64,000 nt of DNA from Verrucomicrobiia bacterium (GCA_030432235.1 JAUIHT010000001.1:1-64000), one strand, 5' to 3'. Shown: positions 1 to 64,000, counted from the stretch's first letter. Numbers and translations are program-made. The notes: generated from the letters alone by a model not told the origin.

Positions 1-65
1 AGCTCAAGCTTGCCACGTTCAGTCTCTGTTAATTTTATCGCTTCTACTGGTCTTCCTTTTGACAT
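1..65 (-). CDS. IS630-family transposase, N-terminal fragment cut by the window edge
   Basis: Reading the minus strand from an ATG at 65 gives 21 residues beginning MSKGRPVEAIKLTETERG before the window ends. The pattern of a short basic start, 'GRP', then 'I.LT..ER..L' is what I know from the N-terminal helix-turn-helix of IS630-type transposases. The DNA here is clearly more A+T-rich than the following scpA gene, in keeping with a mobile element. Whether the rest of the gene is intact cannot be seen. The sequence from 66 to 211 should contain the element's end, but I could not define its inverted repeat or a TA target duplication. Confidence 0.55.
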   Translation of the reverse strand, partial: MSKGRPVEAIKLTETERGKLE

Positions 66-211
66 CAATTACACAGGATGCAGGATGCTTGCCAATTATT
101 TAGCTAATTTAACTCGCAGGACACTAGAGCAGTATCATAGCTGCCCAGCGCAACGTAAGACTAAGCTTTGCCGTCACCGCCCCAGTCCTGAGTGCGTGGA
201 AGGGCGAGTCC

Positions 212-1360
212 TTAGCGCTTGGGCTCGGACTCGTCCTCTTCGCCTTCGTCCGTATCATCATCGCTCTCATCTGGGTCAGATTCCTCGTCATCCCAGTCGT
301 CTTCACCTTCTAAGTCTTTCTCCTCTTCGGAGTCATCCTCTTCTAAATCCTCATCCTCATCGTCATCGTCCTCGTCGGAGTAGTCTTCGTCTGTATCTTC
401 TTCGTCCTCGTCTTCGGTGTACTCCTCTTCCTCATCTTCGGAATCGTCCTCGTCTTCCCCGTCGTCGAGGTCGTCGTCGTCGGTAATGGCTGCACCTTCT
501 GCGGCGGCGGCTTCTCCTTCGGGCTGCTTTTTCTTGCGGCGGCGTTTGGGCTCGGGGTCGGGTTCGTAGAAGGAGGGGTCGGGCGGGGGGTCGTCGGTGG
601 TGTCGCGGCGTTCGAGCAGGATTTCGCCGTAGGTTTCGTCCTGGGTGACGTACATGCGCTTGAGGCGGGTCAGCTCCAGACAGGCCAGGAAGGTGGCGAC
701 GAGAAAGTTGAGGTTGAACTTCTTGTCCTCGAATAATTGCGAGAAGCGAAACTTGGGCTCGTCGGTGAGCTTTTCCAAAAGGAACTCCATGCGGTCGGAG
801 ATGGTGACGTTGTCGTCGTGGATTTCCCCTTGGGTGATCTTTTCTGCTAATCGACGGAGAACGAGATTAAACGTGTTCCAGAGCTCGATGCGGTCGCTGG
901 GCTGGACGGGCCGGGCCTCGAGCTGGTCGGTGGCCTCGATGTAGACGCGCGGCATGAAGTCCTGCTGGTGCTCGACGAGGTCGCGGATTTCGGCGGCGGC
1001 TTCCTTGAAGCGTTTGTACTCCAAAAGCTGCTGGACGAGCTCCCAGCGAGGGTCGGCCTCCTCGACCTCCTCCTCGGGCTGGGCGATTTGCTCGTTGGTG
1101 GGCAGGAGCATGCGGCTCTTGATGTACATGAGCGTCGCGGCCATGACGAAGAAGTCGCCTGCGATTTCCAGGCTGAGCTGCTCCATCTGCCGGATGACGG
1201 CGAGGTACTGGTGCGTGACCGACTCGATGGGGATGTCGTAGATGTCGATCTCGTTGCGCCGGATGAGGAACAGGAGCAGGTCGAGAGGCCCCTCGAACAC
1301 CGGCAGCCGGATGGGCAGGTCGGGATTCGGCAGGAGGGCGTCTGGCGGTGCTTCGGTCAT
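212..1360 (-). CDS. scpA: Segregation and condensation protein A with long acidic tail
   Basis: ScpA is the kleisin subunit that bridges the SMC ATPase heads and binds ScpB in the bacterial condensin complex. The N-terminal SMC-binding part is clear: VFEGPLDLLL at residues 21-30 and KSRMLLP at 81-87. The C-terminal winged-helix part lies near residues 215-250 and contains a run of Leu and Arg ending in ILLERR. The protein is 382 residues, against about 240-280 in most ScpA proteins. The excess is a basic linker (KRRRKKK) followed by residues 294-382, of which 66 of 89 are Asp or Glu. The upstream DUF5615 gene ends 3 bases before this start, so the two are probably co-transcribed. Confidence 0.93.
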   Translation of the reverse strand: MTEAPPDALLPNPDLPIRLPVFEGPLDLLLFLIRRNEIDIYDIPIESVTHQYLAVIRQMEQLSLEIAGDFFVMAATLMYIKSRMLLPTNEQIAQPEEEVEEADPRWELVQQLLEYKRFKEAAAEIRDLVEHQQDFMPRVYIEATDQLEARPVQPSDRIELWNTFNLVLRRLAEKITQGEIHDDNVTISDRMEFLLEKLTDEPKFRFSQLFEDKKFNLNFLVATFLACLELTRLKRMYVTQDETYGEILLERRDTTDDPPPDPSFYEPDPEPKRRRKKKQPEGEAAAAEGAAITDDDDLDDGEDEDDSEDEEEEYTEDEDEEDTDEDYSDEDDDDEDEDLEEDDSEEEKDLEGEDDWDDEESDPDESDDDTDEGEEDESEPKR

Positions 1361-1363
1361 GTG

Positions 1364-1696
1364 TCAGGAGCGGATTTCAACGATTCGCTCCCCTGTCGCC
1401 AAGAGTGAAATGGCCTTCGGCAGCGACTTTAGTACAATGTCGATGAGGCGACGGTTTCCGCAATTGCCACAGCGCAGCCAAACGACACCGACGGATTCGG
1501 TGGAGCCGGTTTGAATGCGTACGAAGTCTTCGTCCTTGGTGATAACGGTTCGTCCTTCCTCTTTCGCTTTGGCCCAGATAGACGGGTCGGTGGAGCCAGC
1601 CATGTCCCAGTCCTGACAGTGGACCGCATCGTAGCCCTCGCGCCGCATGACTTCGGCGAGTTTGGGCGGCAACTGTGCGTCGACGAGAAAATTCAC
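1364..1696 (-). CDS. DUF5615-type PIN-like toxin candidate
   Basis: This 110-residue protein starts with a GTG and reads MNFLVDAQLPPKLAEVMR. The early Asp in 'LVDAQLP' and the later 'VITKDEDF' segment are the hallmark acidic motifs of DUF5615, a PIN-domain-like nuclease family usually encoded next to a DUF433 partner. Exactly that partner lies immediately upstream with a 3-base gap, and scpA follows 3 bases downstream. By family knowledge the pair is a predicted toxin-antitoxin system; nuclease activity is inferred. The tight spacing suggests it is transcribed with scpA, an odd position for an addiction module. Confidence 0.8.
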   Translation of the reverse strand: MNFLVDAQLPPKLAEVMRREGYDAVHCQDWDMAGSTDPSIWAKAKEEGRTVITKDEDFVRIQTGSTESVGVVWLRCGNCGNRRLIDIVLKSLPKAISLLATGERIVEIRS

Positions 1697-1699
1697 CGC

Positions 1700-1924
1700 T
1701 TAGGACGACACGAGCACGGGGTGGTCGGATTGCCGCGCGGCGTAATCCAGGGCGGCGGCGATGTCCTCGCGTTCAAGGTAGGGGTAGTCTTCGAGTATCT
1801 CGTCGGCGGTCATGCCTCCGGCGAGCATTTCCAGGATGTCCTTGACGCGCACGCGCAGCCCCCGAATGCAGGGCTTACCGCCGCATTGCTGAGGATTAAA
1901 GGTGATGCGCTCGCTTAAGTTCAT
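1700..1924 (-). CDS. DUF433 family antitoxin-like protein
   Basis: This 74-residue protein matches the DUF433 pattern: 'ITFNPQQCGGKPCIRGLRVRVKDILEMLAGGMTADEI' carries the GGKPCIRG.R signature and a helix-turn-helix-like 'G.TADEILEDYPYL..EDI.AAL'. I chose the ATG at 1924 over an upstream in-frame start at 1960 because the family begins just before the conserved ITFNP segment. Its neighbour downstream is a DUF5615 protein, the usual partner. It probably neutralises that protein and represses the pair, but this is inference from the family. Confidence 0.82.
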   Translation of the reverse strand: MNLSERITFNPQQCGGKPCIRGLRVRVKDILEMLAGGMTADEILEDYPYLEREDIAAALDYAARQSDHPVLVSS

Positions 1925-1986
1925 TAATAAAAAGTCTACCCTACTGTGTGGTAAAAGCAAACTTTACCACAGAGGTCACGGAGATT

Positions 1987-2256
1987 TTATTCACGATCAA
2001 TGGTCAGCAACTTCCAGCCTCCATAGGCAGCGACGAGGCCCACTGCGCCGTTCCAAGCCAGCATATTGTAAAATTTCCAGGCATCGTCATCGAGTGTGTA
2101 TAGCTTGGCTTTCGAAAGGTGAAGGTTACTTTTCACCATGACCGGCCTAACGTCTCCATCAAAGTAGTCCTTAATCGTGAAGCCAATCAGAACGAGACCG
2201 CCAATCGTAATTATGAGGCATACGATTCGGGCGGCGATTGAGTCGATAATGTTCAT
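1987..2256 (-). CDS. Small hypothetical membrane protein
   Basis: The protein is 89 residues and I do not recognise its family. It has two likely membrane spans, one near residues 8-27 (IVCLIITIGGLVLIGF) and one near 65-82 (MLAWNGAVGLVAAYGGW), separated by a polar loop rich in Lys and Asp. The start is an ATG at 2256. It lies between the LptD-like gene and the toxin-antitoxin-like pair. The flanking stretches (about 1930-1985 and 2257-2300) contain phrases such as 'accacagaggtcacggagatt' that look like non-coding intergenic DNA. No function is proposed. Confidence 0.5.
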   Translation of the reverse strand: MNIIDSIAARIVCLIITIGGLVLIGFTIKDYFDGDVRPVMVKSNLHLSKAKLYTLDDDAWKFYNMLAWNGAVGLVAAYGGWKLLTIDRE

Positions 2257-2301
2257 TAGACTCCGTGCCCCCCGTGTCTCCGTGGCTAAATTAAACCCCG
2301 A

Positions 2302-4488
2302 TTAAAAGTTCAGCAGGTCGACGCGGAAGCGCACCTGGAAGTCATTTTCGCGGGTGGTGCCCTGGAGGTAGCCGAGCTGGATTTCGACGTCCCAGGAGTT
2401 GCCGAGGCGGGTGCGCCAGGCGTAGTACTGCTCGGTCAGCTCGGAGAGGTGGGCATCGATGCGCCAGAGGCCGCGCAGGAGGTTGCGGTCGTTGAGGCGG
2501 TACTCGCCCTCGACGGCGAACTGGTTGATGGGCGTGCCGGGCAGGTCCTGGATGTAGTCGTTGCCGAAGGCCAGAGCCCATTCCTCGCTGTCGTGGATGG
2601 TGACGCGGGAGGAGACCTGGCGGTTGGTCAGATGCTCGGGGTCGAAGCGGTTAAAGACCTCGATGTTGAGCCAGTAGGCCGGGTAGATGGTCAGGTCGGT
2701 GTAGATGTCGGAGAAGGTGTCCTGCGCGGGGATGACGGTATTGGCGGGCAGGCCGATGACGTTGACGGTCTGCTGCGGGGCGGGGGAGAAGCGGAACTCC
2801 TCGTAGATGTCCAGCGTGACGAGGTCGAGGGAGCCGTAGCCCTCGGGATGGCGGGTCTGGAAGAGGTTTTCGAAGCCGACGCGGATGGTGTTCACCTCGT
2901 AAAGGTCGTCGATGTAGCGGATGTCTCCGAGCTCGAGCGGGGGCAGGTAGGTTTCGAAGGCGGCCTGGCGGTCGATCTGCGGAATCTTGGTGTTACCGGC
3001 CTGGGCGTGCGGGATGTAGCGGTACTGCACGATGGGCCGTAGGGTGTGCCGCAGGCCGTTGATGCCCCAGAACTCGTTGTCGTAGTCCCAGGTGCCGACC
3101 ATGGTCAGCTCCAGGTCCGCGCCGATTTCCCCGAGCACGCGGGTGTAGCTGCCCTGGCTGTTCACCGTCTGCGCGTAGTTGGTCACCATGCCGCCGGCGA
3201 CAGGGGTCAGGATGGCCCAGTCGGCCAGTTCGATGGGGCGGGTGAGAGAGTAGAAAAGGTTAAGGCGGTCGCTCTCGAGCTGGGCGATGGTGCCCTGCGG
3301 GTCCTTCTCGACGAGGCGGACGAAGTCGGCGTTGAAACGCTGGTAGACGCCGGTGTCGAAGACCTGAGTGGGCAGCAGGTCGAAAGAGACCTCCGGGAAG
3401 CGCTGGGCGATGACCTCCCAGTCGTTGGGGGCATAGCGCATGAAGACGCTGGTCATCCAGTTCTCGCCTCGGTAGACGCCTTCGGCGAAGCTGTCCGGGA
3501 CCTGGTTATCGTAGAAGATGCCGGGCCGGAAGTCGCGCGTTATCCAGGAGTCGCTCCACCAGTAGAGGCTGCTGGTCAGGTCGATGCTGCCGTCGATTTC
3601 GCCCTTGTGCTGCCAGTCGATAAAATTACGGCTGTGGCCGATCTGCTGCCCGAGGCTGTCCGTGCCGCGTTCGCTGGTGGTGCCGGTGTCATAGATAAAG
3701 CCGGTGTTGATTTTGCCTTTCTGCCAGGACTCTTCGTCCATCTTCCAGTCGTACTCGACGATGGGCCCGCCGAGGAAGCCGCGCTTGGAGTAGCCGTCGA
3801 GGTTAGCCCCGACCTTGACCTCCGGCACAACGCGGAAGAGCACCTCGTTCTGCATGTAGACGCCGAGGTTGTTGCCGAATCCGGCGTCCGCCCGCCAACG
3901 CACGGGGCTGTCGTCCTTGACGTTCTGCTCGTAGTGGGGTAGCCAGAAGATGGGCACGTCGCCGATGTAGAAGGTCACGTCGTCCATGACGAGGTACTCG
4001 CGGTCCTCCAGAGTGAGGGTTTCAGCCCGCAGGTTGAGCGCGTAGGGGTCGGGGTCCTGGAAGTAGAGCCGACCTTTATCCACCACGACTTTGTCGAGGG
4101 TGCCGCCGACCTTCTGCCCGGTGACGTAGACCGGGTAGCTGCCGAGGCGGAAGTTTTCCGAGAGGAAGCTGCGCTGGAAGTAGTCGTAGTTGGCGAAATC
4201 GCCCGCCAGGCGGAACTCGTCCTTGGTCAGGGTGACGTTGTCCTGAACCTTCAGGGTGTGCTCGTTCTGCTCGAAAATGATGGTGTCACCACGCACGAGG
4301 ATGTCCCCGTGGCTCAGCTCCGCGTTGCCTTTGGCGACCATGCGGTTGTTGGCCGAGTCGAACTCCTGCTCGTCGGAGGTCAGCTCCGGCAGCTCGGGCA
4401 GGACACTGGTTTGCCCGCACAGGAGACTGCCGGCAAGGAGGCAAAGGGAAGTTGGCGCCCAAAGGCGGCATCGCGTCAGGTTCAGCAC
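2302..4488 (-). CDS. lptD: LptD/OstA-like outer membrane LPS-assembly protein
   Basis: The 728-residue protein begins at a GTG with a signal peptide (residues 1-26, ending near LLCGQ). Next is an OstA/LptA-like jellyroll around residues 40-120 ('MVAKGNAELSHGDILVRGDTI' style repeats), then a long barrel-like region with alternating aromatic and polar residues. It ends ...FRVDLLNF; the terminal Phe is typical of proteins inserted by the BAM complex. LptD inserts lipopolysaccharide into the outer leaflet of the outer membrane. No LptE is visible nearby. A PEP-CTERM gene precedes it with a gap of 30 bases. Sequence divergence from proteobacterial LptD makes the exact orthology less sure than the fold. 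Confidence 0.8.
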   Translation of the reverse strand: MLNLTRCRLWAPTSLCLLAGSLLCGQTSVLPELPELTSDEQEFDSANNRMVAKGNAELSHGDILVRGDTIIFEQNEHTLKVQDNVTLTKDEFRLAGDFANYDYFQRSFLSENFRLGSYPVYVTGQKVGGTLDKVVVDKGRLYFQDPDPYALNLRAETLTLEDREYLVMDDVTFYIGDVPIFWLPHYEQNVKDDSPVRWRADAGFGNNLGVYMQNEVLFRVVPEVKVGANLDGYSKRGFLGGPIVEYDWKMDEESWQKGKINTGFIYDTGTTSERGTDSLGQQIGHSRNFIDWQHKGEIDGSIDLTSSLYWWSDSWITRDFRPGIFYDNQVPDSFAEGVYRGENWMTSVFMRYAPNDWEVIAQRFPEVSFDLLPTQVFDTGVYQRFNADFVRLVEKDPQGTIAQLESDRLNLFYSLTRPIELADWAILTPVAGGMVTNYAQTVNSQGSYTRVLGEIGADLELTMVGTWDYDNEFWGINGLRHTLRPIVQYRYIPHAQAGNTKIPQIDRQAAFETYLPPLELGDIRYIDDLYEVNTIRVGFENLFQTRHPEGYGSLDLVTLDIYEEFRFSPAPQQTVNVIGLPANTVIPAQDTFSDIYTDLTIYPAYWLNIEVFNRFDPEHLTNRQVSSRVTIHDSEEWALAFGNDYIQDLPGTPINQFAVEGEYRLNDRNLLRGLWRIDAHLSELTEQYYAWRTRLGNSWDVEIQLGYLQGTTRENDFQVRFRVDLLNF

Positions 4489-4518
4489 GCCCGAAACGCT
4501 AGGTCACCCCAGCCCCAC

Positions 4519-5715
4519 CTAACAAGGCAAAAGAGCGGCCCGCTGCCGGCGGCACCGGTAAATAATAGAACCTGCAAAAAGCGCTAATCCGGCCATGCCC
4601 GCAAAATGCTCCGGTTCGGGTACGGCGTAGCCGGTAATCACCCAGCCTTCGGACACGTAATCGGATGTTACGGCACTGCCCGTGATCACAGATCCATCCG
4701 CACTGATTGAGGTGACATAAAAATCAAGGTAGTCGCTTACGTCATAGCCGTTTTCGATCAGTATCGCGGAAATTTCCCTCATGCCGTGAACTTCGTCCCA
4801 CACAAAGGCGTGGAAATCAGTCCTGTCAGCGACGTTGTTGATCGCCCGAAGGAGCCCAACGACAACGGTTCCGTCATCGTTTACATCGATTGCCTCACTG
4901 GAGACTCCCCCGTATGGAGTGTCGTTGCCGACCGGTAGCAGCCCCAGGGATTGAATGGCGCCATCCTTGTATAGGTAGGACTCGTCTGTCATGTTATTTA
5001 ATTCGCCGACGAGGATACTCCCGTCACCGGAAGTCGCATTGATGCTGCTGATATTCGTGCCATCGAGTTGGGTGATGACTTCAAGGCCTCCGGATTCGGT
5101 CCATTTCCAGTCTGAGGCGCTCGAACCATTGAAAGATGAGCCATAAACGATGCTGCCATCACTGCTAATGGCATGCGGGTTTACAAAGCTCGATGCGCCG
5201 GTGATCGATGTGACCGTGGTCATCCCCGTGCTCTCGTTCCACCTGAAAACGGCCTGCGTATTTGTGGAATTGTTAAAACTTTTCCCGATGAATGTCGTTC
5301 CGTCAGAGCTGACAAAGAACCCCTGGCTTTCCGTATAACCGCTTTGCATTGGCAGGGCTGTCATACCTGAGCCGCTATTCCATCGATATGCCTGCGTGGT
5401 CCCGCCACCGATGCCTGTGCCGGTGGCGACCGAGCCATTTCCGTTAATTCCGGTCGCGTTACTGGCCACATCTGATTCGGAGACAAAACCCAAGGCTTGG
5501 ATGCCACCTGACTGTGTCCAGCGAAACCCCTGTGTAACCACATATACATCACCAACAGCATTACCTATGACCGTGGAGCCGTCGTCGCTGACTGCCATGG
5601 GCTCTGTATTCTGGTAGCCGTCAAGATTGCCTATGGTGAGGTAATTTAAGGTGGCCGTGAGTGAATTGGCTAACAAAGAAATGCTCAGGAAGAGAGTGTA
5701 AATGGGGCGGTTCAT
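4519..5715 (-). CDS. HAF-repeat secreted protein with PEP-CTERM anchor
   Basis: A 398-residue secreted protein. It has an N-terminal signal peptide (about residues 1-21), then multiple HAF-type repeats of the pattern 'A.S.DGS.V.G......A..W....G...LG', for example 'AVSDDGSTVIGNA' and 'NDDGTVVVGL'. The C-terminus is a PEP-CTERM sorting signal: VPEPEHFAG, a hydrophobic stretch, then the basic cluster YRCRRQR. PEP-CTERM proteins are processed by an exosortase and displayed at or beyond the outer membrane. The HAF repeat probably forms a beta-propeller; its ligand is unknown. No exosortase is in this window. Confidence 0.85.
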   Translation of the reverse strand: MNRPIYTLFLSISLLANSLTATLNYLTIGNLDGYQNTEPMAVSDDGSTVIGNAVGDVYVVTQGFRWTQSGGIQALGFVSESDVASNATGINGNGSVATGTGIGGGTTQAYRWNSGSGMTALPMQSGYTESQGFFVSSDGTTFIGKSFNNSTNTQAVFRWNESTGMTTVTSITGASSFVNPHAISSDGSIVYGSSFNGSSASDWKWTESGGLEVITQLDGTNISSINATSGDGSILVGELNNMTDESYLYKDGAIQSLGLLPVGNDTPYGGVSSEAIDVNDDGTVVVGLLRAINNVADRTDFHAFVWDEVHGMREISAILIENGYDVSDYLDFYVTSISADGSVITGSAVTSDYVSEGWVITGYAVPEPEHFAGMAGLALFAGSIIYRCRRQRAALLPC

Positions 5716-6203
5716 AAGTCATACAATAACGCAATGTACATCATAATGTTGTATTGATATGGCAATCAAGCGGCAAGTGCGTGTTGGCTATTTTTACTCA
5801 GCCAGGTTTCCTTGATGCGGGGCGTGTCGAAGACGATGGCGCGCGGGTGGTTTTGGTGCCGAGCGATTGTCCTTGTGTTTTGGCGTAAATCTGAAAGGGT
5901 GGCGCCTCATTCGCGGCAAAAGCCGCAGGAAGCCGGTCAACGAAATTTGTGCGGTAACCAGCCCCGACCGGCCTGAAATCGATGAGAGGTTTGCTTGGGA
6001 TACTACGACTCGTCGACAACGGCATACGCCATCCCAAACCCATTTAACCTCGCCTCGCCGACCCGTTTGAAACCGGAGTCCTTTAGCGTGGCCCTCTCTT
6101 TAAGCCCGTGGGTCAACTTCCCGCGAGCCTGCAAACCCGGGCATTCCGTCATGCGCCCTGGTTTTGCCGTAAACGCAACCAATGACGAAGAAAGTATAAG
6201 ACA
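5716..6203. other. 488-base intergenic region with a decayed gene remnant
   Basis: No intact gene was found between the HAF/PEP-CTERM gene and the RRM gene. On the minus strand, 5770-5850 reads AIVFDTPRIKETWLSKNS before a TGA. This resembles the C-terminus of the gene at 7640 (TTFDIPRVKEVWLRKK). Further upstream on the same strand, 5850-5960 gives a plausible protein stretch (IYAKTQGQSLGTKTTR) in a different frame, as if a frameshift separated them. The right half probably includes the promoter and leader of the RRM gene, which in cold-inducible RNA-binding proteins can be long. Confidence 0.35.
5770..5965 (-). pseudogene. Possible remnant related to the LolA-like gene at 7640
   Basis: Thirteen residues at the 3' end (IVFDTPRIKETWL) align with the C-terminal tail of the protein at 7640-8458 (TTFDIPRVKEVWL), with 8 identities. 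The nucleotide match is also visible ('cagccag' followed by 'ttccttga.gcg.gg'). Upstream coding-like sequence continues only if the frame is shifted near position 5850. No start codon or complete domain is present. This could be a degraded duplicate or simply a chance match to a short tail, so the call is tentative. Confidence 0.28.
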
Positions 6204-6557
6204 ATGGATATATTCGTAGGCAACCTGCCTTATGAAGTGGAAGAAAACGCCATCGAAGCTGCATTCGCAGAGCATGGCACCGTCGCTCGCGTAAAGCTGC
6301 TGACTGACAGAGAAACCGGCCGCTCCCGCGGCATCGCCTTCGTCACGATGGACGATTTCAAGGAAGCCCAGGCCGCCATCAAGGCCATGGACGGCCAGGA
6401 ACTCGGTGGTCGCCCGATGAAGGTCAACCAGGCCCGCGAACGCGAACCCCGCCCCGGTGGTGGCGGTGGTGGCGGCTACCGTTCCGGCGGTGGTGGCGGC
6501 GGTGGTTATCGCTCCGGTGGTGGCGGGGGGCATCGTGGCGGTCGTGATCGCTACTAG
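6204..6557 (+). CDS. RRM-type glycine-rich RNA-binding protein
   Basis: A 117-residue protein with one RNA recognition motif: RNP2 is IFVGNL (residues 3-8) and RNP1 is RGIAFVTM (42-49). After the RRM, residues 84-117 form a Gly/Arg/Tyr-rich tail with repeated 'GGGGYRSG' units. Small RRM proteins of this layout are common in cyanobacteria and Verrucomicrobiota and are often cold-induced; they bind single-stranded RNA. It is followed by two strong hairpins and then a fatty acid desaturase, another cold-response type of gene, on the same strand. An overlapping reading frame in the Gly-rich part is a composition artefact. Confidence 0.93.
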   Translation: MDIFVGNLPYEVEENAIEAAFAEHGTVARVKLLTDRETGRSRGIAFVTMDDFKEAQAAIKAMDGQELGGRPMKVNQAREREPRPGGGGGGGYRSGGGGGGGYRSGGGGGHRGGRDRY

Positions 6558-6581
6558 TCCTGTCAAGCCAACCCCTTTGCA

Positions 6582-6609
6582 GCCGTGCCCGGATAATCCC
6601 GGGCGCGGC
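6582..6609 (+). terminator. GC-rich hairpin after the RRM gene
   Basis: GCCGTGCCCGG (6582-6592) and CCGGGCGCGGC (6599-6609) form an 11-pair stem with a single G.U pair and a 6-base loop (ATAATC). It begins 24 bases after the RRM stop codon. There is no T-run after it, so it may stabilise or attenuate rather than fully terminate the RRM transcript before the desaturase. Confidence 0.55.
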
Positions 6610-6629
6610 CCAAAGGCACGCTATCTGCG

Positions 6630-6645
6630 GCGGGGCAAGCCCCGC
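6630..6645 (+). other. Second hairpin upstream of the desaturase start
   Basis: GCGGGGC and GCCCCGC flank AA (16 bases), a perfect inverted repeat that would fold as six pairs with a CAAG loop. It ends 18 bases before the desaturase ATG at 6664. This could limit read-through or affect translation initiation. No T-run follows. Confidence 0.4.
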
Positions 6646-6663
6646 ACCGGCAAGGCGCTTATC

Positions 6664-7611
6664 ATGGCGACGAAGGCTTTCGCGCAGGAAAACCGCGCCA
6701 AGAGCTGGTGGGTCGTGCTCTCGACGCTGCTTTACTTTGTCTTGGCCATGACTGGCACGCTGCTGCCGTGGGCCTGGCCCGCGAAGCTGATTTGCAGCAT
6801 CCTTTGTGGCCTGCTGATGGTGCGCGTGTTCGTCATCTTTCACGACCACCAGCACCATGCTATCCTGGACCGCTCCTTCGCGGCGGACTTCCTTATGCGC
6901 CTCGTTGGCATCCTCGCGCTGACACCCAGCAGCATCTGGAAAAGTTCACACAACTATCACCACCATCACAACTCGAAGCTACGTAGCGCCCGCATCGGCT
7001 CCTTCCCCATTATGACAACGGAGCATTATAAGACAGCGTCGTTGCGTTCGCGTTTTGTCTACCGCTTCATGAGGCATCCGCTGACCATGCTTTTCGGCTA
7101 CCTGACAGTCTTTATGGCCGGAATGTCTTTGCAGCCCTTCATCGAGGATCCGAAAAAGCACTTCGACGGCCTGCTCGCGCTCCTCCTGCACGCTGCCATC
7201 GCCACCACGCTGGTGCTCTTCGCCGGCTGGTCTGCGCTTTTCCTGTCATTGGTCATCCCTTACATGATTGCCTGCGCGCTGGGTAGTTACCTCTTTTACA
7301 TCCAGCACAACTTTCCCGACGTCACCTTCCTCGACCACGAGGGATGGACTCACGAGGGCGCTGCGCTGGACTCCTCCAGCTGCCTGCTGCTGCCGCGTTC
7401 GCTGCACTGGTTCACGGCCAACATCGGCTACCATCACATTCACCACCTCAACGCCAAGATTCCATTCTACCGTCTGCCCGAGGCCATGCGTGCGCTGCCT
7501 GAGCTGCAACACCCGCGCACCATTACGCTGCGCCCGCGCGACATCTTCACTTGCCTGCGCCTGACCCTTTGGGATGTCGACACCCAGCGATTGATTCCCC
7601 TGCCACGCTAA
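6664..7611 (+). CDS. Membrane fatty acid desaturase
   Basis: A 315-residue integral membrane protein with the three histidine boxes of the di-iron desaturase/hydroxylase superfamily: HDHQHH at residues 60-65, HNYHHHH at 96-102 and HHIHH at 257-261. Hydrophobic spans lie near residues 17-37, 40-58, 140-160 and 175-212. The family inserts a double bond into (or hydroxylates) an acyl chain using O2 and an electron donor; the exact substrate cannot be read from the sequence. I chose the ATG at 6664 because the open frame upstream runs through the RRM gene. Its place after an RNA-binding protein of the cold-inducible type suggests a role in membrane fluidity, which is inference. Confidence 0.88.
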   Translation: MATKAFAQENRAKSWWVVLSTLLYFVLAMTGTLLPWAWPAKLICSILCGLLMVRVFVIFHDHQHHAILDRSFAADFLMRLVGILALTPSSIWKSSHNYHHHHNSKLRSARIGSFPIMTTEHYKTASLRSRFVYRFMRHPLTMLFGYLTVFMAGMSLQPFIEDPKKHFDGLLALLLHAAIATTLVLFAGWSALFLSLVIPYMIACALGSYLFYIQHNFPDVTFLDHEGWTHEGAALDSSSCLLLPRSLHWFTANIGYHHIHHLNAKIPFYRLPEAMRALPELQHPRTITLRPRDIFTCLRLTLWDVDTQRLIPLPR

Positions 7612-7639
7612 TCGTGCTAAGAGGAGCGCGGCTCCCTCG

Positions 7640-8458
7640 TTACTTCTTGCGCAGCCAGACTTCCTTGACGCGAGGAATATCGAAAGTGGTGGAGTCGAGG
7701 GGGCGATTGGGCTCAATGTCGCTGAGTTTCAGGCTGCCGAAGACCTGGTCTTCCAAGGCAAATTCCAACTGACTGGGCATCCAGACGCCGTCGACGCGCT
7801 CGAACTTGGTGTAGTACGTGTCGGTGTCGACAATAGTATTGCTGATGATTTCCTCGCGTCCGACTCGCGTGACCATGAGGGTCTTGGTGTCGAAGTAGAA
7901 ATAGGCGGTGTGGCCGTTGGGGTAGAACATCTTGACCAGGTAATGCTTGCGTCCGCGGGATTTCGCTTCGCCTTCGTACTGGAAGATGTAGCCCTTTTCT
8001 TCACGGTTCACCAAAGGTCCGTAGAAGTCCGCCTCGAGGGAAAATTGCTCGGCCTGCTTTTTGGACATCTCCGCCGGGAGGGCGTTTTTTACCTCGGGGC
8101 GGAAAGTCCAGTAAGCCTCGCCGTTGGTGCCCTCGATGGTGGTGTCGGGCCGTCCCATCTCGGTCTTGGTGGTCTCAATGCGGAGCTTGTTGGGCGCGGC
8201 ACGGGTGATGGTGATGTCCCACTCCTCCTTGCCCTCGCGCTTGATGCCATGGCTGACGGTGTTGGTGATGGTGCGCAGCCGACCGACTCCGCCGAGGACC
8301 TGCAGATGCTTGTCGATGATCTGGATGGAGGCCGCGTCGCTTTCCTTCGGCACGGTCTCGCGGAGCTTGGCCTCCAGGTCGTTTTCCTCCTGGGCGGGGA
8401 CGACTCCGGGGATGAGCGCCAGGGCAGCGCAGAGGACGGGAACAAGCCGGCGTTTCAT
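7640..8458 (-). CDS. Secreted LolA-fold-like outer membrane lipoprotein-sorting protein
   Basis: A 272-residue protein with a signal peptide (residues 1-22, ending ...VVPAQE). The body has the pattern seen in LolA/LppX-fold lipoprotein-sorting-like proteins of Verrucomicrobiota: 'I..KHLQVLGGVGRLRTITN', alternating beta-strand segments, then 'TKTLMVTRVGREEI' and 'VDGVWMPSQLEF'. Such proteins have a curved beta-sheet that holds a lipid or lipoprotein in the periplasm. The specific cargo is not known. It is convergent with the desaturase; the 28-base gap includes the inverted repeat 7621-7638 (GGAGC/GCTCC), a possible shared transcription end. A fragment resembling its C-terminus lies near 5770. 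Confidence 0.65.
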   Translation of the reverse strand: MKRRLVPVLCAALALIPGVVPAQEENDLEAKLRETVPKESDAASIQIIDKHLQVLGGVGRLRTITNTVSHGIKREGKEEWDITITRAAPNKLRIETTKTEMGRPDTTIEGTNGEAYWTFRPEVKNALPAEMSKKQAEQFSLEADFYGPLVNREEKGYIFQYEGEAKSRGRKHYLVKMFYPNGHTAYFYFDTKTLMVTRVGREEIISNTIVDTDTYYTKFERVDGVWMPSQLEFALEDQVFGSLKLSDIEPNRPLDSTTFDIPRVKEVWLRKK

Positions 8459-8527
8459 GAGCGCGAGCGTAGTCAGAAGGTAGCTGCTGGCAACGGCGAA
8501 AGCGGCCTCCAGCGCTTTGACATCTTT

Positions 8528-9127
8528 TTATAAAACGAAGTCCACGCCCCGCAGCCAGTTGCGCAGGCTGTGCAGGAGCTTTTCGACGTGGTCCTCGTGC
8601 GTGGTCTGTTCGGCCAGGGGCAGATTGAGGACCGAGGCGGCTTCGCGTCGCTGGGTTGATGGCAATTCTCCCAGCCAGTGCTCCTTGACGGGAAAGCCCT
8701 CCATGCGCGCCAGCAGGTACAGGCTTTTGAAGAGGGTGGCGTCCGGTCGCGTGCCCTCCTCGAATGCGTCCAGGGCACGCTGGAGTAAGGCCACGGGCTC
8801 GGCGGGTTCCTCGAAGTGCTCGAGGTTCTTGCGGAAAACCTCGGCGAACTCGCAGGCGCTCTGGAAGGCAGCGTAGCTTCGCCCCAGGGAGGTCCGACGC
8901 TTTTCCAACCGGAACTCTTTCAGGAACAGAGAGCCGCCGTTGGCGGTGTCGACGCTGAACTCGCCTGCGTCAAAGAGGTCGGGTGGCGCGGCGGCTTTTT
9001 TCGCTTGGCGGGCCAGCACGCGCAGCAGCCCATCCGTCGGTGAGGCGACGTGGAGGCGCAGGTGGCTTTCACCGGTCTGCTGACGGTGCAGGACGATTCC
9101 GGTGAAAGGCGGCTGTGGCTCAGGCAT
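8528..9127 (-). CDS. recO: RecO-like recombination mediator
   Basis: This 199-residue protein has the RecO layout: an N-terminal OB-fold segment starting 'FTGIVLHRQQTGESHLRLHVASPTDGLLRVLARQAKK' and a helical C-terminal part. RecO anneals strands and, with RecR, helps load RecA onto SSB-coated DNA. The family is usually 230-260 residues, so this one is short, and the zinc-binding cysteines found in some RecO proteins are absent. The ATG at 9127 overlaps the end of the DUF502 gene by 8 bases, pointing to translational coupling. Confidence 0.75.
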   Translation of the reverse strand: MPEPQPPFTGIVLHRQQTGESHLRLHVASPTDGLLRVLARQAKKAAAPPDLFDAGEFSVDTANGGSLFLKEFRLEKRRTSLGRSYAAFQSACEFAEVFRKNLEHFEEPAEPVALLQRALDAFEEGTRPDATLFKSLYLLARMEGFPVKEHWLGELPSTQRREAASVLNLPLAEQTTHEDHVEKLLHSLRNWLRGVDFVL

Positions 9128-9797
9128 CGAGTGCCACGGGATTATTTATCTCTACCTGCTCCGGCTTTTGGGCGGGGATGGGCCACACGGGTGAGACGGC
9201 TCCGCCGGAGACGATAAGCTTCATGCCGTCGCCCACCGACATATCCATGGGGATGATTTCATCCTTGGGCACCATGAGCAGGAAACCGCTGGTGGGGTTG
9301 GGAGTGGTGGGAACGAAGATGTTGACCACCTCCGCGCCGGTGCGCTCCTGCACCTCGCCGCGGGCCTCGCTGGTGAGGAAACCCAGCACGTAGACACCTT
9401 TGCGCGGGTACTCGGTTAGCACGACTTGCTGAAAGACGGCCTTCTGCTGCTTGCTGAAGGTTTCCACGATCTGCTTGACTGTGGTGTAGACCGCATTGAC
9501 GAATGGCACCGCTGTGATGATGCGTTCGCTGAGGTTCACCACCATGCGTCCGAAGACCCAGTTCGACAGGAAGCCCAGCCCCGTGATGAACAACACCACC
9601 AGGATGATGGCCCCGAACTCAAGGAGGAGCGAGATGACGGGCAACTCGCGGATTTGCGGGTCGATGTAAAAGAAAAGAAACTTCGACATCGGCGTCCCGA
9701 CCTTGGCCAGCAGGAAGTTGACGACGAATACCGTCGCGGCCAGCGGCAGTAAAAGAACCACCCCGGCGATGAATGCGTTGCGTAACGATTTGAGCAT
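9120..9797 (-). CDS. DUF502 family membrane protein
   Basis: A 225-residue protein with two N-terminal membrane spans (about residues 8-30 and 57-80). A soluble region follows with the DUF502 pattern, including 'ERIITAVPFVNAVYTTVKQIVETFS', 'VVLTEYPRKGVYVLGFLT', 'VFVPTTPNPTSGFLLMVP' and 'DMSVGDGMKLIVSGG'. DUF502 proteins are widespread with no firm function in bacteria; plant relatives are COV-like membrane proteins. It overlaps recO by 8 bases and follows the RelE-like gene with a 3-base gap, so these genes probably share one mRNA. Confidence 0.88.
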   Translation of the reverse strand: MLKSLRNAFIAGVVLLLPLAATVFVVNFLLAKVGTPMSKFLFFYIDPQIRELPVISLLLEFGAIILVVLFITGLGFLSNWVFGRMVVNLSERIITAVPFVNAVYTTVKQIVETFSKQQKAVFQQVVLTEYPRKGVYVLGFLTSEARGEVQERTGAEVVNIFVPTTPNPTSGFLLMVPKDEIIPMDMSVGDGMKLIVSGGAVSPVWPIPAQKPEQVEINNPVALDA

Positions 9798-9800
9798 TGC

Positions 9801-10070
9801 TTATTGAAGCTTGGAGAGGAGCTTGTCGTATTCCTCGTGCTTGCCAATCCAGAACCAGAGGTAACCTTCAACTCTTTTGAACGCTATCGCCCGATAGTGT
9901 ATCCCCACCCGGGCCGTCCACACCACACCGGCTTTCTTAAAATGTAGTCCGGGGTGGTTTGGGTCCCGCTTCAGATGCCCAAAACATTCGTCGGCCAAGT
10001 GTTGGATGGACTCTGGCAGGTTCTCATAGTGGCGCCAGAAAGCCGGCGTGGTGAAGTGCTCAGAGCTCAC
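9801..10070 (-). CDS. RelE/ParE superfamily toxin-like protein
   Basis: An 89-residue protein starting at a GTG. The pattern 'F...Y..LPESIQHLADECF.HLKRDPNHPGLHFKK' then 'VWTARVGIHYRAIAF' and 'YLWFWIGKHEEYDKLL' is typical of RelE/HigB-like toxins, with the central 'R.G..YRAI' strand and a C-terminal His. Its start overlaps the end of the small upstream gene by 11 bases, the usual antitoxin-toxin arrangement. Family members cleave mRNA on the ribosome or act on gyrase; the target here is unknown. Confidence 0.82.
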   Translation of the reverse strand: MSSEHFTTPAFWRHYENLPESIQHLADECFGHLKRDPNHPGLHFKKAGVVWTARVGIHYRAIAFKRVEGYLWFWIGKHEEYDKLLSKLQ

Positions 10071-10257
10071 GGCATTTGCCTGCCTCGAAATCTTGATTGG
10101 CCTCCGCGATTAGTTGGTCCAGGCGGCCTGCCTTGGAGTCCTCGGCGATTTGTTTTTCCCATTGATCGGCCAGGTATTCTTCAAACCAATGCGCAAAATC
10201 TCCCAGTTGGTCTCTGGGCAATTCTTTTACCGCGCTTTCCAATTCCTGGATGCTCAT
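10060..10257 (-). CDS. Antitoxin partner of the RelE-like toxin
   Basis: A 65-residue acidic protein. The pattern 'LPRDQLGDFAHWFEEYLADQWEKQIAEDSKAGRLDQLIAEA' matches a family often found just before RelE-like toxins: a helical 'F..WFEE..AD.WE.QIE.D..AGRLD.L' core and a short C-terminal tail that would wrap the toxin. The ATG at 10257 is preferred; an upstream in-frame start at 10308 lacks family support. It ends inside the toxin start. The pair is inserted between ybeY and the DUF502 gene. Confidence 0.8.
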   Translation of the reverse strand: MSIQELESAVKELPRDQLGDFAHWFEEYLADQWEKQIAEDSKAGRLDQLIAEANQDFEAGKCREL

Positions 10258-10304
10258 GATGTTTCTACCATAGCTTATATGCTGTCGCTTGCAAGTGCGG
10301 CTTT

Positions 10305-10769
10305 TCAATCTACCAGGCTGAATTCCGGCACGACGCCCTCGGCCCGGGCGCGGTCCATGAGCAGCTTCTCGGCGGCGCGCATGGTAGGGCGATTGGTTTC
10401 CTCCAGGTCGTCGAGTCCGGCCAGGTGAAGCCAGCCATGGACCAGATAGAGGGTCAACTCCTCGGCGAAGGTGTGGCTGTGTTTGGGGGCTTCGTTGGCG
10501 GCACGCTCGGCGCTGACCAGGATCTCGCCGGCGAAGTCTTCGTCGGGATCGCCCGGGAAGGTGATGACGTCGGTAGGCGAGGGATCGTCGAGGAAGTCGT
10601 CGTGGACCTTGGCGAGGTCGACCTCATTAAGAAAGGCGACGGAGATCTCCCCGGGAGGTACAGAGAACTCCGGCTGGGCATCGAGCCAGCGGAAGAGCTT
10701 CTGCACCTGCGCGCTTTTGACGCGCAAAGGCTTAAACCGCGGCGGACCGAGCTCGACCTTCCTGGCCAT
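10305..10769 (-). CDS. ybeY: YbeY endoribonuclease with altered third metal ligand
   Basis: A 154-residue YbeY, the metal-dependent RNase involved in 16S rRNA 3' maturation and ribosome quality control. The fold markers are 'ISVAFLNEVDLAKVHDDFL' (residues 42-60), 'PTDVITFPGD' (65-74) and the metal site 'LVHGWLHLAGLDD'. The usual site is H-x3-H-x5-H; here H111 and H115 are present but the third position (121) is Asp. Its ATG overlaps the 3' end of the 7TM-HD gene by 38 bases. The order phoH, HD-domain protein, ybeY is a conserved operon in many bacteria. Confidence 0.9.
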   Translation of the reverse strand: MARKVELGPPRFKPLRVKSAQVQKLFRWLDAQPEFSVPPGEISVAFLNEVDLAKVHDDFLDDPSPTDVITFPGDPDEDFAGEILVSAERAANEAPKHSHTFAEELTLYLVHGWLHLAGLDDLEETNRPTMRAAEKLLMDRARAEGVVPEFSLVD

Positions 10770-13170
10770 CGGTGGGCAGTGGGCTGGGGGTGTTGCCGCG
10801 ACGCTGGCCCTTGCCGTCGCCGTCCTTGGCGGTCTTCGGGTACTCCACGCGGCTGTGCAGCATGTTCATGAGCGTAAAGACGAAGCTGTCGCGAATCTGG
10901 TGAAGCTCCTGCATGGTGAGCGGGGCCTCGGTGAGCTGATTGTCCTCCAGACGGTCGGAAATGATGCCGTCGACCAGCTCCTGCACGCTTTGCGGCGTGA
11001 CTTTTTTCAGGCTGCGGGAGGCGGCCTCGACGGCGTCGGCGAAAAAGATGATAGCGCTTTCCTTGAACTGTGGGCGAGGGCCGTCGTAACGGAAGGTCGA
11101 CTCGTCGATGGTGCGGTTTTCGCGCAGCCCGCTTTGGGTGTTACCGGTCGAGAGCGGCAGTTGCGGCTGGGAGGAAGCCTCCACGGCCTTGTGGTAGAAA
11201 TATTTGATCAGCGTTGTACCGTGGTGCTGTTGGATGACGTCGAGGCAGATGCGCGGCAGCTTGGCTTCCTGCGCCATTTGTACGCCTTCCTTGACGTGGT
11301 TCTTGATGATCAACGCCGACATCGAGGGGTTCTTTTCCAGGTGTGGATTGTGACCCTCCTGCTGGTTTTCGACGAAGTACTCCGGCTTGGCCATCTTGCC
11401 GATGTCGTGGAAAAGGCAGGTGGCGCGGCAAAGCAGGGGATTAGCCCCGATTTCGCTGGCGGCGCGCTCGGCCAGGTTGGCCACCATCAGACTGTGGTGG
11501 TAGGTGCCGGGCGCTACCATCTGCAGCTTGCGCAGGAGCGGGTGGTTGAAGTCCGTCAGTTCCAGCAGGGTGATGTCCGTGGTGTATTTGAAAAGATTTT
11601 CCAGCAGCGGCAGCACGCCGATGACAGCCACGCCGGTAAGGAGGCCGATAGTCACCGCGACGAATATCTGCCGACCGACCGTCAAGGGGTCCGCCTCCGT
11701 CAGGATACCCGCGAAGGTGGCCGCCACTGCGATGGCCACGCCGGATAGCGTGCTGGCCTTGACCACCTTGGCGCGTACGCGGATGTCCCGCGCAAAGTAG
11801 ATGCCGACGACGTTGGCCAGCAGGGAAATGATGAAGACGTCGATGGAGTTGGCCTGCATCAGGCCGTTGAGCGCGCTGACGATAACCGCTACCAGAACGC
11901 CCGCGGCCGGTCCTACCATGATGGCCATGAGGATGCCGCCGAAGGCGATGGGCGCGGCGAAGGGCAGCAGGGACATCAGCGAGGGGTCGCCGCCCACCAG
12001 CCGCGTTTCACCGAGCTGCATGACGAGCCGGAGGAAAAGCAGGTTGGTGATAATGATGAGGGCGGTGAGCGAAAGACGGCGGTTGGAGCGATGGCCCGCA
12101 GGCATAGCCAACTGGATGTAAATCAGCGCGGCCATGAGCAGGCCGAGGGTCAGCAGGGCGCGTTCGGCCAGGGTGGCGTCGATGCCCCAGCCGTAGTCGC
12201 CGCGCAGGGCGAGGTTGTCACGGTAGGCGTTGTAAGCCTCAATCTGGTCGGTGGTGATGACTGCGCCGGGCTCGATGATGGTTTCGCCCTCGGCCACCTC
12301 GATGACGACCGGCTTGACGGACTCGGCGGCGCGCTGCTTCTCGGCGTCGGTGCGCTCCGGGTCGTATTGCAGGTTGGGTTGCAGGCCCTTGCGAGCCATG
12401 CGGTAGAGGGCGCGCGACAGGCTCATTTCCACCCCGAGGCCGGCGAGGTTGATGCTCAGTAGCGGCACGGCGTCTTCCTCGGAAAGCGCCTCGCGGCCAC
12501 CGGTGAGGCCAAGCACCTGCACGGGGCGGAAGCCGCTCTCGCGTTGGTCGATGAAGGGGGTCTCGTCCACGTCGTAGACGCCGTCGCGCAGGATGTCCCG
12601 TAGCACCAGCATGGATTCCTCGAAGAGGCGCGTGCGCTGCTCCGGTGTGGTGCGCTGCATGAGGATGAGCAGGTCCTCGGTGTTGATCATCAGCCCCAGC
12701 TCGGCGACGTTGCGGCGGTTAAAACGGTCCACCGCGTCGGCCCATTGGTCGGACGGCAGTTCATCCAGCTCGGGGGCGAGCTCGGATTCGATTTGTGCGC
12801 GCAGTTGGACGATTTTATCGCTGAAGCCCTGGTAGGGGCTCATATCGATGTTGTAGAAGGGCGCGACGGACTGTCGGCGTTGCTCGATCAGGCGTTTTGT
12901 GCGCAGGCTGCTCTCGAAGGAGAAGGGAAAGTCCGCCACGACGCGGAACTTGGCGATGCGATTGGGCTGAATCTGGGGCCCGGCGGGCGAGAGACCAACG
13001 AAGCCGATCAGGACGATGAGCGCCCAAATGAGGAAAAAGACCAGCAGGCCCACGACCTTGCTCGTATCGAGAAAGTTCTTGGCATCGGGGGCGGTTTTAC
13101 CCTCGCGACGCTTCCGCCGTGCTTCGGCGGTTTCCTCCTTCTTGGTCTTTTTTTTGCGAATCAATGCCAT
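10732..13170 (-). CDS. 7TM-HD membrane phosphohydrolase (PgpH-like)
   Basis: An 812-residue membrane protein. A basic Lys/Arg-rich head (residues 1-35) is followed by one span (about 38-60), a large extracytoplasmic 7TMR-HDED-type domain (about 80-330), seven membrane spans (about 345-530) and a cytoplasmic HD domain. In the HD domain, 'TYHHSLMVANLAERAA' and 'CLFHDIGKM' (near residue 587) supply the metal ligands. The best studied member, PgpH of Listeria, hydrolyses cyclic di-AMP; that reaction is a family-based inference here. It sits between phoH and ybeY as in many Firmicutes and Verrucomicrobiota. Confidence 0.92.
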   Translation of the reverse strand: MALIRKKKTKKEETAEARRKRREGKTAPDAKNFLDTSKVVGLLVFFLIWALIVLIGFVGLSPAGPQIQPNRIAKFRVVADFPFSFESSLRTKRLIEQRRQSVAPFYNIDMSPYQGFSDKIVQLRAQIESELAPELDELPSDQWADAVDRFNRRNVAELGLMINTEDLLILMQRTTPEQRTRLFEESMLVLRDILRDGVYDVDETPFIDQRESGFRPVQVLGLTGGREALSEEDAVPLLSINLAGLGVEMSLSRALYRMARKGLQPNLQYDPERTDAEKQRAAESVKPVVIEVAEGETIIEPGAVITTDQIEAYNAYRDNLALRGDYGWGIDATLAERALLTLGLLMAALIYIQLAMPAGHRSNRRLSLTALIIITNLLFLRLVMQLGETRLVGGDPSLMSLLPFAAPIAFGGILMAIMVGPAAGVLVAVIVSALNGLMQANSIDVFIISLLANVVGIYFARDIRVRAKVVKASTLSGVAIAVAATFAGILTEADPLTVGRQIFVAVTIGLLTGVAVIGVLPLLENLFKYTTDITLLELTDFNHPLLRKLQMVAPGTYHHSLMVANLAERAASEIGANPLLCRATCLFHDIGKMAKPEYFVENQQEGHNPHLEKNPSMSALIIKNHVKEGVQMAQEAKLPRICLDVIQQHHGTTLIKYFYHKAVEASSQPQLPLSTGNTQSGLRENRTIDESTFRYDGPRPQFKESAIIFFADAVEAASRSLKKVTPQSVQELVDGIISDRLEDNQLTEAPLTMQELHQIRDSFVFTLMNMLHSRVEYPKTAKDGDGKGQRRGNTPSPLPTDGQEGRARSAAV

Positions 13171-13188
13171 GGCGAATGCCGGGCGGGA

Positions 13189-14154
13189 TTAACCGCGGTC
13201 GGGCTCGGCCGCGTGGGCCTCGTAGGCCGAGATGATACGGCTGACCAGCGGGTGGCGAACCACGTCGGTAGTCTCGAAGCGGAAGACCTTGATGCCGTCC
13301 ACATGCGCGAGCACCTTGACGGCGTGCCGCAGCCCGGAGAGCTTGTGGCGTGGCAGGTCGACCTGCGACATATCCCCGGTGACGATCATCTTGGAGCCGT
13401 CGCCGAGGCGGGTGAGGAACATCATCATTTGCTCGACGCTGGTGTTCTGGGCTTCGTCGAGGATGATGTAGGCGTTGGAAAGGGTACGCCCGCGCATATA
13501 GGCGAGCGGTGCGATTTCGATCAGGCCGCGCTCCATCATGCGGGCGGTGTCGTCCTGGCCGAGCATGTCGTACATGGCGTCATAAAGCGGGCGCAGGTAG
13601 GGCAAAATCTTTTCCTGCAAGTCGCCGGGAAGGAAGCCGAGGGCTTCACCGGCCTCGACGGCGGGACGGGTGATGATAATCTTCTGCACCTCGCGCTCCT
13701 GCAGGGCGTGCAAAGCGGAGGCCACGGCCAGGTAGGTTTTGCCCGTACCGGCGGGGCCGACGCCAAAGACCACATCGTCCTTACCGATAAATTTGAGGTA
13801 GCGCTTCTGGCTGACGGTCTTAGGCACGATGCTGGTCTTGCGCAGCTTGATCACCATCGGGTTCTCGAAGAGTTCGCGCACCTCGTCGGCCTCGCCGCGC
13901 TTGACTGCCTCCATGATGTGGATGAAGTCGGAGTTGCCCAGCGTGATGCCCTGGCCGCGCGCGTTGTCGAGCAGCCCGAAGAAGGCCTCAACTGCGTCGA
14001 TGGCCTCGCCGGTTCCGTCGATCTGGAGCCAGTCCTCGCGGGTGAGCAGGTTCACGTCGAAAGACTCCTCCACGAGGGAGAGGTTTTCCTCTTTGCCGCA
14101 ATAAAGCTGGTTAAGGTGGCGCGGACTGGGAAAGTGCAGCGTTTTGCTGGGCAT
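13189..14154 (-). CDS. phoH: PhoH-like ATPase
   Basis: A 321-residue protein of the PhoH family. The Walker A motif GPAGTGKTYLA lies near residue 137 and the Walker B segment YIILDEAQNTS near residue 228. The N-terminal KH-like part begins 'LHFPSPRHLNQLYCGKEENLSLVEE'. PhoH-like proteins are NTPases with suspected RNA-related (helicase or RNase-linked) roles. The gene leads into the 7TM-HD gene with an 18-base gap, and ybeY follows. Confidence 0.93.
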   Translation of the reverse strand: MPSKTLHFPSPRHLNQLYCGKEENLSLVEESFDVNLLTREDWLQIDGTGEAIDAVEAFFGLLDNARGQGITLGNSDFIHIMEAVKRGEADEVRELFENPMVIKLRKTSIVPKTVSQKRYLKFIGKDDVVFGVGPAGTGKTYLAVASALHALQEREVQKIIITRPAVEAGEALGFLPGDLQEKILPYLRPLYDAMYDMLGQDDTARMMERGLIEIAPLAYMRGRTLSNAYIILDEAQNTSVEQMMMFLTRLGDGSKMIVTGDMSQVDLPRHKLSGLRHAVKVLAHVDGIKVFRFETTDVVRHPLVSRIISAYEAHAAEPDRG

Positions 14155-14162
14155 AAAGTGAG

Positions 14163-14190
14163 TGCTTAGTGCTTAGTGCTTGGTGCTTGG
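14163..14190 (-). repeat. Four-unit heptad repeat, AGC every 7 bases
   Basis: Four tandem heptads tgcttRg on the plus strand (AGCACYA on the minus strand) lie just upstream of phoH. The same kind of four-unit array occurs at 14251 and 27873. Confidence 0.7.
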
Positions 14191-14250
14191 AGCAAGCGAG
14201 AAGTGTGGAAAATAGTCTGAAAAAGGAGGGATTTGGATTCCATAAGATTT

Positions 14251-14278
14251 AGCGTTCAGCGTTTAGCATTCAGCACTT
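14251..14278 (+). repeat. Four-unit heptad repeat, AGC every 7 bases
   Basis: The units are agcgttc, agcgttt, agcattc and agcactt, placed at the end of the HIT gene. They lie 60 bases from the array at 14163 and in the opposite orientation, so the two could pair partly in RNA. Confidence 0.7.
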
Positions 14279-14754
14279 ACCGATTTAAGGCGCTCCCACA
14301 TGGAGTCGAGACTGTCGGGCAGGACACGGGTGTCGCTGACGACGGGCATGAAATTGTGGTCGCCGTTCCAGCGGGGGACGATGTGCCCGTGCAGGTGGCT
14401 GGGGATTCCCGCCCCGGCGGCGCGCCCGAAATTGAAACCGATGTTGAAGCCGTCGGGGTTGAGAGCGCGTTGCAGGATGTCCTGCCCGCGGATGATGGTG
14501 TCCATCAGCTCGGCACGCTCGGTGGTATCGAGATCGGCGAGCTGACCGACTTCGCGGTAGGGGATGGCGAGCAGGTGCCCGGCGTTGTAAGGAAATTTGT
14601 TCAAAACCAGATAGCAGGTTTCCCCGCGCCAGATGATATAGACGGCGCGGTCGTCTTCACTTTCGGGCAGGCGCGCGAAGGGATTGCCCTCGCCGGTCTC
14701 CGGCTTAGGGGCTTCAATATACGGCATGCGCCAGTAGGAATGTAGATACTGCAT
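14263..14754 (-). CDS. HIT-family hydrolase/transferase
   Basis: The protein is 163 residues from the ATG at 14754 (187 from an ATG at 14826). It contains the histidine triad 'HLHGHIVPRW' of the HIT superfamily, plus 'CYLVLNKFPYNAGHLLAIPYR' and 'GFNIGFNFGRAAGAGIPSH', typical of the Ap4A-phosphorylase/hydrolase-like branch that acts on dinucleoside polyphosphates. I prefer 14754 because family members begin at 'LH.YWRMPYIEAP', and because the promoter at 14833-14860 would leave almost no leader for the 14826 start. The last 16 bases coincide with the heptad repeat at 14251. Confidence 0.88.
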   Translation of the reverse strand: MQYLHSYWRMPYIEAPKPETGEGNPFARLPESEDDRAVYIIWRGETCYLVLNKFPYNAGHLLAIPYREVGQLADLDTTERAELMDTIIRGQDILQRALNPDGFNIGFNFGRAAGAGIPSHLHGHIVPRWNGDHNFMPVVSDTRVLPDSLDSMWERLKSVSAEC

Positions 14755-14832
14755 GGACTGCGGATCTGAAATTCGGGGCACACTACACCCCGTCTGCCCG
14801 GCAAGGCTAGTCTCAATTATTGACATCCGGCA

Positions 14833-14860
14833 TCTATAATTGGACGCCTTTTTGTGTCAT
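14833..14860 (-). promoter_or_regulatory. Sigma-70-like promoter for the HIT gene
   Basis: On the minus strand ATGACA (14860-14855) and TATAGA (14838-14833) are separated by 16 bases. It points into the HIT gene and would start transcription near 14826. Confidence 0.5.
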
Positions 14861-14878
14861 TTTGTTCACCTTTTCTGC

Positions 14879-15916
14879 CTATTTCTCAGGCTGGGCCGTG
14901 GTCCCGAGGGACTCCCGCAAGACCAGGTCCGCCTCGAAGGAAAGCCGCAGGGGCTTCGACAAAGCTTTGGAGGCACGCAGGCGGGAGACGAGGCGATTGG
15001 AAATACGGTCCGCGACCTGGTTGATATTCACGCCGATGCTGGTCAGGCCGCATTGCAGGAGGCCGCCCAGGGTGGTGTTGTCAAAGGCCACGAAGCTGAT
15101 ATCGCCGGGTATAGCCAGGCGCTGCTCGGTGCAGGCGCGCATGACGCCGATGGCGAGGAAGTCGTTCGCGGCCACAATGGCGGTAGGCCATTGCTCGGGG
15201 GCGGTTGTGTCCAAATAGTGTTCCATGGCGTCGTGAGCCGCTTCCGGGCCGGGCGGCGTTGGGAGCAGCAGGATGTCGTCTCCTTGCAGGCCTGCACGGT
15301 ACAACTGCTCCCGGACGAGGCGCAGGCGGGGACCGGGTTCGTCTGGGCGCGGTGAATCGTCCACGAGTAGCACCCGGCGGTGTCCCAGCGCGGCCATGCG
15401 TTCTGCCAGCTTGCGGATGGCGGGCTCGAAGTCGATGGTGACGGCGTCGGCATTATCAAGCACGAAGCCGTGCGTGATGACTGCGATGGGGGAGAGAGCC
15501 AGTGCCTTGCCCAGGGACTCATTTTCTGAATCCGGCTGAAAGATGAAAAGGCCGTCGATGCGCATGGCGGCGAGGTCCTGAATGGTTTTGGCCCACTCCT
15601 CGTCCCCCGCCTGAGGTTCCAACTCAGCGACAACTATTTCAAAACCCTCCGCGCGCAGGCGCATCATGAAGCGCTTGAGAAGGGCCGCAGTGTAGGGGTC
15701 GGCCAGGTCCGGCACGGCCACGCCCACGGTGAAGCTTTTTCCCCGCCGCAAGGCGCTGGCCAGACGGTCGCGCCGGTAGCCGAGTTTTTCCGACACCTCG
15801 CGCACCCGCTGGACCGTATCCTCCCCGTACTGGACGCCCTGCCGCCGGTTCAGGATGTCGCTGACCGTTCCCACTGACAGGCCCGCTTCCTGGGCTATGT
15901 CTTTTTGGGTTACCAT
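14879..15916 (-). CDS. LacI-family transcriptional regulator
   Basis: A 345-residue LacI/GalR regulator. The N-terminal helix-turn-helix reads 'TQKDIAQEAGLSVGTVSDIL' with the hinge helix 'LASALRR' near residue 53. A periplasmic-binding-protein-like sensor domain follows, 'FTVGVAVPDLADPYTAAL...', and ends with the family's 'PLRLSFEADLVLRESLG' pattern. It is divergent from the T2SS operon across 178 bases that include an inverted repeat at 15961. It could regulate secretion genes or distant sugar genes; the effector is unknown. Confidence 0.93.
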   Translation of the reverse strand: MVTQKDIAQEAGLSVGTVSDILNRRQGVQYGEDTVQRVREVSEKLGYRRDRLASALRRGKSFTVGVAVPDLADPYTAALLKRFMMRLRAEGFEIVVAELEPQAGDEEWAKTIQDLAAMRIDGLFIFQPDSENESLGKALALSPIAVITHGFVLDNADAVTIDFEPAIRKLAERMAALGHRRVLLVDDSPRPDEPGPRLRLVREQLYRAGLQGDDILLLPTPPGPEAAHDAMEHYLDTTAPEQWPTAIVAANDFLAIGVMRACTEQRLAIPGDISFVAFDNTTLGGLLQCGLTSIGVNINQVADRISNRLVSRLRASKALSKPLRLSFEADLVLRESLGTTAQPEK

Positions 15917-15960
15917 GGTGAATTCGGGCTTCTGGGCCGTATTTTCATTCCACTAAATGT

Positions 15961-15976
15961 TGACAGGGCGCTGTCA
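15961..15976. promoter_or_regulatory. Inverted repeat between LacI and T2SS genes
   Basis: TGACAG, a 4-base spacer and CTGTCA form a 16-base inverted repeat (TGACAGGGCGCTGTCA), 45 bases from the LacI start and about 120 from gspG. It is a candidate operator; the LacI consensus centre (CG) is not matched exactly. Confidence 0.4.
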
Positions 15977-16094
15977 CGCAAGCTTGAATCGTAACGTAAC
16001 GACAAGCAAACGATACCCTGTTGCCCGCAACCAGGTGGCCCTGACCGGGGTTTCTGTGTCTGCAACTTCAAACTAACCTAACAAACGCACTAGA

Positions 16095-16589
16095 ATGAAA
16101 GACGGACCCATCTCATCCCAGAATAGAAGAAACCGGCCTTCGGGCTTTACCTTGCTGGAGATCCTCATCGCCATCGCGCTTCTGGCGGCGATTGCCGCGT
16201 TGCTCATCACCAACCTCGACCGCATCCTCGGCGGCGGCAACAAGGAGGTCGCGCGCATCTTCGTCAACGAGACGATGGAAACGCCACTGATGACCTATCG
16301 CGTCCACATGGGTGGTTATCCGACCACCGAGCAGGGCTTGATCGTGCTGATCAACAAGCCGTCCGACGAGGCATCCAACTGGCAGGGACCTTACCTGAAA
16401 AAGAACGAACTTCCGAAGGACCCCTGGGGCAACGCCTACCAGTATCGTAGTCCTGGCGAGAAGAATGCCGGCTCCTACGACTTGTGGTCCTGGGGCCCCG
16501 ACGGCAAGGAGAGCGAAGACGACATCACCAATTGGGGCACCGGCGGTAGCGGGGATGGCTCCGGCGGCGGTGGTTCCGCCGCGCCCTAA
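16095..16589 (+). CDS. gspG: T2SS major pseudopilin GspG
   Basis: A 164-residue prepilin. The leader ends ...RPSG, followed by FTLLEILIAIALLAAIAALL, so cleavage is after Gly17 with the conserved Glu at +5. The C-terminal half has the GspG-specific pattern 'GGYPTTEQGLIVLI', 'KKNELPKDPWGNAYQYRSPG' and 'YDLWSWGPDGKESEDDITNW', including the calcium-site Asp residues. GspG forms the bulk of the periplasmic pseudopilus that pushes folded proteins through the secretin. The tail is Gly/Ser-rich. It is the first gene of the operon. Confidence 0.95.
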   Translation: MKDGPISSQNRRNRPSGFTLLEILIAIALLAAIAALLITNLDRILGGGNKEVARIFVNETMETPLMTYRVHMGGYPTTEQGLIVLINKPSDEASNWQGPYLKKNELPKDPWGNAYQYRSPGEKNAGSYDLWSWGPDGKESEDDITNWGTGGSGDGSGGGGSAAP

Positions 16590-16603
16590 TCCTTTTCCTG
16601 CCC

Positions 16604-17119
16604 ATGCGCGGTGTTTGCCAAGTTGGCCGCAGGCCCGGCTTCACGGTCGTTGAAGTCATGATGGTGGTGCTGCTCCTGGCCGCCATCCTCAGCCTGGTGG
16701 TGATCAACTTCTTCAGTGCCGAAGGCTCCCTGGACAAACGCCCCGCCATCGACCAAATCCAGCGCGCCACGGCGGAGGGGCACCGATTGGCGCGCACCCA
16801 CCTGCAAAACGTGATGCTTTATTTCGACACAGAGGCCCAGAGTCTCCTCCTGCGTAACGAGCACGGGGAGGAGCTGTCGCGCTTCGATCTACCTCAGGGT
16901 GGCGAGTTCAGCATCACCTTTTACCGGGTGCTGCCCGAGAAGGATGTTACGGAAGAGCCTTTTTACGAACCCGAGGAAGATCCGGTTCCCACGGTGACCT
17001 TCGCGCCCTACGGGGCCGCGATGCCGTTCTATGTCCTGTTTGAGGGCAGCAAGGAGGCCCGGATGTTCCGCTTCGACCCCTTCAGCGGCCTGTCCTGGGA
17101 GAAAGAAGATGTTCTTTAA
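16604..17119 (+). CDS. T2SS minor pseudopilin, GspH-like
   Basis: A 171-residue prepilin. Its leader ends RRPG before FTVVEVMMVVLLLAAILSLVV, with Glu at +5. The C-terminal part is unremarkable and acidic ('PEKDVTEEPFYEPEEDPVPTV'). I assign GspH by position between gspG and gspI; sequence similarity beyond the leader is weak, as is normal for GspH. It begins 14 bases after gspG and overlaps the next start. Confidence 0.75.
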   Translation: MRGVCQVGRRPGFTVVEVMMVVLLLAAILSLVVINFFSAEGSLDKRPAIDQIQRATAEGHRLARTHLQNVMLYFDTEAQSLLLRNEHGEELSRFDLPQGGEFSITFYRVLPEKDVTEEPFYEPEEDPVPTVTFAPYGAAMPFYVLFEGSKEARMFRFDPFSGLSWEKEDVL

Positions 17120-17660
17120 TCCCTCAGCTTGCCCAACGAATCGCCGTCGCCTTTTGTGCCGGCGGGGGTTCACCTTGGGTGAAGTGGTGGTGGCGGTGTT
17201 GATCTTCGGTCTGGCCGCGACCGTGCTGGTACAGGCTACCTCCAACGCCCTGAATTCCTACATCCTCTCGCGTCGGGACGACCGTGGAAGCATCCTCATG
17301 GGGCATGTGCGCCGGGATGTGCTCAAGATTCTTTCTCGGGAAGAGGTCGAGGAGGGCGGTGAAGTGGAAGTGCCTCATATCGTCCGTGATCCGGAAACGG
17401 ACGAAGAGGAGACGGAGCTCATTGATGTCCGCTGGGAGGCGGAGATTCACCCCACGCGCATTCTCGATGTGTACATACTGGACTTGACCGCTCATTTCGA
17501 GACGGAGGGAGCCGTGGCGTCCGTTACCGATCACATCACCACCTATCGCCCGACTTGGGGTGAGAGCGATCAGGTGGAGCAGCTCATTGAGGCCAAGGAG
17601 CAGGAGTTCGAAGAACGCCTCAGTGCGCGTGGTATCCTGGAAGAGGAGGAGGAAGAATGA
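17109..17660 (+). CDS. gspI: T2SS minor pseudopilin, GspI-like
   Basis: A 183-residue prepilin from the ATG at 17109. The leader ends CRRG before FTLGEVVVAVLIFGLAATVL, with Glu at +5. An open frame upstream to 17031 lies inside the preceding gene and is not likely used. GspI, J and K form the tip of the pseudopilus. The C-terminal third is highly acidic and ends in EEEEE. The start overlaps the previous stop codon by 11 bases, and the end overlaps the next start by 4 (ATGA). Confidence 0.75.
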   Translation: MFFNPSACPTNRRRLLCRRGFTLGEVVVAVLIFGLAATVLVQATSNALNSYILSRRDDRGSILMGHVRRDVLKILSREEVEEGGEVEVPHIVRDPETDEEETELIDVRWEAEIHPTRILDVYILDLTAHFETEGAVASVTDHITTYRPTWGESDQVEQLIEAKEQEFEERLSARGILEEEEEE

Positions 17661-18295
17661 CCGGGCACGCCTCACTGCGACGTGGCATGACGATGCTGGA
17701 AATCCTGCTGGCGGTCTGCATCCTGGGCTTCCTGCTGGTGTCGGCCTCGACCGTGCTCTTCGCCATGAGCCGCAGCTACTTTGCGCTGGAAACCGCGCCG
17801 CAGTTCGACCGCCATGCCGATGGAGTGACCGATTTTCTCTACTACCTCACGAGCATCTCGCAGAACAAAGAGGATCAGGCCCGTAAATCCTTCGAGTGGT
17901 CTCAATCGCCCGGCAACAGTAAGTTCACGCTCTCTTGGGACATCGATCAGGAAGTCCCTTTCTTCGTCAGCGACGTTCGCCCCCTGCCGCCTTTGAAGGC
18001 CTACCTGGAATTCGACGACGAGAACAGCCAGTTCTGGCTCCTCTGGAAGACCGACCCGGCTTACGGCAAATCCAAAAACCAGTACACGTTGCTCTCACCT
18101 TGGGCGGGCGACATCGAGTACGGCTATTTTGACAGCGAGCAGAAGGAATGGGAGTTCGAGCTCGCCAGCGCGGACAACAGTCAGCACGGCAACGAACGCC
18201 CCGACCGCATCGTCCTTATCTTTGAACGCGCCGGCGAAACCATGCGCCGCTGGATTTACCTGGATAGGAACTACAGCCATGTACTTCTTTACTGA
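17657..18295 (+). CDS. gspJ: T2SS minor pseudopilin, GspJ-like
   Basis: A 212-residue protein with a short prepilin leader, MTGHASLRRG, before MTMLEILLAVCILGFLLVSA; cleavage would be after Gly10 with Glu at +5. Residues such as 'YGYFDSEQKEWEF' and 'RPDRIVLIFE' resemble GspJ's C-terminal strand region. Tight overlaps with gspI (4 bases) and the GspK-like gene (17 bases) support one operon. Confidence 0.75.
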   Translation: MTGHASLRRGMTMLEILLAVCILGFLLVSASTVLFAMSRSYFALETAPQFDRHADGVTDFLYYLTSISQNKEDQARKSFEWSQSPGNSKFTLSWDIDQEVPFFVSDVRPLPPLKAYLEFDDENSQFWLLWKTDPAYGKSKNQYTLLSPWAGDIEYGYFDSEQKEWEFELASADNSQHGNERPDRIVLIFERAGETMRRWIYLDRNYSHVLLY

Positions 18296-19568
18296 CAGAT
18301 TACAGCGCAGGCGCGGCGTTGTGCTCGTGCTGACCCTCGGGTTCATCCTTATGATGACCTGGCTGTCGCTTGCCATTCTGGACCAGGTGCGCCGGGAATT
18401 GGCGCTGAAAAGTTCGCCCGCCAACGAGCGGATGCTGCGCAATACCGCTTATCAGCTCCTGGAGGTCAGCATGGGTGTGCTGGCGGAGATTCAGCGATTC
18501 GAGGGTGGCCTTTATTCGCCGAGCCAGGGATGGGGTGTGCCCTTGGCCTATGCCGGCATGCAGGACTCCGACAAGCTGGACACCGCGTTGCGCGAACGGC
18601 CCGTCGAGGAGCCTGAGCCACGCGCCGACGACGAGGAGCTTCTCTTGGCCGATGCGGATGAAATCCCGGCTGAGGGTTCGGAGCCGACCGCCGCAGATGC
18701 TTCCGCGGAGGATTTGCTTGGGAGTCTGCTTGAGGACCTGGAAGAAGAAGAGAACAAGTCGGCTTATTTTGATCGCGCCATCACCCGGGTCGAACCCAAG
18801 GCGGATTCCGCCCAATCGCTTTCCGCCGAGACCCTGCCGCTGGCACTACCACCCGGCGTGCAAGCCCGCGTGCGCCTCTACGACGAGTCTGGCAAGCTCT
18901 CTCTGACGGCCACCACTCCTGAGCGTTGGAAGCTCTTTTTCGAGGCCATGGAGTTCGACGAGTCCGAGGCCCTCATGCTCACCGACAGCTTGCTGGACTG
19001 GATGGACCCCGATAACGAAGTGCGCGAAAGCGGAGCCGAGTCCAATACTTACGGTCAGGAGGACCCACCCTACAAGGCGGCCAACCGCTCGCTGCGCAAC
19101 TTCCGCGAGCTGCGCTTCGTGGAGGGCTTCAAGAAGCTCTTTTTCGACGACAATGGTCTGCCCAACGAACACCTCGAGGTCTTCCGCCAGAACGTTTCGC
19201 TTTACCACCAGGACGAGGTGAACCTGAACACCGCCAGCGATCTTGTGCTGGAAACCCTCGCCGAGGAACGCGAGTTCGATACGGACAACGTGCTCGAGTA
19301 CTTGGCCGGCGTGGATATGATCTTCGGCACCGAGGACGACCGTATCCTTCGCCCGGGTCTGGACGAAGAAACGCTGCCGAGGGATGACGAGGGCAACACG
19401 ATCCCCATCGATCGTCCGGTGCATTTCATTCGTGTCGAGATCGCCGTCAGCTCGGGGCAAGCCATTTACACTCTCAATGCCGTGCTGGATGTGAGTCAGC
19501 AGCATCCCGGCGGCGCGTACCCTTTTAAGATCGTGGAAATACTCGAAAACCAACCGATTACCGGATGA
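18279..19568 (+). CDS. gspK: T2SS pseudopilin GspK-like with acidic insertion
   Basis: A 429-residue protein from the ATG at 18279. The start 'RRRGVVLVLTLGFILMMTWLSLAI' is the GspK-type leader and transmembrane helix, which lacks the +5 Glu of the other pseudopilins. The typical helical domain is visible in 'EFDESEALMLTDSLLDWMDPDN' and 'DEVNLNTASDLVLETLAEE', the SAM-like fold of GspK. Residues about 110-165 form an acidic, low-complexity insertion (EEPEPRADDEELLLADADE). GspK caps the pseudopilus tip. The reading frame upstream of 18279 lies in gspJ. Confidence 0.85.
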   Translation: MYFFTDRLQRRRGVVLVLTLGFILMMTWLSLAILDQVRRELALKSSPANERMLRNTAYQLLEVSMGVLAEIQRFEGGLYSPSQGWGVPLAYAGMQDSDKLDTALRERPVEEPEPRADDEELLLADADEIPAEGSEPTAADASAEDLLGSLLEDLEEEENKSAYFDRAITRVEPKADSAQSLSAETLPLALPPGVQARVRLYDESGKLSLTATTPERWKLFFEAMEFDESEALMLTDSLLDWMDPDNEVRESGAESNTYGQEDPPYKAANRSLRNFRELRFVEGFKKLFFDDNGLPNEHLEVFRQNVSLYHQDEVNLNTASDLVLETLAEEREFDTDNVLEYLAGVDMIFGTEDDRILRPGLDEETLPRDDEGNTIPIDRPVHFIRVEIAVSSGQAIYTLNAVLDVSQQHPGGAYPFKIVEILENQPITG

Positions 19569-20905
19569 GTGCAGAAACCACAGAGGGCGCGGTCAAGGCG
19601 CCTGCCCGCAGGAAGACCCAGCCCAAGGTTCGGTTGGTGACTTCAGCCTTGTTTTTCACGGCTTCCTGTCCGGTGCCGCCGGGCATTCGCGCGCGCGACA
19701 TCGGCTTCATGGTGGAGGGTCTGGCGGACGAGCACTCGCCGCTGCCCTTGGAACAGACCGCCTGGGGTTTCCTGTTGGACAATCGCAGCTCGCGCAACAG
19801 CCATATCTTTTACTATGCCGCCGCCCGGGAGCTTGTTTTCAAAAGTGCGTCCGAGGCCACGGACCTGGGGTGGACGGCTATCCTGCCTGCCTTCGTGGCC
19901 ACCTCGGGCCTGCGTTTTGAGCATGCCACCTGGCTCTTCCTGAAGGAGGAAGAGTGCCTTACCGCCATCCGTTTCGAGTCTGGCTCCAGCGCGCCATCTC
20001 GCGTTTATTCGCGTTTTCTCAAGTCGCCCGATGCGGGACCCGCCGAGCTCTTCGCGCAGCGCCGCAGCATTATCGACAAGCTGCCGGTGGCGGATAACGA
20101 AAACATCCTGCCGGGCCTGTTCCGGGTGAGCAAACCAATGGTCACCGCGCGGGGGCGCATGGCCTTCCAGCTCCAGACCCTGACGACGGAGGATGGGGAA
20201 TGGGAGGATTGGAAGCGCACTGAGTTCAAGAAGCCGACGCGATTGCAGGCGGCGGACATCCGCGACCACCACGTTCTTTCCGCGCATACTGAGCGGCGCG
20301 GTACGGGCAAACGGCTAGTTTACGTCCTGGGTGCCTTGGCTGCCTGCGCGGCTATCCTCGTTGGTTTCGAGCTGCAGCAGGCCCGTCGCCAGAGCGAGGC
20401 TGTTCACTTGGCGAGCCTGGCCGAGGAGCAGGCCCCGGAGGTACAGCGCTTGCAGGACATCGAGGCCATGACCAAGTCGCTCAAGCAGGTTTTCGAGGAG
20501 GATTTCACGCCTTATCTGTGGCTCATGGCCCTCAATACGCAGCGCCCTCAGGCCATCCATTTCACCAGTTATGCCTTCGATAATCAGGGCACCATCAGCG
20601 TCAACGGGCAGGTGCCAGAGGTAAAGGCGCTCAATACTTACGTCGAGGCTCTCAAGAAGAACCCGAAGTTCGAGGATGTCGAGCTGGGCAAACTCACCAC
20701 CGACAAGGACGGCGCCAACTTCACGCTCAAGGCGAAGGCTGGTGACTTGTCCGCGCCTTTGCCTCCCGGGCTCATCCCCGAGCCCGAGGCGCCCACCGGG
20801 GAGGGCGAGCAAGTCGCCGAAGAATCCGGCTCCGAAACCGAGACCGATGCTGAATCGTCCGAGGAGTCCGGAGCGGAACCTGAAACAGAGGAGGCCGCAT
20901 CATGA
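19565..20905 (+). CDS. T2SS GspL-like inner membrane protein
   Basis: A 446-residue protein at the position where gspL is expected. Residues 1-250 would be cytoplasmic. One span lies at about 254-276 (LVYVLGALAACAAILVGF). The periplasmic part resembles the PilN/GspL ferredoxin-like domain ('FTSYAFDNQGTISVNGQVPEVKALNTYVEALKKNPKFEDVELG'). The last 55 residues are Glu/Ser/Pro-rich (EESGSETETDAESSEE). The actin-like cytoplasmic motifs of GspL are not obvious. GspL would link the GspE ATPase to the pseudopilus assembly platform. It overlaps the neighbouring genes by 4 bases on both sides. Confidence 0.7.
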   Translation: MSAETTEGAVKAPARRKTQPKVRLVTSALFFTASCPVPPGIRARDIGFMVEGLADEHSPLPLEQTAWGFLLDNRSSRNSHIFYYAAARELVFKSASEATDLGWTAILPAFVATSGLRFEHATWLFLKEEECLTAIRFESGSSAPSRVYSRFLKSPDAGPAELFAQRRSIIDKLPVADNENILPGLFRVSKPMVTARGRMAFQLQTLTTEDGEWEDWKRTEFKKPTRLQAADIRDHHVLSAHTERRGTGKRLVYVLGALAACAAILVGFELQQARRQSEAVHLASLAEEQAPEVQRLQDIEAMTKSLKQVFEEDFTPYLWLMALNTQRPQAIHFTSYAFDNQGTISVNGQVPEVKALNTYVEALKKNPKFEDVELGKLTTDKDGANFTLKAKAGDLSAPLPPGLIPEPEAPTGEGEQVAEESGSETETDAESSEESGAEPETEEAAS

Positions 20906-21429
20906 TACGCATTATTCAAAGTCTGTCCGTGCGCGAGCGGGTGATGCTCTTCGCCTTCCTCGTCGTCTGCTTGCTGATTTGGGCCAGCTCCCTCTCTAAG
21001 CGTTGGGAAGCCAGCGGCGAGGTCCTGCGCGAGGCGCGTAAGGAGGTCAAACAGCAGGAAATCTGGCTGAAGAGCGAGCCGCTCTTTCAAGCCCAGCTTG
21101 AGCAAACCCTGTCGCGCCTGGACACCGAAAAGATGCTCAATGGCCGGGAGTTGACCGCCTTCGTCGACAGCTATGCGCGCGACCATCAACTCAAGCACGA
21201 CATCGGTGCGCTCAAGACCAAGGACGGCCCGGTCTACAGCCGCTCCTCCATTACGGTCAGCTTCCGCAATATCAGCCTGGAAAGCCTGGTGGCCTTCCAG
21301 CTCGAGCTGGAAAAGCAACGCCCCTACATCGCCATGGAGGGGCTGGCCGTCAGCGCCAATCGGGCCGACCCGCGCCTGCTCAATGCCAGGATCAGCCTGA
21401 CCTCCTTGTCCGTCAATCCATCTTCATAA
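20902..21429 (+). CDS. T2SS GspM-like protein
   Basis: A 175-residue protein with a short cytoplasmic start, one span (about residues 12-30: VMLFAFLVVCLLIWASSL), a coiled-coil-like stretch (SGEVLREARKEVKQQEIWLKSE) and a small ferredoxin-like periplasmic domain. This is the GspM layout, and it follows the GspL-like gene with an ATGA overlap. GspM pairs with GspL in the inner membrane platform. The assignment rests on topology and order. Confidence 0.72.
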   Translation: MIRIIQSLSVRERVMLFAFLVVCLLIWASSLSKRWEASGEVLREARKEVKQQEIWLKSEPLFQAQLEQTLSRLDTEKMLNGRELTAFVDSYARDHQLKHDIGALKTKDGPVYSRSSITVSFRNISLESLVAFQLELEKQRPYIAMEGLAVSANRADPRLLNARISLTSLSVNPSS

Positions 21430-21457
21430 CCCCGCTTCCGACATACCCATTTTCATC

Positions 21458-24400
21458 ATGAAACCAAGCAAGCACACCCTACGCTTCCTCCTGTTTTTCC
21501 TCGCATCGATGGCCTTGTTGACAGGCCAGGACGATTCCAGGGAAGCGCCTGAGAGCACCGAGCCCGAGCAGCCTGCCGAAGCGGCGCCAGCCCCGGAGGA
21601 GACGCCCACGCCTGACCTGGCGGAAGCCGAGCCTGAGCCCGCACCCGAACCGTCCGCCGATGAAGCCGGGGAGCAACCGCCTGCCCAGGCTGACGAAAGC
21701 CCGGCTGTGGAAGAGCAAGCCATGCCCGGCCCCGAAAAGGCACCCAAAGAAAAGCCGCAGAAGACTAAGAAAGCACGTCAGGACAAGGCATCCACCGGCG
21801 CACCGGGGAAGGGCACTGAATTTGCCGGCAGCGCTACCGCGCCCATCATCTGCGTGCCGGTCGACGGTAAGAACCCCGATGAAAAGGTCGGGCCCATCGT
21901 CATGGGCAACATGCCGATTCTTCAGGTTATGGACCTGTTGCGTGAATTCAGCGGGCGCGTCATCCTGCCCGGAGAAAAACTGCCCAACAACAAGATCAAC
22001 TTCAACAGTGGGGGCCAGCTTTCGCGCCTCGATGCCATCTTCGCCCTGGAAAACATCCTCGCGCTCAACGGCGTGACGCTACGTCTGCTGGACAACGGTT
22101 TCGTCCGTGCCATCCCCTCGGACGACCCCGAGCGTAATGCCCCGCCCATGCTGGAGACATTGCCCGAGGATAGCTCCTCCGAACAGATTTACTCCAAGAT
22201 GTTTCGGCTGAAATACTTCGATAGCGACGACGCCTATCATCGCGTGCGCGGGCTGCTCTCCGAGGGTAAGCGGGCGGACATTCAGCGTTACACGGAAACC
22301 AACAGCCTGCTCGTCACGGACAGCCTCATCAACCTCAAGCGCATCGAGATTGTGCTCGAATCGCTGGACAATCCACCGGAGTCGCGCATGGAGCTGTTTA
22401 CGTTTCCGGTCAAGTACGGCTCGGCCTGGAATATCCGTTCGAACCTGCTCCAGATTATGCGCACGGAGATGAGAAATCGCCTGGGCAAGAGCCTGGTCTA
22501 TGTGGACAACCGGAGCAACAAGCTCATCGTCGTGACCCATCCGACCAACTACGAGTTCGTCAAAACTTTCGTTGAGGAGTTTGACCAGGAAATCGCGCCC
22601 TTCACCACCACGGAGGTCATCGTGGTCGAGCAGGGCAACTATTGGTCCATCTGGCGCACGCTTAGCGGCATCATCAACCACCAGCGCCGTCAGTTCTCCC
22701 GCCTGGGCTTCCAGGGTGGTGAGCGTGACGAAGAGGAGGAAAAAGCCGCCGCCATCAGCAGTACGGGCGAGCGCGAAGCCAACTCCGCCGAAGCAGCCAC
22801 TGAAGGAGCCGAGGAGGTAGCCCCGGTAGAGGTTGCCACGCCGCAGTCTGACCCCAACGCCGTGATGGTCGAGGAAGGCCCGCCGGAGCTGCAGTTCAGC
22901 CCCTACATCGGCATTTACGCGGACCCTTCCAACAACGCGGTTGTGGTCTACGGTACGCAGAACGACATCAACCACGTCCGTCATCTGATCAGCCAGCTCG
23001 ACATCAAGTCCGCCCCCTACGTCACCAGCAATGTCTTCGATATAAAGCACGGCCTGGCCAGCGACATCCGCAACGTCATCGACTACACCGTGAACGTGCA
23101 GCGGCGTAACTTCAGCCGTCAGGGGCTGACCAGCGGTAACAACGGCACGCAAGCCGTCGAGAGTACGGACGCCTCCGAGGCAGGTTTCGAATACAGTAAC
23201 TTCATGGCGACCATCGCGGACAACCGCAACAACACCATCCTCGTGCAAGGCACCCAGCAGGATATCAATCAAGTCGCCAATCTTATCTCCAAGCTCGACG
23301 TGCCATCCGCCCCGCTGACGCACAACAAGATTATCTATCTGAAACACGCCGAGGCGCAGACGCTCGCCCGGGTCATCCAGAACATCATCAACTACCAGCG
23401 CTGGATGTTCGCCCGGCAGCGCACCAAGTCCCAGGAGAACGCCAACGCCGACTCCCTGGCCAGTCCGGAGATCGGTTTCGAGTTCAGCGACTTCGCCGTG
23501 GTCAACGCCGACCGCCGTATCAACGCGCTCTTTGTTTACGGCACCAAGCAGGACCTCACCCGCATCGAGGACATCGTCAAGGAGACCGACATCCCCGTCG
23601 AGCCTCTCACCACCACGCGGGTCTTCCCGCTGACCCATACCGACGCCAGCCAGACTGCCTCCATCATCAACAGCGTTATTCGTGGCCAGCAACGCGCGCT
23701 CAACCAAGTGCGTTCCGAGAGCCGCGAGGTTAATAATCCCGCTTCGCGCGATGCGGCACCCGGTGGGCCGGAAGGCGTCGACGGTCTTATCGAGGGCAAC
23801 GAGGCCCTGCAGTTTAGTCCCTTCATCTCCATCACCGCGGACCGCCGCAGTAACTCGCTTATCGTCTACGGCACCCAGAGCGACATCCGTCAGACCGAAA
23901 ACCTGATCAAGCAGATCGATATCGAGGTCGAGCCTATCACGACCAGCAAGGTTTTCCTGCTGGAAAACACGCAGGCGCGCAGCCTCTACGCCGTCCTCAG
24001 CAATATCGTTCGCGGGCAGGAGCGGGCATTGCGCCAAGTACGTTCCAGCATTCGCGAGATTCGCAATCTGCGCCCCGACGACGCCAGTGCCGCCGTGGCC
24101 GAGACCACCTTGGAAGCTTTGCAGTTCAGTCCCTACATCACCATCACGCCCAACGATCGCAACAACAGCATCATCATCTACGGCACCGACTCCGACATCG
24201 CGCAGTTGGAAAAACTCATCGAGGTCAGCGATGTCCAGATCGCGCCCAAGACCCAGAGCCGCACTTTCTTTATCCGGCATGCCGACGCCAACGATGTGGC
24301 CAGCACCATCTCGCGCTTGATCAGCCAGCAGCAGCGTGTGCGTGAGCGCGAAAGCACCCTGACCCGCGTCTTCCGCCGCAACGATCAGGAGGACGCCGGG

Positions 24401-25675
24401 GGCGAGGCCGACGGAGCCATCGGCATGACCCAGGAAACCTTTGCCGACGGGGCGGGTGGCTTCGGTGGCGGTGGAGGCGGCGCAGAGCTTCTCACTGAAA
24501 GCTCCTCGGCCACCTACAACGACATGTATTCCTACGACGAGGATCTGCAGTTCAGCCCCTACGTCAGTATCGTGGCCGATGACCGCAGCAACGCCGTTCT
24601 GGCTTACGGCACCGAGTTCGATCTGGAGCAGATATCAGAGCTGATCAGGCAGATTGACGACGTGTTGCCGCAGGTCCGCATCGAGGTCGTCATCGCCGAA
24701 GTCATTTTGGGCAAGGACCAGGTTTCCGGCCTGGATTCGTTCGGCATCAGCTACAACGTCACCAATCCCAGCCAGACTACTGCCAAAGCGACTGCGCCGA
24801 CCATCGACGGAGCGAGCGATCCGGCGTTTTCCGGCACGATTTCGCTGAATGACTTTAGCTTCGACACCGTTTTCCGGGTGGCGAAGGAGGACCAGTTCGT
24901 CAAGGTCCTCTCGGCCCCCTCACTCACGACCACGCACAACCACCAGGCCATCATCAACGTCGGTGAGGCGCGCCCGATCATTACCAGTTCGGCCTCCAAC
25001 TTGAACAACTCCGACCTGGTCACCCGCTCAACCGTGGAGTACCGCGACATCGGCATCACACTCAAAGTCCGGCCGCTCATCAGTACTCAGGGCTACATCC
25101 AGATGGAGCTGGAGCAAGTCGTGGAGACCGTCATCGACACCCAGCTCATCGACAACAACGAGCAGCCCATCATCAGTACACGCCGGGCCAATTCCTTCCT
25201 CAGCGTGCGTGACCAGGAGGTCATCGTCATGGGTGGCCTTCAGCAGGTGGACGCCCGCAATAAGGACGGGAGTGTCTTTATCCTCGGCGACCTGCCCATC
25301 TTCGGGCCGCTCTTCCAGCCTAAGAGCAAGCAGCAGATCGTCCGTGAGCTGATCATCTTCATTAAACCCTACATCGTAAAGAGCTTCGACCAGTCCCAAC
25401 TGCTGACCGAAGAGGAGCTTGAACGCACGGTTATCGGGCAGGACATCGAATTCTTCCTGCAAAAGGGCCGCTTTAAGGAGCAGAATCTCCTCATCCCACC
25501 GGCTCCGGACAAGAAAGCAGCCGAAGAAGAAATCGCTGATGCGGAGGCAGAAGAGGCCCGCAAGGCGGAGGAATCCGCCGCTGCTGCACAGCAAAAGGAA
25601 ACGTCCAGCAAGGAAACACCGCCTCCTCCGGAACCGGAGCGGCAGAACAATGTCAGTATGGGGCCGCGTCGATGA
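21458..25675 (+). CDS. gspD: T2SS secretin GspD, extended form with about eight N1-like modules
   Basis: A 1405-residue outer-membrane secretin; GspD proteins are usually 650-750. After a signal peptide (about 1-23) comes a Pro/Glu/Ala-rich stretch (25-115), an N0-like domain ('VMGNMPILQVMDLLREFSGR', about 148-225) and N1-like modules near residues 248 and 315. Six more repeats follow, recognised by 'FSPYI.I.AD.R.NA.IVYGT..DI......I...DI', starting near 477, 577, 674, 784, 888 and 1029. The secretin barrel domain runs from about 1070 to 1312 ('VRIEVVIAEVILG', 'IGITLKVRPLIS', 'VIVMGGLQQ', 'ELIIFIKPYIV'). A Gly-rich loop (GGFGGGGGGAE) precedes the last repeat. The tail (1340-1405) is charged. 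It would form a longer periplasmic channel than usual. Confidence 0.95.
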   Translation: MKPSKHTLRFLLFFLASMALLTGQDDSREAPESTEPEQPAEAAPAPEETPTPDLAEAEPEPAPEPSADEAGEQPPAQADESPAVEEQAMPGPEKAPKEKPQKTKKARQDKASTGAPGKGTEFAGSATAPIICVPVDGKNPDEKVGPIVMGNMPILQVMDLLREFSGRVILPGEKLPNNKINFNSGGQLSRLDAIFALENILALNGVTLRLLDNGFVRAIPSDDPERNAPPMLETLPEDSSSEQIYSKMFRLKYFDSDDAYHRVRGLLSEGKRADIQRYTETNSLLVTDSLINLKRIEIVLESLDNPPESRMELFTFPVKYGSAWNIRSNLLQIMRTEMRNRLGKSLVYVDNRSNKLIVVTHPTNYEFVKTFVEEFDQEIAPFTTTEVIVVEQGNYWSIWRTLSGIINHQRRQFSRLGFQGGERDEEEEKAAAISSTGEREANSAEAATEGAEEVAPVEVATPQSDPNAVMVEEGPPELQFSPYIGIYADPSNNAVVVYGTQNDINHVRHLISQLDIKSAPYVTSNVFDIKHGLASDIRNVIDYTVNVQRRNFSRQGLTSGNNGTQAVESTDASEAGFEYSNFMATIADNRNNTILVQGTQQDINQVANLISKLDVPSAPLTHNKIIYLKHAEAQTLARVIQNIINYQRWMFARQRTKSQENANADSLASPEIGFEFSDFAVVNADRRINALFVYGTKQDLTRIEDIVKETDIPVEPLTTTRVFPLTHTDASQTASIINSVIRGQQRALNQVRSESREVNNPASRDAAPGGPEGVDGLIEGNEALQFSPFISITADRRSNSLIVYGTQSDIRQTENLIKQIDIEVEPITTSKVFLLENTQARSLYAVLSNIVRGQERALRQVRSSIREIRNLRPDDASAAVAETTLEALQFSPYITITPNDRNNSIIIYGTDSDIAQLEKLIEVSDVQIAPKTQSRTFFIRHADANDVASTISRLISQQQRVRERESTLTRVFRRNDQEDAGGEADGAIGMTQETFADGAGGFGGGGGGAELLTESSSATYNDMYSYDEDLQFSPYVSIVADDRSNAVLAYGTEFDLEQISELIRQIDDVLPQVRIEVVIAEVILGKDQVSGLDSFGISYNVTNPSQTTAKATAPTIDGASDPAFSGTISLNDFSFDTVFRVAKEDQFVKVLSAPSLTTTHNHQAIINVGEARPIITSSASNLNNSDLVTRSTVEYRDIGITLKVRPLISTQGYIQMELEQVVETVIDTQLIDNNEQPIISTRRANSFLSVRDQEVIVMGGLQQVDARNKDGSVFILGDLPIFGPLFQPKSKQQIVRELIIFIKPYIVKSFDQSQLLTEEELERTVIGQDIEFFLQKGRFKEQNLLIPPAPDKKAAEEEIADAEAEEARKAEESAAAAQQKETSSKETPPPPEPERQNNVSMGPRR

Positions 25676-26034
25676 AGCCATTGATACTCAGTACATTGCT
25701 CTTGCTTGTGTCCCTGCCTCTGCGGGCGGAGACGCTGGAGGATTATCAGCCGCTGCTCGATAACTCCCCCTTCCTCAGCAAGGCCTTCAAGGATCGGCTG
25801 GCCAATTCCAAGGCTACGGGGATGAATCAGATGACTTTTAGCGGCTACACCAAAATCGACGGCCAGTGGCGGCTCTGCTTTATCAACAAGAAGACACATC
25901 TGGCCATTTGGGCGAGTGTGGGGGACGAAATCGAGGGAATCAAAATAACCCGGTTCGACCCGCTCATTCACGCGGTTACTCTCGAGCGTGGTGGGGTTGC
26001 CAATACAATTACCATGGACAAACCGAAAAATTAG
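25672..26034 (+). CDS. Small periplasmic GspC homology-region-like protein
   Basis: A 120-residue exported protein with a signal peptide (residues 1-18, ...LPLRAE). Its C-terminal half, 'MTFSGYTKIDGQWRLCFINKKTHLAIWASVGDEIEGIKITRFDPLIHAVTLERGG', resembles the HR domain of GspC/PilP, a small beta-barrel that docks on the N0 domain of the secretin. It lacks GspC's own N-terminal membrane helix, having a cleavable signal instead. The start overlaps the gspD stop (ATGA). I infer that it fills the GspC role; the similarity is modest. Confidence 0.6.
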   Translation: MKPLILSTLLLLVSLPLRAETLEDYQPLLDNSPFLSKAFKDRLANSKATGMNQMTFSGYTKIDGQWRLCFINKKTHLAIWASVGDEIEGIKITRFDPLIHAVTLERGGVANTITMDKPKN

Positions 26035-26054
26035 GGATAAGCCATAATGGGGTT

Positions 26055-27785
26055 ATGAAAGACGTGTTCAGTTTACCGCCGATGAAGCGCATGCTCGAAG
26101 GTGTGGATAGTGCTCACGTCCAAGCGGTTACGGAGTCGCCGCGCGCGAAGAAACTTAACCTGCTCTCCGACTTGACCGGCATCACCGAACGGGAGTTTCT
26201 CGTCATCATCTCCAACGGGTCGGCCCTGGGCATCCTTGACCGTTTTGAGCCAGATACCGAAGCAGCGGACAAAATCCCGCTTCGCATGATCCTCCGCTAC
26301 CAGTGCGTGCCCATCAAGCCGCCACCGGAGTGGTCCGACGTCTTTTGCATGGCCACCTCCTGGCCGCCGGACGAAGCCATGGAGCAATGGCTGTACTCAG
26401 CCGTGCGCCAGGAAATCGCCTTCTTCCTCGTCCTGCCAGAGCGCTTAAACAGCTTTCTGACAGAGCGTTATGGTGTGGGCTCAGAGAGTCTGGACGACCC
26501 CGAGATGCAGGCCCTTCTCGACAACGTCAACCAGAAGGAAGAGGAGGAAGAAGACGAGAACGCGGCCATCATCCGCTTCGTCAACGAGGTCATCGCCCAG
26601 GCCATGCGGGACCGCGCAACGGACATCCACTTTGAGCCGCGCCGAGAAGCCCTCAAGATTCGCTACCGTATCGACGGTCGTCTGGTGCCCGTGACCGTGC
26701 CGAAAAATCTGGTGGCTTACCAGAGTGCCATCATTTCCCGCGTCAAAATCATGGCGCGGCTGAATATTTCCGAGAAACGCCGCCCGCAGGACGGTCGCAT
26801 CACCTACGGTGGTGGCCGCGACGAGGTCGATGTGCGTGTATCGACCCTGCCCACCATGTACGGGGAGAGCATCAGCATGCGCTTGCTCAACGAGCAGAGC
26901 CAGCCGACTTCCATCCGCGATTTGGGTTTCATCGAGTCGGATGAAACGGCTATCGGCAAGGTGCTCGACCTGCCACATGGCATCGTGCTGATCACCGGCC
27001 CCACCGGCTCCGGTAAGAGTACGACCCTGAGCGCCTTCATGCATCGTTTGGGCACGCCCGACCGCCGTGTCATCACGGTGGAGGACCCCATCGAGTACGA
27101 GATCAACGAAATCAACCAGACGCAGGTAAACCACGAGATCGGCCTGTCCTTCGCCAGTGCCCTGCGTAGCGTTTTGCGCCAGGACCCCGACGTCATCATG
27201 GTCGGGGAAATCCGCGACCGTGAAACCGCCGACATCGCCGTGCGTGCCTCGCTGACCGGTCACCTTGTCCTTTCTACGCTCCACACCAACGATGCCCCCG
27301 GTGCCATCACGCGCCTCATCGACATGGAGATCGAGCCCTTCCTCATCGCCTCTTCGGTGGAGATGGTCATCGCCCAGCGTCTGGTGCGTCGTCTGTGTCA
27401 GTCCTGTGCGCAGCGGGATGATGCGGACATCACGTACATCAGCTCCTGCCTCCTGGCCTTGGGCATCCCCACGAAGGAAGTCCAATTTGCTCACGGCGCC
27501 AAAAAGCCTTGCGGCTGCGAGGACTGCCGCAATCTCGGATACCGGGGCCGCATCGGCATTTACGAAATCCTGCGTGTCAACGAATCCGTCCACGAGCTCA
27601 TTTACCGTCGCGCCTCCGCACAGGAGATCCGCCGTCGGGCTCTCGAGCACGGTATGCGCAGTCTGCAGACTTGCGGCTGGCACCACGTCAAACACGGGCT
27701 GACCAGCCTGTCGGAAATCATGCGCTACGCCGACATGAGCTCCGAGGACGAAACGGCTGACACCAAAAAGCCATCCGAGCAGTAA
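26055..27785 (+). CDS. gspE: T2SS ATPase GspE
   Basis: A 576-residue secretion ATPase from the ATG at 26055. The N-terminal GspE-type domain is followed by 'AMRDRATDIHFEPR', Walker A GPTGSGKST (residues 315-323), an Asp box 'VEDPIEYEI', Walker B-like 'DPDVIMVGEIRDRETADIA' (near 377) and the His box 'GHLVLSTLHTNDA'. The C-terminal metal site has Cys pairs 'LCQSCAQ' and 'PCGCEDC', as in GspE/PilB. It powers pseudopilus assembly from the cytoplasm. The open frame continuing upstream to 25866 lies in the previous gene. Its end is 123 bases before gspF. Confidence 0.95.
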   Translation: MKDVFSLPPMKRMLEGVDSAHVQAVTESPRAKKLNLLSDLTGITEREFLVIISNGSALGILDRFEPDTEAADKIPLRMILRYQCVPIKPPPEWSDVFCMATSWPPDEAMEQWLYSAVRQEIAFFLVLPERLNSFLTERYGVGSESLDDPEMQALLDNVNQKEEEEEDENAAIIRFVNEVIAQAMRDRATDIHFEPRREALKIRYRIDGRLVPVTVPKNLVAYQSAIISRVKIMARLNISEKRRPQDGRITYGGGRDEVDVRVSTLPTMYGESISMRLLNEQSQPTSIRDLGFIESDETAIGKVLDLPHGIVLITGPTGSGKSTTLSAFMHRLGTPDRRVITVEDPIEYEINEINQTQVNHEIGLSFASALRSVLRQDPDVIMVGEIRDRETADIAVRASLTGHLVLSTLHTNDAPGAITRLIDMEIEPFLIASSVEMVIAQRLVRRLCQSCAQRDDADITYISSCLLALGIPTKEVQFAHGAKKPCGCEDCRNLGYRGRIGIYEILRVNESVHELIYRRASAQEIRRRALEHGMRSLQTCGWHHVKHGLTSLSEIMRYADMSSEDETADTKKPSEQ

Positions 27786-27872
27786 TCACTAGCTGGTAGA
27801 TGGACACGGTACACCTGTTTCTTAATGCTCTCATTTTTCGTCAACGAACGCTATGCGGCTCGCGCCACACTC

Positions 27873-27900
27873 AGCGTTTAGCACTTAGCATTTAGCGTTT
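27873..27900 (+). repeat. Four-unit heptad repeat, AGC every 7 bases
   Basis: The units are agcgttt, agcactt, agcattt and agcgttt, between gspE and gspF. They end 8 bases before the gspF ATG. The pattern is the same as the arrays at 14163 and 14251. Confidence 0.7.
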
Positions 27901-27908
27901 GTTTTTCT

Positions 27909-29171
27909 ATGCCGAGCTTTGCCTATCGCGCCATTGGTACCAACGGACGTTATGAAAACGGCCGCATCGATGCGGTTACCAGTTCCGATGCCCGCAAGCG
28001 TCTGCGCGAACGTGGCCTGAATCCCCTCGATCTGCGTAACAGTGACTCGCCCTCGTCGGCGCGCATAGCTCTGACGGGTGGGGCGTCGACCCAGAAGAAG
28101 GCCGACCTCGACAAGATGCCAATGACCCGTGCCAGGGCCGACAAGCTCAGCCTGGCTATACTTGAGAAGATTTACCAGTTGGTGGAAAACGGCCTGCCGC
28201 TGGGGGACGCCGTTAAGTCGCTCAGCCAGCGTTTGACCGATCCGGTGCTGCACGCCATCAGTGAGGAGCTTTGGCGCGATCTCAGCGAGGGTGCGACGCT
28301 GGCCGTCGCCCTGCGCAAGCGTCCGAAGCTCTTCGACCCGACTCTGGCTTCCATGATCGAGGCAGGCGAGGCCACCGGCAATCTCGAGCCTATTCTGGCA
28401 AATATCATCCGGTTGTTGGAAACGCGTATCAAGCTGCGTAAGGAGATTCTCTCGGGATTATCCTATCCCGCGTTCATCCTGGTGATCGTGTTTTTCGTGC
28501 TCATCTTCGTGCTCTTCTACCTGATGCCGAAGGTGGAGCAGATGCTGGACTCCATGGGAGGTGAACTTTCCCTGGCGGCGAAAATCGTACTGGGTTTTGC
28601 CAACTTCTCGCTCACGGGAGGTCCGGTCATCCTGATCGTGGGTGCGGCTTTAGCGGTGGGTCTGATGCAGTGGCGCAAGACCGGGGAAGGCCGTTTCAAG
28701 ACGGACAAGCTTCTCCTGCGGATTCCTGTCATCAAGCAAATCGTCATGAACGCCGAGCTTAGTCGCATGTGCAACCTCGCCGCCATCCTTCTGGGCAGCG
28801 GGGTGGATACCACCGACGCGCTGAAGCTGATCGAAAAGAGCTTCCAGAATGAAAGCCTGCGATTACGCTTTCGTACCAGCCGGGCGCTCATCTCCGACGG
28901 TGCCTCCTTCTCTGACGCGCTGCAGAATCAGGGCATACTTACAGACATGGATGCGGACGTGTTGAGCGTGAGCGAGAATACCGGTAGCGTGGTGAAGGGC
29001 TTCGGCAATATTTACCGGAGTCGTCACAATGCGCTCGAGGAGCAGATGAAGCGCCTGACTGTCGTGATTGCCACCGGCTCGCTACTCTTTGTCTTCGTGA
29101 TGGTCTTCCTGTTGGTCTTCGGGATCGTTTCGTCGATCATGCAGCTCAGTTCGTCTGTGCTGGCCGGGTAG
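27909..29171 (+). CDS. gspF: T2SS inner membrane platform protein GspF
   Basis: A 420-residue protein with the two T2SSF domains (about residues 75-200 and 275-395) and three membrane spans: 'FILVIVFFVLIFVLFYLMPK', 'GPVILIVGAALAVGLM' and the C-terminal 'VIATGSLLFVFVMVFLLVFGIVSSI'. Family motifs 'LSLAILEKIYQLVENGLPL', 'MIEAGEATGNLEPIL' and 'VSENTGSV' are present. GspF is the membrane anchor around which the pseudopilus is built. It ends the secretion operon; no prepilin peptidase is seen in the window. Confidence 0.94.
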   Translation: MPSFAYRAIGTNGRYENGRIDAVTSSDARKRLRERGLNPLDLRNSDSPSSARIALTGGASTQKKADLDKMPMTRARADKLSLAILEKIYQLVENGLPLGDAVKSLSQRLTDPVLHAISEELWRDLSEGATLAVALRKRPKLFDPTLASMIEAGEATGNLEPILANIIRLLETRIKLRKEILSGLSYPAFILVIVFFVLIFVLFYLMPKVEQMLDSMGGELSLAAKIVLGFANFSLTGGPVILIVGAALAVGLMQWRKTGEGRFKTDKLLLRIPVIKQIVMNAELSRMCNLAAILLGSGVDTTDALKLIEKSFQNESLRLRFRTSRALISDGASFSDALQNQGILTDMDADVLSVSENTGSVVKGFGNIYRSRHNALEEQMKRLTVVIATGSLLFVFVMVFLLVFGIVSSIMQLSSSVLAG

Positions 29172-29184
29172 CCGCTTGTTCGAT

Positions 29185-30966
29185 TTACGCTGGGCCATCG
29201 CTATGGTCATTCGAGGTGGCCTCTGTTCCAGCAGGTGTCGCCGGCTTTCGGCGCGGTGAAAACATGCGAGCCAGCAGGAGCCCACCGACCCCCAGGATAA
29301 ATAGGCCGAGAAGCAGTATCTGCAGGCGCGCGGCCAGGCTGTTGGGGAGGAAAAGAAAGAGCAGGATCATCGCTCCCAGCGTGCAGGAAGTCCCGCCAAG
29401 AATCTTATATTGGATGCGGTCTTCGGAGTGGCCGATCTCTCGGGCAAAGTCCACCGGCTTGTGCATTTTTTCGTAAAAGCGAGCGACCTGGTCCTTGTAT
29501 GCTGTTGAGGCACGCTTCCAGACAGGCAAGCTGATGAGGCAACCGAGGAGGCTGAAGCCGTAAATCCATACGAGACGGTCCTGGATGGGCCAGGATTCGC
29601 CCCCGGCAGTGCTTTGCACCACAAAGTATGCCGAGGGTATCAAGGCCATGGCGATGATGATATAGTAGGACCACCAGTGCAGGCGCTTGATCCAGAGGGC
29701 TAATAGTATGGGCATACTCAGGGGCAGGCCGACGACGGCGGAGATCATCAGGTAGGCGTCGAACAGAGCTATTTCCTTCTGAAAAGCCAGTAAGAGCCCG
29801 ACCATGATGATGTAGATACCCAGCAGGACGGTGAACAACCGGCATAGGTATAATCCGGTGCGATCGCTCAGGGGAGCCAGGCCGAGTTTTTCCCGCAGAC
29901 GGGGTATCATGTTGTTGACGATGATGCCGGTGGTGGTGTTCAGCCCGGTATCCATGCTGCTCATGGTGGCAGCCAGCATGGCGGCAAGCATCAGGCCCAT
30001 CAGTCCGTTTGGTAGGAGGTTTTGCGCGATGACCGCATAGCTGGCCGTGGCCGGCTCTTTGATGCCCTGGGCCAGCACTTGGTCTGCGTAGAGGAAGCGC
30101 GCCACCATGGGTGGCACGAACCAGACGATGGTGCCGATGATCATGAGCAGGCACGCCCAGACGGATGCCCAGCGCGCGTGCCGGCTGTCCTTGACGGAGA
30201 GAAAGCGCCCTGCCGTACCGAGGTTCAGGTAGCCCTGTAGCTGCAGGATGAAGATTACGATGGCCCATTTCCAGGTGAACTTGTCGCCCGCAAATTGGCC
30301 GGGTTCCTTGATCCACTGGAAGTCCTGTGCAAAGCGTGAGTCGTGGAAATAGGCAAAGAAAGCACCGAAGCCACCGACCGCCTTCAGCGAAAGATAGAAA
30401 ACCAGAATGGTCAGGGCAAAGAGCAATAGCCCCTGCACGAAGTCCGTTGCCATCACCGCCCAACGCCCGCCCGTAGTGGAATAAAACAGGACGATGAAGC
30501 CCAGCACGATAATCACCCAGGGGGTGGGGATGTTGAGTATGGCCGACGTAAAGACGGCCAGGGCATAGAGCTGGGTGGCCGCGCTGATGGGCTGGATGAG
30601 CAGGGAAAAAATGGCGCTGAACTGCTCCACGCTTACATGAAATCGCTCACGCATAACGTCTGCCCAGGTCGTGGCACGGGTTTGCCGAAACCAGGGGCCG
30701 ATGAATATGCACAGGGCAAGTCCCACGATATTCGCCAGATAGATAACGAGAAATGTAGGACCTGCGGTAAATGCAGCGGAGGCGTTTCCGGTGAAGGTGA
30801 AGGCGCTGATGCCGGCCATGAACATGCTGGTGCCGACCATCCACCAGGTGCCCTGTGCTCCGCCACGTGCGAAGTCGCTGATGTTGCGATTGAGGCGCGA
30901 GAAGAGCGTCCCCACGATCATCAGCACCAGTAAATAAACGCCGAGGACCGTGTATTCGATGATCAT
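29185..30966 (-). CDS. Sodium:solute symporter (SSS family)
   Basis: A 593-residue transporter with about 13-14 membrane spans. The SSS pattern is clear: 'GGAQGTWWMVGTSMFMAGISAFTFTGNASAAF' near the start, 'GLMLAAMLAATMSSMDTGLNTTTGIIVNNM' in the middle and a C-terminal basic tail. The ATG at 30966 is preferred over a GTG at 31041, which lies inside the next gene. Relatives carry sugars, organic acids or amino acids with Na+; the substrate cannot be named. It follows the 744-residue beta-helix gene by 31 bases, so the two probably form one unit. A close paralogue is at 51011. Confidence 0.92.
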   Translation of the reverse strand: MIIEYTVLGVYLLVLMIVGTLFSRLNRNISDFARGGAQGTWWMVGTSMFMAGISAFTFTGNASAAFTAGPTFLVIYLANIVGLALCIFIGPWFRQTRATTWADVMRERFHVSVEQFSAIFSLLIQPISAATQLYALAVFTSAILNIPTPWVIIVLGFIVLFYSTTGGRWAVMATDFVQGLLLFALTILVFYLSLKAVGGFGAFFAYFHDSRFAQDFQWIKEPGQFAGDKFTWKWAIVIFILQLQGYLNLGTAGRFLSVKDSRHARWASVWACLLMIIGTIVWFVPPMVARFLYADQVLAQGIKEPATASYAVIAQNLLPNGLMGLMLAAMLAATMSSMDTGLNTTTGIIVNNMIPRLREKLGLAPLSDRTGLYLCRLFTVLLGIYIIMVGLLLAFQKEIALFDAYLMISAVVGLPLSMPILLALWIKRLHWWSYYIIIAMALIPSAYFVVQSTAGGESWPIQDRLVWIYGFSLLGCLISLPVWKRASTAYKDQVARFYEKMHKPVDFAREIGHSEDRIQYKILGGTSCTLGAMILLFLFLPNSLAARLQILLLGLFILGVGGLLLARMFSPRRKPATPAGTEATSNDHSDGPA

Positions 30967-30997
30967 GGGAACGTGTTCTCTGGATGTCTGATAGCCT

Positions 30998-33232
30998 CTA
31001 TGGCTCCAACTCAATGTAGTCGACGACCAGCCCGTAGCCACTGCTGGCCGCGTTTTTGCCGGTCACAGTGAGGGTTACGTCCTTGTCGCCCGAGGTGGTG
31101 AAGGTCTTGGTGCCTATGGAGAGCTCCTGGTAGGTGATGCTGGCGCTATACTGATCCTGTTCCGTACCGAAATCGACGCCGTCGATTGCGAGTTGGAACT
31201 TGCCGCGTGTGTTCATCGTTTTGGTTCCTATCTTGATGGTGTATTGGCCGGCGGGAACATCAGGTAAGGTATAGGTGATGTAATCCCCCGAGGCGTCGGC
31301 ATTGAGTTTTTCCGCTTCACCATTACTGGACTGTGATTCAGTGAAGTTGGTGATGGAATCGGAGGCACCAGGCGTGGCGAGGGATTCCGCCTCATAGCGA
31401 ATCGTTGAGGTGTCATAAGGGCAAAGATAGATGTAGTCGAAGGTTAAACTATAACCGGGACTGGAGGCATTTTTGCCTGTGACGGTGAAGGTGAAGTCGC
31501 GATCCCCGGTGGAGGTGAAGGTGCGGCTGCCAAGATAGAATGCGTCGTAGGCAGTGCCATTGTAGTACTCGTCTTGAATGGCCCCTTGGTCAATCCCGTC
31601 GATGTCGAGTTGGAATTGTCCGCGGGACGTGAACTTCTTAACCCGGGCCAGGACTTGGTAATCGCCTGCCGGGATGTCCGGTAGCGTATAGGTGATGTAA
31701 TCGCCTACGGCGTTGGCATTGAGCTTGTCGGCCGCACCTCCGCTGGCGCCACCTTCGTAGAAGACAGTGACGGTGTCCGAGGCGGAAATCGTGCTGACAT
31801 CCTCGTTCTCGAAGAGTAGCTCACCAATATAGCCCGGGGATGAATAGTTTAGGCCTGCTGTGCCAGAGGGGACAAAGTCTCCCCCGGGCGGTGTCCCCTC
31901 GTAGAGGCCACCCGTGACCCAGCTGAGTCCCGGCCAGGTGAGGTAGCCGTCGGTCATGGATGCTTGTTGATCGGGATCGGAGTGGTTTCTGGCTGGGTAC
32001 ACGGCCAGATCGAGAGGTGTACCGGAACGCGGCTGACCGTAGAAGTTGACAAATTCGTTAGGGAAGGGACCGCCCATCCCTCCGGATAATCCACGATCGA
32101 GCCAGACCACGCCACCGCCGCCGGCTCCGGCGAACCATTCGGGATCCAGGGAGATATCCATACGCTTAAAGGTGAACTTGTTGTTCGTGTTGTAATTGGC
32201 AACGAGGAACAAGCCCTGGTAGTTACTGCTGCCGCTCAAGCGGTCGACGCGTACTTCCAGGGACCCTCCCCAGGTCTGAATGACGTCGGAATGAACGCCG
32301 CCTGACTCGGTGTCCAGATAGCCCTGCAGGTGCTCCACGCGCGCATTCTGAATTTGGATGATGGATGTCGGTGCGCTGATGCCGAAAGCATCACCCTGGG
32401 CGATACTGCTTTCGTGTGAAATGAGTACACCTTCGATATGAACGACGCGTCCATAATCTCCGCTCTTAATAATGAAAGCGTTATCCACATTGCTGATTTC
32501 TATTTGGCCACCGATGACGACCACATTGCGTCCACCTTCGATTTGTACCCGCCTTTTGCGTGTGACGGTGGTTGGCAGGTTGATGATGTAGTCCTGTCCG
32601 GAGCTGAGGGTCGAGAGCCAGTCGTTTTCGCCGAGGTTGATCGTTACCGGGTCGACCAGCGCGGGTGGCGCCCAAGTCAGCTTTTCACTGGGAGCCACCG
32701 ATACATTGTCGATGGCGAAATTACTGTCACTGCCCCCCAGGCGAAAGGCCAAATAGGCGCCGGCTTCGTTGGATGATGGGGTGAAGCTGTAGGTGTAGCT
32801 GTCCGTGGTAGTGCCGATGGACAGATTGTACTTGGCCCAAAGGACGGAGCCGGACTCGCTGTAGACAATGACGTCGATGGCCTTGGTCTCGCTGGCGTTG
32901 GCTTCGAAGTAAATGGCATGCGGGATGTTCGCCATGAGGTCGCCGTAGAATGTCTGCTTGAGCTGAACGTTGGCTTTATGGGAGCCGCCATCGGTGATGG
33001 TGACCAGGGCCTTGCCGGCGCTGTTGGTGAGGGTGCCCGAAGCACCGGAGGTGAAACTCGTGGTCCAGCCATCGAAGCTCGCGAAGCTGCCGTTGGTGAT
33101 TAATTCGCCTGGAGTAGCCAGGGCGGATGCCAGGCCGGATAGCATGCAAAGCACAGCCATTCTAAGGATGAAGGCGGTTGCTTGGAGGGGGGGGCGATTT
33201 GATTTATTCAACGAGGTTAGGGGTGTTTTCAT
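30998..33232 (-). CDS. Secreted multi-domain beta-helix-like protein with CBM-like modules
   Basis: A 744-residue secreted protein (signal peptide about 1-40). Residues 42-180 resemble a CBM4/9-type jellyroll ('ELITNGSFASFDGWTTSF', 'FAIDNVSVAP'). Residues 183-470 form a right-handed beta-helix-like unit starting EKLTWAPP with 'GGRNVVVIGG' and 'GVHSDVIQTWGG'. Two tandem C-terminal modules of about 130 residues follow (about 480-608 and 612-744), each with 'DYITYTLPD.PAG.Y' and 'FQL.IDG.D.G..QD.Y', like CBM6/35-type domains. The central unit is paralogous to the whole 39294-40283 protein. It probably binds or cleaves a polysaccharide; no catalytic residues were proven. The shared TTCTTACTGTAGAA element lies upstream at 33283. 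Confidence 0.72.
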   Translation of the reverse strand: MKTPLTSLNKSNRPPLQATAFILRMAVLCMLSGLASALATPGELITNGSFASFDGWTTSFTSGASGTLTNSAGKALVTITDGGSHKANVQLKQTFYGDLMANIPHAIYFEANASETKAIDVIVYSESGSVLWAKYNLSIGTTTDSYTYSFTPSSNEAGAYLAFRLGGSDSNFAIDNVSVAPSEKLTWAPPALVDPVTINLGENDWLSTLSSGQDYIINLPTTVTRKRRVQIEGGRNVVVIGGQIEISNVDNAFIIKSGDYGRVVHIEGVLISHESSIAQGDAFGISAPTSIIQIQNARVEHLQGYLDTESGGVHSDVIQTWGGSLEVRVDRLSGSSNYQGLFLVANYNTNNKFTFKRMDISLDPEWFAGAGGGGVVWLDRGLSGGMGGPFPNEFVNFYGQPRSGTPLDLAVYPARNHSDPDQQASMTDGYLTWPGLSWVTGGLYEGTPPGGDFVPSGTAGLNYSSPGYIGELLFENEDVSTISASDTVTVFYEGGASGGAADKLNANAVGDYITYTLPDIPAGDYQVLARVKKFTSRGQFQLDIDGIDQGAIQDEYYNGTAYDAFYLGSRTFTSTGDRDFTFTVTGKNASSPGYSLTFDYIYLCPYDTSTIRYEAESLATPGASDSITNFTESQSSNGEAEKLNADASGDYITYTLPDVPAGQYTIKIGTKTMNTRGKFQLAIDGVDFGTEQDQYSASITYQELSIGTKTFTTSGDKDVTLTVTGKNAASSGYGLVVDYIELEP

Positions 33233-33282
33233 AACGGCATCAGCCTATCTGAAGCCGTGTTTCTCCAGCAAATGGCGCGTTC

Positions 33283-33296
33283 TTCTTACTGTAGAA
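33283..33296 (-). promoter_or_regulatory. Shared regulatory element TTCTTACTGTAGAA
   Basis: An exact copy of the 14-base element, 50 bases upstream of the beta-helix/symporter unit. The ends TTCT and AGAA are inverted. Other copies lie at 34816, 39237 and 41276. Confidence 0.6.
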
Positions 33297-33352
33297 TTTG
33301 ATGAGACGAAAGGCGGGTGGTGTGCCAATTTCATCCGGGCGACAGTACCGGA

Positions 33353-34768
33353 CTACTGGATAGCCGACACAACGGCTTTGTCTGAGAACTCCGACGCTTT
33401 GACGAAGTGAACCTTTTGCTCGACTAGAAAATCGATGATCTGAACGAACTGGTCCCAGCGTTCGCCGCTCCAATGTGACGGGTGGCCCTGGACGACGAAA
33501 TATTCGCTGCCTCGATTATGCGCATAGCCTTCCACGAAAGCGGCATAGTTGGGCACGAAGAGCGGGGCTTCGATGTTCAAGCTCCAGCAGCGCTCCAATA
33601 TGACTTTGCCTGCACTGTCATCTGTCTTTCCATATAGCCAAACGGTAATGTCCGGTGTTTCGGAAAGGACACGTACTGTATCCTCATCCGTAGCGCCGAA
33701 AGGGGGGCCAAAGGTGGTGAAAGGTGCGCCCAGGTATTCGCTCGCCAGTTGCTGCGAGCGTTCGAAATGTTCTTTTTGATGAGCGTAGCCCGAGCCTTTA
33801 AACTCCTTCAGGCTTTTGCCATCTGCCTTCCAGGCTGCATGGTCGTAGCCGTGATTCCAGTATTCGACCAGGCCGGTTGATTGAAAATCGCGTGCCCACG
33901 CCAGGAACTCGGTGGCGTTGTCATCCATGCCTTTCGCGATGATACCGAAGGTGACCGTGACGTTTTTCTCTTTTGCCAAATCGGCGACTTCTTTCCACTT
34001 GGGGTGCGCGTCTCCGTTGTGCGCTTTGAGGTCATCCAGTTTCAGGACAACTTTGGGCGGAGCCTGATTGCGATACGGGTTGTCCGCGATTTCCTCAAGG
34101 AACGCAGCCAACTCCACCGGATCGAAGGGCGGTACCGGTTGCTCTGCGGTAAGTTTTGGCGACCAGTCTTCACCCGCATCGAGGGCATAGATTTTAAAGT
34201 CATCGATATCGACAGCGCCGGCCTCGCCTTTGCCCGACAGGATATGAATCGACAAGTTTTCCGCATCGTCGGGCGCAGCGGCTGCGATCGTGGACTTGTT
34301 GAAGAAGCGTCCGCCACTCACTCGCACCCCGGGCCACTTGCGAATGGATGCTTCCGCCGGGGTAAGGCTATTGCCCGTGCTGTCCGAAAAATACATTTTC
34401 ACACCGATGTCGCTGCCGGGTTGCACCCCTCCTCCGCCGCTCCAGAAAGTAACGACATAAGTGGTCCCCGGCTCGACGGGAACGTCGGAGCTAACGATCT
34501 CAAACGGCCCTAACTCCGGGTCGCTGTTTACGCGCAGCCCGACCTTGCCCAGTGAGGCTGCTTCCGGAGTTGCTTGGACAATGTTGTTTTCGTCAACCGT
34601 GATAGTCCAGCCGCCCATTCCGTTTTCGAATCCGGCATTCGGCAGTGGTATCGCCTGCCGGGCGTGAGCTCCAGAGGCCATGAAAAGAAGACCAAGGACA
34701 CTGAAGAGCATGCAGGTAGATACCTTTGCGGTGAAAGATGGAAGTACTCTAGGAGGGAGCGTGATCAT
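33353..34768 (-). CDS. Secreted NodB-fold (polysaccharide deacetylase-like) protein with CBM-like domain
   Basis: A 471-residue secreted protein from the ATG at 34768 (a TTG at 34804 is the alternative). After the signal peptide (about 1-36) comes a CBM-like jellyroll (about 40-190: 'NAGFENGMGGWTITVD', 'GAVDIDDFKIYA'). A NodB-like catalytic domain follows with paired Asp in 'KLDDLKAHNGD' (about residue 245) and a His pair in 'NHGYDH' (about 305), the metal-site pattern of carbohydrate esterase family 4 relatives. The usual TFDDG motif is altered. The C-terminal 'FVVQGHPSHWS' fits the fold. It may deacetylate or bind a polysaccharide; activity is inferred. Confidence 0.68.
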   Translation of the reverse strand: MITLPPRVLPSFTAKVSTCMLFSVLGLLFMASGAHARQAIPLPNAGFENGMGGWTITVDENNIVQATPEAASLGKVGLRVNSDPELGPFEIVSSDVPVEPGTTYVVTFWSGGGGVQPGSDIGVKMYFSDSTGNSLTPAEASIRKWPGVRVSGGRFFNKSTIAAAAPDDAENLSIHILSGKGEAGAVDIDDFKIYALDAGEDWSPKLTAEQPVPPFDPVELAAFLEEIADNPYRNQAPPKVVLKLDDLKAHNGDAHPKWKEVADLAKEKNVTVTFGIIAKGMDDNATEFLAWARDFQSTGLVEYWNHGYDHAAWKADGKSLKEFKGSGYAHQKEHFERSQQLASEYLGAPFTTFGPPFGATDEDTVRVLSETPDITVWLYGKTDDSAGKVILERCWSLNIEAPLFVPNYAAFVEGYAHNRGSEYFVVQGHPSHWSGERWDQFVQIIDFLVEQKVHFVKASEFSDKAVVSAIQ

Positions 34769-34815
34769 GATGATGATTACCTTTGCGATGCTTGCGTGGT
34801 TCAAATGCTATGAGC

Positions 34816-34829
34816 TTCGCACTGTAGAA
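34816..34829 (-). promoter_or_regulatory. Shared regulatory element, variant TTCGCACTGTAGAA
   Basis: Matches 12 of 14 bases of the element, with the core ACTGTAGAA intact. It lies 48 bases upstream of the ATG at 34768, close to the 50-base spacing of the 33283 copy. Confidence 0.5.
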
Positions 34830-35546
34830 CTAGAGGTTCCTCTCAATGAATTTCTTTACCTGGACGCCGCCGCGGCTGTCCTCACTGGGGATGATAAAAA
34901 CGGTATTTCGTCGGTTGCTGCTGACCGTCCACATGGAGCGATAAACCAGCCGCATCTCTTCGCCGTTGTTTTGAGCGAGTTGCACTTTGACGGTTTGTTG
35001 ATTGTCATGATTACCGGGCTGACGAATAATCATCAGCTTGTCGGGCTCAAGGCGATAGAGCTCCGGTTTGTCGCCGAGAGCCAGGACGACGGGTTGGCCA
35101 GTAAGATTCAGGACGCGGTAGCTGCGGGCAGTAAAGTTGTCTGTTGAGGCATCCCAGGTCAGGATACGGTAGGTGCCAGCTTCAGCCGGGATGAAAACCA
35201 GCAGCATTTCGTCGCTGATATTCGTGAGGTTGGCAACTACGCTGGGCGGAGGACGCTCCTCGACCGGGAGGTGCAAGGCGGCCTTGTCCTGGTAAAAGGC
35301 AATGGTTGCGGGGCCGGAATAAGGAACAGGGATACTAAAACCTCCGGGGTAGGCTTTGATTTCTTCGACCTGGCCGCTGTTAAGATAGTACAGGTTGGAG
35401 ATTGGCTTGTCCCAGGAAAGGGTGGACAAATTCGTCTGGACCAATGGCATCTCCTGAGCACACGCCGCTCCACCTGCAATGAGTAGGCTGGCCACGAGTA
35501 CAGACCAGAGCGCGAAAGGCAGGCTATGGGGAACGCTAGATTTCAT
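34830..35546 (-). CDS. Secreted hypothetical protein, partner of the PilX-like gene
   Basis: A 238-residue protein with a signal peptide (about 1-31, ...GGAACAQE). The rest looks beta-rich ('PGGFSIPVPYSGPATIAFYQDK', 'LLVFIPAEAGTYRILTWD', 'QPVVLALGDKPELYRL') and I do not recognise the family. It overlaps the end of the 1202-residue gene by 11 bases, so the two are translationally coupled and probably work together. Its stop is one base from the regulatory element of the next gene. Confidence 0.65.
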   Translation of the reverse strand: MKSSVPHSLPFALWSVLVASLLIAGGAACAQEMPLVQTNLSTLSWDKPISNLYYLNSGQVEEIKAYPGGFSIPVPYSGPATIAFYQDKAALHLPVEERPPPSVVANLTNISDEMLLVFIPAEAGTYRILTWDASTDNFTARSYRVLNLTGQPVVLALGDKPELYRLEPDKLMIIRQPGNHDNQQTVKVQLAQNNGEEMRLVYRSMWTVSSNRRNTVFIIPSEDSRGGVQVKKFIERNL

Positions 35547-38500
35547 CTTTGTTCAACCAACGGAATGAAATGATGCGATAGGCGCGACCCATCAGTTGAT
35601 TTTCCGGATCGAGTAAGTCCTGTTCTGTGCGACCGAGTTCAGCAAGTGAGTCGGCGGACAGGTCGTTGCCAGTGCCCACCATGTCGGGATAACGTTGCAC
35701 GACGGCTTCACACCAGGCTTCGGAACTCGCGCCGTTGATGGCCTCGGCCTGGCCATAGGCGCGAATGACAAACGTGTCGGACCGTACTGTGAGTACTGGC
35801 GCCAAGGGCTGGAGCAAATCCCCTTGCAGGACGTAGCCGGGATAACCCGCGGCCTGACTGTCTGTCCAGTCTCCGGTGGTCTTGATGGCATCTGAATAAA
35901 CTCCTCCGGTCAGGCTGTCCGCTTGACGGGCAATCGAGTGATTAATGTTCTGGTTAACTGTGCTATCGAGCGCTGCCTGCAGTGCGCCACGCTGTTTCTG
36001 CTCTGTGGAACCGTCTAGGCGTCGGTTGACGAAGTCCGCCATGGAAAGGAAGGGACCGCGGCTTTTGACTTCAATAACGATAGCCTGTGCCAGGTCGTTC
36101 AGCTCCGTATCCGAGAGTTGGCGGTAGCCTTGAAAAAATGCCTCCATGCTGGAGTCGTTCGCTTCGTAGCCTTTGGCGAAGAGAGGCAGGCTGAAGTGGG
36201 AAATGTACACTCCGTCTGTGTCCGTCGAATCGAGTTGAGCGGCATTGTTGATGTCTATTTTCAGGAAGGGCTGGTCCATGCTGCTCAAGAGTGCCTTCCA
36301 CGCGCTGACGGAGGTGGAGTTCACATTGAAAGCCCCGTCGACCATGAAGCGGCCTCCCCAGGCACGTACGGAGTCGGCGTTGCTGGTGTCCAATAGATCA
36401 TTCAGATCTTCGCTATCGGCTGGAGTGGCGAACTGGTGTCGCGTATTGTAGAGACGTTTGCTTCCTTCGCGGAGTGCCTGGAAATCAGCATTGGAGGTCT
36501 GAGGGTCGAAGGTGGAAAAGAAGTACTCGTCAAAAAGCGAGTCGTTGACCAGATAGGCCGTATCGAAAAGATTCATGTCGGTCTGATCGTCAAAGTCCTC
36601 GTGCACGATATCATCCAGCGGGATGCGTGGGTTGGCATAAGAGTTCCCGACCAGGTAAGCAGGCTCAAAACTGTAACGCCCGAGGGTGGCGTGCTGGAAT
36701 TGGCCCAACGAAACCAATGGCATCCGGGGGATATCGAAGAGCGGTACATGAGCCCGCCCATAGTTTGGATCACTGATGGATGCGCCGTTGATGCCGGTGT
36801 CGCGGTCATAATCGTCAAAAACCGGAGGCACGCCGATACCGGGGGCAAGGTAGCCGTTATTGCCAGGGGCGGTATAGGCCCCGAGTGTGAAGAGGCCAGG
36901 TCCGTCCCAGCGGGGAGTGCCGGTGATGGCGCGCAGGTTAGCGTCAATCAGGTTGCGAATACCCTGTCCGGACTCATCGTAGGTGGTGCGCAGGTTGAAT
37001 GCCCACGCCCCGATATCCACATAGCTGCTGCCCACATTTTCACTCGGGAGGAAAGGAGGGTAGGTGCCATCGGTAACCTGGCCGGGCTCCAGATCGGCGT
37101 CGCCATTGGCGTAAACGGTATCTTTCCAGAGACCCGAATAACGCTGCATATTGGCCTGACCGCTTGAGCCATAGGTGTGTTTGAGAAGTATAAAGGCCCC
37201 GCTGTAGGCGTCGGCACCTGCTTCATCCGAGCGATCTTTGAAAGCGACGCTGTGGATCGTTACCGGTTCGTTTTTGATGAATTCCTGTTGCCCTTCCGGT
37301 GGGGTGTAAGTTTTCGATTCTTCGAAAGGCCAGTAGATGAAAAAACCACGGGTGTCCTTAAAGCCGTAATCAAGCAGGTTGCGGTAGTTTTTGGCTTCAT
37401 GTACCGACGACTTTACCGTGGACATGAGACGGATTTCTCCCGGCTCGAAGTCCAAGTCCAGTGGTGTGTGCATGGCCCAGTAGCCACCACTTTGCTTTTC
37501 TTTGTCACCCCATTGTAATGCCGTGGCGAGGTTGATGGTCTCGGTGAAGGTGGTGCCGTCTTGGTAGGTGCCGGAAATTACAAACTCCGGGAGGGATTCG
37601 CTTTCGATTTTATAGCGTGAATCTCCACCGCTATAGGCTTCAGTGATTTTGACATTGTAAGGATTCCACAGGCCGATGACGGGTTGGATATAGAATTTCA
37701 ATTTGTAGTTGGTTGGATTGCCTTCGTTGTCTGTGCCTTTGGGCTCAGCTCCGGCTCGCACGATAAACATCACGCGTTCGATCACCGGACTGAGCGGGTT
37801 GTTGGTGTGCTGGTCGTCTCGTTTAGTCCAATCCGCCACGCCATAATTCTGATAAGGCCTCGGGTCTGGTTGGCGTGCAGGGGCAGACTTATCATAGGGC
37901 CAGGCAATGATGGGTGCGATTTCACCATCTGCGGCCTGCTCGTACAGGTGGTAGTAGTGGTAGAGGGTACCCCAATTGGGGCCGACGTTGGTCTTGCCGT
38001 TCTCTGCCTGGATTTCAGGGGTGAGATAGAAATCCGTCGCTTGGCTGGAGAAATCCACGACGTTGGTCAGCAGGGGGGCGATTCCGCTATCGATGTCGGC
38101 GGCCACTGGCCGGGCACCGAAGAATTGTTCGAAGACATCGTCGTTATTGAAGGCGAGGGTGAGGTCCTTTTTGAAGCCACCCTTGCGCACGTCAGTGAGC
38201 AAGCCGCGCGAATAGACCGTCAGGTCGTGGCGCGCTGCCAGGAAAGCGGTTTCCTCGTCGGGGGTGTCGACGCCGAACAATGGGCGGAGTGAATCGTAGT
38301 TGACGGCACGCGACGAGGTGGAGCTGGTCTCGCTTTCGGTGAGCGGCTCCCAGAGGCCACCCAAATGTTCTACGCCCGACTTGTGGGCCAGAGCGGCGGC
38401 GATTAAGGTGGCTCGTGCCTCGTCCGAATCTCCGGCGGAAAAGCTTTCGCCGACAAAGTCCGTGAGTGTGGTGGTGCCGTCGCGGATGGCGTCCCGGGTG

Positions 38501-39144
38501 TCGATGCTGGCTTTGACCCCCTCGTCCCCGACCCACCAGGCAAAACTATCGGTGTCTGTAAAGGACTGTCTGCCGGCAACCACCTCCGGAGTGGGCCCTT
38601 GGGTGGATACCAGGGGCACGCGGTACTCGTCGGGAATGTCGGTGGTCAGCGGATCGATATCCTCAGGGCGATTATCCGGCATGGATACCAGCCAACCCAT
38701 CGGCTCCTGACGAGCGTTTGGATCGTTGGCCTGGCGCTTTGTGTGGTCTTGGCAAGCGATGTCCGGATTGGCATCGGCGCTATTCCATACGCCAGTCCAA
38801 TAACGGTAGGGGCTGTCTTCAGGCAGGCCGAGAATATCCGCCTGCGCGGTGATGCGTGTGTCCGGGCCGGACAGGCGCTGCAATTCGCTCAAGCCTATTT
38901 GCAGGCCGAGCAAGGCGTTTGCCTGAGCTTCCTTCTGGCGTAAGGTCGTGGCGCTGGAGTGCATCTCCAACTGTACCGAAACACTTAGCCCCACCAGCAT
39001 CAGAAGGATCAAGGACATCAGCGCGATGGCGACAACCAGGGCAAAGCCACTCGATTCGCGCTGATTGCAGCGCTGTCCGCCACGTGGAGATATCTGGCGG
39101 GAGGCTTGACCGGTTTTTCGGCCCTTCTGGGGGTGGGTATTCAT
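35536..39144 (-). CDS. Large PilX/GspK-like protein, possible Verru_Chthon cassette A type
   Basis: A 1202-residue protein with one N-terminal membrane span (residues 33-56: GFALVVAIALMSLILLMLVGL) preceded by a basic, Gly/Arg/Gln-rich head. 'RESSGFALVVAIALMSL' is a PilX/GspK-type leader without the +5 Glu. A long soluble part follows with 'GWLVSMPDN', 'WWVGDEGVKASIDTRD' and 'IFVRAYGQAE'-like strands near the end. The layout and length recall the 'Verru_Chthon cassette protein A' family of Verrucomicrobia, which is normally found with pilin-like proteins B-D. Those are not adjacent here. It may assemble on a pseudopilus. It carries the 39237 element upstream. Confidence 0.65.
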   Translation of the reverse strand: MNTHPQKGRKTGQASRQISPRGGQRCNQRESSGFALVVAIALMSLILLMLVGLSVSVQLEMHSSATTLRQKEAQANALLGLQIGLSELQRLSGPDTRITAQADILGLPEDSPYRYWTGVWNSADANPDIACQDHTKRQANDPNARQEPMGWLVSMPDNRPEDIDPLTTDIPDEYRVPLVSTQGPTPEVVAGRQSFTDTDSFAWWVGDEGVKASIDTRDAIRDGTTTLTDFVGESFSAGDSDEARATLIAAALAHKSGVEHLGGLWEPLTESETSSTSSRAVNYDSLRPLFGVDTPDEETAFLAARHDLTVYSRGLLTDVRKGGFKKDLTLAFNNDDVFEQFFGARPVAADIDSGIAPLLTNVVDFSSQATDFYLTPEIQAENGKTNVGPNWGTLYHYYHLYEQAADGEIAPIIAWPYDKSAPARQPDPRPYQNYGVADWTKRDDQHTNNPLSPVIERVMFIVRAGAEPKGTDNEGNPTNYKLKFYIQPVIGLWNPYNVKITEAYSGGDSRYKIESESLPEFVISGTYQDGTTFTETINLATALQWGDKEKQSGGYWAMHTPLDLDFEPGEIRLMSTVKSSVHEAKNYRNLLDYGFKDTRGFFIYWPFEESKTYTPPEGQQEFIKNEPVTIHSVAFKDRSDEAGADAYSGAFILLKHTYGSSGQANMQRYSGLWKDTVYANGDADLEPGQVTDGTYPPFLPSENVGSSYVDIGAWAFNLRTTYDESGQGIRNLIDANLRAITGTPRWDGPGLFTLGAYTAPGNNGYLAPGIGVPPVFDDYDRDTGINGASISDPNYGRAHVPLFDIPRMPLVSLGQFQHATLGRYSFEPAYLVGNSYANPRIPLDDIVHEDFDDQTDMNLFDTAYLVNDSLFDEYFFSTFDPQTSNADFQALREGSKRLYNTRHQFATPADSEDLNDLLDTSNADSVRAWGGRFMVDGAFNVNSTSVSAWKALLSSMDQPFLKIDINNAAQLDSTDTDGVYISHFSLPLFAKGYEANDSSMEAFFQGYRQLSDTELNDLAQAIVIEVKSRGPFLSMADFVNRRLDGSTEQKQRGALQAALDSTVNQNINHSIARQADSLTGGVYSDAIKTTGDWTDSQAAGYPGYVLQGDLLQPLAPVLTVRSDTFVIRAYGQAEAINGASSEAWCEAVVQRYPDMVGTGNDLSADSLAELGRTEQDLLDPENQLMGRAYRIISFRWLNKDEI

Positions 39145-39236
39145 CGAGAAAGAAGTATGCCGGGCGGCGCCTGGGCACCGCCGACTTCCTCAATTATATC
39201 TGTAGGAAAGTTGGAATGGCAGCAATGGGCTTTGTT

Positions 39237-39250
39237 TTCTTACTGTAGAA
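39237..39250 (-). promoter_or_regulatory. Shared regulatory element TTCTTACTGTAGAA
   Basis: An exact 14-base copy, 92 bases upstream of the 1202-residue gene. It is identical to the copy at 33283. Confidence 0.6.
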
Positions 39251-39293
39251 AGTTCGCATTTTGATTACGTGGAATGGGTGAAAAGGCTCCCGG

Positions 39294-40283
39294 TTATTCG
39301 CTCAGGTAGCCGGGTGAGGTATAGTGGATGCCAACGTTTTCGGCGCTGACAAAATCGCCCCCGGGCGGCGGTCCTTTGTGGATGCCTCCGTTCACGAACG
39401 TCAAGCCGGGCCAGGTTACGTAGTCATCCTCGACATGGGCGCGTAACTCCTCGGTTTTCGCATTGCTTTGCGGGAAGACGGAATTGCCCAGTGTGCGGTT
39501 TGGGCGTGGTACAATATAGACTTCGGAGAAGGTGGTGGGTACGGGGCCGCCTTTGTCGCCGGACAGGCCGCGGTCCAGCCACAGGGCATGCCCGGACTTA
39601 GCCCCCGGATACCATTCGGGCTCCATGGTCAGGTTGACGTTTCGAAAGTCGAAGCTCCCGTTGGAGTTGTAATTGGCGACAAGGAAGAAGCCCTGGCAGT
39701 TGCAGCTGCCCGTGAGCCTGTCGACCCGGAGCTCCTGTACGCCGCCCCAGGGCTGGATGACGTCGGAGTGTACTTTATCATAGCCCCCTTTTAACTCTGT
39801 GGCGCGAAAGTTCTGCACCTGGACGATGGTGGTGGGCGCGTTGATGGCCAGTGCGTCTCCCTGTCCTTCGCCTTCGTAGGTCACTTGAATACCCTCAAGG
39901 TGCACAGTGCGACCGGGGTCGCCCCGGTGGACCTGGAATGCGTTCTCGTTGACATGCGGAATCTTACTGGTTCCTCCGATGATAACCACATTGCGGCCTC
40001 CTTTGATGAGAACGCGCCTAGTGCGCGGTTCGTCGGGGAACTGGATGATGTAGTCGCGCCCGGGCTCCAGTTCTGGCAACGAGGATTCCGTGTCGAGCTG
40101 AATGGTAATGGGGTTTTCCAGCGTTGGCGGCGCCCAGGTGAGCTTCTCTGCAGGTGCGGCCTTAACCAGTGTGTCCGGTGCGGATACGTCCTCGCCCGAG
40201 CTGGCCGTCAGGCAGCACGCGGTCGCCGTAAGGGCGCAACCACAGAGGAATACTTTCACGAAGCGGGTGGTGTATTGGGACAT
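39294..40283 (-). CDS. Secreted beta-helix-like protein, paralogue of the 744-residue protein's core
   Basis: A 329-residue exported protein (signal about 1-28; Cys residues at its end leave a lipoprotein possible). From EKLTWAPP (residue 46) to SPGYLSE at the end it parallels residues 183-470 of the protein at 30998, sharing 'GGRNVVIIGG', 'HSDVIQPWGG', 'RVDRLTGS', 'FLVANYN', 'WLDRGLSG..GGP' and 'PPGGDFV'. It lacks the CBM-like and C-terminal modules. A perfect palindrome touches its start codon at 40285. It lies 68 bases after a PEP-CTERM gene on the same strand. Function is unknown; the fold suggests a polysaccharide-binding or -lyase role. Confidence 0.68.
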   Translation of the reverse strand: MSQYTTRFVKVFLCGCALTATACCLTASSGEDVSAPDTLVKAAPAEKLTWAPPTLENPITIQLDTESSLPELEPGRDYIIQFPDEPRTRRVLIKGGRNVVIIGGTSKIPHVNENAFQVHRGDPGRTVHLEGIQVTYEGEGQGDALAINAPTTIVQVQNFRATELKGGYDKVHSDVIQPWGGVQELRVDRLTGSCNCQGFFLVANYNSNGSFDFRNVNLTMEPEWYPGAKSGHALWLDRGLSGDKGGPVPTTFSEVYIVPRPNRTLGNSVFPQSNAKTEELRAHVEDDYVTWPGLTFVNGGIHKGPPPGGDFVSAENVGIHYTSPGYLSE

Positions 40284-40284
40284 A

Positions 40285-40296
40285 GCAAAGCTTTGC
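40285..40296. promoter_or_regulatory. Perfect palindrome GCAAAGCTTTGC
   Basis: A 12-base perfect palindrome one base upstream of the ATG at 40283. Its shape resembles LacI-family operators. A 10/12 match lies at 41253. Confidence 0.5.
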
Positions 40297-40351
40297 GGTG
40301 GAGCAAGTCCACCAACGGATTAACTAACGACGGAAGGGAATCGTGCCTGGG

Positions 40352-41173
40352 TTAGGCAGAGCGTTGACGGCGGTACCAGGCGCAAAGGAGAACGACGCCT
40401 CCAAGAGACAGCGCCACGCTTCCGGGTTCGGGGATGGCGGTCATATTGACCTCGAAATTCTGGATGCGGGCGGCGTTGTTTGATAACCCGGTGTTACTAA
40501 AGAGGAAGCCGACCTCGGTGATGTTGCTGATCTTGCCGTCGGACACGATACTGGCCGCGGAACCAATGGTGGTTAGCGTGGTGGCGTCGTTTTCAGACCA
40601 GCCGGTCGGGTCGTAATTGTTCCAGGCAAGCTCGGTGGGCGTTTCTTCAAATGAGGTCACCGAATTGAAAAGCTCATCCGAAATATAGTAGGATGAACCT
40701 TGGCGTAAAACCAGGCGGCCGGGATTGAAATTTGCATAAGTGACCAAGTTGAGGGTAACCGTGTCGGAGGCGCCAAAATCGACCTGACCGGTATCGAGGC
40801 CGTTGAGGAAGTCTTCCTGCTTCCAGAGAACGAGGAAGGCGTAAGCACCGCTGCCGGTATTGTTACTCTTCAACTGGATGCGATCGTTCGAACCGTTGTC
40901 GTCAATGGCTGATTCACTGACACGTACGGCGCTTTCCCGAGCCTGGGCACCATAAAAGGTGGCGCTGGTGCCGCTATAGCTAGAGGACGGGCTGAGCAGT
41001 TGAGGCTCTCCGGAGCTGTAACCTCCGGGGAATTGCAGGCTGACATCGCCGGATACATAATCGCCGCCCCAGTCCACGGCAATCGTGGCGGAGGCAAGAT
41101 TGCAACTGGCGTAGAGCGCGATGGCCGTGCCCAAAAGCGTGGCGAACAGGTTACGAGGGGTATGCATTTTCAT
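40352..41173 (-). CDS. PEP-CTERM sorting-domain protein
   Basis: A 273-residue secreted protein. It has a signal peptide (about 1-29), a beta-rich body beginning 'TIAVDWGGDYVSGDVSLQFPGGYSSG', and a C-terminal PEP-CTERM signal: IPEPGSVALSLGGVVLLCAW followed by YRRQRS. It would be sorted by an exosortase to the outer surface. The body family is not recognised, though 'AYAFLVLWKQEDFLNGLDTG' style text recurs in Verrucomicrobial PEP-CTERM proteins. It is divergent from the LacI gene and has the 41276 element 103 bases upstream. Confidence 0.85.
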   Translation of the reverse strand: MKMHTPRNLFATLLGTAIALYASCNLASATIAVDWGGDYVSGDVSLQFPGGYSSGEPQLLSPSSSYSGTSATFYGAQARESAVRVSESAIDDNGSNDRIQLKSNNTGSGAYAFLVLWKQEDFLNGLDTGQVDFGASDTVTLNLVTYANFNPGRLVLRQGSSYYISDELFNSVTSFEETPTELAWNNYDPTGWSENDATTLTTIGSAASIVSDGKISNITEVGFLFSNTGLSNNAARIQNFEVNMTAIPEPGSVALSLGGVVLLCAWYRRQRSA

Positions 41174-41252
41174 GGGTAATGATTGGATGTTGAAGTTGCT
41201 GAAATCGAAGTTGGATTGTTCTCAAAACGGTAGAACCCGCTCCTGAAACTGT

Positions 41253-41264
41253 CAAAAGCTTTGC
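41253..41264. promoter_or_regulatory. Imperfect match to GCAAAGCTTTGC
   Basis: CAAAAGCTTTGC reads GCAAAGCTTTTG on the other strand, matching 10 of 12 bases of the 40285 palindrome. It lies in the divergent PEP-CTERM/LacI intergenic region. Confidence 0.35.
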
Positions 41265-41275
41265 CGAGTACTTTA

Positions 41276-41289
41276 TTCTCACTGTAGAA
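41276..41289 (-). promoter_or_regulatory. Shared regulatory element, variant TTCTCACTGTAGAA
   Basis: 13 of 14 bases match the element. It is 103 bases from both the PEP-CTERM start (41173) and the LacI start (41392), so it could serve both. Confidence 0.6.
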
Positions 41290-41352
41290 AAATGACAAAG
41301 CCCCCTTTACTCAGGCCTGGATGCGGGCATAGTGAAGTCAGAACGGCCCCTG

Positions 41353-41369
41353 TTCGGGAATACCCCGAA
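41353..41369. promoter_or_regulatory. Inverted repeat before the LacI gene
   Basis: TTCGGG, a 5-base spacer and CCCGAA, 23 bases before the LacI ATG at 41392. It may be a hairpin in the leader or an operator for autoregulation. Confidence 0.35.
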
Positions 41370-41391
41370 AGCCGAGTTATCCCCCTAGAAT

Positions 41392-42429
41392 ATGGAGAAT
41401 TCCCGCAGCAAGCGCGTGACGGTCCGCGATATCGCTATGGCCACGGGCTATCACTACACCACGGTGAGCATGGGGCTGCGCGACAGCCCCGCTTTGCGGA
41501 GCGAAACGCGCCGCAAGATTCAGGAGGCGGCGGAGCAGCTGGGGTATCGGCCGGACCCGATGTTGTCCGCTCTGAATGCCTATCGGCGTGCCTCGCGTAC
41601 ACCGCATTTTCAGGCAGTGATCGGATGGATCAACAACTGGCCCGAGCGTGATGCTTTGCTCAAGATGCCGTCGTTCCGAGAGTATTTTGAAGGTGCCCGG
41701 GAGCGGGCGTTGCAGTTGGGCTACCTGCTGGAGGAGTTCTGGCTTCACGAACCGGGGATGCGCCAGGATGTACTGCGACGCATTTTCCGCGCGCGCAACA
41801 TACGTGCTGTGTTAATCGCGCCGCAGCCATTTGCCCATATGAAGCCGGACATCGACCTGAAAGAAGTTTCGGCGGTGGCATTTGGCTATAGCATGCAGCC
41901 GGCGCGTTTGAACCTGGTGACCAACCACCAGTTTCATTCCATGACGTTGATGCTGGCTGAGCTCCTGAAGCTCGGATACCGGCGCATCGGTTTTTTCCTG
42001 GAGTCGGATTGGGACGAAAAAGTCGATAATGCCTGGATTGGCAGCTTATTAGTGGCACAGCGTCGCCACCCTGAAGTACGCTTCATGATGAACCTTGAGA
42101 ATCCGAACCAGAGCCTGAAGGCCTGGCTGGCGGAATGCGAACCCGATGTGGTTATCTCACACGATGGAACTCGCAAGGAGCTGATTGCACTCGGTTATGC
42201 GATCCCGAAAGAAATCGGTTTTGCCAGTCTGGATATTTACACCGTATCCACCCAGCTTTCGGGCATTTACCAGAACAATTTGGAAATCGGCCGAAAGGCT
42301 GTGGATGTGCTCGTCGGCATGATCCATCGGGGCGAGCGCGGTTATCCGGAGAGCCCCACCCGTACCTTGATCGAGAGTAACTGGGTGCCTGGCAATACAT
42401 TGCGAAAACAACGTAAGAAGCGCAAATAG
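41392..42429 (+). CDS. LacI-family regulator, probable controller of the beta-helix locus
   Basis: A 345-residue LacI regulator. The helix-turn-helix is 'VTVRDIAMATGYHYTTVSMGL' and the hinge is 'PDPMLSALNAYRR'. The sensor domain contains 'EEFWLHEPGM' and 'ARNIRAVLIAPQPF', and the end reads 'PTRTLIESNWVPGNTLRKQRK'. These features are shared with the paralogue at 48402. It is divergent from a PEP-CTERM gene and 103 bases from a copy of the repeated 14-base element, which makes it the best candidate regulator of those genes. The effector, probably a sugar, is unknown. Confidence 0.92.
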   Translation: MENSRSKRVTVRDIAMATGYHYTTVSMGLRDSPALRSETRRKIQEAAEQLGYRPDPMLSALNAYRRASRTPHFQAVIGWINNWPERDALLKMPSFREYFEGARERALQLGYLLEEFWLHEPGMRQDVLRRIFRARNIRAVLIAPQPFAHMKPDIDLKEVSAVAFGYSMQPARLNLVTNHQFHSMTLMLAELLKLGYRRIGFFLESDWDEKVDNAWIGSLLVAQRRHPEVRFMMNLENPNQSLKAWLAECEPDVVISHDGTRKELIALGYAIPKEIGFASLDIYTVSTQLSGIYQNNLEIGRKAVDVLVGMIHRGERGYPESPTRTLIESNWVPGNTLRKQRKKRK

Positions 42430-42517
42430 GCGTGTGCCGCATCATGCGCTTTATACCGGTGCTGCGCTTACTTTTTTGTAACTCCTGAGGGCGACATACT
42501 CGTGTTTGCTGCTCCTC

Positions 42518-44983
42518 TCATAAATTCATTTTTCTTTCCTGGCTCCTATATTCAGCCGGCAAATCAGCGGTCGTTTCCTCTCCAGAAGTCACTATGGATA
42601 GCGATGAAGGGGCGGGCATGTCGGATTCGATTCGCCACTTCCCGAATTTTTTCGTCAGGGTTACCTTTCCGGTACTGCTTGTCGAAATGACTGTTCCATC
42701 GCGTAGCGTGAGCTGACTGCCTTCAAAGCCGCATGCCTTCAGTTTATCTCCTGAGTACCAGGCAAAGCCATAGATGCCCTTGAGGGAGTCATCTTCGCCA
42801 ATCCAAATATCGCAGGTCTCTTCGCCTTCCTGAATCGTAACCCTATTCCTGCCATTTTGCTTCGCGGTAAAATCGGCAGCGGTGGTTCCTCTGCGCTTTT
42901 GAATACACAAGACGTTGGTTATCTCCAGTGTGTCGACCGACTCAAAAGCGAGGGCCAGATGGTGTGCCCGGCTGACCGGCTCGGGGCGTTGGCCCGAGAG
43001 ATCGACATCGACCAGGGTCGGCGCCGTTTCGACCTCGGCGGGTTTGGTCAGGCTTTGGACAATAAGCCTGCCGCCTCCGCTGGGACTCCCGCGTCCACCG
43101 CCGCTTTCAGTAAGCCACCGGTCCTCACCGGAAGCTGGACGGAAGGGCCGGTCTGAATTCAGCACCCAGGTGTATTCGTGCGCCTCGGGTGCGCTGATGG
43201 AGTCCCGCACCACAATCCAACGTCCGGCAACGGCGATGAAGTGACGATTATAATAATTCAAGTTCAAGGCATCGTCATAGGCGGCCTTTAAGATGCCCGT
43301 AGCCGCAGCGACCGTTGATGAGAGCCAGACATCCTCAAGTCGCAGTTCGTTGTACTTGCTATAGGGTGCGCGTGCGAAGTTGTTCCAGGTCAGGCCCTCT
43401 TTATACTGCCCCTTCCCGTCGATTAGCAGGCAGTTGTGCTCGGCTGTTTTCTTGCTGCCAGAGTAGCCAGGATCGGTGGCGAGGTAGGCTCCGTAGGCAA
43501 AGATGGAAAAGCTTCCGGCGTCCGGATGCGCATGCCCCGTGTTCATTCTCCAGTCCGGATATTTTTCGAGAAGGGCCGTGACATCATGTCCTTCCGGCGG
43601 GCCACTCTTGAAGAAAATGGCGGCTCCGATTTCCGCTTCGGATTGCTCCCAGGAATTTCGCCAGAAAAGAACCTCGTGGTTATCGAAATAATGCCAGGTT
43701 GGAATGTCTCGGACGTCTGCCTGCGCCTCGAGGTTCTCTTTGAGCTGCGGCAACTTCATCAGTACCATGGCGGACTCCATCGCATCGTGAAACATGGGCG
43801 TGTATTCCTGGCGTGCGTCCCACTCGCGCTGCAGCTCGTGCAGCATCAGGGGCTCACGTGTCAGTTCCGCGCCCTGGAGCATGACGGCGAGATCGTTTTG
43901 GAGCATCAAATCGCTGATAAAATACCGGTAACCCCGGTCGGCTTCCCTGGGGCCGTAGTCGTTATAACCAAAATACTTGCCCGGGCTGGGGGTAGCCACA
44001 TGTGCCATGTATTTGTCTCGGCCATTCATGAGCGCGGGTGCTTCTTCAACGCCCTGGGTCAACAGGTTTTCACCGGTTGCGCGTTGGAGGGCTTCCAAGT
44101 AGAAGGTCACGTAGTGGAAGAATTTGGCGCCGTAGGTGACGCTTTCGTAGTAAAAGCCGTCGCTGCTGAGCATTTCGGTGGTGCGCCGCAGGGCATTGCG
44201 TGACCAGTTTGCCCATTCAAGAATCTCGGGGTGGGACTCGGCTTCATCCGCCAGCGCCAGCGCTGTCATCCCCAGGCCGGTAGCGACGAGGTAAAAGTGG
44301 TTTTGCTCATACCAGAGCTTTGGCAAGGCCTTCAAATCCTGGTAGGTTTGTGCTCCTTGAATGAGCAGGGACTGTCTGAGCACTTCGAGGTCTTCCGGAT
44401 AGGTTTGTTGATAGCTCGTGTCGGCATGTAGAATGTCATAGAGTAGGGCAGTCGAGAAAAGCATGCCTCCGGCGCCCAGGTCTTTATTATCTATCCCGAG
44501 TCCTTTGATCACGATGGGTTCCGGGGCATCCACATAGGCAGGCGCATACGACTGGGAAATCCAACGATGCAGAGTCTCGGCATACTTAGGCTCGCCAGTC
44601 ATTTGATGAAGCAAGGCAATCTGTAAGAGCCTTCGCGGATAATTCCAGCCGTGGAACTGTTCGTTCATCGGCACGATTCCCCAGTCTAGGAAACCGTGCA
44701 TATCCGTTAGAATCCGGTAGGCTTCCGGATTTGCCTGGTACTCATCGATGGCAGCCTGAAGGGCTTCCTCGTCGAGTAGTAACCGTGGGTGGCTCGAGGT
44801 GTAACCGGTCACGAAGATCATCTCGCCTTCGTCAAGCTCGGCGAGGGACTCTGCCGCGGTTTTGGTGTTGTCGGCAACGGATTTCGATAGCGGGAGAATG
44901 CAGGCTAATGCCAGCGGAATGATAGGTAGCCAACGCTTGGTTCGTTGGCGCCGTTGCGTGTGAGGAAAGTTACGATTGTGCAT
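42518..44983 (-). CDS. Heparinase II/III-like polysaccharide lyase
   Basis: An 821-residue exported protein from the ATG at 44983 (signal peptide about 1-38). An N-terminal alpha/alpha toroid (about 50-400: 'HPRLLLDEEALQAAIDEY', 'YPRRLLQIALLHQMTGEPKYAETLHRW') is followed by the heparinase II/III-type beta domain with 'MNTGHAHPDAGSFSIFAYG' near residue 480. The His there and a Tyr in 'YYNRHFIAVAGRWIVVRDS' fit the catalytic set. Such enzymes cleave uronate-containing polysaccharides (alginate, ulvan-like, glycosaminoglycan-like) by beta-elimination. The substrate is not determined. It follows the GH1 gene by 11 bases. Confidence 0.85.
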   Translation of the reverse strand: MHNRNFPHTQRRQRTKRWLPIIPLALACILPLSKSVADNTKTAAESLAELDEGEMIFVTGYTSSHPRLLLDEEALQAAIDEYQANPEAYRILTDMHGFLDWGIVPMNEQFHGWNYPRRLLQIALLHQMTGEPKYAETLHRWISQSYAPAYVDAPEPIVIKGLGIDNKDLGAGGMLFSTALLYDILHADTSYQQTYPEDLEVLRQSLLIQGAQTYQDLKALPKLWYEQNHFYLVATGLGMTALALADEAESHPEILEWANWSRNALRRTTEMLSSDGFYYESVTYGAKFFHYVTFYLEALQRATGENLLTQGVEEAPALMNGRDKYMAHVATPSPGKYFGYNDYGPREADRGYRYFISDLMLQNDLAVMLQGAELTREPLMLHELQREWDARQEYTPMFHDAMESAMVLMKLPQLKENLEAQADVRDIPTWHYFDNHEVLFWRNSWEQSEAEIGAAIFFKSGPPEGHDVTALLEKYPDWRMNTGHAHPDAGSFSIFAYGAYLATDPGYSGSKKTAEHNCLLIDGKGQYKEGLTWNNFARAPYSKYNELRLEDVWLSSTVAAATGILKAAYDDALNLNYYNRHFIAVAGRWIVVRDSISAPEAHEYTWVLNSDRPFRPASGEDRWLTESGGGRGSPSGGGRLIVQSLTKPAEVETAPTLVDVDLSGQRPEPVSRAHHLALAFESVDTLEITNVLCIQKRRGTTAADFTAKQNGRNRVTIQEGEETCDIWIGEDDSLKGIYGFAWYSGDKLKACGFEGSQLTLRDGTVISTSSTGKVTLTKKFGKWRIESDMPAPSSLSIVTSGEETTADLPAEYRSQERKMNL

Positions 44984-44994
44984 GAGTTTAATCA

Positions 44995-46392
44995 CTAGAG
45001 TTGCCAAAGGGTTTCGCCATGGGATTCTATCAACTGTCGATACCAGTGATAGGATGATTTTGGGGTGCGTTGCTTTGTTTCAAAATCTACATAGGTGAGT
45101 CCGAAGCGTTGCTTGTAGCCCTCGTTCCACTCGAGGTTATCCAAGAGCGACCAGAGGAAATAACCATCCACCCTTACGCCATCGTTCATGGCCCGTGCCA
45201 ACTGTTGAAGGTAGCGCTTGAGGAAATCAATGCGCTGCGGGTCCTCGACCTTCCCGTTCAAGCCCACCCAGTCATGGCAGGTCATGCCGTTTTCAGTCAC
45301 GACGATGGGCAGTTGATAACGCTCCTGAAGCAGTTTTGGCCCCCAGTATAGCGCCTCTTCGGATCGCGACCAACCGTACATGGATTGTCCATGGCCAATG
45401 AGGTGGGGCACCTTCTCCACGGGGGATGACTGACCGGCGCGCACACGAATCCCGTGATAGATGTTCGCTCCGTAGAAATCGATTGGGCTGGAAATCAGTG
45501 CCATGTCCGCTTTCTGGATATCCGGCATGTCTTTGCCAAACAAGCGAAAGGCCTCCTCCGGGTATTGACCTTTGACCACAGGATCGGCCCACCAGGCGTT
45601 GCTCCAGACGGAGGATGCATCGTCCGGGTTGGTGATAGCCCCCTGGTGCTCAAGTGAGAACATCGCGGTTCGCGCGGCCTCGATATCCGCTTCAGCATCG
45701 GTGTCGGGTATGGCTATTACGCCGACGGGCGCCCAGCCGATGCAGGGAGGCTTTTTTGCGCATTCACGTATTACCTGCGTTGCCCGTCCATGCGCGAGAA
45801 GCACATGGTGGGAGGCGGCCAGGATATCCTTACGGCCCAGGCGTAGGCCCGGTGCATGCTTGCCCTGTTCCAGACCGAGCCCGATAAAGCACTGCGGTTC
45901 GTTGAGTGTCATCCAGTGGGAAACGCGATCTGAAAAACGCTCAACCACTACGCGAGCATAGGCTTCAAACCAACGGGGCATCTCAGGATTCAGCCAGCCG
46001 CCAAGGCGATACAGCTCGTAAGGCAAATCCCAGTGGTACAGGGTGACGCAGGGCTCAATGCCTGCCTTGAGCAATGCATCGATAAGCTGATCATAGAAAG
46101 CCAATCCCTCTTCGTTTACTTCTCCCTTGCCGGTTGGAAGGCTGCGCGGCCACGACAATGAAAACCGATAGGCTTTCAGCCCGAGGGTTTCCATCAGGGC
46201 GACATCCTCCTGCCAGCGGTGATAGTGATCGCAGGCGGTTTTGCCTGTTGCGCCTTCCCAGGTTTTCCCAGGTGTTTCCGAGAATGCATCCCAAACGGAG
46301 AGGCCCTTCCCCGCCTCATCCCAGGCGCCTTCAATCTGGTAGGAGGCCGTGGCTACTCCCCAGAGGAAATTTTCAGAAAATGGATTTCTCAT
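44995..46392 (-). CDS. Family 1 glycoside hydrolase (beta-glucosidase type)
   Basis: A 465-residue GH1 enzyme without a signal peptide, so cytoplasmic. The (beta/alpha)8 barrel markers are present: 'FLWGVATASYQIEGA' at residues 10-24, acid/base Glu165 in 'TLNEPQC' and nucleophile Glu367 in 'VVTENGM', with 'YRFSLSWPRSLP' for substrate binding. GH1 enzymes release terminal beta-linked glucose, galactose or related sugars from oligosaccharides. It precedes the heparinase-like gene and probably works on the oligosaccharides that gene's product makes after uptake. Confidence 0.95.
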   Translation of the reverse strand: MRNPFSENFLWGVATASYQIEGAWDEAGKGLSVWDAFSETPGKTWEGATGKTACDHYHRWQEDVALMETLGLKAYRFSLSWPRSLPTGKGEVNEEGLAFYDQLIDALLKAGIEPCVTLYHWDLPYELYRLGGWLNPEMPRWFEAYARVVVERFSDRVSHWMTLNEPQCFIGLGLEQGKHAPGLRLGRKDILAASHHVLLAHGRATQVIRECAKKPPCIGWAPVGVIAIPDTDAEADIEAARTAMFSLEHQGAITNPDDASSVWSNAWWADPVVKGQYPEEAFRLFGKDMPDIQKADMALISSPIDFYGANIYHGIRVRAGQSSPVEKVPHLIGHGQSMYGWSRSEEALYWGPKLLQERYQLPIVVTENGMTCHDWVGLNGKVEDPQRIDFLKRYLQQLARAMNDGVRVDGYFLWSLLDNLEWNEGYKQRFGLTYVDFETKQRTPKSSYHWYRQLIESHGETLWQL

Positions 46393-46587
46393 TTCGATTT
46401 GTTAGTGTGCGTGGCTCTTTGGCGTGTGTGGAGTCTAACGGTTGATGCGTCTCGCGGGTATGAAGTCAGAGCATAATCCACCCCTGCATGGGCTTGCGAA
46501 ACCATGCGGCGAAGATGCAATAAACTTGTACTGAAGAATGACGCCTGATTTCGCGTCACTGACTTCAGGGTGAATCAATCTATATCC

Positions 46588-48309
46588 CTATTCTGTTGCC
46601 TGGCGTTTGCGGTTCCGGAGAACCCAGAGCAGAACGCCAAGGCCCATAAATACTGCATAGGTGGAGGTCTCGGGGACCGCCGATACCGTGAAGTCCAGGC
46701 TGTTGGCATTCACGGTGAAAAAGCCATCGAGGCTACCCACATTACTGGTGAAGGAGAAATCCCCCGCGGAAAAATCGGTTGAGGAGAAAGAAATAAGCTC
46801 GTAGGTTTCATCTCCGTTGAGGCTGCCAGGATCGAGGAATTCAAATTCGAACAGCCAATCGGTCCCGGTGCCTTGGGTGAAGCTTCCGGAAATCGCGAGC
46901 TGGTCGGAGCTGGCGGTATCTGCACCGAGGTCGAAGAACATCCCGGCATTGGCGTCATCACTATTCCAGGTGACCGAATCGCCTGCGGTGAAGGTGCCGA
47001 CCTGCGAGGCCAATGTCCCGGTGTCGATGTCACCGGGGCTCATGCTGCCTCCGCCTTCCACCGTGATGGCTGTATTGACGATGCCGGTGCCTCCCAGGGT
47101 GGCGAGAGTTGACGTGCCCGTGCCGACAGTGACGGCTCCGGTGCCCAGACCTTCGCCGGAGGTGTTGTTGACGAGCAGCACGCCTTCGTTGACGAGCGTC
47201 TCGCCCGAAAAGCTGCCGTTGCCCGTAGCACGGATGAGCCGTACGACGCCCTCGCCGACTTTGGTGACGGATGCGCTGCCGGACGAGGCAAAGAGAAGGC
47301 CGCTGAAGTCGGTTACCCCGCCAGCGGCCGAGGTGAGTTGCACATCGCCATTCGATATCGAGAGGGGGCCGGTGAACGTTGATACGCCGCTGGTATGTTG
47401 ACCACCAACGATGTGGTCTACCGCATTGTCCGCAACGTACATGCTGTTATTGATGGTCAGGCCGCCGATGCCAGTCACCAGTTTTACTGTGTCGCCGGAG
47501 GTCGCGGTTCCGCCCAATTGCATTTCTGACGAGCCCAGAGCCGCATTATTTTCAAGGATAAGCGTGCCGCGCCAGAGCTTGCTTGTGGCCGATGCGCCCA
47601 GGGCCGTGTTTGCGCCACTGATGGTGTACTGCCCATTTCCATTACTGCCGTTGGAGCCGAACTCGAAGGCCAAAGTGGCTGTGCCGCCCGGCGCGGTGGT
47701 GGTGGATCCGGAATACGCAATGCTGCCCGAGCCTGTGCCGCTGCTGAAGACAAGCGACTTCTGCCCTGCGGTCGAGCCGCTGAGATTAATGTCGCCCGTT
47801 ATCGAGACCGTGCTCGAAAGATTCGAACTGTAGACTTTGAACTGCTGGGTACCGCCCGCGTTGAAATCCGTGACATTCATGTTGGCATTGACGGCCAGCG
47901 TTCCCGTTGACCCCAGTGAGCCACTGACGAATATCAGATTACTGTTCGTGGGGGTAACATTCAGGCTGTAGGGGCCTGTTCCCGGCTGAATCGTGATCGA
48001 GGTGTTCGTGTTATTGGAAGTCGTCGCGGCGAAGAGCGCGCTCAAACTAATGTCGGAATCCAGGGTCAGGACGGAAGACTGCCCATTGGAGCTGTTGCGA
48101 ATGTTGGCGACATTGCCCAAGCCGGGCCAGGCTTCGTTCGAATAGGGGGAGCCTGTGTCCAGACTCCAGTTGGCTGTGGTCGTGTCCCACGTTCCGGTGC
48201 CACCTTCCGCGGTGGTGGAACCGGCTGTCCAGTAGTAGTTTGCTGCCTGGCTTGGCAGGGCCATACAGGTGGCTGCGCACGCAAGTATTGATAGGGATAT
48301 GTTTCTCAT
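46588..48309 (-). CDS. Autotransporter-associated beta-strand repeat protein with PEP-CTERM anchor
   Basis: A 573-residue secreted protein with a signal peptide (about 1-22), then repeated beta-helix strands: 'YWTAGSTTAEGGTGTWDTTTANWS' at the start, the autotransporter-associated repeat 'GEGVVRLIRATGNGSFSGETLVNEGVLLVNN' near the middle and 'GGTGIVNTAITVEGGGSMSPGD'. The C-terminus is PEP-CTERM (VPETSTYAVFMGLGVLLWVLRNRKRQ). It is likely a surface-displayed beta-helix, function unknown. The gene starts beside a perfect palindrome (48325) and is divergent from a LacI gene, so it is probably a member of that LacI regulon. Confidence 0.9.
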   Translation of the reverse strand: MRNISLSILACAATCMALPSQAANYYWTAGSTTAEGGTGTWDTTTANWSLDTGSPYSNEAWPGLGNVANIRNSSNGQSSVLTLDSDISLSALFAATTSNNTNTSITIQPGTGPYSLNVTPTNSNLIFVSGSLGSTGTLAVNANMNVTDFNAGGTQQFKVYSSNLSSTVSITGDINLSGSTAGQKSLVFSSGTGSGSIAYSGSTTTAPGGTATLAFEFGSNGSNGNGQYTISGANTALGASATSKLWRGTLILENNAALGSSEMQLGGTATSGDTVKLVTGIGGLTINNSMYVADNAVDHIVGGQHTSGVSTFTGPLSISNGDVQLTSAAGGVTDFSGLLFASSGSASVTKVGEGVVRLIRATGNGSFSGETLVNEGVLLVNNTSGEGLGTGAVTVGTGTSTLATLGGTGIVNTAITVEGGGSMSPGDIDTGTLASQVGTFTAGDSVTWNSDDANAGMFFDLGADTASSDQLAISGSFTQGTGTDWLFEFEFLDPGSLNGDETYELISFSSTDFSAGDFSFTSNVGSLDGFFTVNANSLDFTVSAVPETSTYAVFMGLGVLLWVLRNRKRQATE

Positions 48310-48324
48310 AGGGATATGTTTATG

Positions 48325-48338
48325 GTTTAGTACTAAAC
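48325..48338. promoter_or_regulatory. Perfect palindrome GTTTAGTACTAAAC
   Basis: A 14-base perfect palindrome 16 bases from the PEP-CTERM start (48309) and 64 from the LacI start (48402). It is a candidate operator for the divergent LacI regulator. Confidence 0.5.
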
Positions 48339-48401
48339 GCTAATCATTCAGCGCTCATTCGCCTATTGACGCAATCGCGCCATAGTGCAAATTGTAGCGT
48401 A

Positions 48402-49472
48402 ATGAACGAGAAGCGCACCACCATCCGGGATATTGCCAAAGAAGCGGGTGTGCATTTCACCACCGTCTCGCGGGCTCTGGCGCACCATCCCAGCATCCCG
48501 GAAAAGACGAGCACGCGTATTCGGGCCATCGCCGACAAGCTTGGGTACGTGCCTGACCCGATGCTTTCATCCCTTATGTCCTACCGGACACGTTTGGCGA
48601 CTCCGGCGTATCAGGGGAACATCGCCTGGGTTACCAATTCCTATACGCGCAATGGCTGGGCTGAAATCAGCGACATTTTTCAGGGGTACTATGATGGTGC
48701 TCTCCAGCGAGCCAAGGAGTTCGGCTACAAGCTGGATGAGTTCTGGCTCCGAGAGCCCGGCATGAATACCAAGCGGGCCAGCGAAATTCTGACGGCCCGA
48801 AACATCCGCGGACTGATCTTTGCCCCGCAGCCAAAATCCAAGATTCGAATCAAGCTGGACTGGCCGCGTTTTACCGCGGTGAAAATGGGCTATACGCTTG
48901 CCTGGCCGAACCTGCATACCATCGCGAACAATACCTTTTTCTCGATTCAAAACGCGGTGCATCAGGCCCGGCTGCTCGGTTACCGTCGCATCGGCCTGAT
49001 CCTGAACCGGGTCGCTGACGTCCGTATCAATCACGGCTGGCTTGGGGGCTATCTTGCGCTGCAGCAAAGCTGGCCGGTCAAGGAGCACGTGCCTGTGTTT
49101 TATGATGACTTTTCCAAGGATGCCAAGCTGATGGCCTGGCTTGAGCGGCATCGCCCCGACGCGATTGTTTGCCACGAGCAGAAGATCTACCATCTGCTGA
49201 AGGACAAGGGCGTTCGTATGCCGGAGGACTTCGGTTATCTCAGCCAGTCCCTGGTCGACTTTCCTCCTCATGTGGCGGGGGTGGATGAGAACGCCCATGA
49301 TACCGGTGTGGCGGCCGTGAATATTCTGGTCGGCATGCTCCAGCGCGGTGAGCGGGGCATTCCCGATTTGCCCCAGAGCACCCTCATTACGGGGACGTGG
49401 CGTATGGGCTCGACGCTGAAGCGACAAACTAGTGCAAAGATATCCACCCGGGAGGTGGTACCTACCCCATAG
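48402..49472 (+). CDS. LacI-family regulator, paralogue of the 41392 gene
   Basis: A 356-residue LacI regulator from the ATG at 48402. The helix-turn-helix is 'TTIRDIAKEAGVHFTTVSRALA' and the hinge region is 'PDPMLSSLMSYRTR'. The sensor domain carries 'DEFWLREPGM' and 'ARNIRGLIFAPQP', the same unusual segments as the regulator at 41392, so the two are recent or at least close paralogues. Divergence from the beta-strand-repeat PEP-CTERM gene suggests control of the GH1/heparinase/PEP-CTERM group. Confidence 0.92.
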   Translation: MNEKRTTIRDIAKEAGVHFTTVSRALAHHPSIPEKTSTRIRAIADKLGYVPDPMLSSLMSYRTRLATPAYQGNIAWVTNSYTRNGWAEISDIFQGYYDGALQRAKEFGYKLDEFWLREPGMNTKRASEILTARNIRGLIFAPQPKSKIRIKLDWPRFTAVKMGYTLAWPNLHTIANNTFFSIQNAVHQARLLGYRRIGLILNRVADVRINHGWLGGYLALQQSWPVKEHVPVFYDDFSKDAKLMAWLERHRPDAIVCHEQKIYHLLKDKGVRMPEDFGYLSQSLVDFPPHVAGVDENAHDTGVAAVNILVGMLQRGERGIPDLPQSTLITGTWRMGSTLKRQTSAKISTREVVPTP

Positions 49473-49607
49473 CACTAGAGAGGACGTTTATTTTAGTGAA
49501 GTAGTTAAGGCTATTTGGTGAGGGCGAACCGCTGCCTAAAGGTTGTGCAACAATTAGCGTAGCGGGGTCGTTGCCTTGCCTGAAAATTCAGACTTAATAA
49601 TTTCACT

Positions 49608-50129
49608 ATGCTTTTAACCCATCCTTCGAAGTGCCTTATTTTTCTCGTTTGTTTGGCTTTTTCCATAACGGCCCACGCCAAGTATACGGAATGCCCAGCC
49701 AAAGCCCTGGAGTATGTCCAAAAGGGCGGCACGAAAATACTCAAGGTGACTGAGCCCGTCGTGGCGGAAAGCGAAGGCCGCTGGTGTGGTATTGATATTC
49801 CGGTACCGGAGTCATTCACCTACATTTCTTCAATCGAGATAGCCGGAAAAGCGAAGATCGAAGCAGAGGAAAGCCCCAAGCATATCGCCTGTCTCATTAC
49901 CACAGCCGAAGGGAAAACTGGCTTCATCCGGCTGCTGGAGAATCCTGATACCGATGAGTCTCTGAGCTTTTCGGAGTCCGTTAAGTATATTTACGTTACC
50001 GACGAGTCCGCGTCCAAAGAGCCCTTTGAGGCTGGTGAGAAGATTGAGAAAATCTCTTTTTACGCCAGCTTTCCCGAACCCACGGAATGCCGCCTGACCC
50101 TTGAGGAACTAACGATATCCCAGCCCTGA
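49608..50129 (+). CDS. Secreted hypothetical protein
   Basis: A 173-residue protein with a signal peptide (about 1-24, ...TAHAK). The mature part is beta-rich and acidic ('GKAKIEAEESPKHIACLITTAEGKTGFIRLLENPD', 'LTLEELTISQP'), with three Cys residues, two of which could pair. I do not recognise the family. It lies after the LacI gene on the same strand (135 bases) and before the pseudopilin, and may be co-regulated with them. Confidence 0.55.
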   Translation: MLLTHPSKCLIFLVCLAFSITAHAKYTECPAKALEYVQKGGTKILKVTEPVVAESEGRWCGIDIPVPESFTYISSIEIAGKAKIEAEESPKHIACLITTAEGKTGFIRLLENPDTDESLSFSESVKYIYVTDESASKEPFEAGEKIEKISFYASFPEPTECRLTLEELTISQP

Positions 50130-50216
50130 CTTCATCGAGCCTTTAGTGTCTTCCGCCGTTAGCCAAATGATGCCAATGCGGTGAAGTGAGTGAGGACACT
50201 CCGAATAGAAAGAACC

Positions 50217-50906
50217 ATGTTATCCAGACACCCCATGTCCGTGCACGTCACCCAACCTCGCCGTTGTGGATTCAGCTTGGTTGAGCTGTTGGCGACATTT
50301 GCGATAATTGGTGTCCTGGCGGCGATTCTCATCCCTGTTTTGGGCAAGCTGAGAACGAAAGCCGATTTGGGCAGAAGCATAACCATGCTTCGCCAGATTC
50401 AGAATGCCAATCAGCTTTATGCCAATGAGCACGAAGGGCGGTATGTCCCCATCATCGGCTGGGATAGCGATGGTAATTCTACTCGATGGGTGGATAATGC
50501 CGAGTTTTTGGAATTCCTGGATGGGGGAAATGATGGGATATGGCCCGCATCCTTCGTGTCGGCGCGAGCTGGTATCCTGGACGAGTACGGCCAGCCAAGG
50601 TATGATCGCTCGTGGGGAATGAACGCCGAAGGACTGTCGGGCTTTGGGGCGCAGGACACCGAATGGGCACTGCAAATTACCACAGTCAAAAATCCGTCCA
50701 ATGCCATCGCCATTGCCGATGCGGTAGACTGGCTGATAAACTCCGATGGGGCAGGGTCTTATCCGGGCAAAGAGGTTTATACATCGCATGCGGTCGCATT
50801 CCGATACGAGGGCCAGGCGGCTATCGTTTTTTACGATGGGCATGTGGAAGCGATGACGAAGGAAGAACTACTGTCTTCGCCTGAACTCTGGGAAATAAAG
50901 CAGTAG
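50217..50906 (+). CDS. Stand-alone type II pseudopilin-like protein
   Basis: A 229-residue prepilin from the ATG at 50217 (50235 is also possible). The leader ends RRCG before FSLVELLATFAIIGVLAAIL, with Glu at +5. The C-terminal 'FRYEGQAAIVFYDGHVEAMTKEEL' is the short motif seen in the abundant pseudopilin-like proteins of Planctomycetota, Lentisphaerota and Verrucomicrobiota ('H..G.N..F.DGHV'). These resemble T2SS pseudopilins but are encoded next to sugar genes. Partners could be the main T2SS at 16095-29171. No prepilin peptidase is in the window. Confidence 0.85.
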   Translation: MLSRHPMSVHVTQPRRCGFSLVELLATFAIIGVLAAILIPVLGKLRTKADLGRSITMLRQIQNANQLYANEHEGRYVPIIGWDSDGNSTRWVDNAEFLEFLDGGNDGIWPASFVSARAGILDEYGQPRYDRSWGMNAEGLSGFGAQDTEWALQITTVKNPSNAIAIADAVDWLINSDGAGSYPGKEVYTSHAVAFRYEGQAAIVFYDGHVEAMTKEELLSSPELWEIKQ

Positions 50907-51010
50907 CCGATCGCACTCCGTCCGCTCGGGACCGAACGTTGTTTGATGGCGCGGTCTGATCTCTCGGAATGTGTGGCTCACGCCACTTTAATAACAAAAA
51001 ATATCAATAA

Positions 51011-52777
51011 ATGTTCAGCGAGTATTTGACGCTTACCGTGTATCTGGGATTGCTCTTAATTCTAGGCAGCAAGTTTTCTCGTTTTAATAAAAACTTAAGC
51101 GACTTTACGCGTGGCGGTGCCCAGGGAACCTGGTGGCTGGTCGGCAGCAGTATGTTGATGGCCGGCATCAGTGCCTTTACTTTTACCGGTAATGCATCCG
51201 CGGCCTTCGATGGTGGTCCTTCCCTGCTGGTCATCTATCTGGCTAACTGCCTCGGCTTTGTTGTAGGTGGTTTGTTTTTGGGTCCATGGTTGCGACAAAC
51301 GCGGGCTTACACCACCGTGGATGTGATCCGCGGACGATTTAACACATCGGTCGAGCAGCTTTCCGCCTACGCGGGCTTACTCCTGGGGCCGGTCAGCGCG
51401 GGGATACAACTGTACGCACTCTCTTTATTCGCCGCGACTATTCTGGGATTACCACTGGTACCGGTCATGATAACCATTGGCGTCATCGTGACATTCTATT
51501 CAACCACGGGAGGCAAATGGGCAGTCATGGCAACAGACTTCGTCCAGGCAACGGTGGTTTTCGCGGTGACGCTCTTGGTCTGCTATCTTTCACTGAGCGC
51601 GGTGGGAGGCTTGGGCTCCTTTTTAGCCTATTTCACCGACCCCAGGTTTGCCACTGACTTTCAACTCTTGAATCAGCCGGGGGAATTCCCCGCGGATCGC
51701 TTTACGCTTAAATGGGCTATCGTGGTGTTCTTCATGCAAATCAACACGCAGATAAGCCTGTCGTCGGCGGGGCGCTATATCAGCACCCGTGATGGACGTG
51801 AAGCCTCGCGGGCGGCTTGGTTGGGCTTTGTTTTGATGGCGGTGGGGAGCATCATCTGGTTCATTCCGCCCATGGTCGCCCGGTTTTTATATGCGGATGA
51901 GATTATGGCGACCGCCGTAGCCAATCCGTCCGAAGGCTCCTATGCGTTTATTGCCATGAAGCTTCTGCCCAACGGCATGCTCGGGATGTTAATTGCCGCC
52001 ATGTTCGCGGCAACCATGAGCAGCATGGATACGGGGCTGAATGAGCAGGTGGGAGTTCTGGCCAGAAATATCATTCCCCGCCTACGGGACGCATTAGGGT
52101 TTCGGGACACTCTGGTGGCCAAAACCGAAATCTTCATCTGCCACATTGCCACCATGGTATTAGGGGCCTGGATCATTCTCGTTGCCTGGCTTTTTGCCAA
52201 TCAGCATGAGATTGTGCTTTTCGATGCCTATCTGACTTTGGGGTCCGTAATTGGGATCCCCATGGCGTTTCCTCTGCTCGTTGGGCTGTGGGTCAGGAAA
52301 TTGCCCAGATGGTCATACTTCCCCATCTTCGGGGCCTGCTTGCTTCCCTCGGTTTGGTCTTTCATTGATGGCAAGTTGAACGCAAGCGAGTGGACGATTC
52401 AGGACCGCACCTTGTGGGTATTTATATTCGGCATTGTCGCCACCATCATCTGCCGTCTTTGCGCGAAATGGTCTTCAGGGCGTGATAAAGCAGAGATCGA
52501 CCAATTTTATAAAACCATGCAAACACCGGTGGATTTTGATGTGGAAATAGGTCGCTCCTCTGTAGATTATGAGCAGTACTTCATCCTGTCCAAGGCCGCG
52601 ATTATCACCGGCTTGATGGTGCTGCTGATATTGTTTGTTCCCAATACGTTATTGGCCAGGGGCTGCATTATTATGGTGTCCGCTTTTATTTTGGGGATTG
52701 GGTGTCTACTGCGGATAGGTGGTAAGCGGGAAAAAATGAGACGATGCGCCGGGGAGAGCTTGGATGCTGAGACTTGA
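51011..52777 (+). CDS. Sodium:solute symporter (SSS family), paralogue of 29185
   Basis: A 588-residue transporter with about 13-14 spans. It shares the block 'GGAQGTWWLVGSSMLMAGISAFTFTGNASAAFDGG' with the symporter at 29185, and also 'GMLIAAMFAATMSSMDTGLNEQVGVL'. The two differ throughout, so they are ancient duplicates or family members with different cargo. Each sits in a locus with its own LacI gene and PEP-CTERM protein. The cargo is probably a sugar or sugar acid released by the secreted enzymes of that locus, which is inference from context. Confidence 0.93.
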   Translation: MFSEYLTLTVYLGLLLILGSKFSRFNKNLSDFTRGGAQGTWWLVGSSMLMAGISAFTFTGNASAAFDGGPSLLVIYLANCLGFVVGGLFLGPWLRQTRAYTTVDVIRGRFNTSVEQLSAYAGLLLGPVSAGIQLYALSLFAATILGLPLVPVMITIGVIVTFYSTTGGKWAVMATDFVQATVVFAVTLLVCYLSLSAVGGLGSFLAYFTDPRFATDFQLLNQPGEFPADRFTLKWAIVVFFMQINTQISLSSAGRYISTRDGREASRAAWLGFVLMAVGSIIWFIPPMVARFLYADEIMATAVANPSEGSYAFIAMKLLPNGMLGMLIAAMFAATMSSMDTGLNEQVGVLARNIIPRLRDALGFRDTLVAKTEIFICHIATMVLGAWIILVAWLFANQHEIVLFDAYLTLGSVIGIPMAFPLLVGLWVRKLPRWSYFPIFGACLLPSVWSFIDGKLNASEWTIQDRTLWVFIFGIVATIICRLCAKWSSGRDKAEIDQFYKTMQTPVDFDVEIGRSSVDYEQYFILSKAAIITGLMVLLILFVPNTLLARGCIIMVSAFILGIGCLLRIGGKREKMRRCAGESLDAET

Positions 52778-52891
52778 AATGTGGGGCTATATATTTTTCG
52801 ACGGCTTTCGGATTTGATCGCGATGATCATACGAGGTCATGGATATTCAAGACCGTCTGAAGGGATGCGGTATGGTAACCCAGGCACATGC

Positions 52892-53821
52892 TCATTGCTT
52901 GAGCGCGGCGATGAGAAAGTCGACCATGTCGCCATCATAGTCCTGCTCAGGATGGCCAAGGTAGGAGAGGTAACAGGTCGCGCCGCGTTCCTTTGCTATT
53001 TCCGTAAAATGGATGCCAAATTGGGGGGAGTGGGGATAGTACTGAGGATCGTCCTCAGGGACCTCCAGTCCGCGCTTATACTCCAAGTATATGGGCGGCG
53101 ATGAAGCCTGAACCAGGGACGCCGGGGACAGCTTCGGGTACCATTCCGCAAATTCTTCCCGGCGCTTGAGGAAGTCCCGGAACGAGGGTATATCGAAGGC
53201 GTGCCCGCCGTATGTGAGCTCGGGGCCGACCCACTCACGCATGACTTTCGGGTCCAGGGTAGTCTGGGCATTGGCGCCGCCAACGGCCAGGACTTCGGTC
53301 GATACGGCAGCCAGCGGATCGGCGGGATCCGGGGTCTCTGGAGGCGAAGAAAGTGCAACCCAGAGTGAGCTGTAGGCCCCGGCCGAGCCGCCGAAGATAA
53401 CTATTCTGTGCGGGTCGAGATCCCATTCCGCGGCGTGCAGGCGGACGAATTGCAACGCCTGACGGGCATCGTAGAGGGGTACCAAGACGAGTGGCGTGAC
53501 ACCTTCCTGTCTGGCGTGCTTTAGGAGGCGGTAGTTGATGGCAGCGAAGGCGCAGCCGGCGTCAAGGAAACGGTTGAGGGTATCCTGGTTTACCTTGCCC
53601 CACTTGTTTCCGTGGACCCAGCCACCGCCATGGATGAAGATAGCGACCGGGAACGGGCCGTCGCCCTTGTCGTGTGGCAGGTAGATGTCCAGCTTTTGCC
53701 GCTCGTTCTCACCATAGGCGACATTGACAAAGTCGGGCCTTGCGTCGAGTGAGGTGGCATTCATTGCGGTTAAGCTCATGACGAGAATCAGCGTGAACAG
53801 GGCATTAGGCGGTAACTTCAT
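52892..53821 (-). CDS. Secreted alpha/beta hydrolase (esterase/lipase type)
   Basis: A 309-residue protein from the ATG at 53821 (a GTG at 53851 overlaps the next gene). It has a signal peptide (about 1-27). The oxyanion motif HGGGW is at residues 64-68 and the nucleophile elbow GGSAG at 144-148 (Ser146); a C-terminal His lies in 'YLGHPEQDYDGDM'. This is the BD-FAE/acetyl-esterase-like layout, so it probably removes acyl groups from a carbohydrate or small ester. Its start lies near the end of the MmgE/PrpD gene, so the two may be transcribed together. Confidence 0.85.
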   Translation of the reverse strand: MKLPPNALFTLILVMSLTAMNATSLDARPDFVNVAYGENERQKLDIYLPHDKGDGPFPVAIFIHGGGWVHGNKWGKVNQDTLNRFLDAGCAFAAINYRLLKHARQEGVTPLVLVPLYDARQALQFVRLHAAEWDLDPHRIVIFGGSAGAYSSLWVALSSPPETPDPADPLAAVSTEVLAVGGANAQTTLDPKVMREWVGPELTYGGHAFDIPSFRDFLKRREEFAEWYPKLSPASLVQASSPPIYLEYKRGLEVPEDDPQYYPHSPQFGIHFTEIAKERGATCYLSYLGHPEQDYDGDMVDFLIAALKQ

Positions 53822-53843
53822 ATTCAGGGTAAGGCATGTTTGC

Positions 53844-55289
53844 TTAGACACTTGCGGCTAGATTGTCGGGGTGAGCCGTTTTGGTTATAAAGTTGTTTAG
53901 GAAGGAGCGAAAATCCGTTGTCTGCTCGAGGCAGAGAACCTGTTGCGCCAGTTCTCCGGCTTGAACGGAGTCGATGGACGCCCCAAAGCCCAGGCAGTCT
54001 TTGAATTTGGCCAACATAAAATCAGGGTCGGTGACTCCGGGAGCAAACGTGTGGCAGGGGGTTTGAACTTCCGAGTATTCCTGGCCGTCTTTTGCGGTGA
54101 CTATCAGGCCGTCGTAGCGGATTGCATTGGGGTAGTAATCCTCGGGGAGCTCGGGTGCCTTCGGCAGGTTTTCGGGCTTCGGGACAAAGGTGATGCGTTG
54201 GGCCAGCTCGACCACTTCCTGATCCTGCGCGACAGCCTCGTCGGTATAGGCTTCGAGGGCAGCCGGCCCGCGCAGCAGGGCATAGGCCGCCGCCCAGGCG
54301 GCGCTGAACTGTGCGCTGGCCTGCGGATGTTTGCCCAGGACGAACGGGTGCCCGACGATGCCGCCGGGGCCACAGCCAAAGAGTTGCACTTCGGCAATGT
54401 CGTCGGTCTGTAGGTGGTGCTTCTCTCGCAGGCGCTCAGCCGCGATTTGAACGTTGTGACATGCTCCACAGCTGGGGTACCGCTTGTAGGCAACGCGTTC
54501 GATTTCGTAAGCGGGGCGCTCTTTGAAGAAGTCTTCCCTCGGTGCTTGCTCCCCTTTGCCATACAGAGCAAAGAGCCCGGCGGCGCCTTCGAAAACATGC
54601 TGCGCCCCGTTGAGGCCGCACTCTGCCATCTCGACGGAATGCAGGGCCGAGCGCGCGGTGAAACCGGGCTGCATCCGCTTGGCCAGGGTGGCCTCGAACA
54701 AGGCCTGACGGTTACCGCCCAGTTGCGCATAGAGTAACCCCATGGCGTCGACACAGGTTTCGACCGGGAGACGTTTTAAGTAGCAGGAAGCCAGTACGGC
54801 GCCGAAGCCGACAATAATCGAAGTCGGCAGAAAACCCTCTCCGCGTCGATACGGACGGAAGGCGATGCCGATACGTCCGGCGACTTCCGTGCCCAGAATA
54901 AGGGCGGCCAGCGCCTCACGGCCGGAGGCGTTGGTCTCCTCAGCCGTCGCGACCACCGCCGGCACCAGCACGGAACTCACGTGCAGGATGCCGGGCATAT
55001 AGATATCGTCGAAATCCAATGCGTGGACTGCGACACTGTTGGCCAGAGCCGCATGTGCGGAGGGCAGGGCGGTTCCATCGGACCACAGGCGGGCCTGCGC
55101 GGTGCCTCCCCAGCCTTTCAATTGCTCCGCGATACGGCTTACTCCGGGTGCCTTTTGGCCGGCCACGGCACACCCTAGGGCATCCAACAGCAGGTACTTG
55201 GCGGCATTCAGTGTCTCTTCGCTAAATTCGGTGCTTTTAGGGGCAAGGTACCTTTCCGCCAATTCAGCGGCTATGGATTTTGTTTTCAT
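53844..55289 (-). CDS. MmgE/PrpD family protein
   Basis: A 481-residue cytoplasmic protein of the MmgE/PrpD family. Markers include 'LLLDALGCAVAGQKAPG', 'NSVAVHALDFDDIYM', 'GTEVAGRIG' and 'YPSCGACHNVQIAAERL'. The family holds 2-methylcitrate dehydratase, cis-aconitate decarboxylase and iminodisuccinate epimerase, so the substrate is a di- or tricarboxylic acid, but family alone does not settle which. The divergent neighbour is an ArgH-like lyase, a pairing that fits iminodisuccinate-type chemistry. The shared upstream region holds a perfect palindrome at 55317. Confidence 0.88.
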   Translation of the reverse strand: MKTKSIAAELAERYLAPKSTEFSEETLNAAKYLLLDALGCAVAGQKAPGVSRIAEQLKGWGGTAQARLWSDGTALPSAHAALANSVAVHALDFDDIYMPGILHVSSVLVPAVVATAEETNASGREALAALILGTEVAGRIGIAFRPYRRGEGFLPTSIIVGFGAVLASCYLKRLPVETCVDAMGLLYAQLGGNRQALFEATLAKRMQPGFTARSALHSVEMAECGLNGAQHVFEGAAGLFALYGKGEQAPREDFFKERPAYEIERVAYKRYPSCGACHNVQIAAERLREKHHLQTDDIAEVQLFGCGPGGIVGHPFVLGKHPQASAQFSAAWAAAYALLRGPAALEAYTDEAVAQDQEVVELAQRITFVPKPENLPKAPELPEDYYPNAIRYDGLIVTAKDGQEYSEVQTPCHTFAPGVTDPDFMLAKFKDCLGFGASIDSVQAGELAQQVLCLEQTTDFRSFLNNFITKTAHPDNLAASV

Positions 55290-55316
55290 GAGTACTTGAC
55301 AAAAAACCTTAATAAA

Positions 55317-55328
55317 TTTACTAGTAAA
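55317..55328. promoter_or_regulatory. Perfect palindrome TTTACTAGTAAA
   Basis: A 12-base palindrome between the divergent MmgE/PrpD and ArgH-like genes, 4 bases before the lyase ATG at 55333. A TTGACA (55296-55301) lies 19 bases upstream of the CTAG core. A similar core is found at 59157. Confidence 0.55.
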
Positions 55329-55332
55329 ATAA

Positions 55333-56892
55333 ATGCAAGAGAAATCCCCTTCTACTTTTGGTAAGTCTAGTCAGAATGGTAGCCGTGCCAATCCTTACGA
55401 TTACGGTCATTGGCGTGCCTGCCCCGGTATCGAACAATCGTCGACCTGGGTACAGATTGGTGCGGAACGCAAAAAAATTAATCAGGACGTGTTTCCGCGC
55501 GGCCATTTTTGCACGCTGGTGGATATGGCCTGGATGCTTTGCCTGCTGGAGGCCGAGATCATTCCTATGGAAAAAGGCGCCAAAGTACTGGAGGCACTCA
55601 AAGCGCAATTTGATGAAGGCAATGCGGGGTGGGGTGGTGAGCTCGCCATTATGGAGCGACTGGATCACGACGAAGATCTAGGGAGCCTGATCAATCTTGG
55701 CCGCACCTTGCAGGAGCCCATGGCTCGCATGAATATGCGCGACCGTATCATCGATTTGGAACCGCATCTCATCTCTCTCCTCGAGGCATTGGCTGATCAC
55801 ATCGATAAGAACGACGACGCCATTATGCCCGGCCATACGCATTGGTCTCAGGCGAATCCCATTACCTTGGCCAGTTTTTATCTCAGTGTTTTTGACGAGA
55901 CCTACCGTGCCATCACCTTGCTCGAGCACGCCTATCGGGACGTCAACAGCAATACTGGTGGCTGCGGTGCGACTTCCGGGATTTCATGGCCCGTGGACCG
56001 TCAGTTGCTGACGGACCTGCTCGGTTTTGACTCTCTCATGGAGTCGACCTATGCCGGGGAAGCCAGCCAGGATCAGTCCATGACGCTGATGTACGCCCTG
56101 AGCAACTTGGGCATACTGATCTCACGCGTAACAACCACCATGCAGGCTTGGGCGCTGGAGGAAATTGGTTTTCTCAAGATTCGCCCGGATTGGGCTGGTG
56201 TGAGCTCGTACATGCCGCAGAAGGCACACCCCGGCGCCGTGACGGAGGTTGCCCGTATGATGGCGACCGATACGATCAGCCAGATGCTGCGGGGGCTGCT
56301 CTACAGCAAGAATGAATTTTACGGCGATGTCCTGCCCGCAATGGAAATGGGACAGAGCATACCGCCCACGGCGCTCAACAACACCAGTGTGGCCGTGCAG
56401 ATGTTCCGGGAAGCCGTTAAAAATCTCGAACCCCAGAAGGACCGCATGCTGAAAACGACCATCGAGGGTTTTTCCTGCGCGACTGAGGTTGTGGTACACA
56501 TGGTCAAGGAGCTCGGTTATGGCGGACGCCGTGCCCACCGCATCACGGCAAACTTTATCCGTATGGCCAGGGAAAAAGAGTTGGCGGCCAACGAATGCAC
56601 CGGCGAGCTTCTGGATGAGGCTGCGTTACATGTGGAAGACCGTCCGCCGGAGATCGACACCGCCACCTTGCGCAAGCTCCTTGACCCGCGGGAGTTTCTG
56701 AAGACTCACAATAACATCGGTGGTATCGCACCGGAGGAAACTCAGCGCCTGCTCAAGGAGCGCCGGACCTGGATTGCGGACTACAAGCGCAGGGCGGAAC
56801 AACGCCGCGACAAGCGTGACGCCGCATTGGCGACACTACGGGAGAAGGTAGATGCGGCCATCCTCGATTATTCGCCGATCGAGACAGTATAA
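55333..56892 (+). CDS. Argininosuccinate-lyase-like enzyme of the fumarase/aspartase superfamily
   Basis: A 519-residue enzyme. The superfamily regions are visible: C1-like 'MPGHTHWSQANPIT' with the conserved Thr-His, 'GATSGISWPVDRQLLTDLLGF', and the C3 loop 'SSYMPQKAHPGAVTE' carrying the catalytic-loop Ser (the family form is SS.MPQK.NP). The Asn there is His in this protein. It resembles ArgH more than PurB. These enzymes release fumarate from a C-N-linked succinyl compound. It is about 50 residues longer than ArgH, with an N-terminal extension and a charged C-terminal helix. With an MmgE/PrpD gene opposite and a TauE/SafE exporter after it, catabolism of an iminodisuccinate-like compound is possible. 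Confidence 0.82.
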   Translation: MQEKSPSTFGKSSQNGSRANPYDYGHWRACPGIEQSSTWVQIGAERKKINQDVFPRGHFCTLVDMAWMLCLLEAEIIPMEKGAKVLEALKAQFDEGNAGWGGELAIMERLDHDEDLGSLINLGRTLQEPMARMNMRDRIIDLEPHLISLLEALADHIDKNDDAIMPGHTHWSQANPITLASFYLSVFDETYRAITLLEHAYRDVNSNTGGCGATSGISWPVDRQLLTDLLGFDSLMESTYAGEASQDQSMTLMYALSNLGILISRVTTTMQAWALEEIGFLKIRPDWAGVSSYMPQKAHPGAVTEVARMMATDTISQMLRGLLYSKNEFYGDVLPAMEMGQSIPPTALNNTSVAVQMFREAVKNLEPQKDRMLKTTIEGFSCATEVVVHMVKELGYGGRRAHRITANFIRMAREKELAANECTGELLDEAALHVEDRPPEIDTATLRKLLDPREFLKTHNNIGGIAPEETQRLLKERRTWIADYKRRAEQRRDKRDAALATLREKVDAAILDYSPIETV

Positions 56893-56897
56893 ATACA

Positions 56898-57641
56898 ATG
56901 AGCGGCGGCCTTGAGTTGCTTCTGTTTGCCGTCTGTCTGGCATTGGCAGGATTGACGCAGTCGGTCACCGGGTTCGGCTTTGGGCTGGTGGCTTTGGCTT
57001 TGCTGGGCTGGGGGATGGAGGTCAAGGAAGCTTCCGTCTTATTGGCTCCGGCGGGGTTGGTCCTGAACGTCTATCTGTTCTGGAGCTTGCGCAGCCATTT
57101 TCGCTGGACGGGATTGGTTCCGTTAACCGTCGCTTGCCTGTTGGCCGTGCCTCTGGGGGGCCTGTTGCTCATCCATGTTCGAGAAGCGGTTTTGAGCGCA
57201 TTCCTCGGGGGTCTGATGATCTACGCAGCCGTACAGCGATTGTTGGCCAAGCCTGAAGACGGGAAAGGTGCTTACTGGCATCCCGTTTACGCGGGGGTTC
57301 CCTGCGGGCTGCTCGGAGGGCTCCTGACCGGCGCCTTCGGGACGGGTGGCCCGCCTCTTGTCAGCTACCTGCTGAACCGTCCCTTGACGCGACTGGGCTT
57401 TATTGCGTCAACCCAATTGCTCCTGGGGCTCGGCAATGGCCTGCGCACGGTGCAGTTCAGCCTGAACGGAACCTATGATCGCTCTTACGCGACGCTTTGC
57501 CTGGTGGGAGTAGTCGGCGTGCTAGTGGGGGCCTGGGGAGGGTTGCGCATTGCCCGTAAGCTTTCCGACAGCTTGCTCCGCAAGGTAGTGATCGGCTTCC
57601 TCGCGGTCAGTGGTGTTTATTTTTTGGTGCGTGCGCTGTAA
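56898..57641 (+). CDS. TauE/SafE family permease
   Basis: A 247-residue membrane protein with about 7-8 spans. The duplicated family motifs are 'GLTQSVTGFGFGLVALALLGWG' near the start and 'GLLGGLLTGAFGTGGPPLVSYLL' in the middle. The family moves sulfite, sulfoacetate or other organic anions across the inner membrane. It begins 5 bases after the lyase gene, so they share an mRNA, and it probably moves a substrate or product of that pathway. It is convergent with the ROK gene (9-base gap). Confidence 0.9.
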   Translation: MSGGLELLLFAVCLALAGLTQSVTGFGFGLVALALLGWGMEVKEASVLLAPAGLVLNVYLFWSLRSHFRWTGLVPLTVACLLAVPLGGLLLIHVREAVLSAFLGGLMIYAAVQRLLAKPEDGKGAYWHPVYAGVPCGLLGGLLTGAFGTGGPPLVSYLLNRPLTRLGFIASTQLLLGLGNGLRTVQFSLNGTYDRSYATLCLVGVVGVLVGAWGGLRIARKLSDSLLRKVVIGFLAVSGVYFLVRAL

Positions 57642-57650
57642 GCGTGGCGC

Positions 57651-58895
57651 TTATCGGGAAGGCCGCCATTTGTCCAGGGAGGTAGCGGCGGCTCCGATGG
57701 CCACGGAGTAATCACCCAGTTCGGAGAACATCACCTGGGCGGGATCCCAGTCAGTGCCCTTCAAACGGGCGCCGAGGAATTCACGCAGACTGTTGAGAAA
57801 AGGCAGTCCGAGCTCCGTAATGATCCCGGAGAGCGTGATCTGCTCGGGATGGAACAGCTGCACAAGCTGGCTGATTGTCCAGCCAAGCGCGATGGCCGAA
57901 GCCTGGACATGTTCCGCGGCCAGAGAGTCGCCTTGTTGTAACGCATACCTGATTTCTTTCAGGTTCATCCGTTCTTTGCCTTCCAGAAGCGGGGAGTGCT
58001 GGCCGTTTTGCAGGGCATGCTTAATCTGCCAGGCCAAACCCCACATCGAGACTACTTGCTCAACAGGAACCTCTTCAGTGAACGCAAGCTTGTCCTTTTC
58101 ATGAACAGATTCCATGCGCACCGCGGTATGGGCCGGAAATAAATACCGGGGGCACATCCATTGTCCAATCATGCCACTTGCCGCCTTCTTGCCCATGGTA
58201 TTGATCAAGCGCCCGTCGACGAACGTACAGGCGCTGACATCCGTACGAGCCAGAATGCTGATGCAGTTATTATAGCGTAACCCGGCTCCGTAGTGCATCT
58301 CGCCGTAGCCGAGTGCATTGATGGAGGTCTCATGGATGACCGGTACGTCAAATTCCTCACTGAGCCGCCGGGCGATGTCGTCGATGGGCAGGAGCCCGAC
58401 ATCGTGCAGTTTCAGAGGGACGAATTCGGGTACGGAGCGGTTAATCACCGGAAGGGACAGGCCGATGCCTTTAAAGGGGGGAGCTACTTTCCCCTTCAAA
58501 TCCTTGATCGTTTTCGCGAGCATGGCGTACACTGCGGTGTTGGGGGTGGCGTCCGGCAGAAGCGTGCGATCCTGATAAAGGATGTTGCTGGCAAAATCGA
58601 GGCAGCATGCACGGATGTAGCTGCCACTGATGTCGAGCCCGAGGAAACAGCCGATGTGCTCATTCAGGTACAGGGGAGCTTTGGGGCGCCCGCGTCCCTG
58701 CTTGATGATTTCGCCGGTCAGGAGGAACTGGTCTTTCAGCAGACGGTCCACGTAATAGCCCGCCGCCGCTGCGGAAATGCGCATGAGCTTTGCGATCTCC
58801 AGGCGTGAAAGGCCCGGATTCGCATGAACGAGCTTGAGCAATCGGGCCTCCTCCTCGGCTATCAGCTCCTTCTTGATGACAACGGTTCGTTTCAA
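57651..58895 (-). CDS. ROK-family transcriptional regulator
   Basis: A 414-residue protein: winged helix-turn-helix (about residues 12-65: 'LLKLVHANPGLSRLEIAKLMRI') followed by a ROK domain ('GCFLGLDISGSYIRACCLDF' and 'ETSINALGYGEMHYGAG'). The kinase signature cysteines of ROK glucokinases (CxCGxxGC) are absent; instead there is 'GMIGQWMCPRYLFPAH'. It is therefore a regulator rather than an enzyme. It starts at a TTG with a good AGGAG 6 bases before it. A probable target is the ACTAGT palindromes at 55317 and 59157. Confidence 0.88.
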   Translation of the reverse strand: MKRTVVIKKELIAEEEARLLKLVHANPGLSRLEIAKLMRISAAAAGYYVDRLLKDQFLLTGEIIKQGRGRPKAPLYLNEHIGCFLGLDISGSYIRACCLDFASNILYQDRTLLPDATPNTAVYAMLAKTIKDLKGKVAPPFKGIGLSLPVINRSVPEFVPLKLHDVGLLPIDDIARRLSEEFDVPVIHETSINALGYGEMHYGAGLRYNNCISILARTDVSACTFVDGRLINTMGKKAASGMIGQWMCPRYLFPAHTAVRMESVHEKDKLAFTEEVPVEQVVSMWGLAWQIKHALQNGQHSPLLEGKERMNLKEIRYALQQGDSLAAEHVQASAIALGWTISQLVQLFHPEQITLSGIITELGLPFLNSLREFLGARLKGTDWDPAQVMFSELGDYSVAIGAAATSLDKWRPSR

Positions 58896-59099
58896 AATAC
58901 GCTCCTGCTCTCGCTAGGGTTGATGGGGTACTGCCATTTTAAGGTAGGATGTCTGTATGGGGGGCCTGAATCAGCTCGGTTGAAGGCCAATCGGTTAGCA
59001 AACACCATTGAGGTTTTATTTGGAATTGGATAATCGTAGTCAAGCTGGCTTATTATATCAGCAAGACCCGGCTACCCACCTGGTAAGTAAACGTCAGAG

Positions 59100-59152
59100 A
59101 AGCGCCCCTTCGATTCGGTGTAACTTCGTCGTTGACAGACTGGGCGCTTTTT
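59100..59152 (+). terminator. Inverted repeat followed by T-run before the PEP-CTERM gene
   Basis: AAGCGCCC (59100-59107) and GGGCGCTT (59142-59149) form an 8-pair stem with a 34-base loop, and TTTTT follows. It could be a weak terminator or a leader element. The 299-base stretch 58896-59194 otherwise shows no gene; it holds the ROK promoter region, this structure and the palindrome at 59157. Confidence 0.35.
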
Positions 59153-59153
59153 A

Positions 59154-59167
59154 TTTCACTAGTGTAA
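59154..59167. promoter_or_regulatory. ACTAGT-centred palindrome before the PEP-CTERM gene
   Basis: TTTCACTAGTGTAA, with perfect core CACTAGTG at 59157-59164. It is 28 bases before the ATG at 59195; a TTGACA (59132-59137) lies 21 bases before the CTAG. This is nearly the same geometry as the site at 55317. Confidence 0.5.
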
Positions 59168-59194
59168 TTAATGACCCCCAACCCATCTACCAAT

Positions 59195-60106
59195 ATGAAA
59201 AAAATACTCCTCATCCTGTCCCGAACCCTAACCCGCCTCTTCCTGCCATGCCTGTTGCTGACTCCCTTCTTGGCCACGGCAACGGTGATTTCGGAAGAGA
59301 ACTTCGACTACGCGGTCGGCAACACCTACAACCTGGGCGGTGGCACCGGCTGGGTGGGTGACTGGAACAATTTTGCGCAGACAGAGCTGTCAGCGATTGT
59401 TGCCCCGAGTACGGCACTTACCTATTCCAATACCGGAGCGAACACCATCGGTGGCGGCAATGCTCTTGAAACCCAACGGGTCTCTACGAATAACTCCAAT
59501 ACGCCTATGATACGGCAGTCGACCGGCGTGCCTACCGGTGAAACCTTCTACCTGCGTGTTCTGATGCGTATGGAAAGCGGTACGTGGAACGACGACGACT
59601 TCATTGTCGCCTTTGCCGACGATGAAGAGGGTACGAGGTCCAGTTCGCACAGCCCCGGCCCCAACCTTGGACTGCGTGGTGCGTTATCTGGCACTGAGGA
59701 TTTCATGGCCCGGACCAGTACCAGTAATTACGCGGTCAGCGACGTCTCATTTTCAGCCGGCAATACCTACATGCTCGTGGCCAAGTTTGAGGATAGCGAT
59801 GCGGACGATCAATACGATACCGCCTCAATCTGGGTCAATCCGGCAGTAGGCGATGCTGCTACGCCTCAGGCCGTATCCACCGTGGGTGATAGTTTTGTCA
59901 GCACTATCAGTTATGCCGGTTTCCGTTTAGGCGGGAGTTTGGACGATGGAGATATTTTCCTTTTTGATGCCTTGGTGCTTGCGGATAGCTGGAACAGCGC
60001 TTTGAGCGTCATCCCCGAATCCAATTCTTCTCCGGCATTGATGGGTGTCGGTATCGTACTCCTGGCATTGTCCTACCGTCGCTACAGAAAAGGCACTCAT
60101 TCCTAG
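59195..60106 (+). CDS. PEP-CTERM sorting-domain protein
   Basis: A 303-residue secreted protein from the ATG at 59195 (an upstream ATG at 59171 is less likely). After a signal peptide (about 1-28) comes 'TVISEENFDYAVGNTYNLGGGTGWVGDWNNFAQ', a jellyroll-like body typical of Verrucomicrobial PEP-CTERM proteins. The C-terminal sorting signal is IPESNSSPALMGVGIVLLALSYRRYRK. The body has the concanavalin-like 'EENFDY..G...L.GG.GW.G.W' start. Its role is unknown. The ACTAGT palindrome upstream suggests control by the ROK regulator. Confidence 0.85.
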   Translation: MKKILLILSRTLTRLFLPCLLLTPFLATATVISEENFDYAVGNTYNLGGGTGWVGDWNNFAQTELSAIVAPSTALTYSNTGANTIGGGNALETQRVSTNNSNTPMIRQSTGVPTGETFYLRVLMRMESGTWNDDDFIVAFADDEEGTRSSSHSPGPNLGLRGALSGTEDFMARTSTSNYAVSDVSFSAGNTYMLVAKFEDSDADDQYDTASIWVNPAVGDAATPQAVSTVGDSFVSTISYAGFRLGGSLDDGDIFLFDALVLADSWNSALSVIPESNSSPALMGVGIVLLALSYRRYRKGTHS

Positions 60107-60188
60107 GTGATACTCGAAAAGAGAGATAAAAGCGTGGTTGGATGGGATTATTGATAATTAAAAAATAATATTAATTATTAAGGTGAAA

Positions 60189-63100
60189 ATGGTGGAAATC
60201 AGCCGATTGGATTTGAAAGGCAGAGTGACATCGTTGCTCCTGGTGATGCTGTCCCTGCTCGCATCGGCGGTAGCTGCGGATGTCGACTCCTCGCAGGGAG
60301 GCTTGGAGGCCTGGCAAGCGGAGTACCCTAGTCGACCTGCCATGTTGCTCGGTGAGAATTGGGATTTCTCACCGGTGTTTTCCGAGCAGCGCCCGAAGCC
60401 CTCTGATGATATCGCCTATCAGAATGTGAAGCTCTTCGAGACGCCCGGACGCTGGCGGTGGCAAAGGAGTTGGTATGGCTATAAAATCCAATGGGCGAAA
60501 AACAAGGCGGATTCCCACTGGGCCTGGTACCGCAAATCCTTCGAGCTGACGGATGACTTGAAAAACGAGCCCAGCATCATGCTGCGCTGTGAGGGAATTT
60601 TTACGCAGTATGTCGTTTGGGTCAACGGCGTGCCGGTAGGGGAGACGGTTGACGGATACAATCCGGTGGAGTTCGATATCACGGACGCAGTTCATCGGGA
60701 CCGGCCCAACGAGTTGACCATTTTGGTGGGAGACTCCAACACCCTGCCGGATGGCGCACCGAAGGCGACCCAAGCGCGTTTTCAGCGGGGCATCTACGAC
60801 GATATTCTTGTCTATGGGCGCTCGGACACGTACATCTCAGATGTTTTCATCAAGCCCTCGTTCCGCGAAGGCAGTCTAACGGTCGAAGTGGACGTGGCGG
60901 GCCTGGATGAGCGGGAGGCGTCACTTACGCTGGAGGTGCGTGATGATGAGGAAGTCGTGCCTCTGGATTTTGAGCTGGAATCCCGTGAAGGCAATTTGCT
61001 GCGGTTCAAAGCCTCCTGGCCGGATGCGCAATTATGGTCTCCCGACCATCCATATCTGTATCATTTGACCGCCGGGCTGGCGGAGCCGCAAGGTGTGCTG
61101 CTGGATGCCTGGCGGATACCCTTTGGATTCCGTGAATTCTGGATAGAGGGCAGCGCCTTCTATCTGAACGGGAAGAAGACTTTCCTTCGGGGGATATGGG
61201 GCCACTTCGGTAGTTGGATGAACGCGTCTTCGAACGGCAAGGCGATCAGCGAAGTGGAAGCCATTGAGAAACTGAAAAGCTACAACATCAATTCCGGTCG
61301 CTATCACGTACAGCCACTGCCGGATCTATGGTATGAGGCGGCCGACCAGGCCGGGTTCCTCGTTGTCGCCGAAAGTGTCCTCAACCATGGACCGTCTTCG
61401 GGCAAGGCGATGGAGCACGTCGAGCGCTTCATCAAGCGCGTTCGCAATCATCCCTCGGTGATCATGTGGAGCCTAACCAATGAGTTCGAGCACTGGAAGA
61501 ACCCCCGTGAACCGTCCACGACGCGCTATCTGATAGAGATGCAGGACTTGGCGATGACACTCGACGATACGCGACCGATACAGCACTCCGCTTACGGACG
61601 GCTTGATGGAGCCGAGCAGGTGGTCAACGTCCATTATCCACTGGGGGGCATCGATTTTCCCAATCTTTTTTATTGGCCCAAGGATGGTTCGCCGCCCGGC
61701 AACCCTCTCTATGAGGGCCTGGACTGGAAAAGAGACAAGCCACTGGCCATCGGTGAGCAGATGCTGCTCTTTAACTACGATTACTTTGCCTCGGTGGTTG
61801 GCGATGCGCTCTATTCGGAGCCGCTGGTAGCTACCAGCCCGGTGGTCGGAAAAGCCATGGGGCAGCTCTATGCGTGGAATTATCAGGCGTGCCTGGCCGA
61901 GGGTTTGTCCATGACCGCATCTCCGCTCCCGGGAGCGGCGGAATACGACCGCGCCTATTTGGTAGCCATGAAGGAGGCCTATTTGCCTATTGGTGGCGCC
62001 TTTGACGGTTGGCGTGGGCTGAGTTTCTTTGCTGGTGATTCAGTGCAGAGACCTTATCAGGTTTGGAATACTTCCGAGGAAGCCCTCTCGGGCGTCTTTA
62101 GATTCACTGTCCGCGATGGGGCTGCTACCCTGTGGACGCATGAAGAAGCGCTGAGCCTGGAGCCGGGTGAGACGACTGATATCAGCATCCCGTTTCCCGC
62201 CTTCGAGTCAAAGGGCGAGAAACGTAAGCTGCAGGGAGCCGCGCAGATTGTTTCAGGCGAGGGCGATTCGGTGTTTGATGCGGACTACCCGCTGGCGGTC
62301 TTTGTGCGCGACCCACAGGTTTCTCACACCGGGAAAGTGGCGATACTGGGGGCTTCCCCGTCCCTGGAGGAGCAGATACGCCGCTTGGGTGTTCAGGCGG
62401 AAGCACTCCCCCCTGACAGTAGCGCGGCAGCGCTGTCCGGATATCCGCTGGTGGTGCTGGGAGATAGCCTGAGCACCGCTTGGCTGGAATCCAATCAAGG
62501 GATATTGGCCGAGTACGTTGATGCAGGTGGACGCGTTCTGTCGCTGTTTCCGACGTCAGGCGGTTACCAATGGTTGCCGCTGGAGGTGGGCACTTTGGAA
62601 GGGCCTGCGACCCTTAGCTTTCGTCGGGCGGATGACAGTCCGGTTTTTGAAAACCTGGATGACGCGGACCTGCAGATGTGGGCGCCTGGCAACGTGATCG
62701 CGTCGTCTATGCTGTTGATGCCTGAAAGTGGAAATTTCGAAATACTCGCGGAAACCGGCTCGCGCTCAGGCCTCAATTTAACGCCGCTCCTGGCGCTTTA
62801 TTACGGGAAAGGCAGCTTTATCCTGAGCACTTACGAGATAGTGCCGTTGCTCTCACAGGAGCCGGCGGTGGCACTTCTGCTGCGTAACCTAATCGATTGG
62901 TCCTTGGGACTGCCCGAACATGCCTACGCTCCGGCCGTGGTCGTGGGGGGCGAGGAAAGTACTTTTCAGCAATGCCTCAAGTCCATGCGGCTCGATGCAT
63001 CGGTCGTCGGTTCCCTGACAAACACCAATGATGTTCCACAAGCGGGGCTTATCCTGGCCCGGGGTGACAAGTTGAGCGAACGCATACCAGCCACCGTAGC

Positions 63101-64000
63101 GCGTGAGTTACTCGCATCCGGAAGCACACTGCTGGTGCATCACGTGACGGAAAACGACGCAGCCTGGCTGCAAAAGGTCGTTGGGCAGGCGCCGGTGTTT
63201 TCCCTGCGCGGCGGAGAAACGGATGTCGCCCCCGGGATCCTGCCGGACGGTTTGCTGGCCAATGCGAGCCTGGCTGACCTGACTTGGGGAGACCGCCCGG
63301 TAAAGCATCCCACTCCTACGAGTGCCGAACTCGTAACCTGGCAAGGCCCCGTCAACGCGCAGCAATCACTGGTCGTCGCGGGTATGTTGCAGACCATACC
63401 TGTCGGTGATGGAAAACTGGTCATCGACCAGATACTATGGGACCTTGAAGATCGGCCTCCGCGCATGGTGTCCATCCTCTTGACCGCTCTGTCCGCGAAA
63501 CTGGCAACGATTCCGAAGGTCTTTCCCGAAACCCGCTTTCGTCCTCTCGACCTGGGATCTTATTGCAACATCAACGTGGGGCGCTTCAGCAACAACTGGA
63601 TCGTCTATCAGGACAGTGGCAAGCTGCCTGAAAATGATCAGGTGCAGGAAACCGAGGCGTCGGCATTTAATCAAGGTGAGTCGATTACGACTGTGGGTGA
63701 CGTGCCGTTTGTCATGCTCGACCCGCGCAAGAACAATAACCAGAACGCTATCATTATCAGGCAGCCTGATAACGATGTTTATTCGGGTTTTGCCGATGGT
63801 GTTGATGGCACGCCTGAAGGCGCTTACGATATAGAGGTTCCACCCTCTGACCGCTTGGTGGAGCGCATCTACTTCTTTCACGCCTACTTGGAGAATTGGC
63901 GTTTAAAAGAAAAGCAGAACAATATCGTAGGCAGTTACCGCATCAATTACATGGATGGAACGAGTGAGATCCTTCCCCTGCAGATTCGATACAACATCGA
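60189..64000 (+). CDS. Secreted GH2-like glycoside hydrolase, incomplete at the window end
   Basis: An open frame of at least 1270 codons runs from the ATG at 60189 to the window end. The signal peptide is about residues 1-30. A GH2 sugar-binding domain ('WAWYRKSFELTDDLKN', 'GIFTQYVVWVNGVPVGETVDGYNPVEFDITDAV') is followed by an Ig-like part and the catalytic barrel: acid/base Asn431-Glu432 in 'SLTNEFEHW', and 'AIGEQML' with Glu523 as likely nucleophile. After residue 620 there are more than 600 residues I do not recognise, including a Rossmann-like or GATase-like stretch ('KVAILGASPSLEEQIRRLG'). GH2 members act on beta-galactosides, mannosides or glucuronides. An AT-rich promoter-like region precedes it. 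Confidence 0.85.
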   Translation, partial: MVEISRLDLKGRVTSLLLVMLSLLASAVAADVDSSQGGLEAWQAEYPSRPAMLLGENWDFSPVFSEQRPKPSDDIAYQNVKLFETPGRWRWQRSWYGYKIQWAKNKADSHWAWYRKSFELTDDLKNEPSIMLRCEGIFTQYVVWVNGVPVGETVDGYNPVEFDITDAVHRDRPNELTILVGDSNTLPDGAPKATQARFQRGIYDDILVYGRSDTYISDVFIKPSFREGSLTVEVDVAGLDEREASLTLEVRDDEEVVPLDFELESREGNLLRFKASWPDAQLWSPDHPYLYHLTAGLAEPQGVLLDAWRIPFGFREFWIEGSAFYLNGKKTFLRGIWGHFGSWMNASSNGKAISEVEAIEKLKSYNINSGRYHVQPLPDLWYEAADQAGFLVVAESVLNHGPSSGKAMEHVERFIKRVRNHPSVIMWSLTNEFEHWKNPREPSTTRYLIEMQDLAMTLDDTRPIQHSAYGRLDGAEQVVNVHYPLGGIDFPNLFYWPKDGSPPGNPLYEGLDWKRDKPLAIGEQMLLFNYDYFASVVGDALYSEPLVATSPVVGKAMGQLYAWNYQACLAEGLSMTASPLPGAAEYDRAYLVAMKEAYLPIGGAFDGWRGLSFFAGDSVQRPYQVWNTSEEALSGVFRFTVRDGAATLWTHEEALSLEPGETTDISIPFPAFESKGEKRKLQGAAQIVSGEGDSVFDADYPLAVFVRDPQVSHTGKVAILGASPSLEEQIRRLGVQAEALPPDSSAAALSGYPLVVLGDSLSTAWLESNQGILAEYVDAGGRVLSLFPTSGGYQWLPLEVGTLEGPATLSFRRADDSPVFENLDDADLQMWAPGNVIASSMLLMPESGNFEILAETGSRSGLNLTPLLALYYGKGSFILSTYEIVPLLSQEPAVALLLRNLIDWSLGLPEHAYAPAVVVGGEESTFQQCLKSMRLDASVVGSLTNTNDVPQAGLILARGDKLSERIPATVARELLASGSTLLVHHVTENDAAWLQKVVGQAPVFSLRGGETDVAPGILPDGLLANASLADLTWGDRPVKHPTPTSAELVTWQGPVNAQQSLVVAGMLQTIPVGDGKLVIDQILWDLEDRPPRMVSILLTALSAKLATIPKVFPETRFRPLDLGSYCNINVGRFSNNWIVYQDSGKLPENDQVQETEASAFNQGESITTVGDVPFVMLDPRKNNNQNAIIIRQPDNDVYSGFADGVDGTPEGAYDIEVPPSDRLVERIYFFHAYLENWRLKEKQNNIVGSYRINYMDGTSEILPLQIRYNI

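Follow-up and report, generated by a model that had tools for sequence, protein, structure and literature searches.

Activation is unusual in the LacI family, most members of which repress. In Verrucomicrobiota, each genome encodes tens of LacI paralogues, which lie next to polysaccharide and surface-protein genes. For this family, a recognition code has been described in which helix residues 17, 18 and 22 (AA-15, 16 and 20 in that paper) set the operator half-site, Arg22 going with a G half-site (Camas 2010, PMC2978694). A survey of seven phyla, Verrucomicrobiota not among them, found a central CG in 1173 of 1251 even-palindrome regulators (Ravcheev 2014, PMC4052901). Control from upstream of a promoter is also documented: cre sites upstream of the -35 mediate the activation of ackA, pta and ilvB by CcpA (PMC3463425), and GalR bound at -60.5 (gal OE, E. 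coli) can activate or repress (PMC4693257). A search of the literature outside subscription journals returned nothing relevant on the operator sequences described below or on verrucomicrobial LacI operators. Here we analyse a 14-base element in a 64,000-nucleotide stretch of DNA (the window) from a Verrucomicrobiia bacterium. To judge by sequence comparison, the element is very probably where the LacI-type regulator encoded next to it, LacI-41392, docks (Table 1).

A 14-base element is clustered at one locus

The preliminary description of this DNA had reported exact copies of TTCTTACTGTAGAA at 33283 and 39237 and variants at 34816 and 41276, and a pattern search bore out these positions. All four sites are intergenic, the 41276 copy having one mismatch to the element and the 34816 copy two. 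Their distances to the start codons of the minus-strand genes, given before as 48-103 bases, measure about 50, 47, 92 and 102 bp, and the last copy is indeed equidistant from the PEP-CTERM and divergent lacI start codons (102 bp to each). The ACTGTAGAA core noted earlier also stands, in a refined form: the element is an imperfect 14-bp palindrome, TTCTA-N4-TAGAA, and the core is its perfect half-site GTAGAA plus the centre.

By counting window matches with up to three mismatches, we found 8 against 1.42 expected, a number reached in none of 100 shuffles. The remaining four (21860, 25451, 47822 and 56299) are poorer, and 47822 and 56299 lie within called genes. The motif scan of the whole 5.72 Mb genome (42 contigs) that had been proposed as a check returned the exact 14-mer only at its two places in the window, and three of the six sites with at most one mismatch are also there. 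At up to two mismatches there were 24 sites versus 31 for a reversed-pattern control, most of those outside the cluster being scattered or genic. Neither the 14-mer nor TTCTA-N4-TAGAA is enriched in this genome, and the exact palindrome is absent from it. Since genome-wide copies are so few, we regard the cluster as real and local rather than as a common promoter motif.

Table 1. Regulator, predicted operators, promoter elements and proposed target genes, in window coordinates.
Feature	Position	Strand	Remarks
LacI-family regulator, proposed binder; helix HYTTVSMGLRD (Tyr17, Thr18, Met22)	41392..42429	+	Pfam LacI PF00356 1.2e-07, Peripla_BP_3 2.6e-09
Predicted operator TTCTCACTGTAGAA, between divergent PEP-CTERM and lacI genes	41276..41289	.	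1 mismatch; joint rank 2; 102 bp from each start codon
PEP-CTERM candidate core promoter, TTGACA (41250-41255), 17 bp, TACCGT (41227-41232)	41227..41255	-	20 bp, not 11, from operator
PEP-CTERM protein, proposed target	40352..41173	-	sub-cutoff PEP-CTERM matches at C-terminus
Second beta-helix-like protein, probably of PEP-CTERM unit	39294..40283	-	ORF without Pfam match; segment in common with 30998-33232, seen by eye
Predicted operator TTCTACAGTAAGAA, PilX-like gene and secreted protein	39237..39250	-	exact copy; joint rank 2; TTGCTG at +11 (39220-39225)
Possible second, weak operator overlapping TATAAT (39193-39198)	39194..39207	-	2 mismatches to TTCTA-N4-TAGAA; 43 bp off main site; tentative
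PilX-like 1202-aa protein, proposed target	35536..39144	-	relatives at several LacI loci; no match in Pfam/NCBIfam
238-aa secreted protein, unit of PilX-like gene	34830..35546	-	overlaps preceding gene; no family match (Pfam, NCBIfam)
Predicted weaker operator TTCTACAGTGCGAA, NodB-fold/CBM gene	34816..34829	-	2 mismatches; matrix rank 49; TTGAAC at +11
Candidate core promoter, TTGAAC (34799-34804), 17 bp, GGTAAT (34776-34781)	34776..34804	-	
NodB-fold polysaccharide deacetylase/DUF2334 with CBM4_9-like domain, proposed target	33353..34804	-	Pfam; 34-44% relatives in L069, L070, L072, L114, L115
Predicted operator TTCTACAGTAAGAA, beta-helix/CBM protein and SSF symporter unit	33283..33296	-	exact copy; joint rank 2, other-genome matrix; TTG 11 bp downstream
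-35-like TTGCTG, exactly 11 bp past 33283 operator	33266..33271	-	-10 candidate TAGGCT 33242-33247, 18-bp spacer; -10 assignment weak
Beta-helix/CBM6 protein, proposed target	30998..33232	-	CBM_6 5.2e-07; 50% relative beside LacI of L114
SSF sodium:solute symporter, unit of beta-helix/CBM6 gene	29185..31041	-	SSF 1.1e-32; 76-79% relatives in L069, L072

The element belongs to an operator class of related LacI genes

LacI-41392 combines a helix-turn-helix with a periplasmic-binding-protein-like sensor domain (PF00356 and PF13377, both above cut-off), and the hinge leucine (Leu56 of LacI) is present as Leu61, invariant in our alignment (A1). Its recognition helix reads TVSM, which places it outside the TVSR code group, and against the CcpA equivalog model it scored 19 bits, far below the cut-off of 442. 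Loci of its relatives were drawn from related genomes, where gene calls by coding score are crude; one search query was a consensus-like sequence of our own composition, and the sample favours Thr18 and Ser18 regulators because it was seeded with a helix pattern, which selects no operators.

Near-matches in these loci have the form TTCTAC-NN-GTAGAA. They pointed to an even palindrome, TTCTA-N4-TAGAA, one half of which is perfect in the window copies. By counting every 4+4 palindrome with a gap of 0-10, a test that presupposes no motif, in the 350-bp upstream regions of 117 distinct LacI genes, we found TCTA-N4-TAGA ranked first (13 seen, 0.13 expected) and TCAA-N4-TTGA second (18 seen, 0.8 expected). 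Judged by its sequence, the window element belongs to the TCTA-N4-TAGA class as a variant: its distal half, TTCTAC, is perfect at the window sites and its gene-proximal half relaxed (AAGAA, GAGAA or GCGAA). The N4 even-palindrome geometry is that of LacI-family operators, and the palindrome is linked to a lacI gene, as is typical of them. The central CG pair of the canonical LacI class occurs in none of the operators, the pairs found being AG/CT (42), AA/TT (31), CA/TG (16), CC/GG (11), AC/GT (8) and AT (2).

Then, 425,953 positions of the window's own genome were scored with a matrix built solely from Thr18 LacI promoters of other genomes. The sites at 33283, 39237 and 41276 shared rank 2 and 34816 came at rank 49, a conservative ranking because L093-L100 had been chosen partly for holding motif matches; with a Ser18 matrix all four ranked 871. 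When LacI promoters were excluded, the Thr18 matrix found 25 sites in the intergenic DNA of Thr18 loci (95 kb) but none in their coding DNA (564 kb); Ser18 loci yielded 2 and the remaining loci 0. The picture was reversed with the Ser18 matrix, which found 32 intergenic and 0 genic sites at Ser18 loci and 3 at Thr18 loci.

The gene neighbourhood is conserved as well. LacI and NodB/CBM relatives occur together in Cerasicoccus frondis (L069), C. maritimus (L070 and L071) and an Opitutia MAG (L072), in loci that also hold PEP-CTERM-like, beta-helix and prepilin-like genes, and symporter relatives are found in L069, L070 and L072 (76-79% identity where complete). NodB-fold relatives thus sit in orthologous LacI loci, where perfect palindromes precede prepilin-like, NodB, PEP-CTERM or lacI genes; L114 and L115 hold more perfect palindromes before prepilin-like, lacI and other genes.

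Helix type and half-site vary together

Thr18 regulators had TCTA operators in 12 cases and TCAA in 2, as against 0 and 10 for Ser18 regulators (Fisher p=6.7e-5), and the held-out Thr18 regulators had 3 TCTA and 0 TCAA. On the tree, residue 18 and operator agree in 26 of 28 cases, with 6 and 5 changes respectively. The association, not significant after allowing for phylogeny, is suggestive rather than proven because just three independent pairs are supported on the tree. A simple code in which residue 18 alone decides was rejected on two exceptions, L168 and L173, and on too few independent changes in the tree.

The relaxed half-site has parallels. Relatives with Tyr17 or His17 and Thr18 (L128, L140 and L148) have TTCT-N6-AGAA, in which the inner base is relaxed, and HYTT helix and relaxed-half sites co-occur in L128, L140 and the window. 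The HYTT regulators elsewhere have the sites TTCTACAGGAAGAA and TTCTCATGAGAGAA, both with a TTG at +11; the first, from L140, is one base from the window TTCTACAGTAAGAA, with identical orientation and spacing.

A fixed spacing to weak promoters suggests activation

We aligned 89 exact operators, window excluded, on their gene-facing side (90 directions). First, a TTG lay exactly 11 bp past the operator in 28 of the 90 target-facing directions, compared with a mean of about 1.6 at other offsets, and in 17 of the 32 directions where only one gene can be meant; in a rotation test the largest maximum was 10, so that the observed value was reached in 0 of 2000 rotations. Second, among these 28 promoters, picked for TTG alone and unselected for a -10, 17 had nAnnnT at the place set by a 17-bp spacer (mean 1.85, p ~9e-14). 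Third, the core promoters are weak, with means of 3.8/6 and 2.6/6 matches. Alignment thus shows a promoter grammar, operator-N11-TTGnnn-N17-nAnnnT, with the operator centre at about -53.5. Operators facing lacI had TTG at +11 in 1 of 20 cases, and some overlap the -10, a repressor position. Related sequences in these spacing and operator counts are not independent, and held-out support for the spacing is modest, with 2 of 13 new sites at +11. In a pattern search of 273 genomes, 7 of 22 Thr-type matches had gap 11, although 4 of the 7 came from previously analysed loci; for the Ser type the figure was 10 of 59, not clearly above neighbouring gaps, but the three inspected Ser-type matches with gap 11 in this family each have a Ser18 LacI no more than about 1.1 kb away.

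The window sites follow this grammar in part. Three of the four have a TTG at +11 (33283, 34816 and 39237; chance ~2e-5 at a 1.7% baseline), and the exception is 41276, the site nearest lacI, with a consensus TTGACA at +20. The -10 boxes at the 33283 and 39237 promoters fit a 17-bp spacer poorly. Both the degenerate palindrome and the fixed spacing to a weak -35 had gone unnoticed in the preliminary description.

A fixed, helically phased distance to a weak -35, present at all but 41276, is what an activator needs, and we therefore prefer activation, with contact repression as its main rival. The sequences suggest that LacI-41392 switches the secreted-protein genes on from a fixed position upstream of weak promoters. 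Its dimer would read two inverted half-sites around the 4-bp centre, tolerating a relaxed gene-proximal half like other regulators with a Tyr17-Thr18 helix. The dimer would sit 11 bp upstream of the weak TTGnnn -35 of the beta-helix, NodB and PilX-like promoters, centred near -53.5 and within reach of RNA polymerase. Most likely it would act by activating, under the control of a ligand, a regulon for polysaccharide use and surface proteins, and the lacI/PEP-CTERM intergenic site may serve autoregulation as well.

Repression from the same operators is a possible though rather unlikely alternative. LacI-41392 might inhibit by contact from about -54, pair with weak second half-sites over the -10, or block lacI, an oligosaccharide relieving the repression. 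The majority of LacI-family members are repressors, GalR at -60.5 represses P1 (galP1) while activating P2 (PMC4693257), several lacI-facing operators overlap a promoter, and a secondary half-site covers part of the -10 both at 39194 and at 41230 (GTAGAA, 41230-41235, in the PEP-CTERM promoter). However, such second half-sites are present at just two of the four window promoters, a blocking repressor requires no fixed distance to the -35, and weak core promoters are expected of genes that depend on an activator.

LacI-41392 is the probable regulator

The 14-mer might instead be bound by a different, perhaps unlinked, regulator, either a Thr18 LacI paralogue or a member of another family, which we consider improbable. 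The genome holds at least 19 LacI-like genes at E 1e-40, similar sites adjoin another Thr18 regulator at C37:647 kb, and an unlinked protein of the same helix type could share the window sites. Yet the sites cluster only here, one of them in the lacI-41392 intergenic region, and the HYTT helix goes with relaxed-half sites wherever noted above. Moreover, the second LacI of the window, at 48402, has a TVSR helix with Arg22 and candidate sites of its own: TGCAAATTGTAGCG at 48386, overlying the start of its gene, and TGCAACAATTAGCG at 49546, with a TTGCCT 11 bp further on, ahead of the next gene (49653). By their sequence these sites share the grammar and differ in the half-site, as the published Arg22-G rule predicts. 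The exact-palindrome search gave no signal for the Arg22 class, whose site was seen by eye and later found twice in the window. Because LacI 48402 has its own, different operator, the 14-mer is better assigned to LacI-41392. The earlier proposal that LacI-41392 governs a single regulon of secreted and surface proteins is hence favoured by de novo palindromes, matrix ranks, helix-type matching, HYTT relatives and the distinct 48402 operator.

A general sigma-factor or promoter element, an objection raised at the outset, is very improbable: TACAGT within the 14-mer looks like a -10, but no -35 lies 17 bp upstream of it at 33283, 39237 or 41276, proper -35/-10 elements are found downstream instead, and the 14-mer has just two exact copies genome-wide and does not exceed its reversed control. 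Chance or recently duplicated promoter DNA, for which the mere four copies speak, is hardly credible given that the DNA flanking the copies is unrelated between sites, that shuffles fall short of the count and that the sites agree with both the matrix and the spacing rule, which were derived outside the window.

Together, sequence comparison establishes the operator class, its link to LacI type and the spacing rule; from these we infer that LacI-41392 binds, in which direction it acts, and that its ligand is probably an oligosaccharide. We consider it likely that the 14-mer is the operator of LacI-41392, most probably serving ligand-controlled activation of a local polysaccharide-use and surface-protein regulon.

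Comparison with known systems

For the phylum as a whole, the chances seem to us evenly balanced that verrucomicrobial LacI paralogues are mainly ligand-controlled activators sharing operator-N11-TTGnnn-N17-nAnnnT, with two or three of helix residues 17, 18 and 22 choosing the half-site and regulons readable from sequence. A readable operator with fixed promoter spacing would allow regulon prediction from sequence in uncultured Verrucomicrobiota and, if true, would make a phylum-scale case of LacI proteins acting mainly as activators, directly testable.

Local LacI regulons with even-palindromic operators are a known kind. As in the described cases (PMC2978694, PMC4052901), an even palindrome with a 14-bp core precedes the regulator as well as sugar-use or surface genes nearby, and Arg22 goes with a G half-site here too. 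The published code, however, is that of the TVSR group with a central CG, whereas the group found here has TVS-L/M and no central CG. CcpA also uses a 14-bp pseudo-palindrome whose location upstream of the -35 goes with activation (PMC3463425). It differs in being a global regulator that works with HPr-Ser-P, whereas the paralogues here are many, each with a local regulon, and their distance to the -35 is constant at 11 bp from one to the next. GalR of E. coli, at gal OE, shares an operator upstream of the promoter and the RNA polymerase contact that we propose, but it represses one promoter while activating the other, and both position and operator sequence are unlike. The new features are thus the TVS-L/M helix group, the lack of a central CG, the phylum and the fixed activator-like spacing.

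Predicted second LacI regulon and further putative operators

The TGCAA-N4-TAGCG sites at 48386 and 49546, whose half-site differs from that of the 14-mer, form a predicted second LacI regulon in the window. The features discussed here are collected in the table.

Coordinates of putative operators and of the PilX-like protein (L094 and L099, LacI-containing loci of the same genome; C37 and C39, its contigs)
Feature	Location	Context
TGCAA-N4-TAGCG	window 48386-48399	at start of second LacI gene (48402)
TGCAA-N4-TAGCG	window 49546-49559	11 bp ahead of TTGCCT, upstream of gene 49653
Putative operator pair in overlapping phase, TTCTAACAGTAGTA and TACTAATGTTAGAA	L094:9043, 9060 (C37:649042, 649059)	Thr18 LacI nearby
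Distinct repeated palindrome, GTCTATACATATAA type, four copies	L099:5578, 9727, 12186, 13131 (C39:520-534 kb)	surrounding TQAT-helix LacI
PilX-like protein, 1202 aa	window 35536-39144	relatives across many Verrucomicrobial LacI loci

By comparing the PilX-like protein with Pfam and NCBIfam, we obtained no matches. Concerning the beta-helix and NodB genes, the predicted -10 boxes place the transcript starts nearly on the start codons (window 33232 and 34768), which suggests that these transcripts are leaderless or carry very short leaders.

At several promoters in related loci (L153, L119, L121, L138 and L149), Ser-type operators were paired, with a separation of 46-58 bp. Possible weak partner sites also lie in the window, at 39194 (43 bp) and 41230 (about 54 bp).

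Both L094 operators, which face divergent genes, have a TTG at +11. At L085, a TQAT-helix LacI locus, all three TTAT-N4-ATAA palindromes are followed by a TTG at the same spacing, and thus the promoter grammar may extend to additional helix classes.
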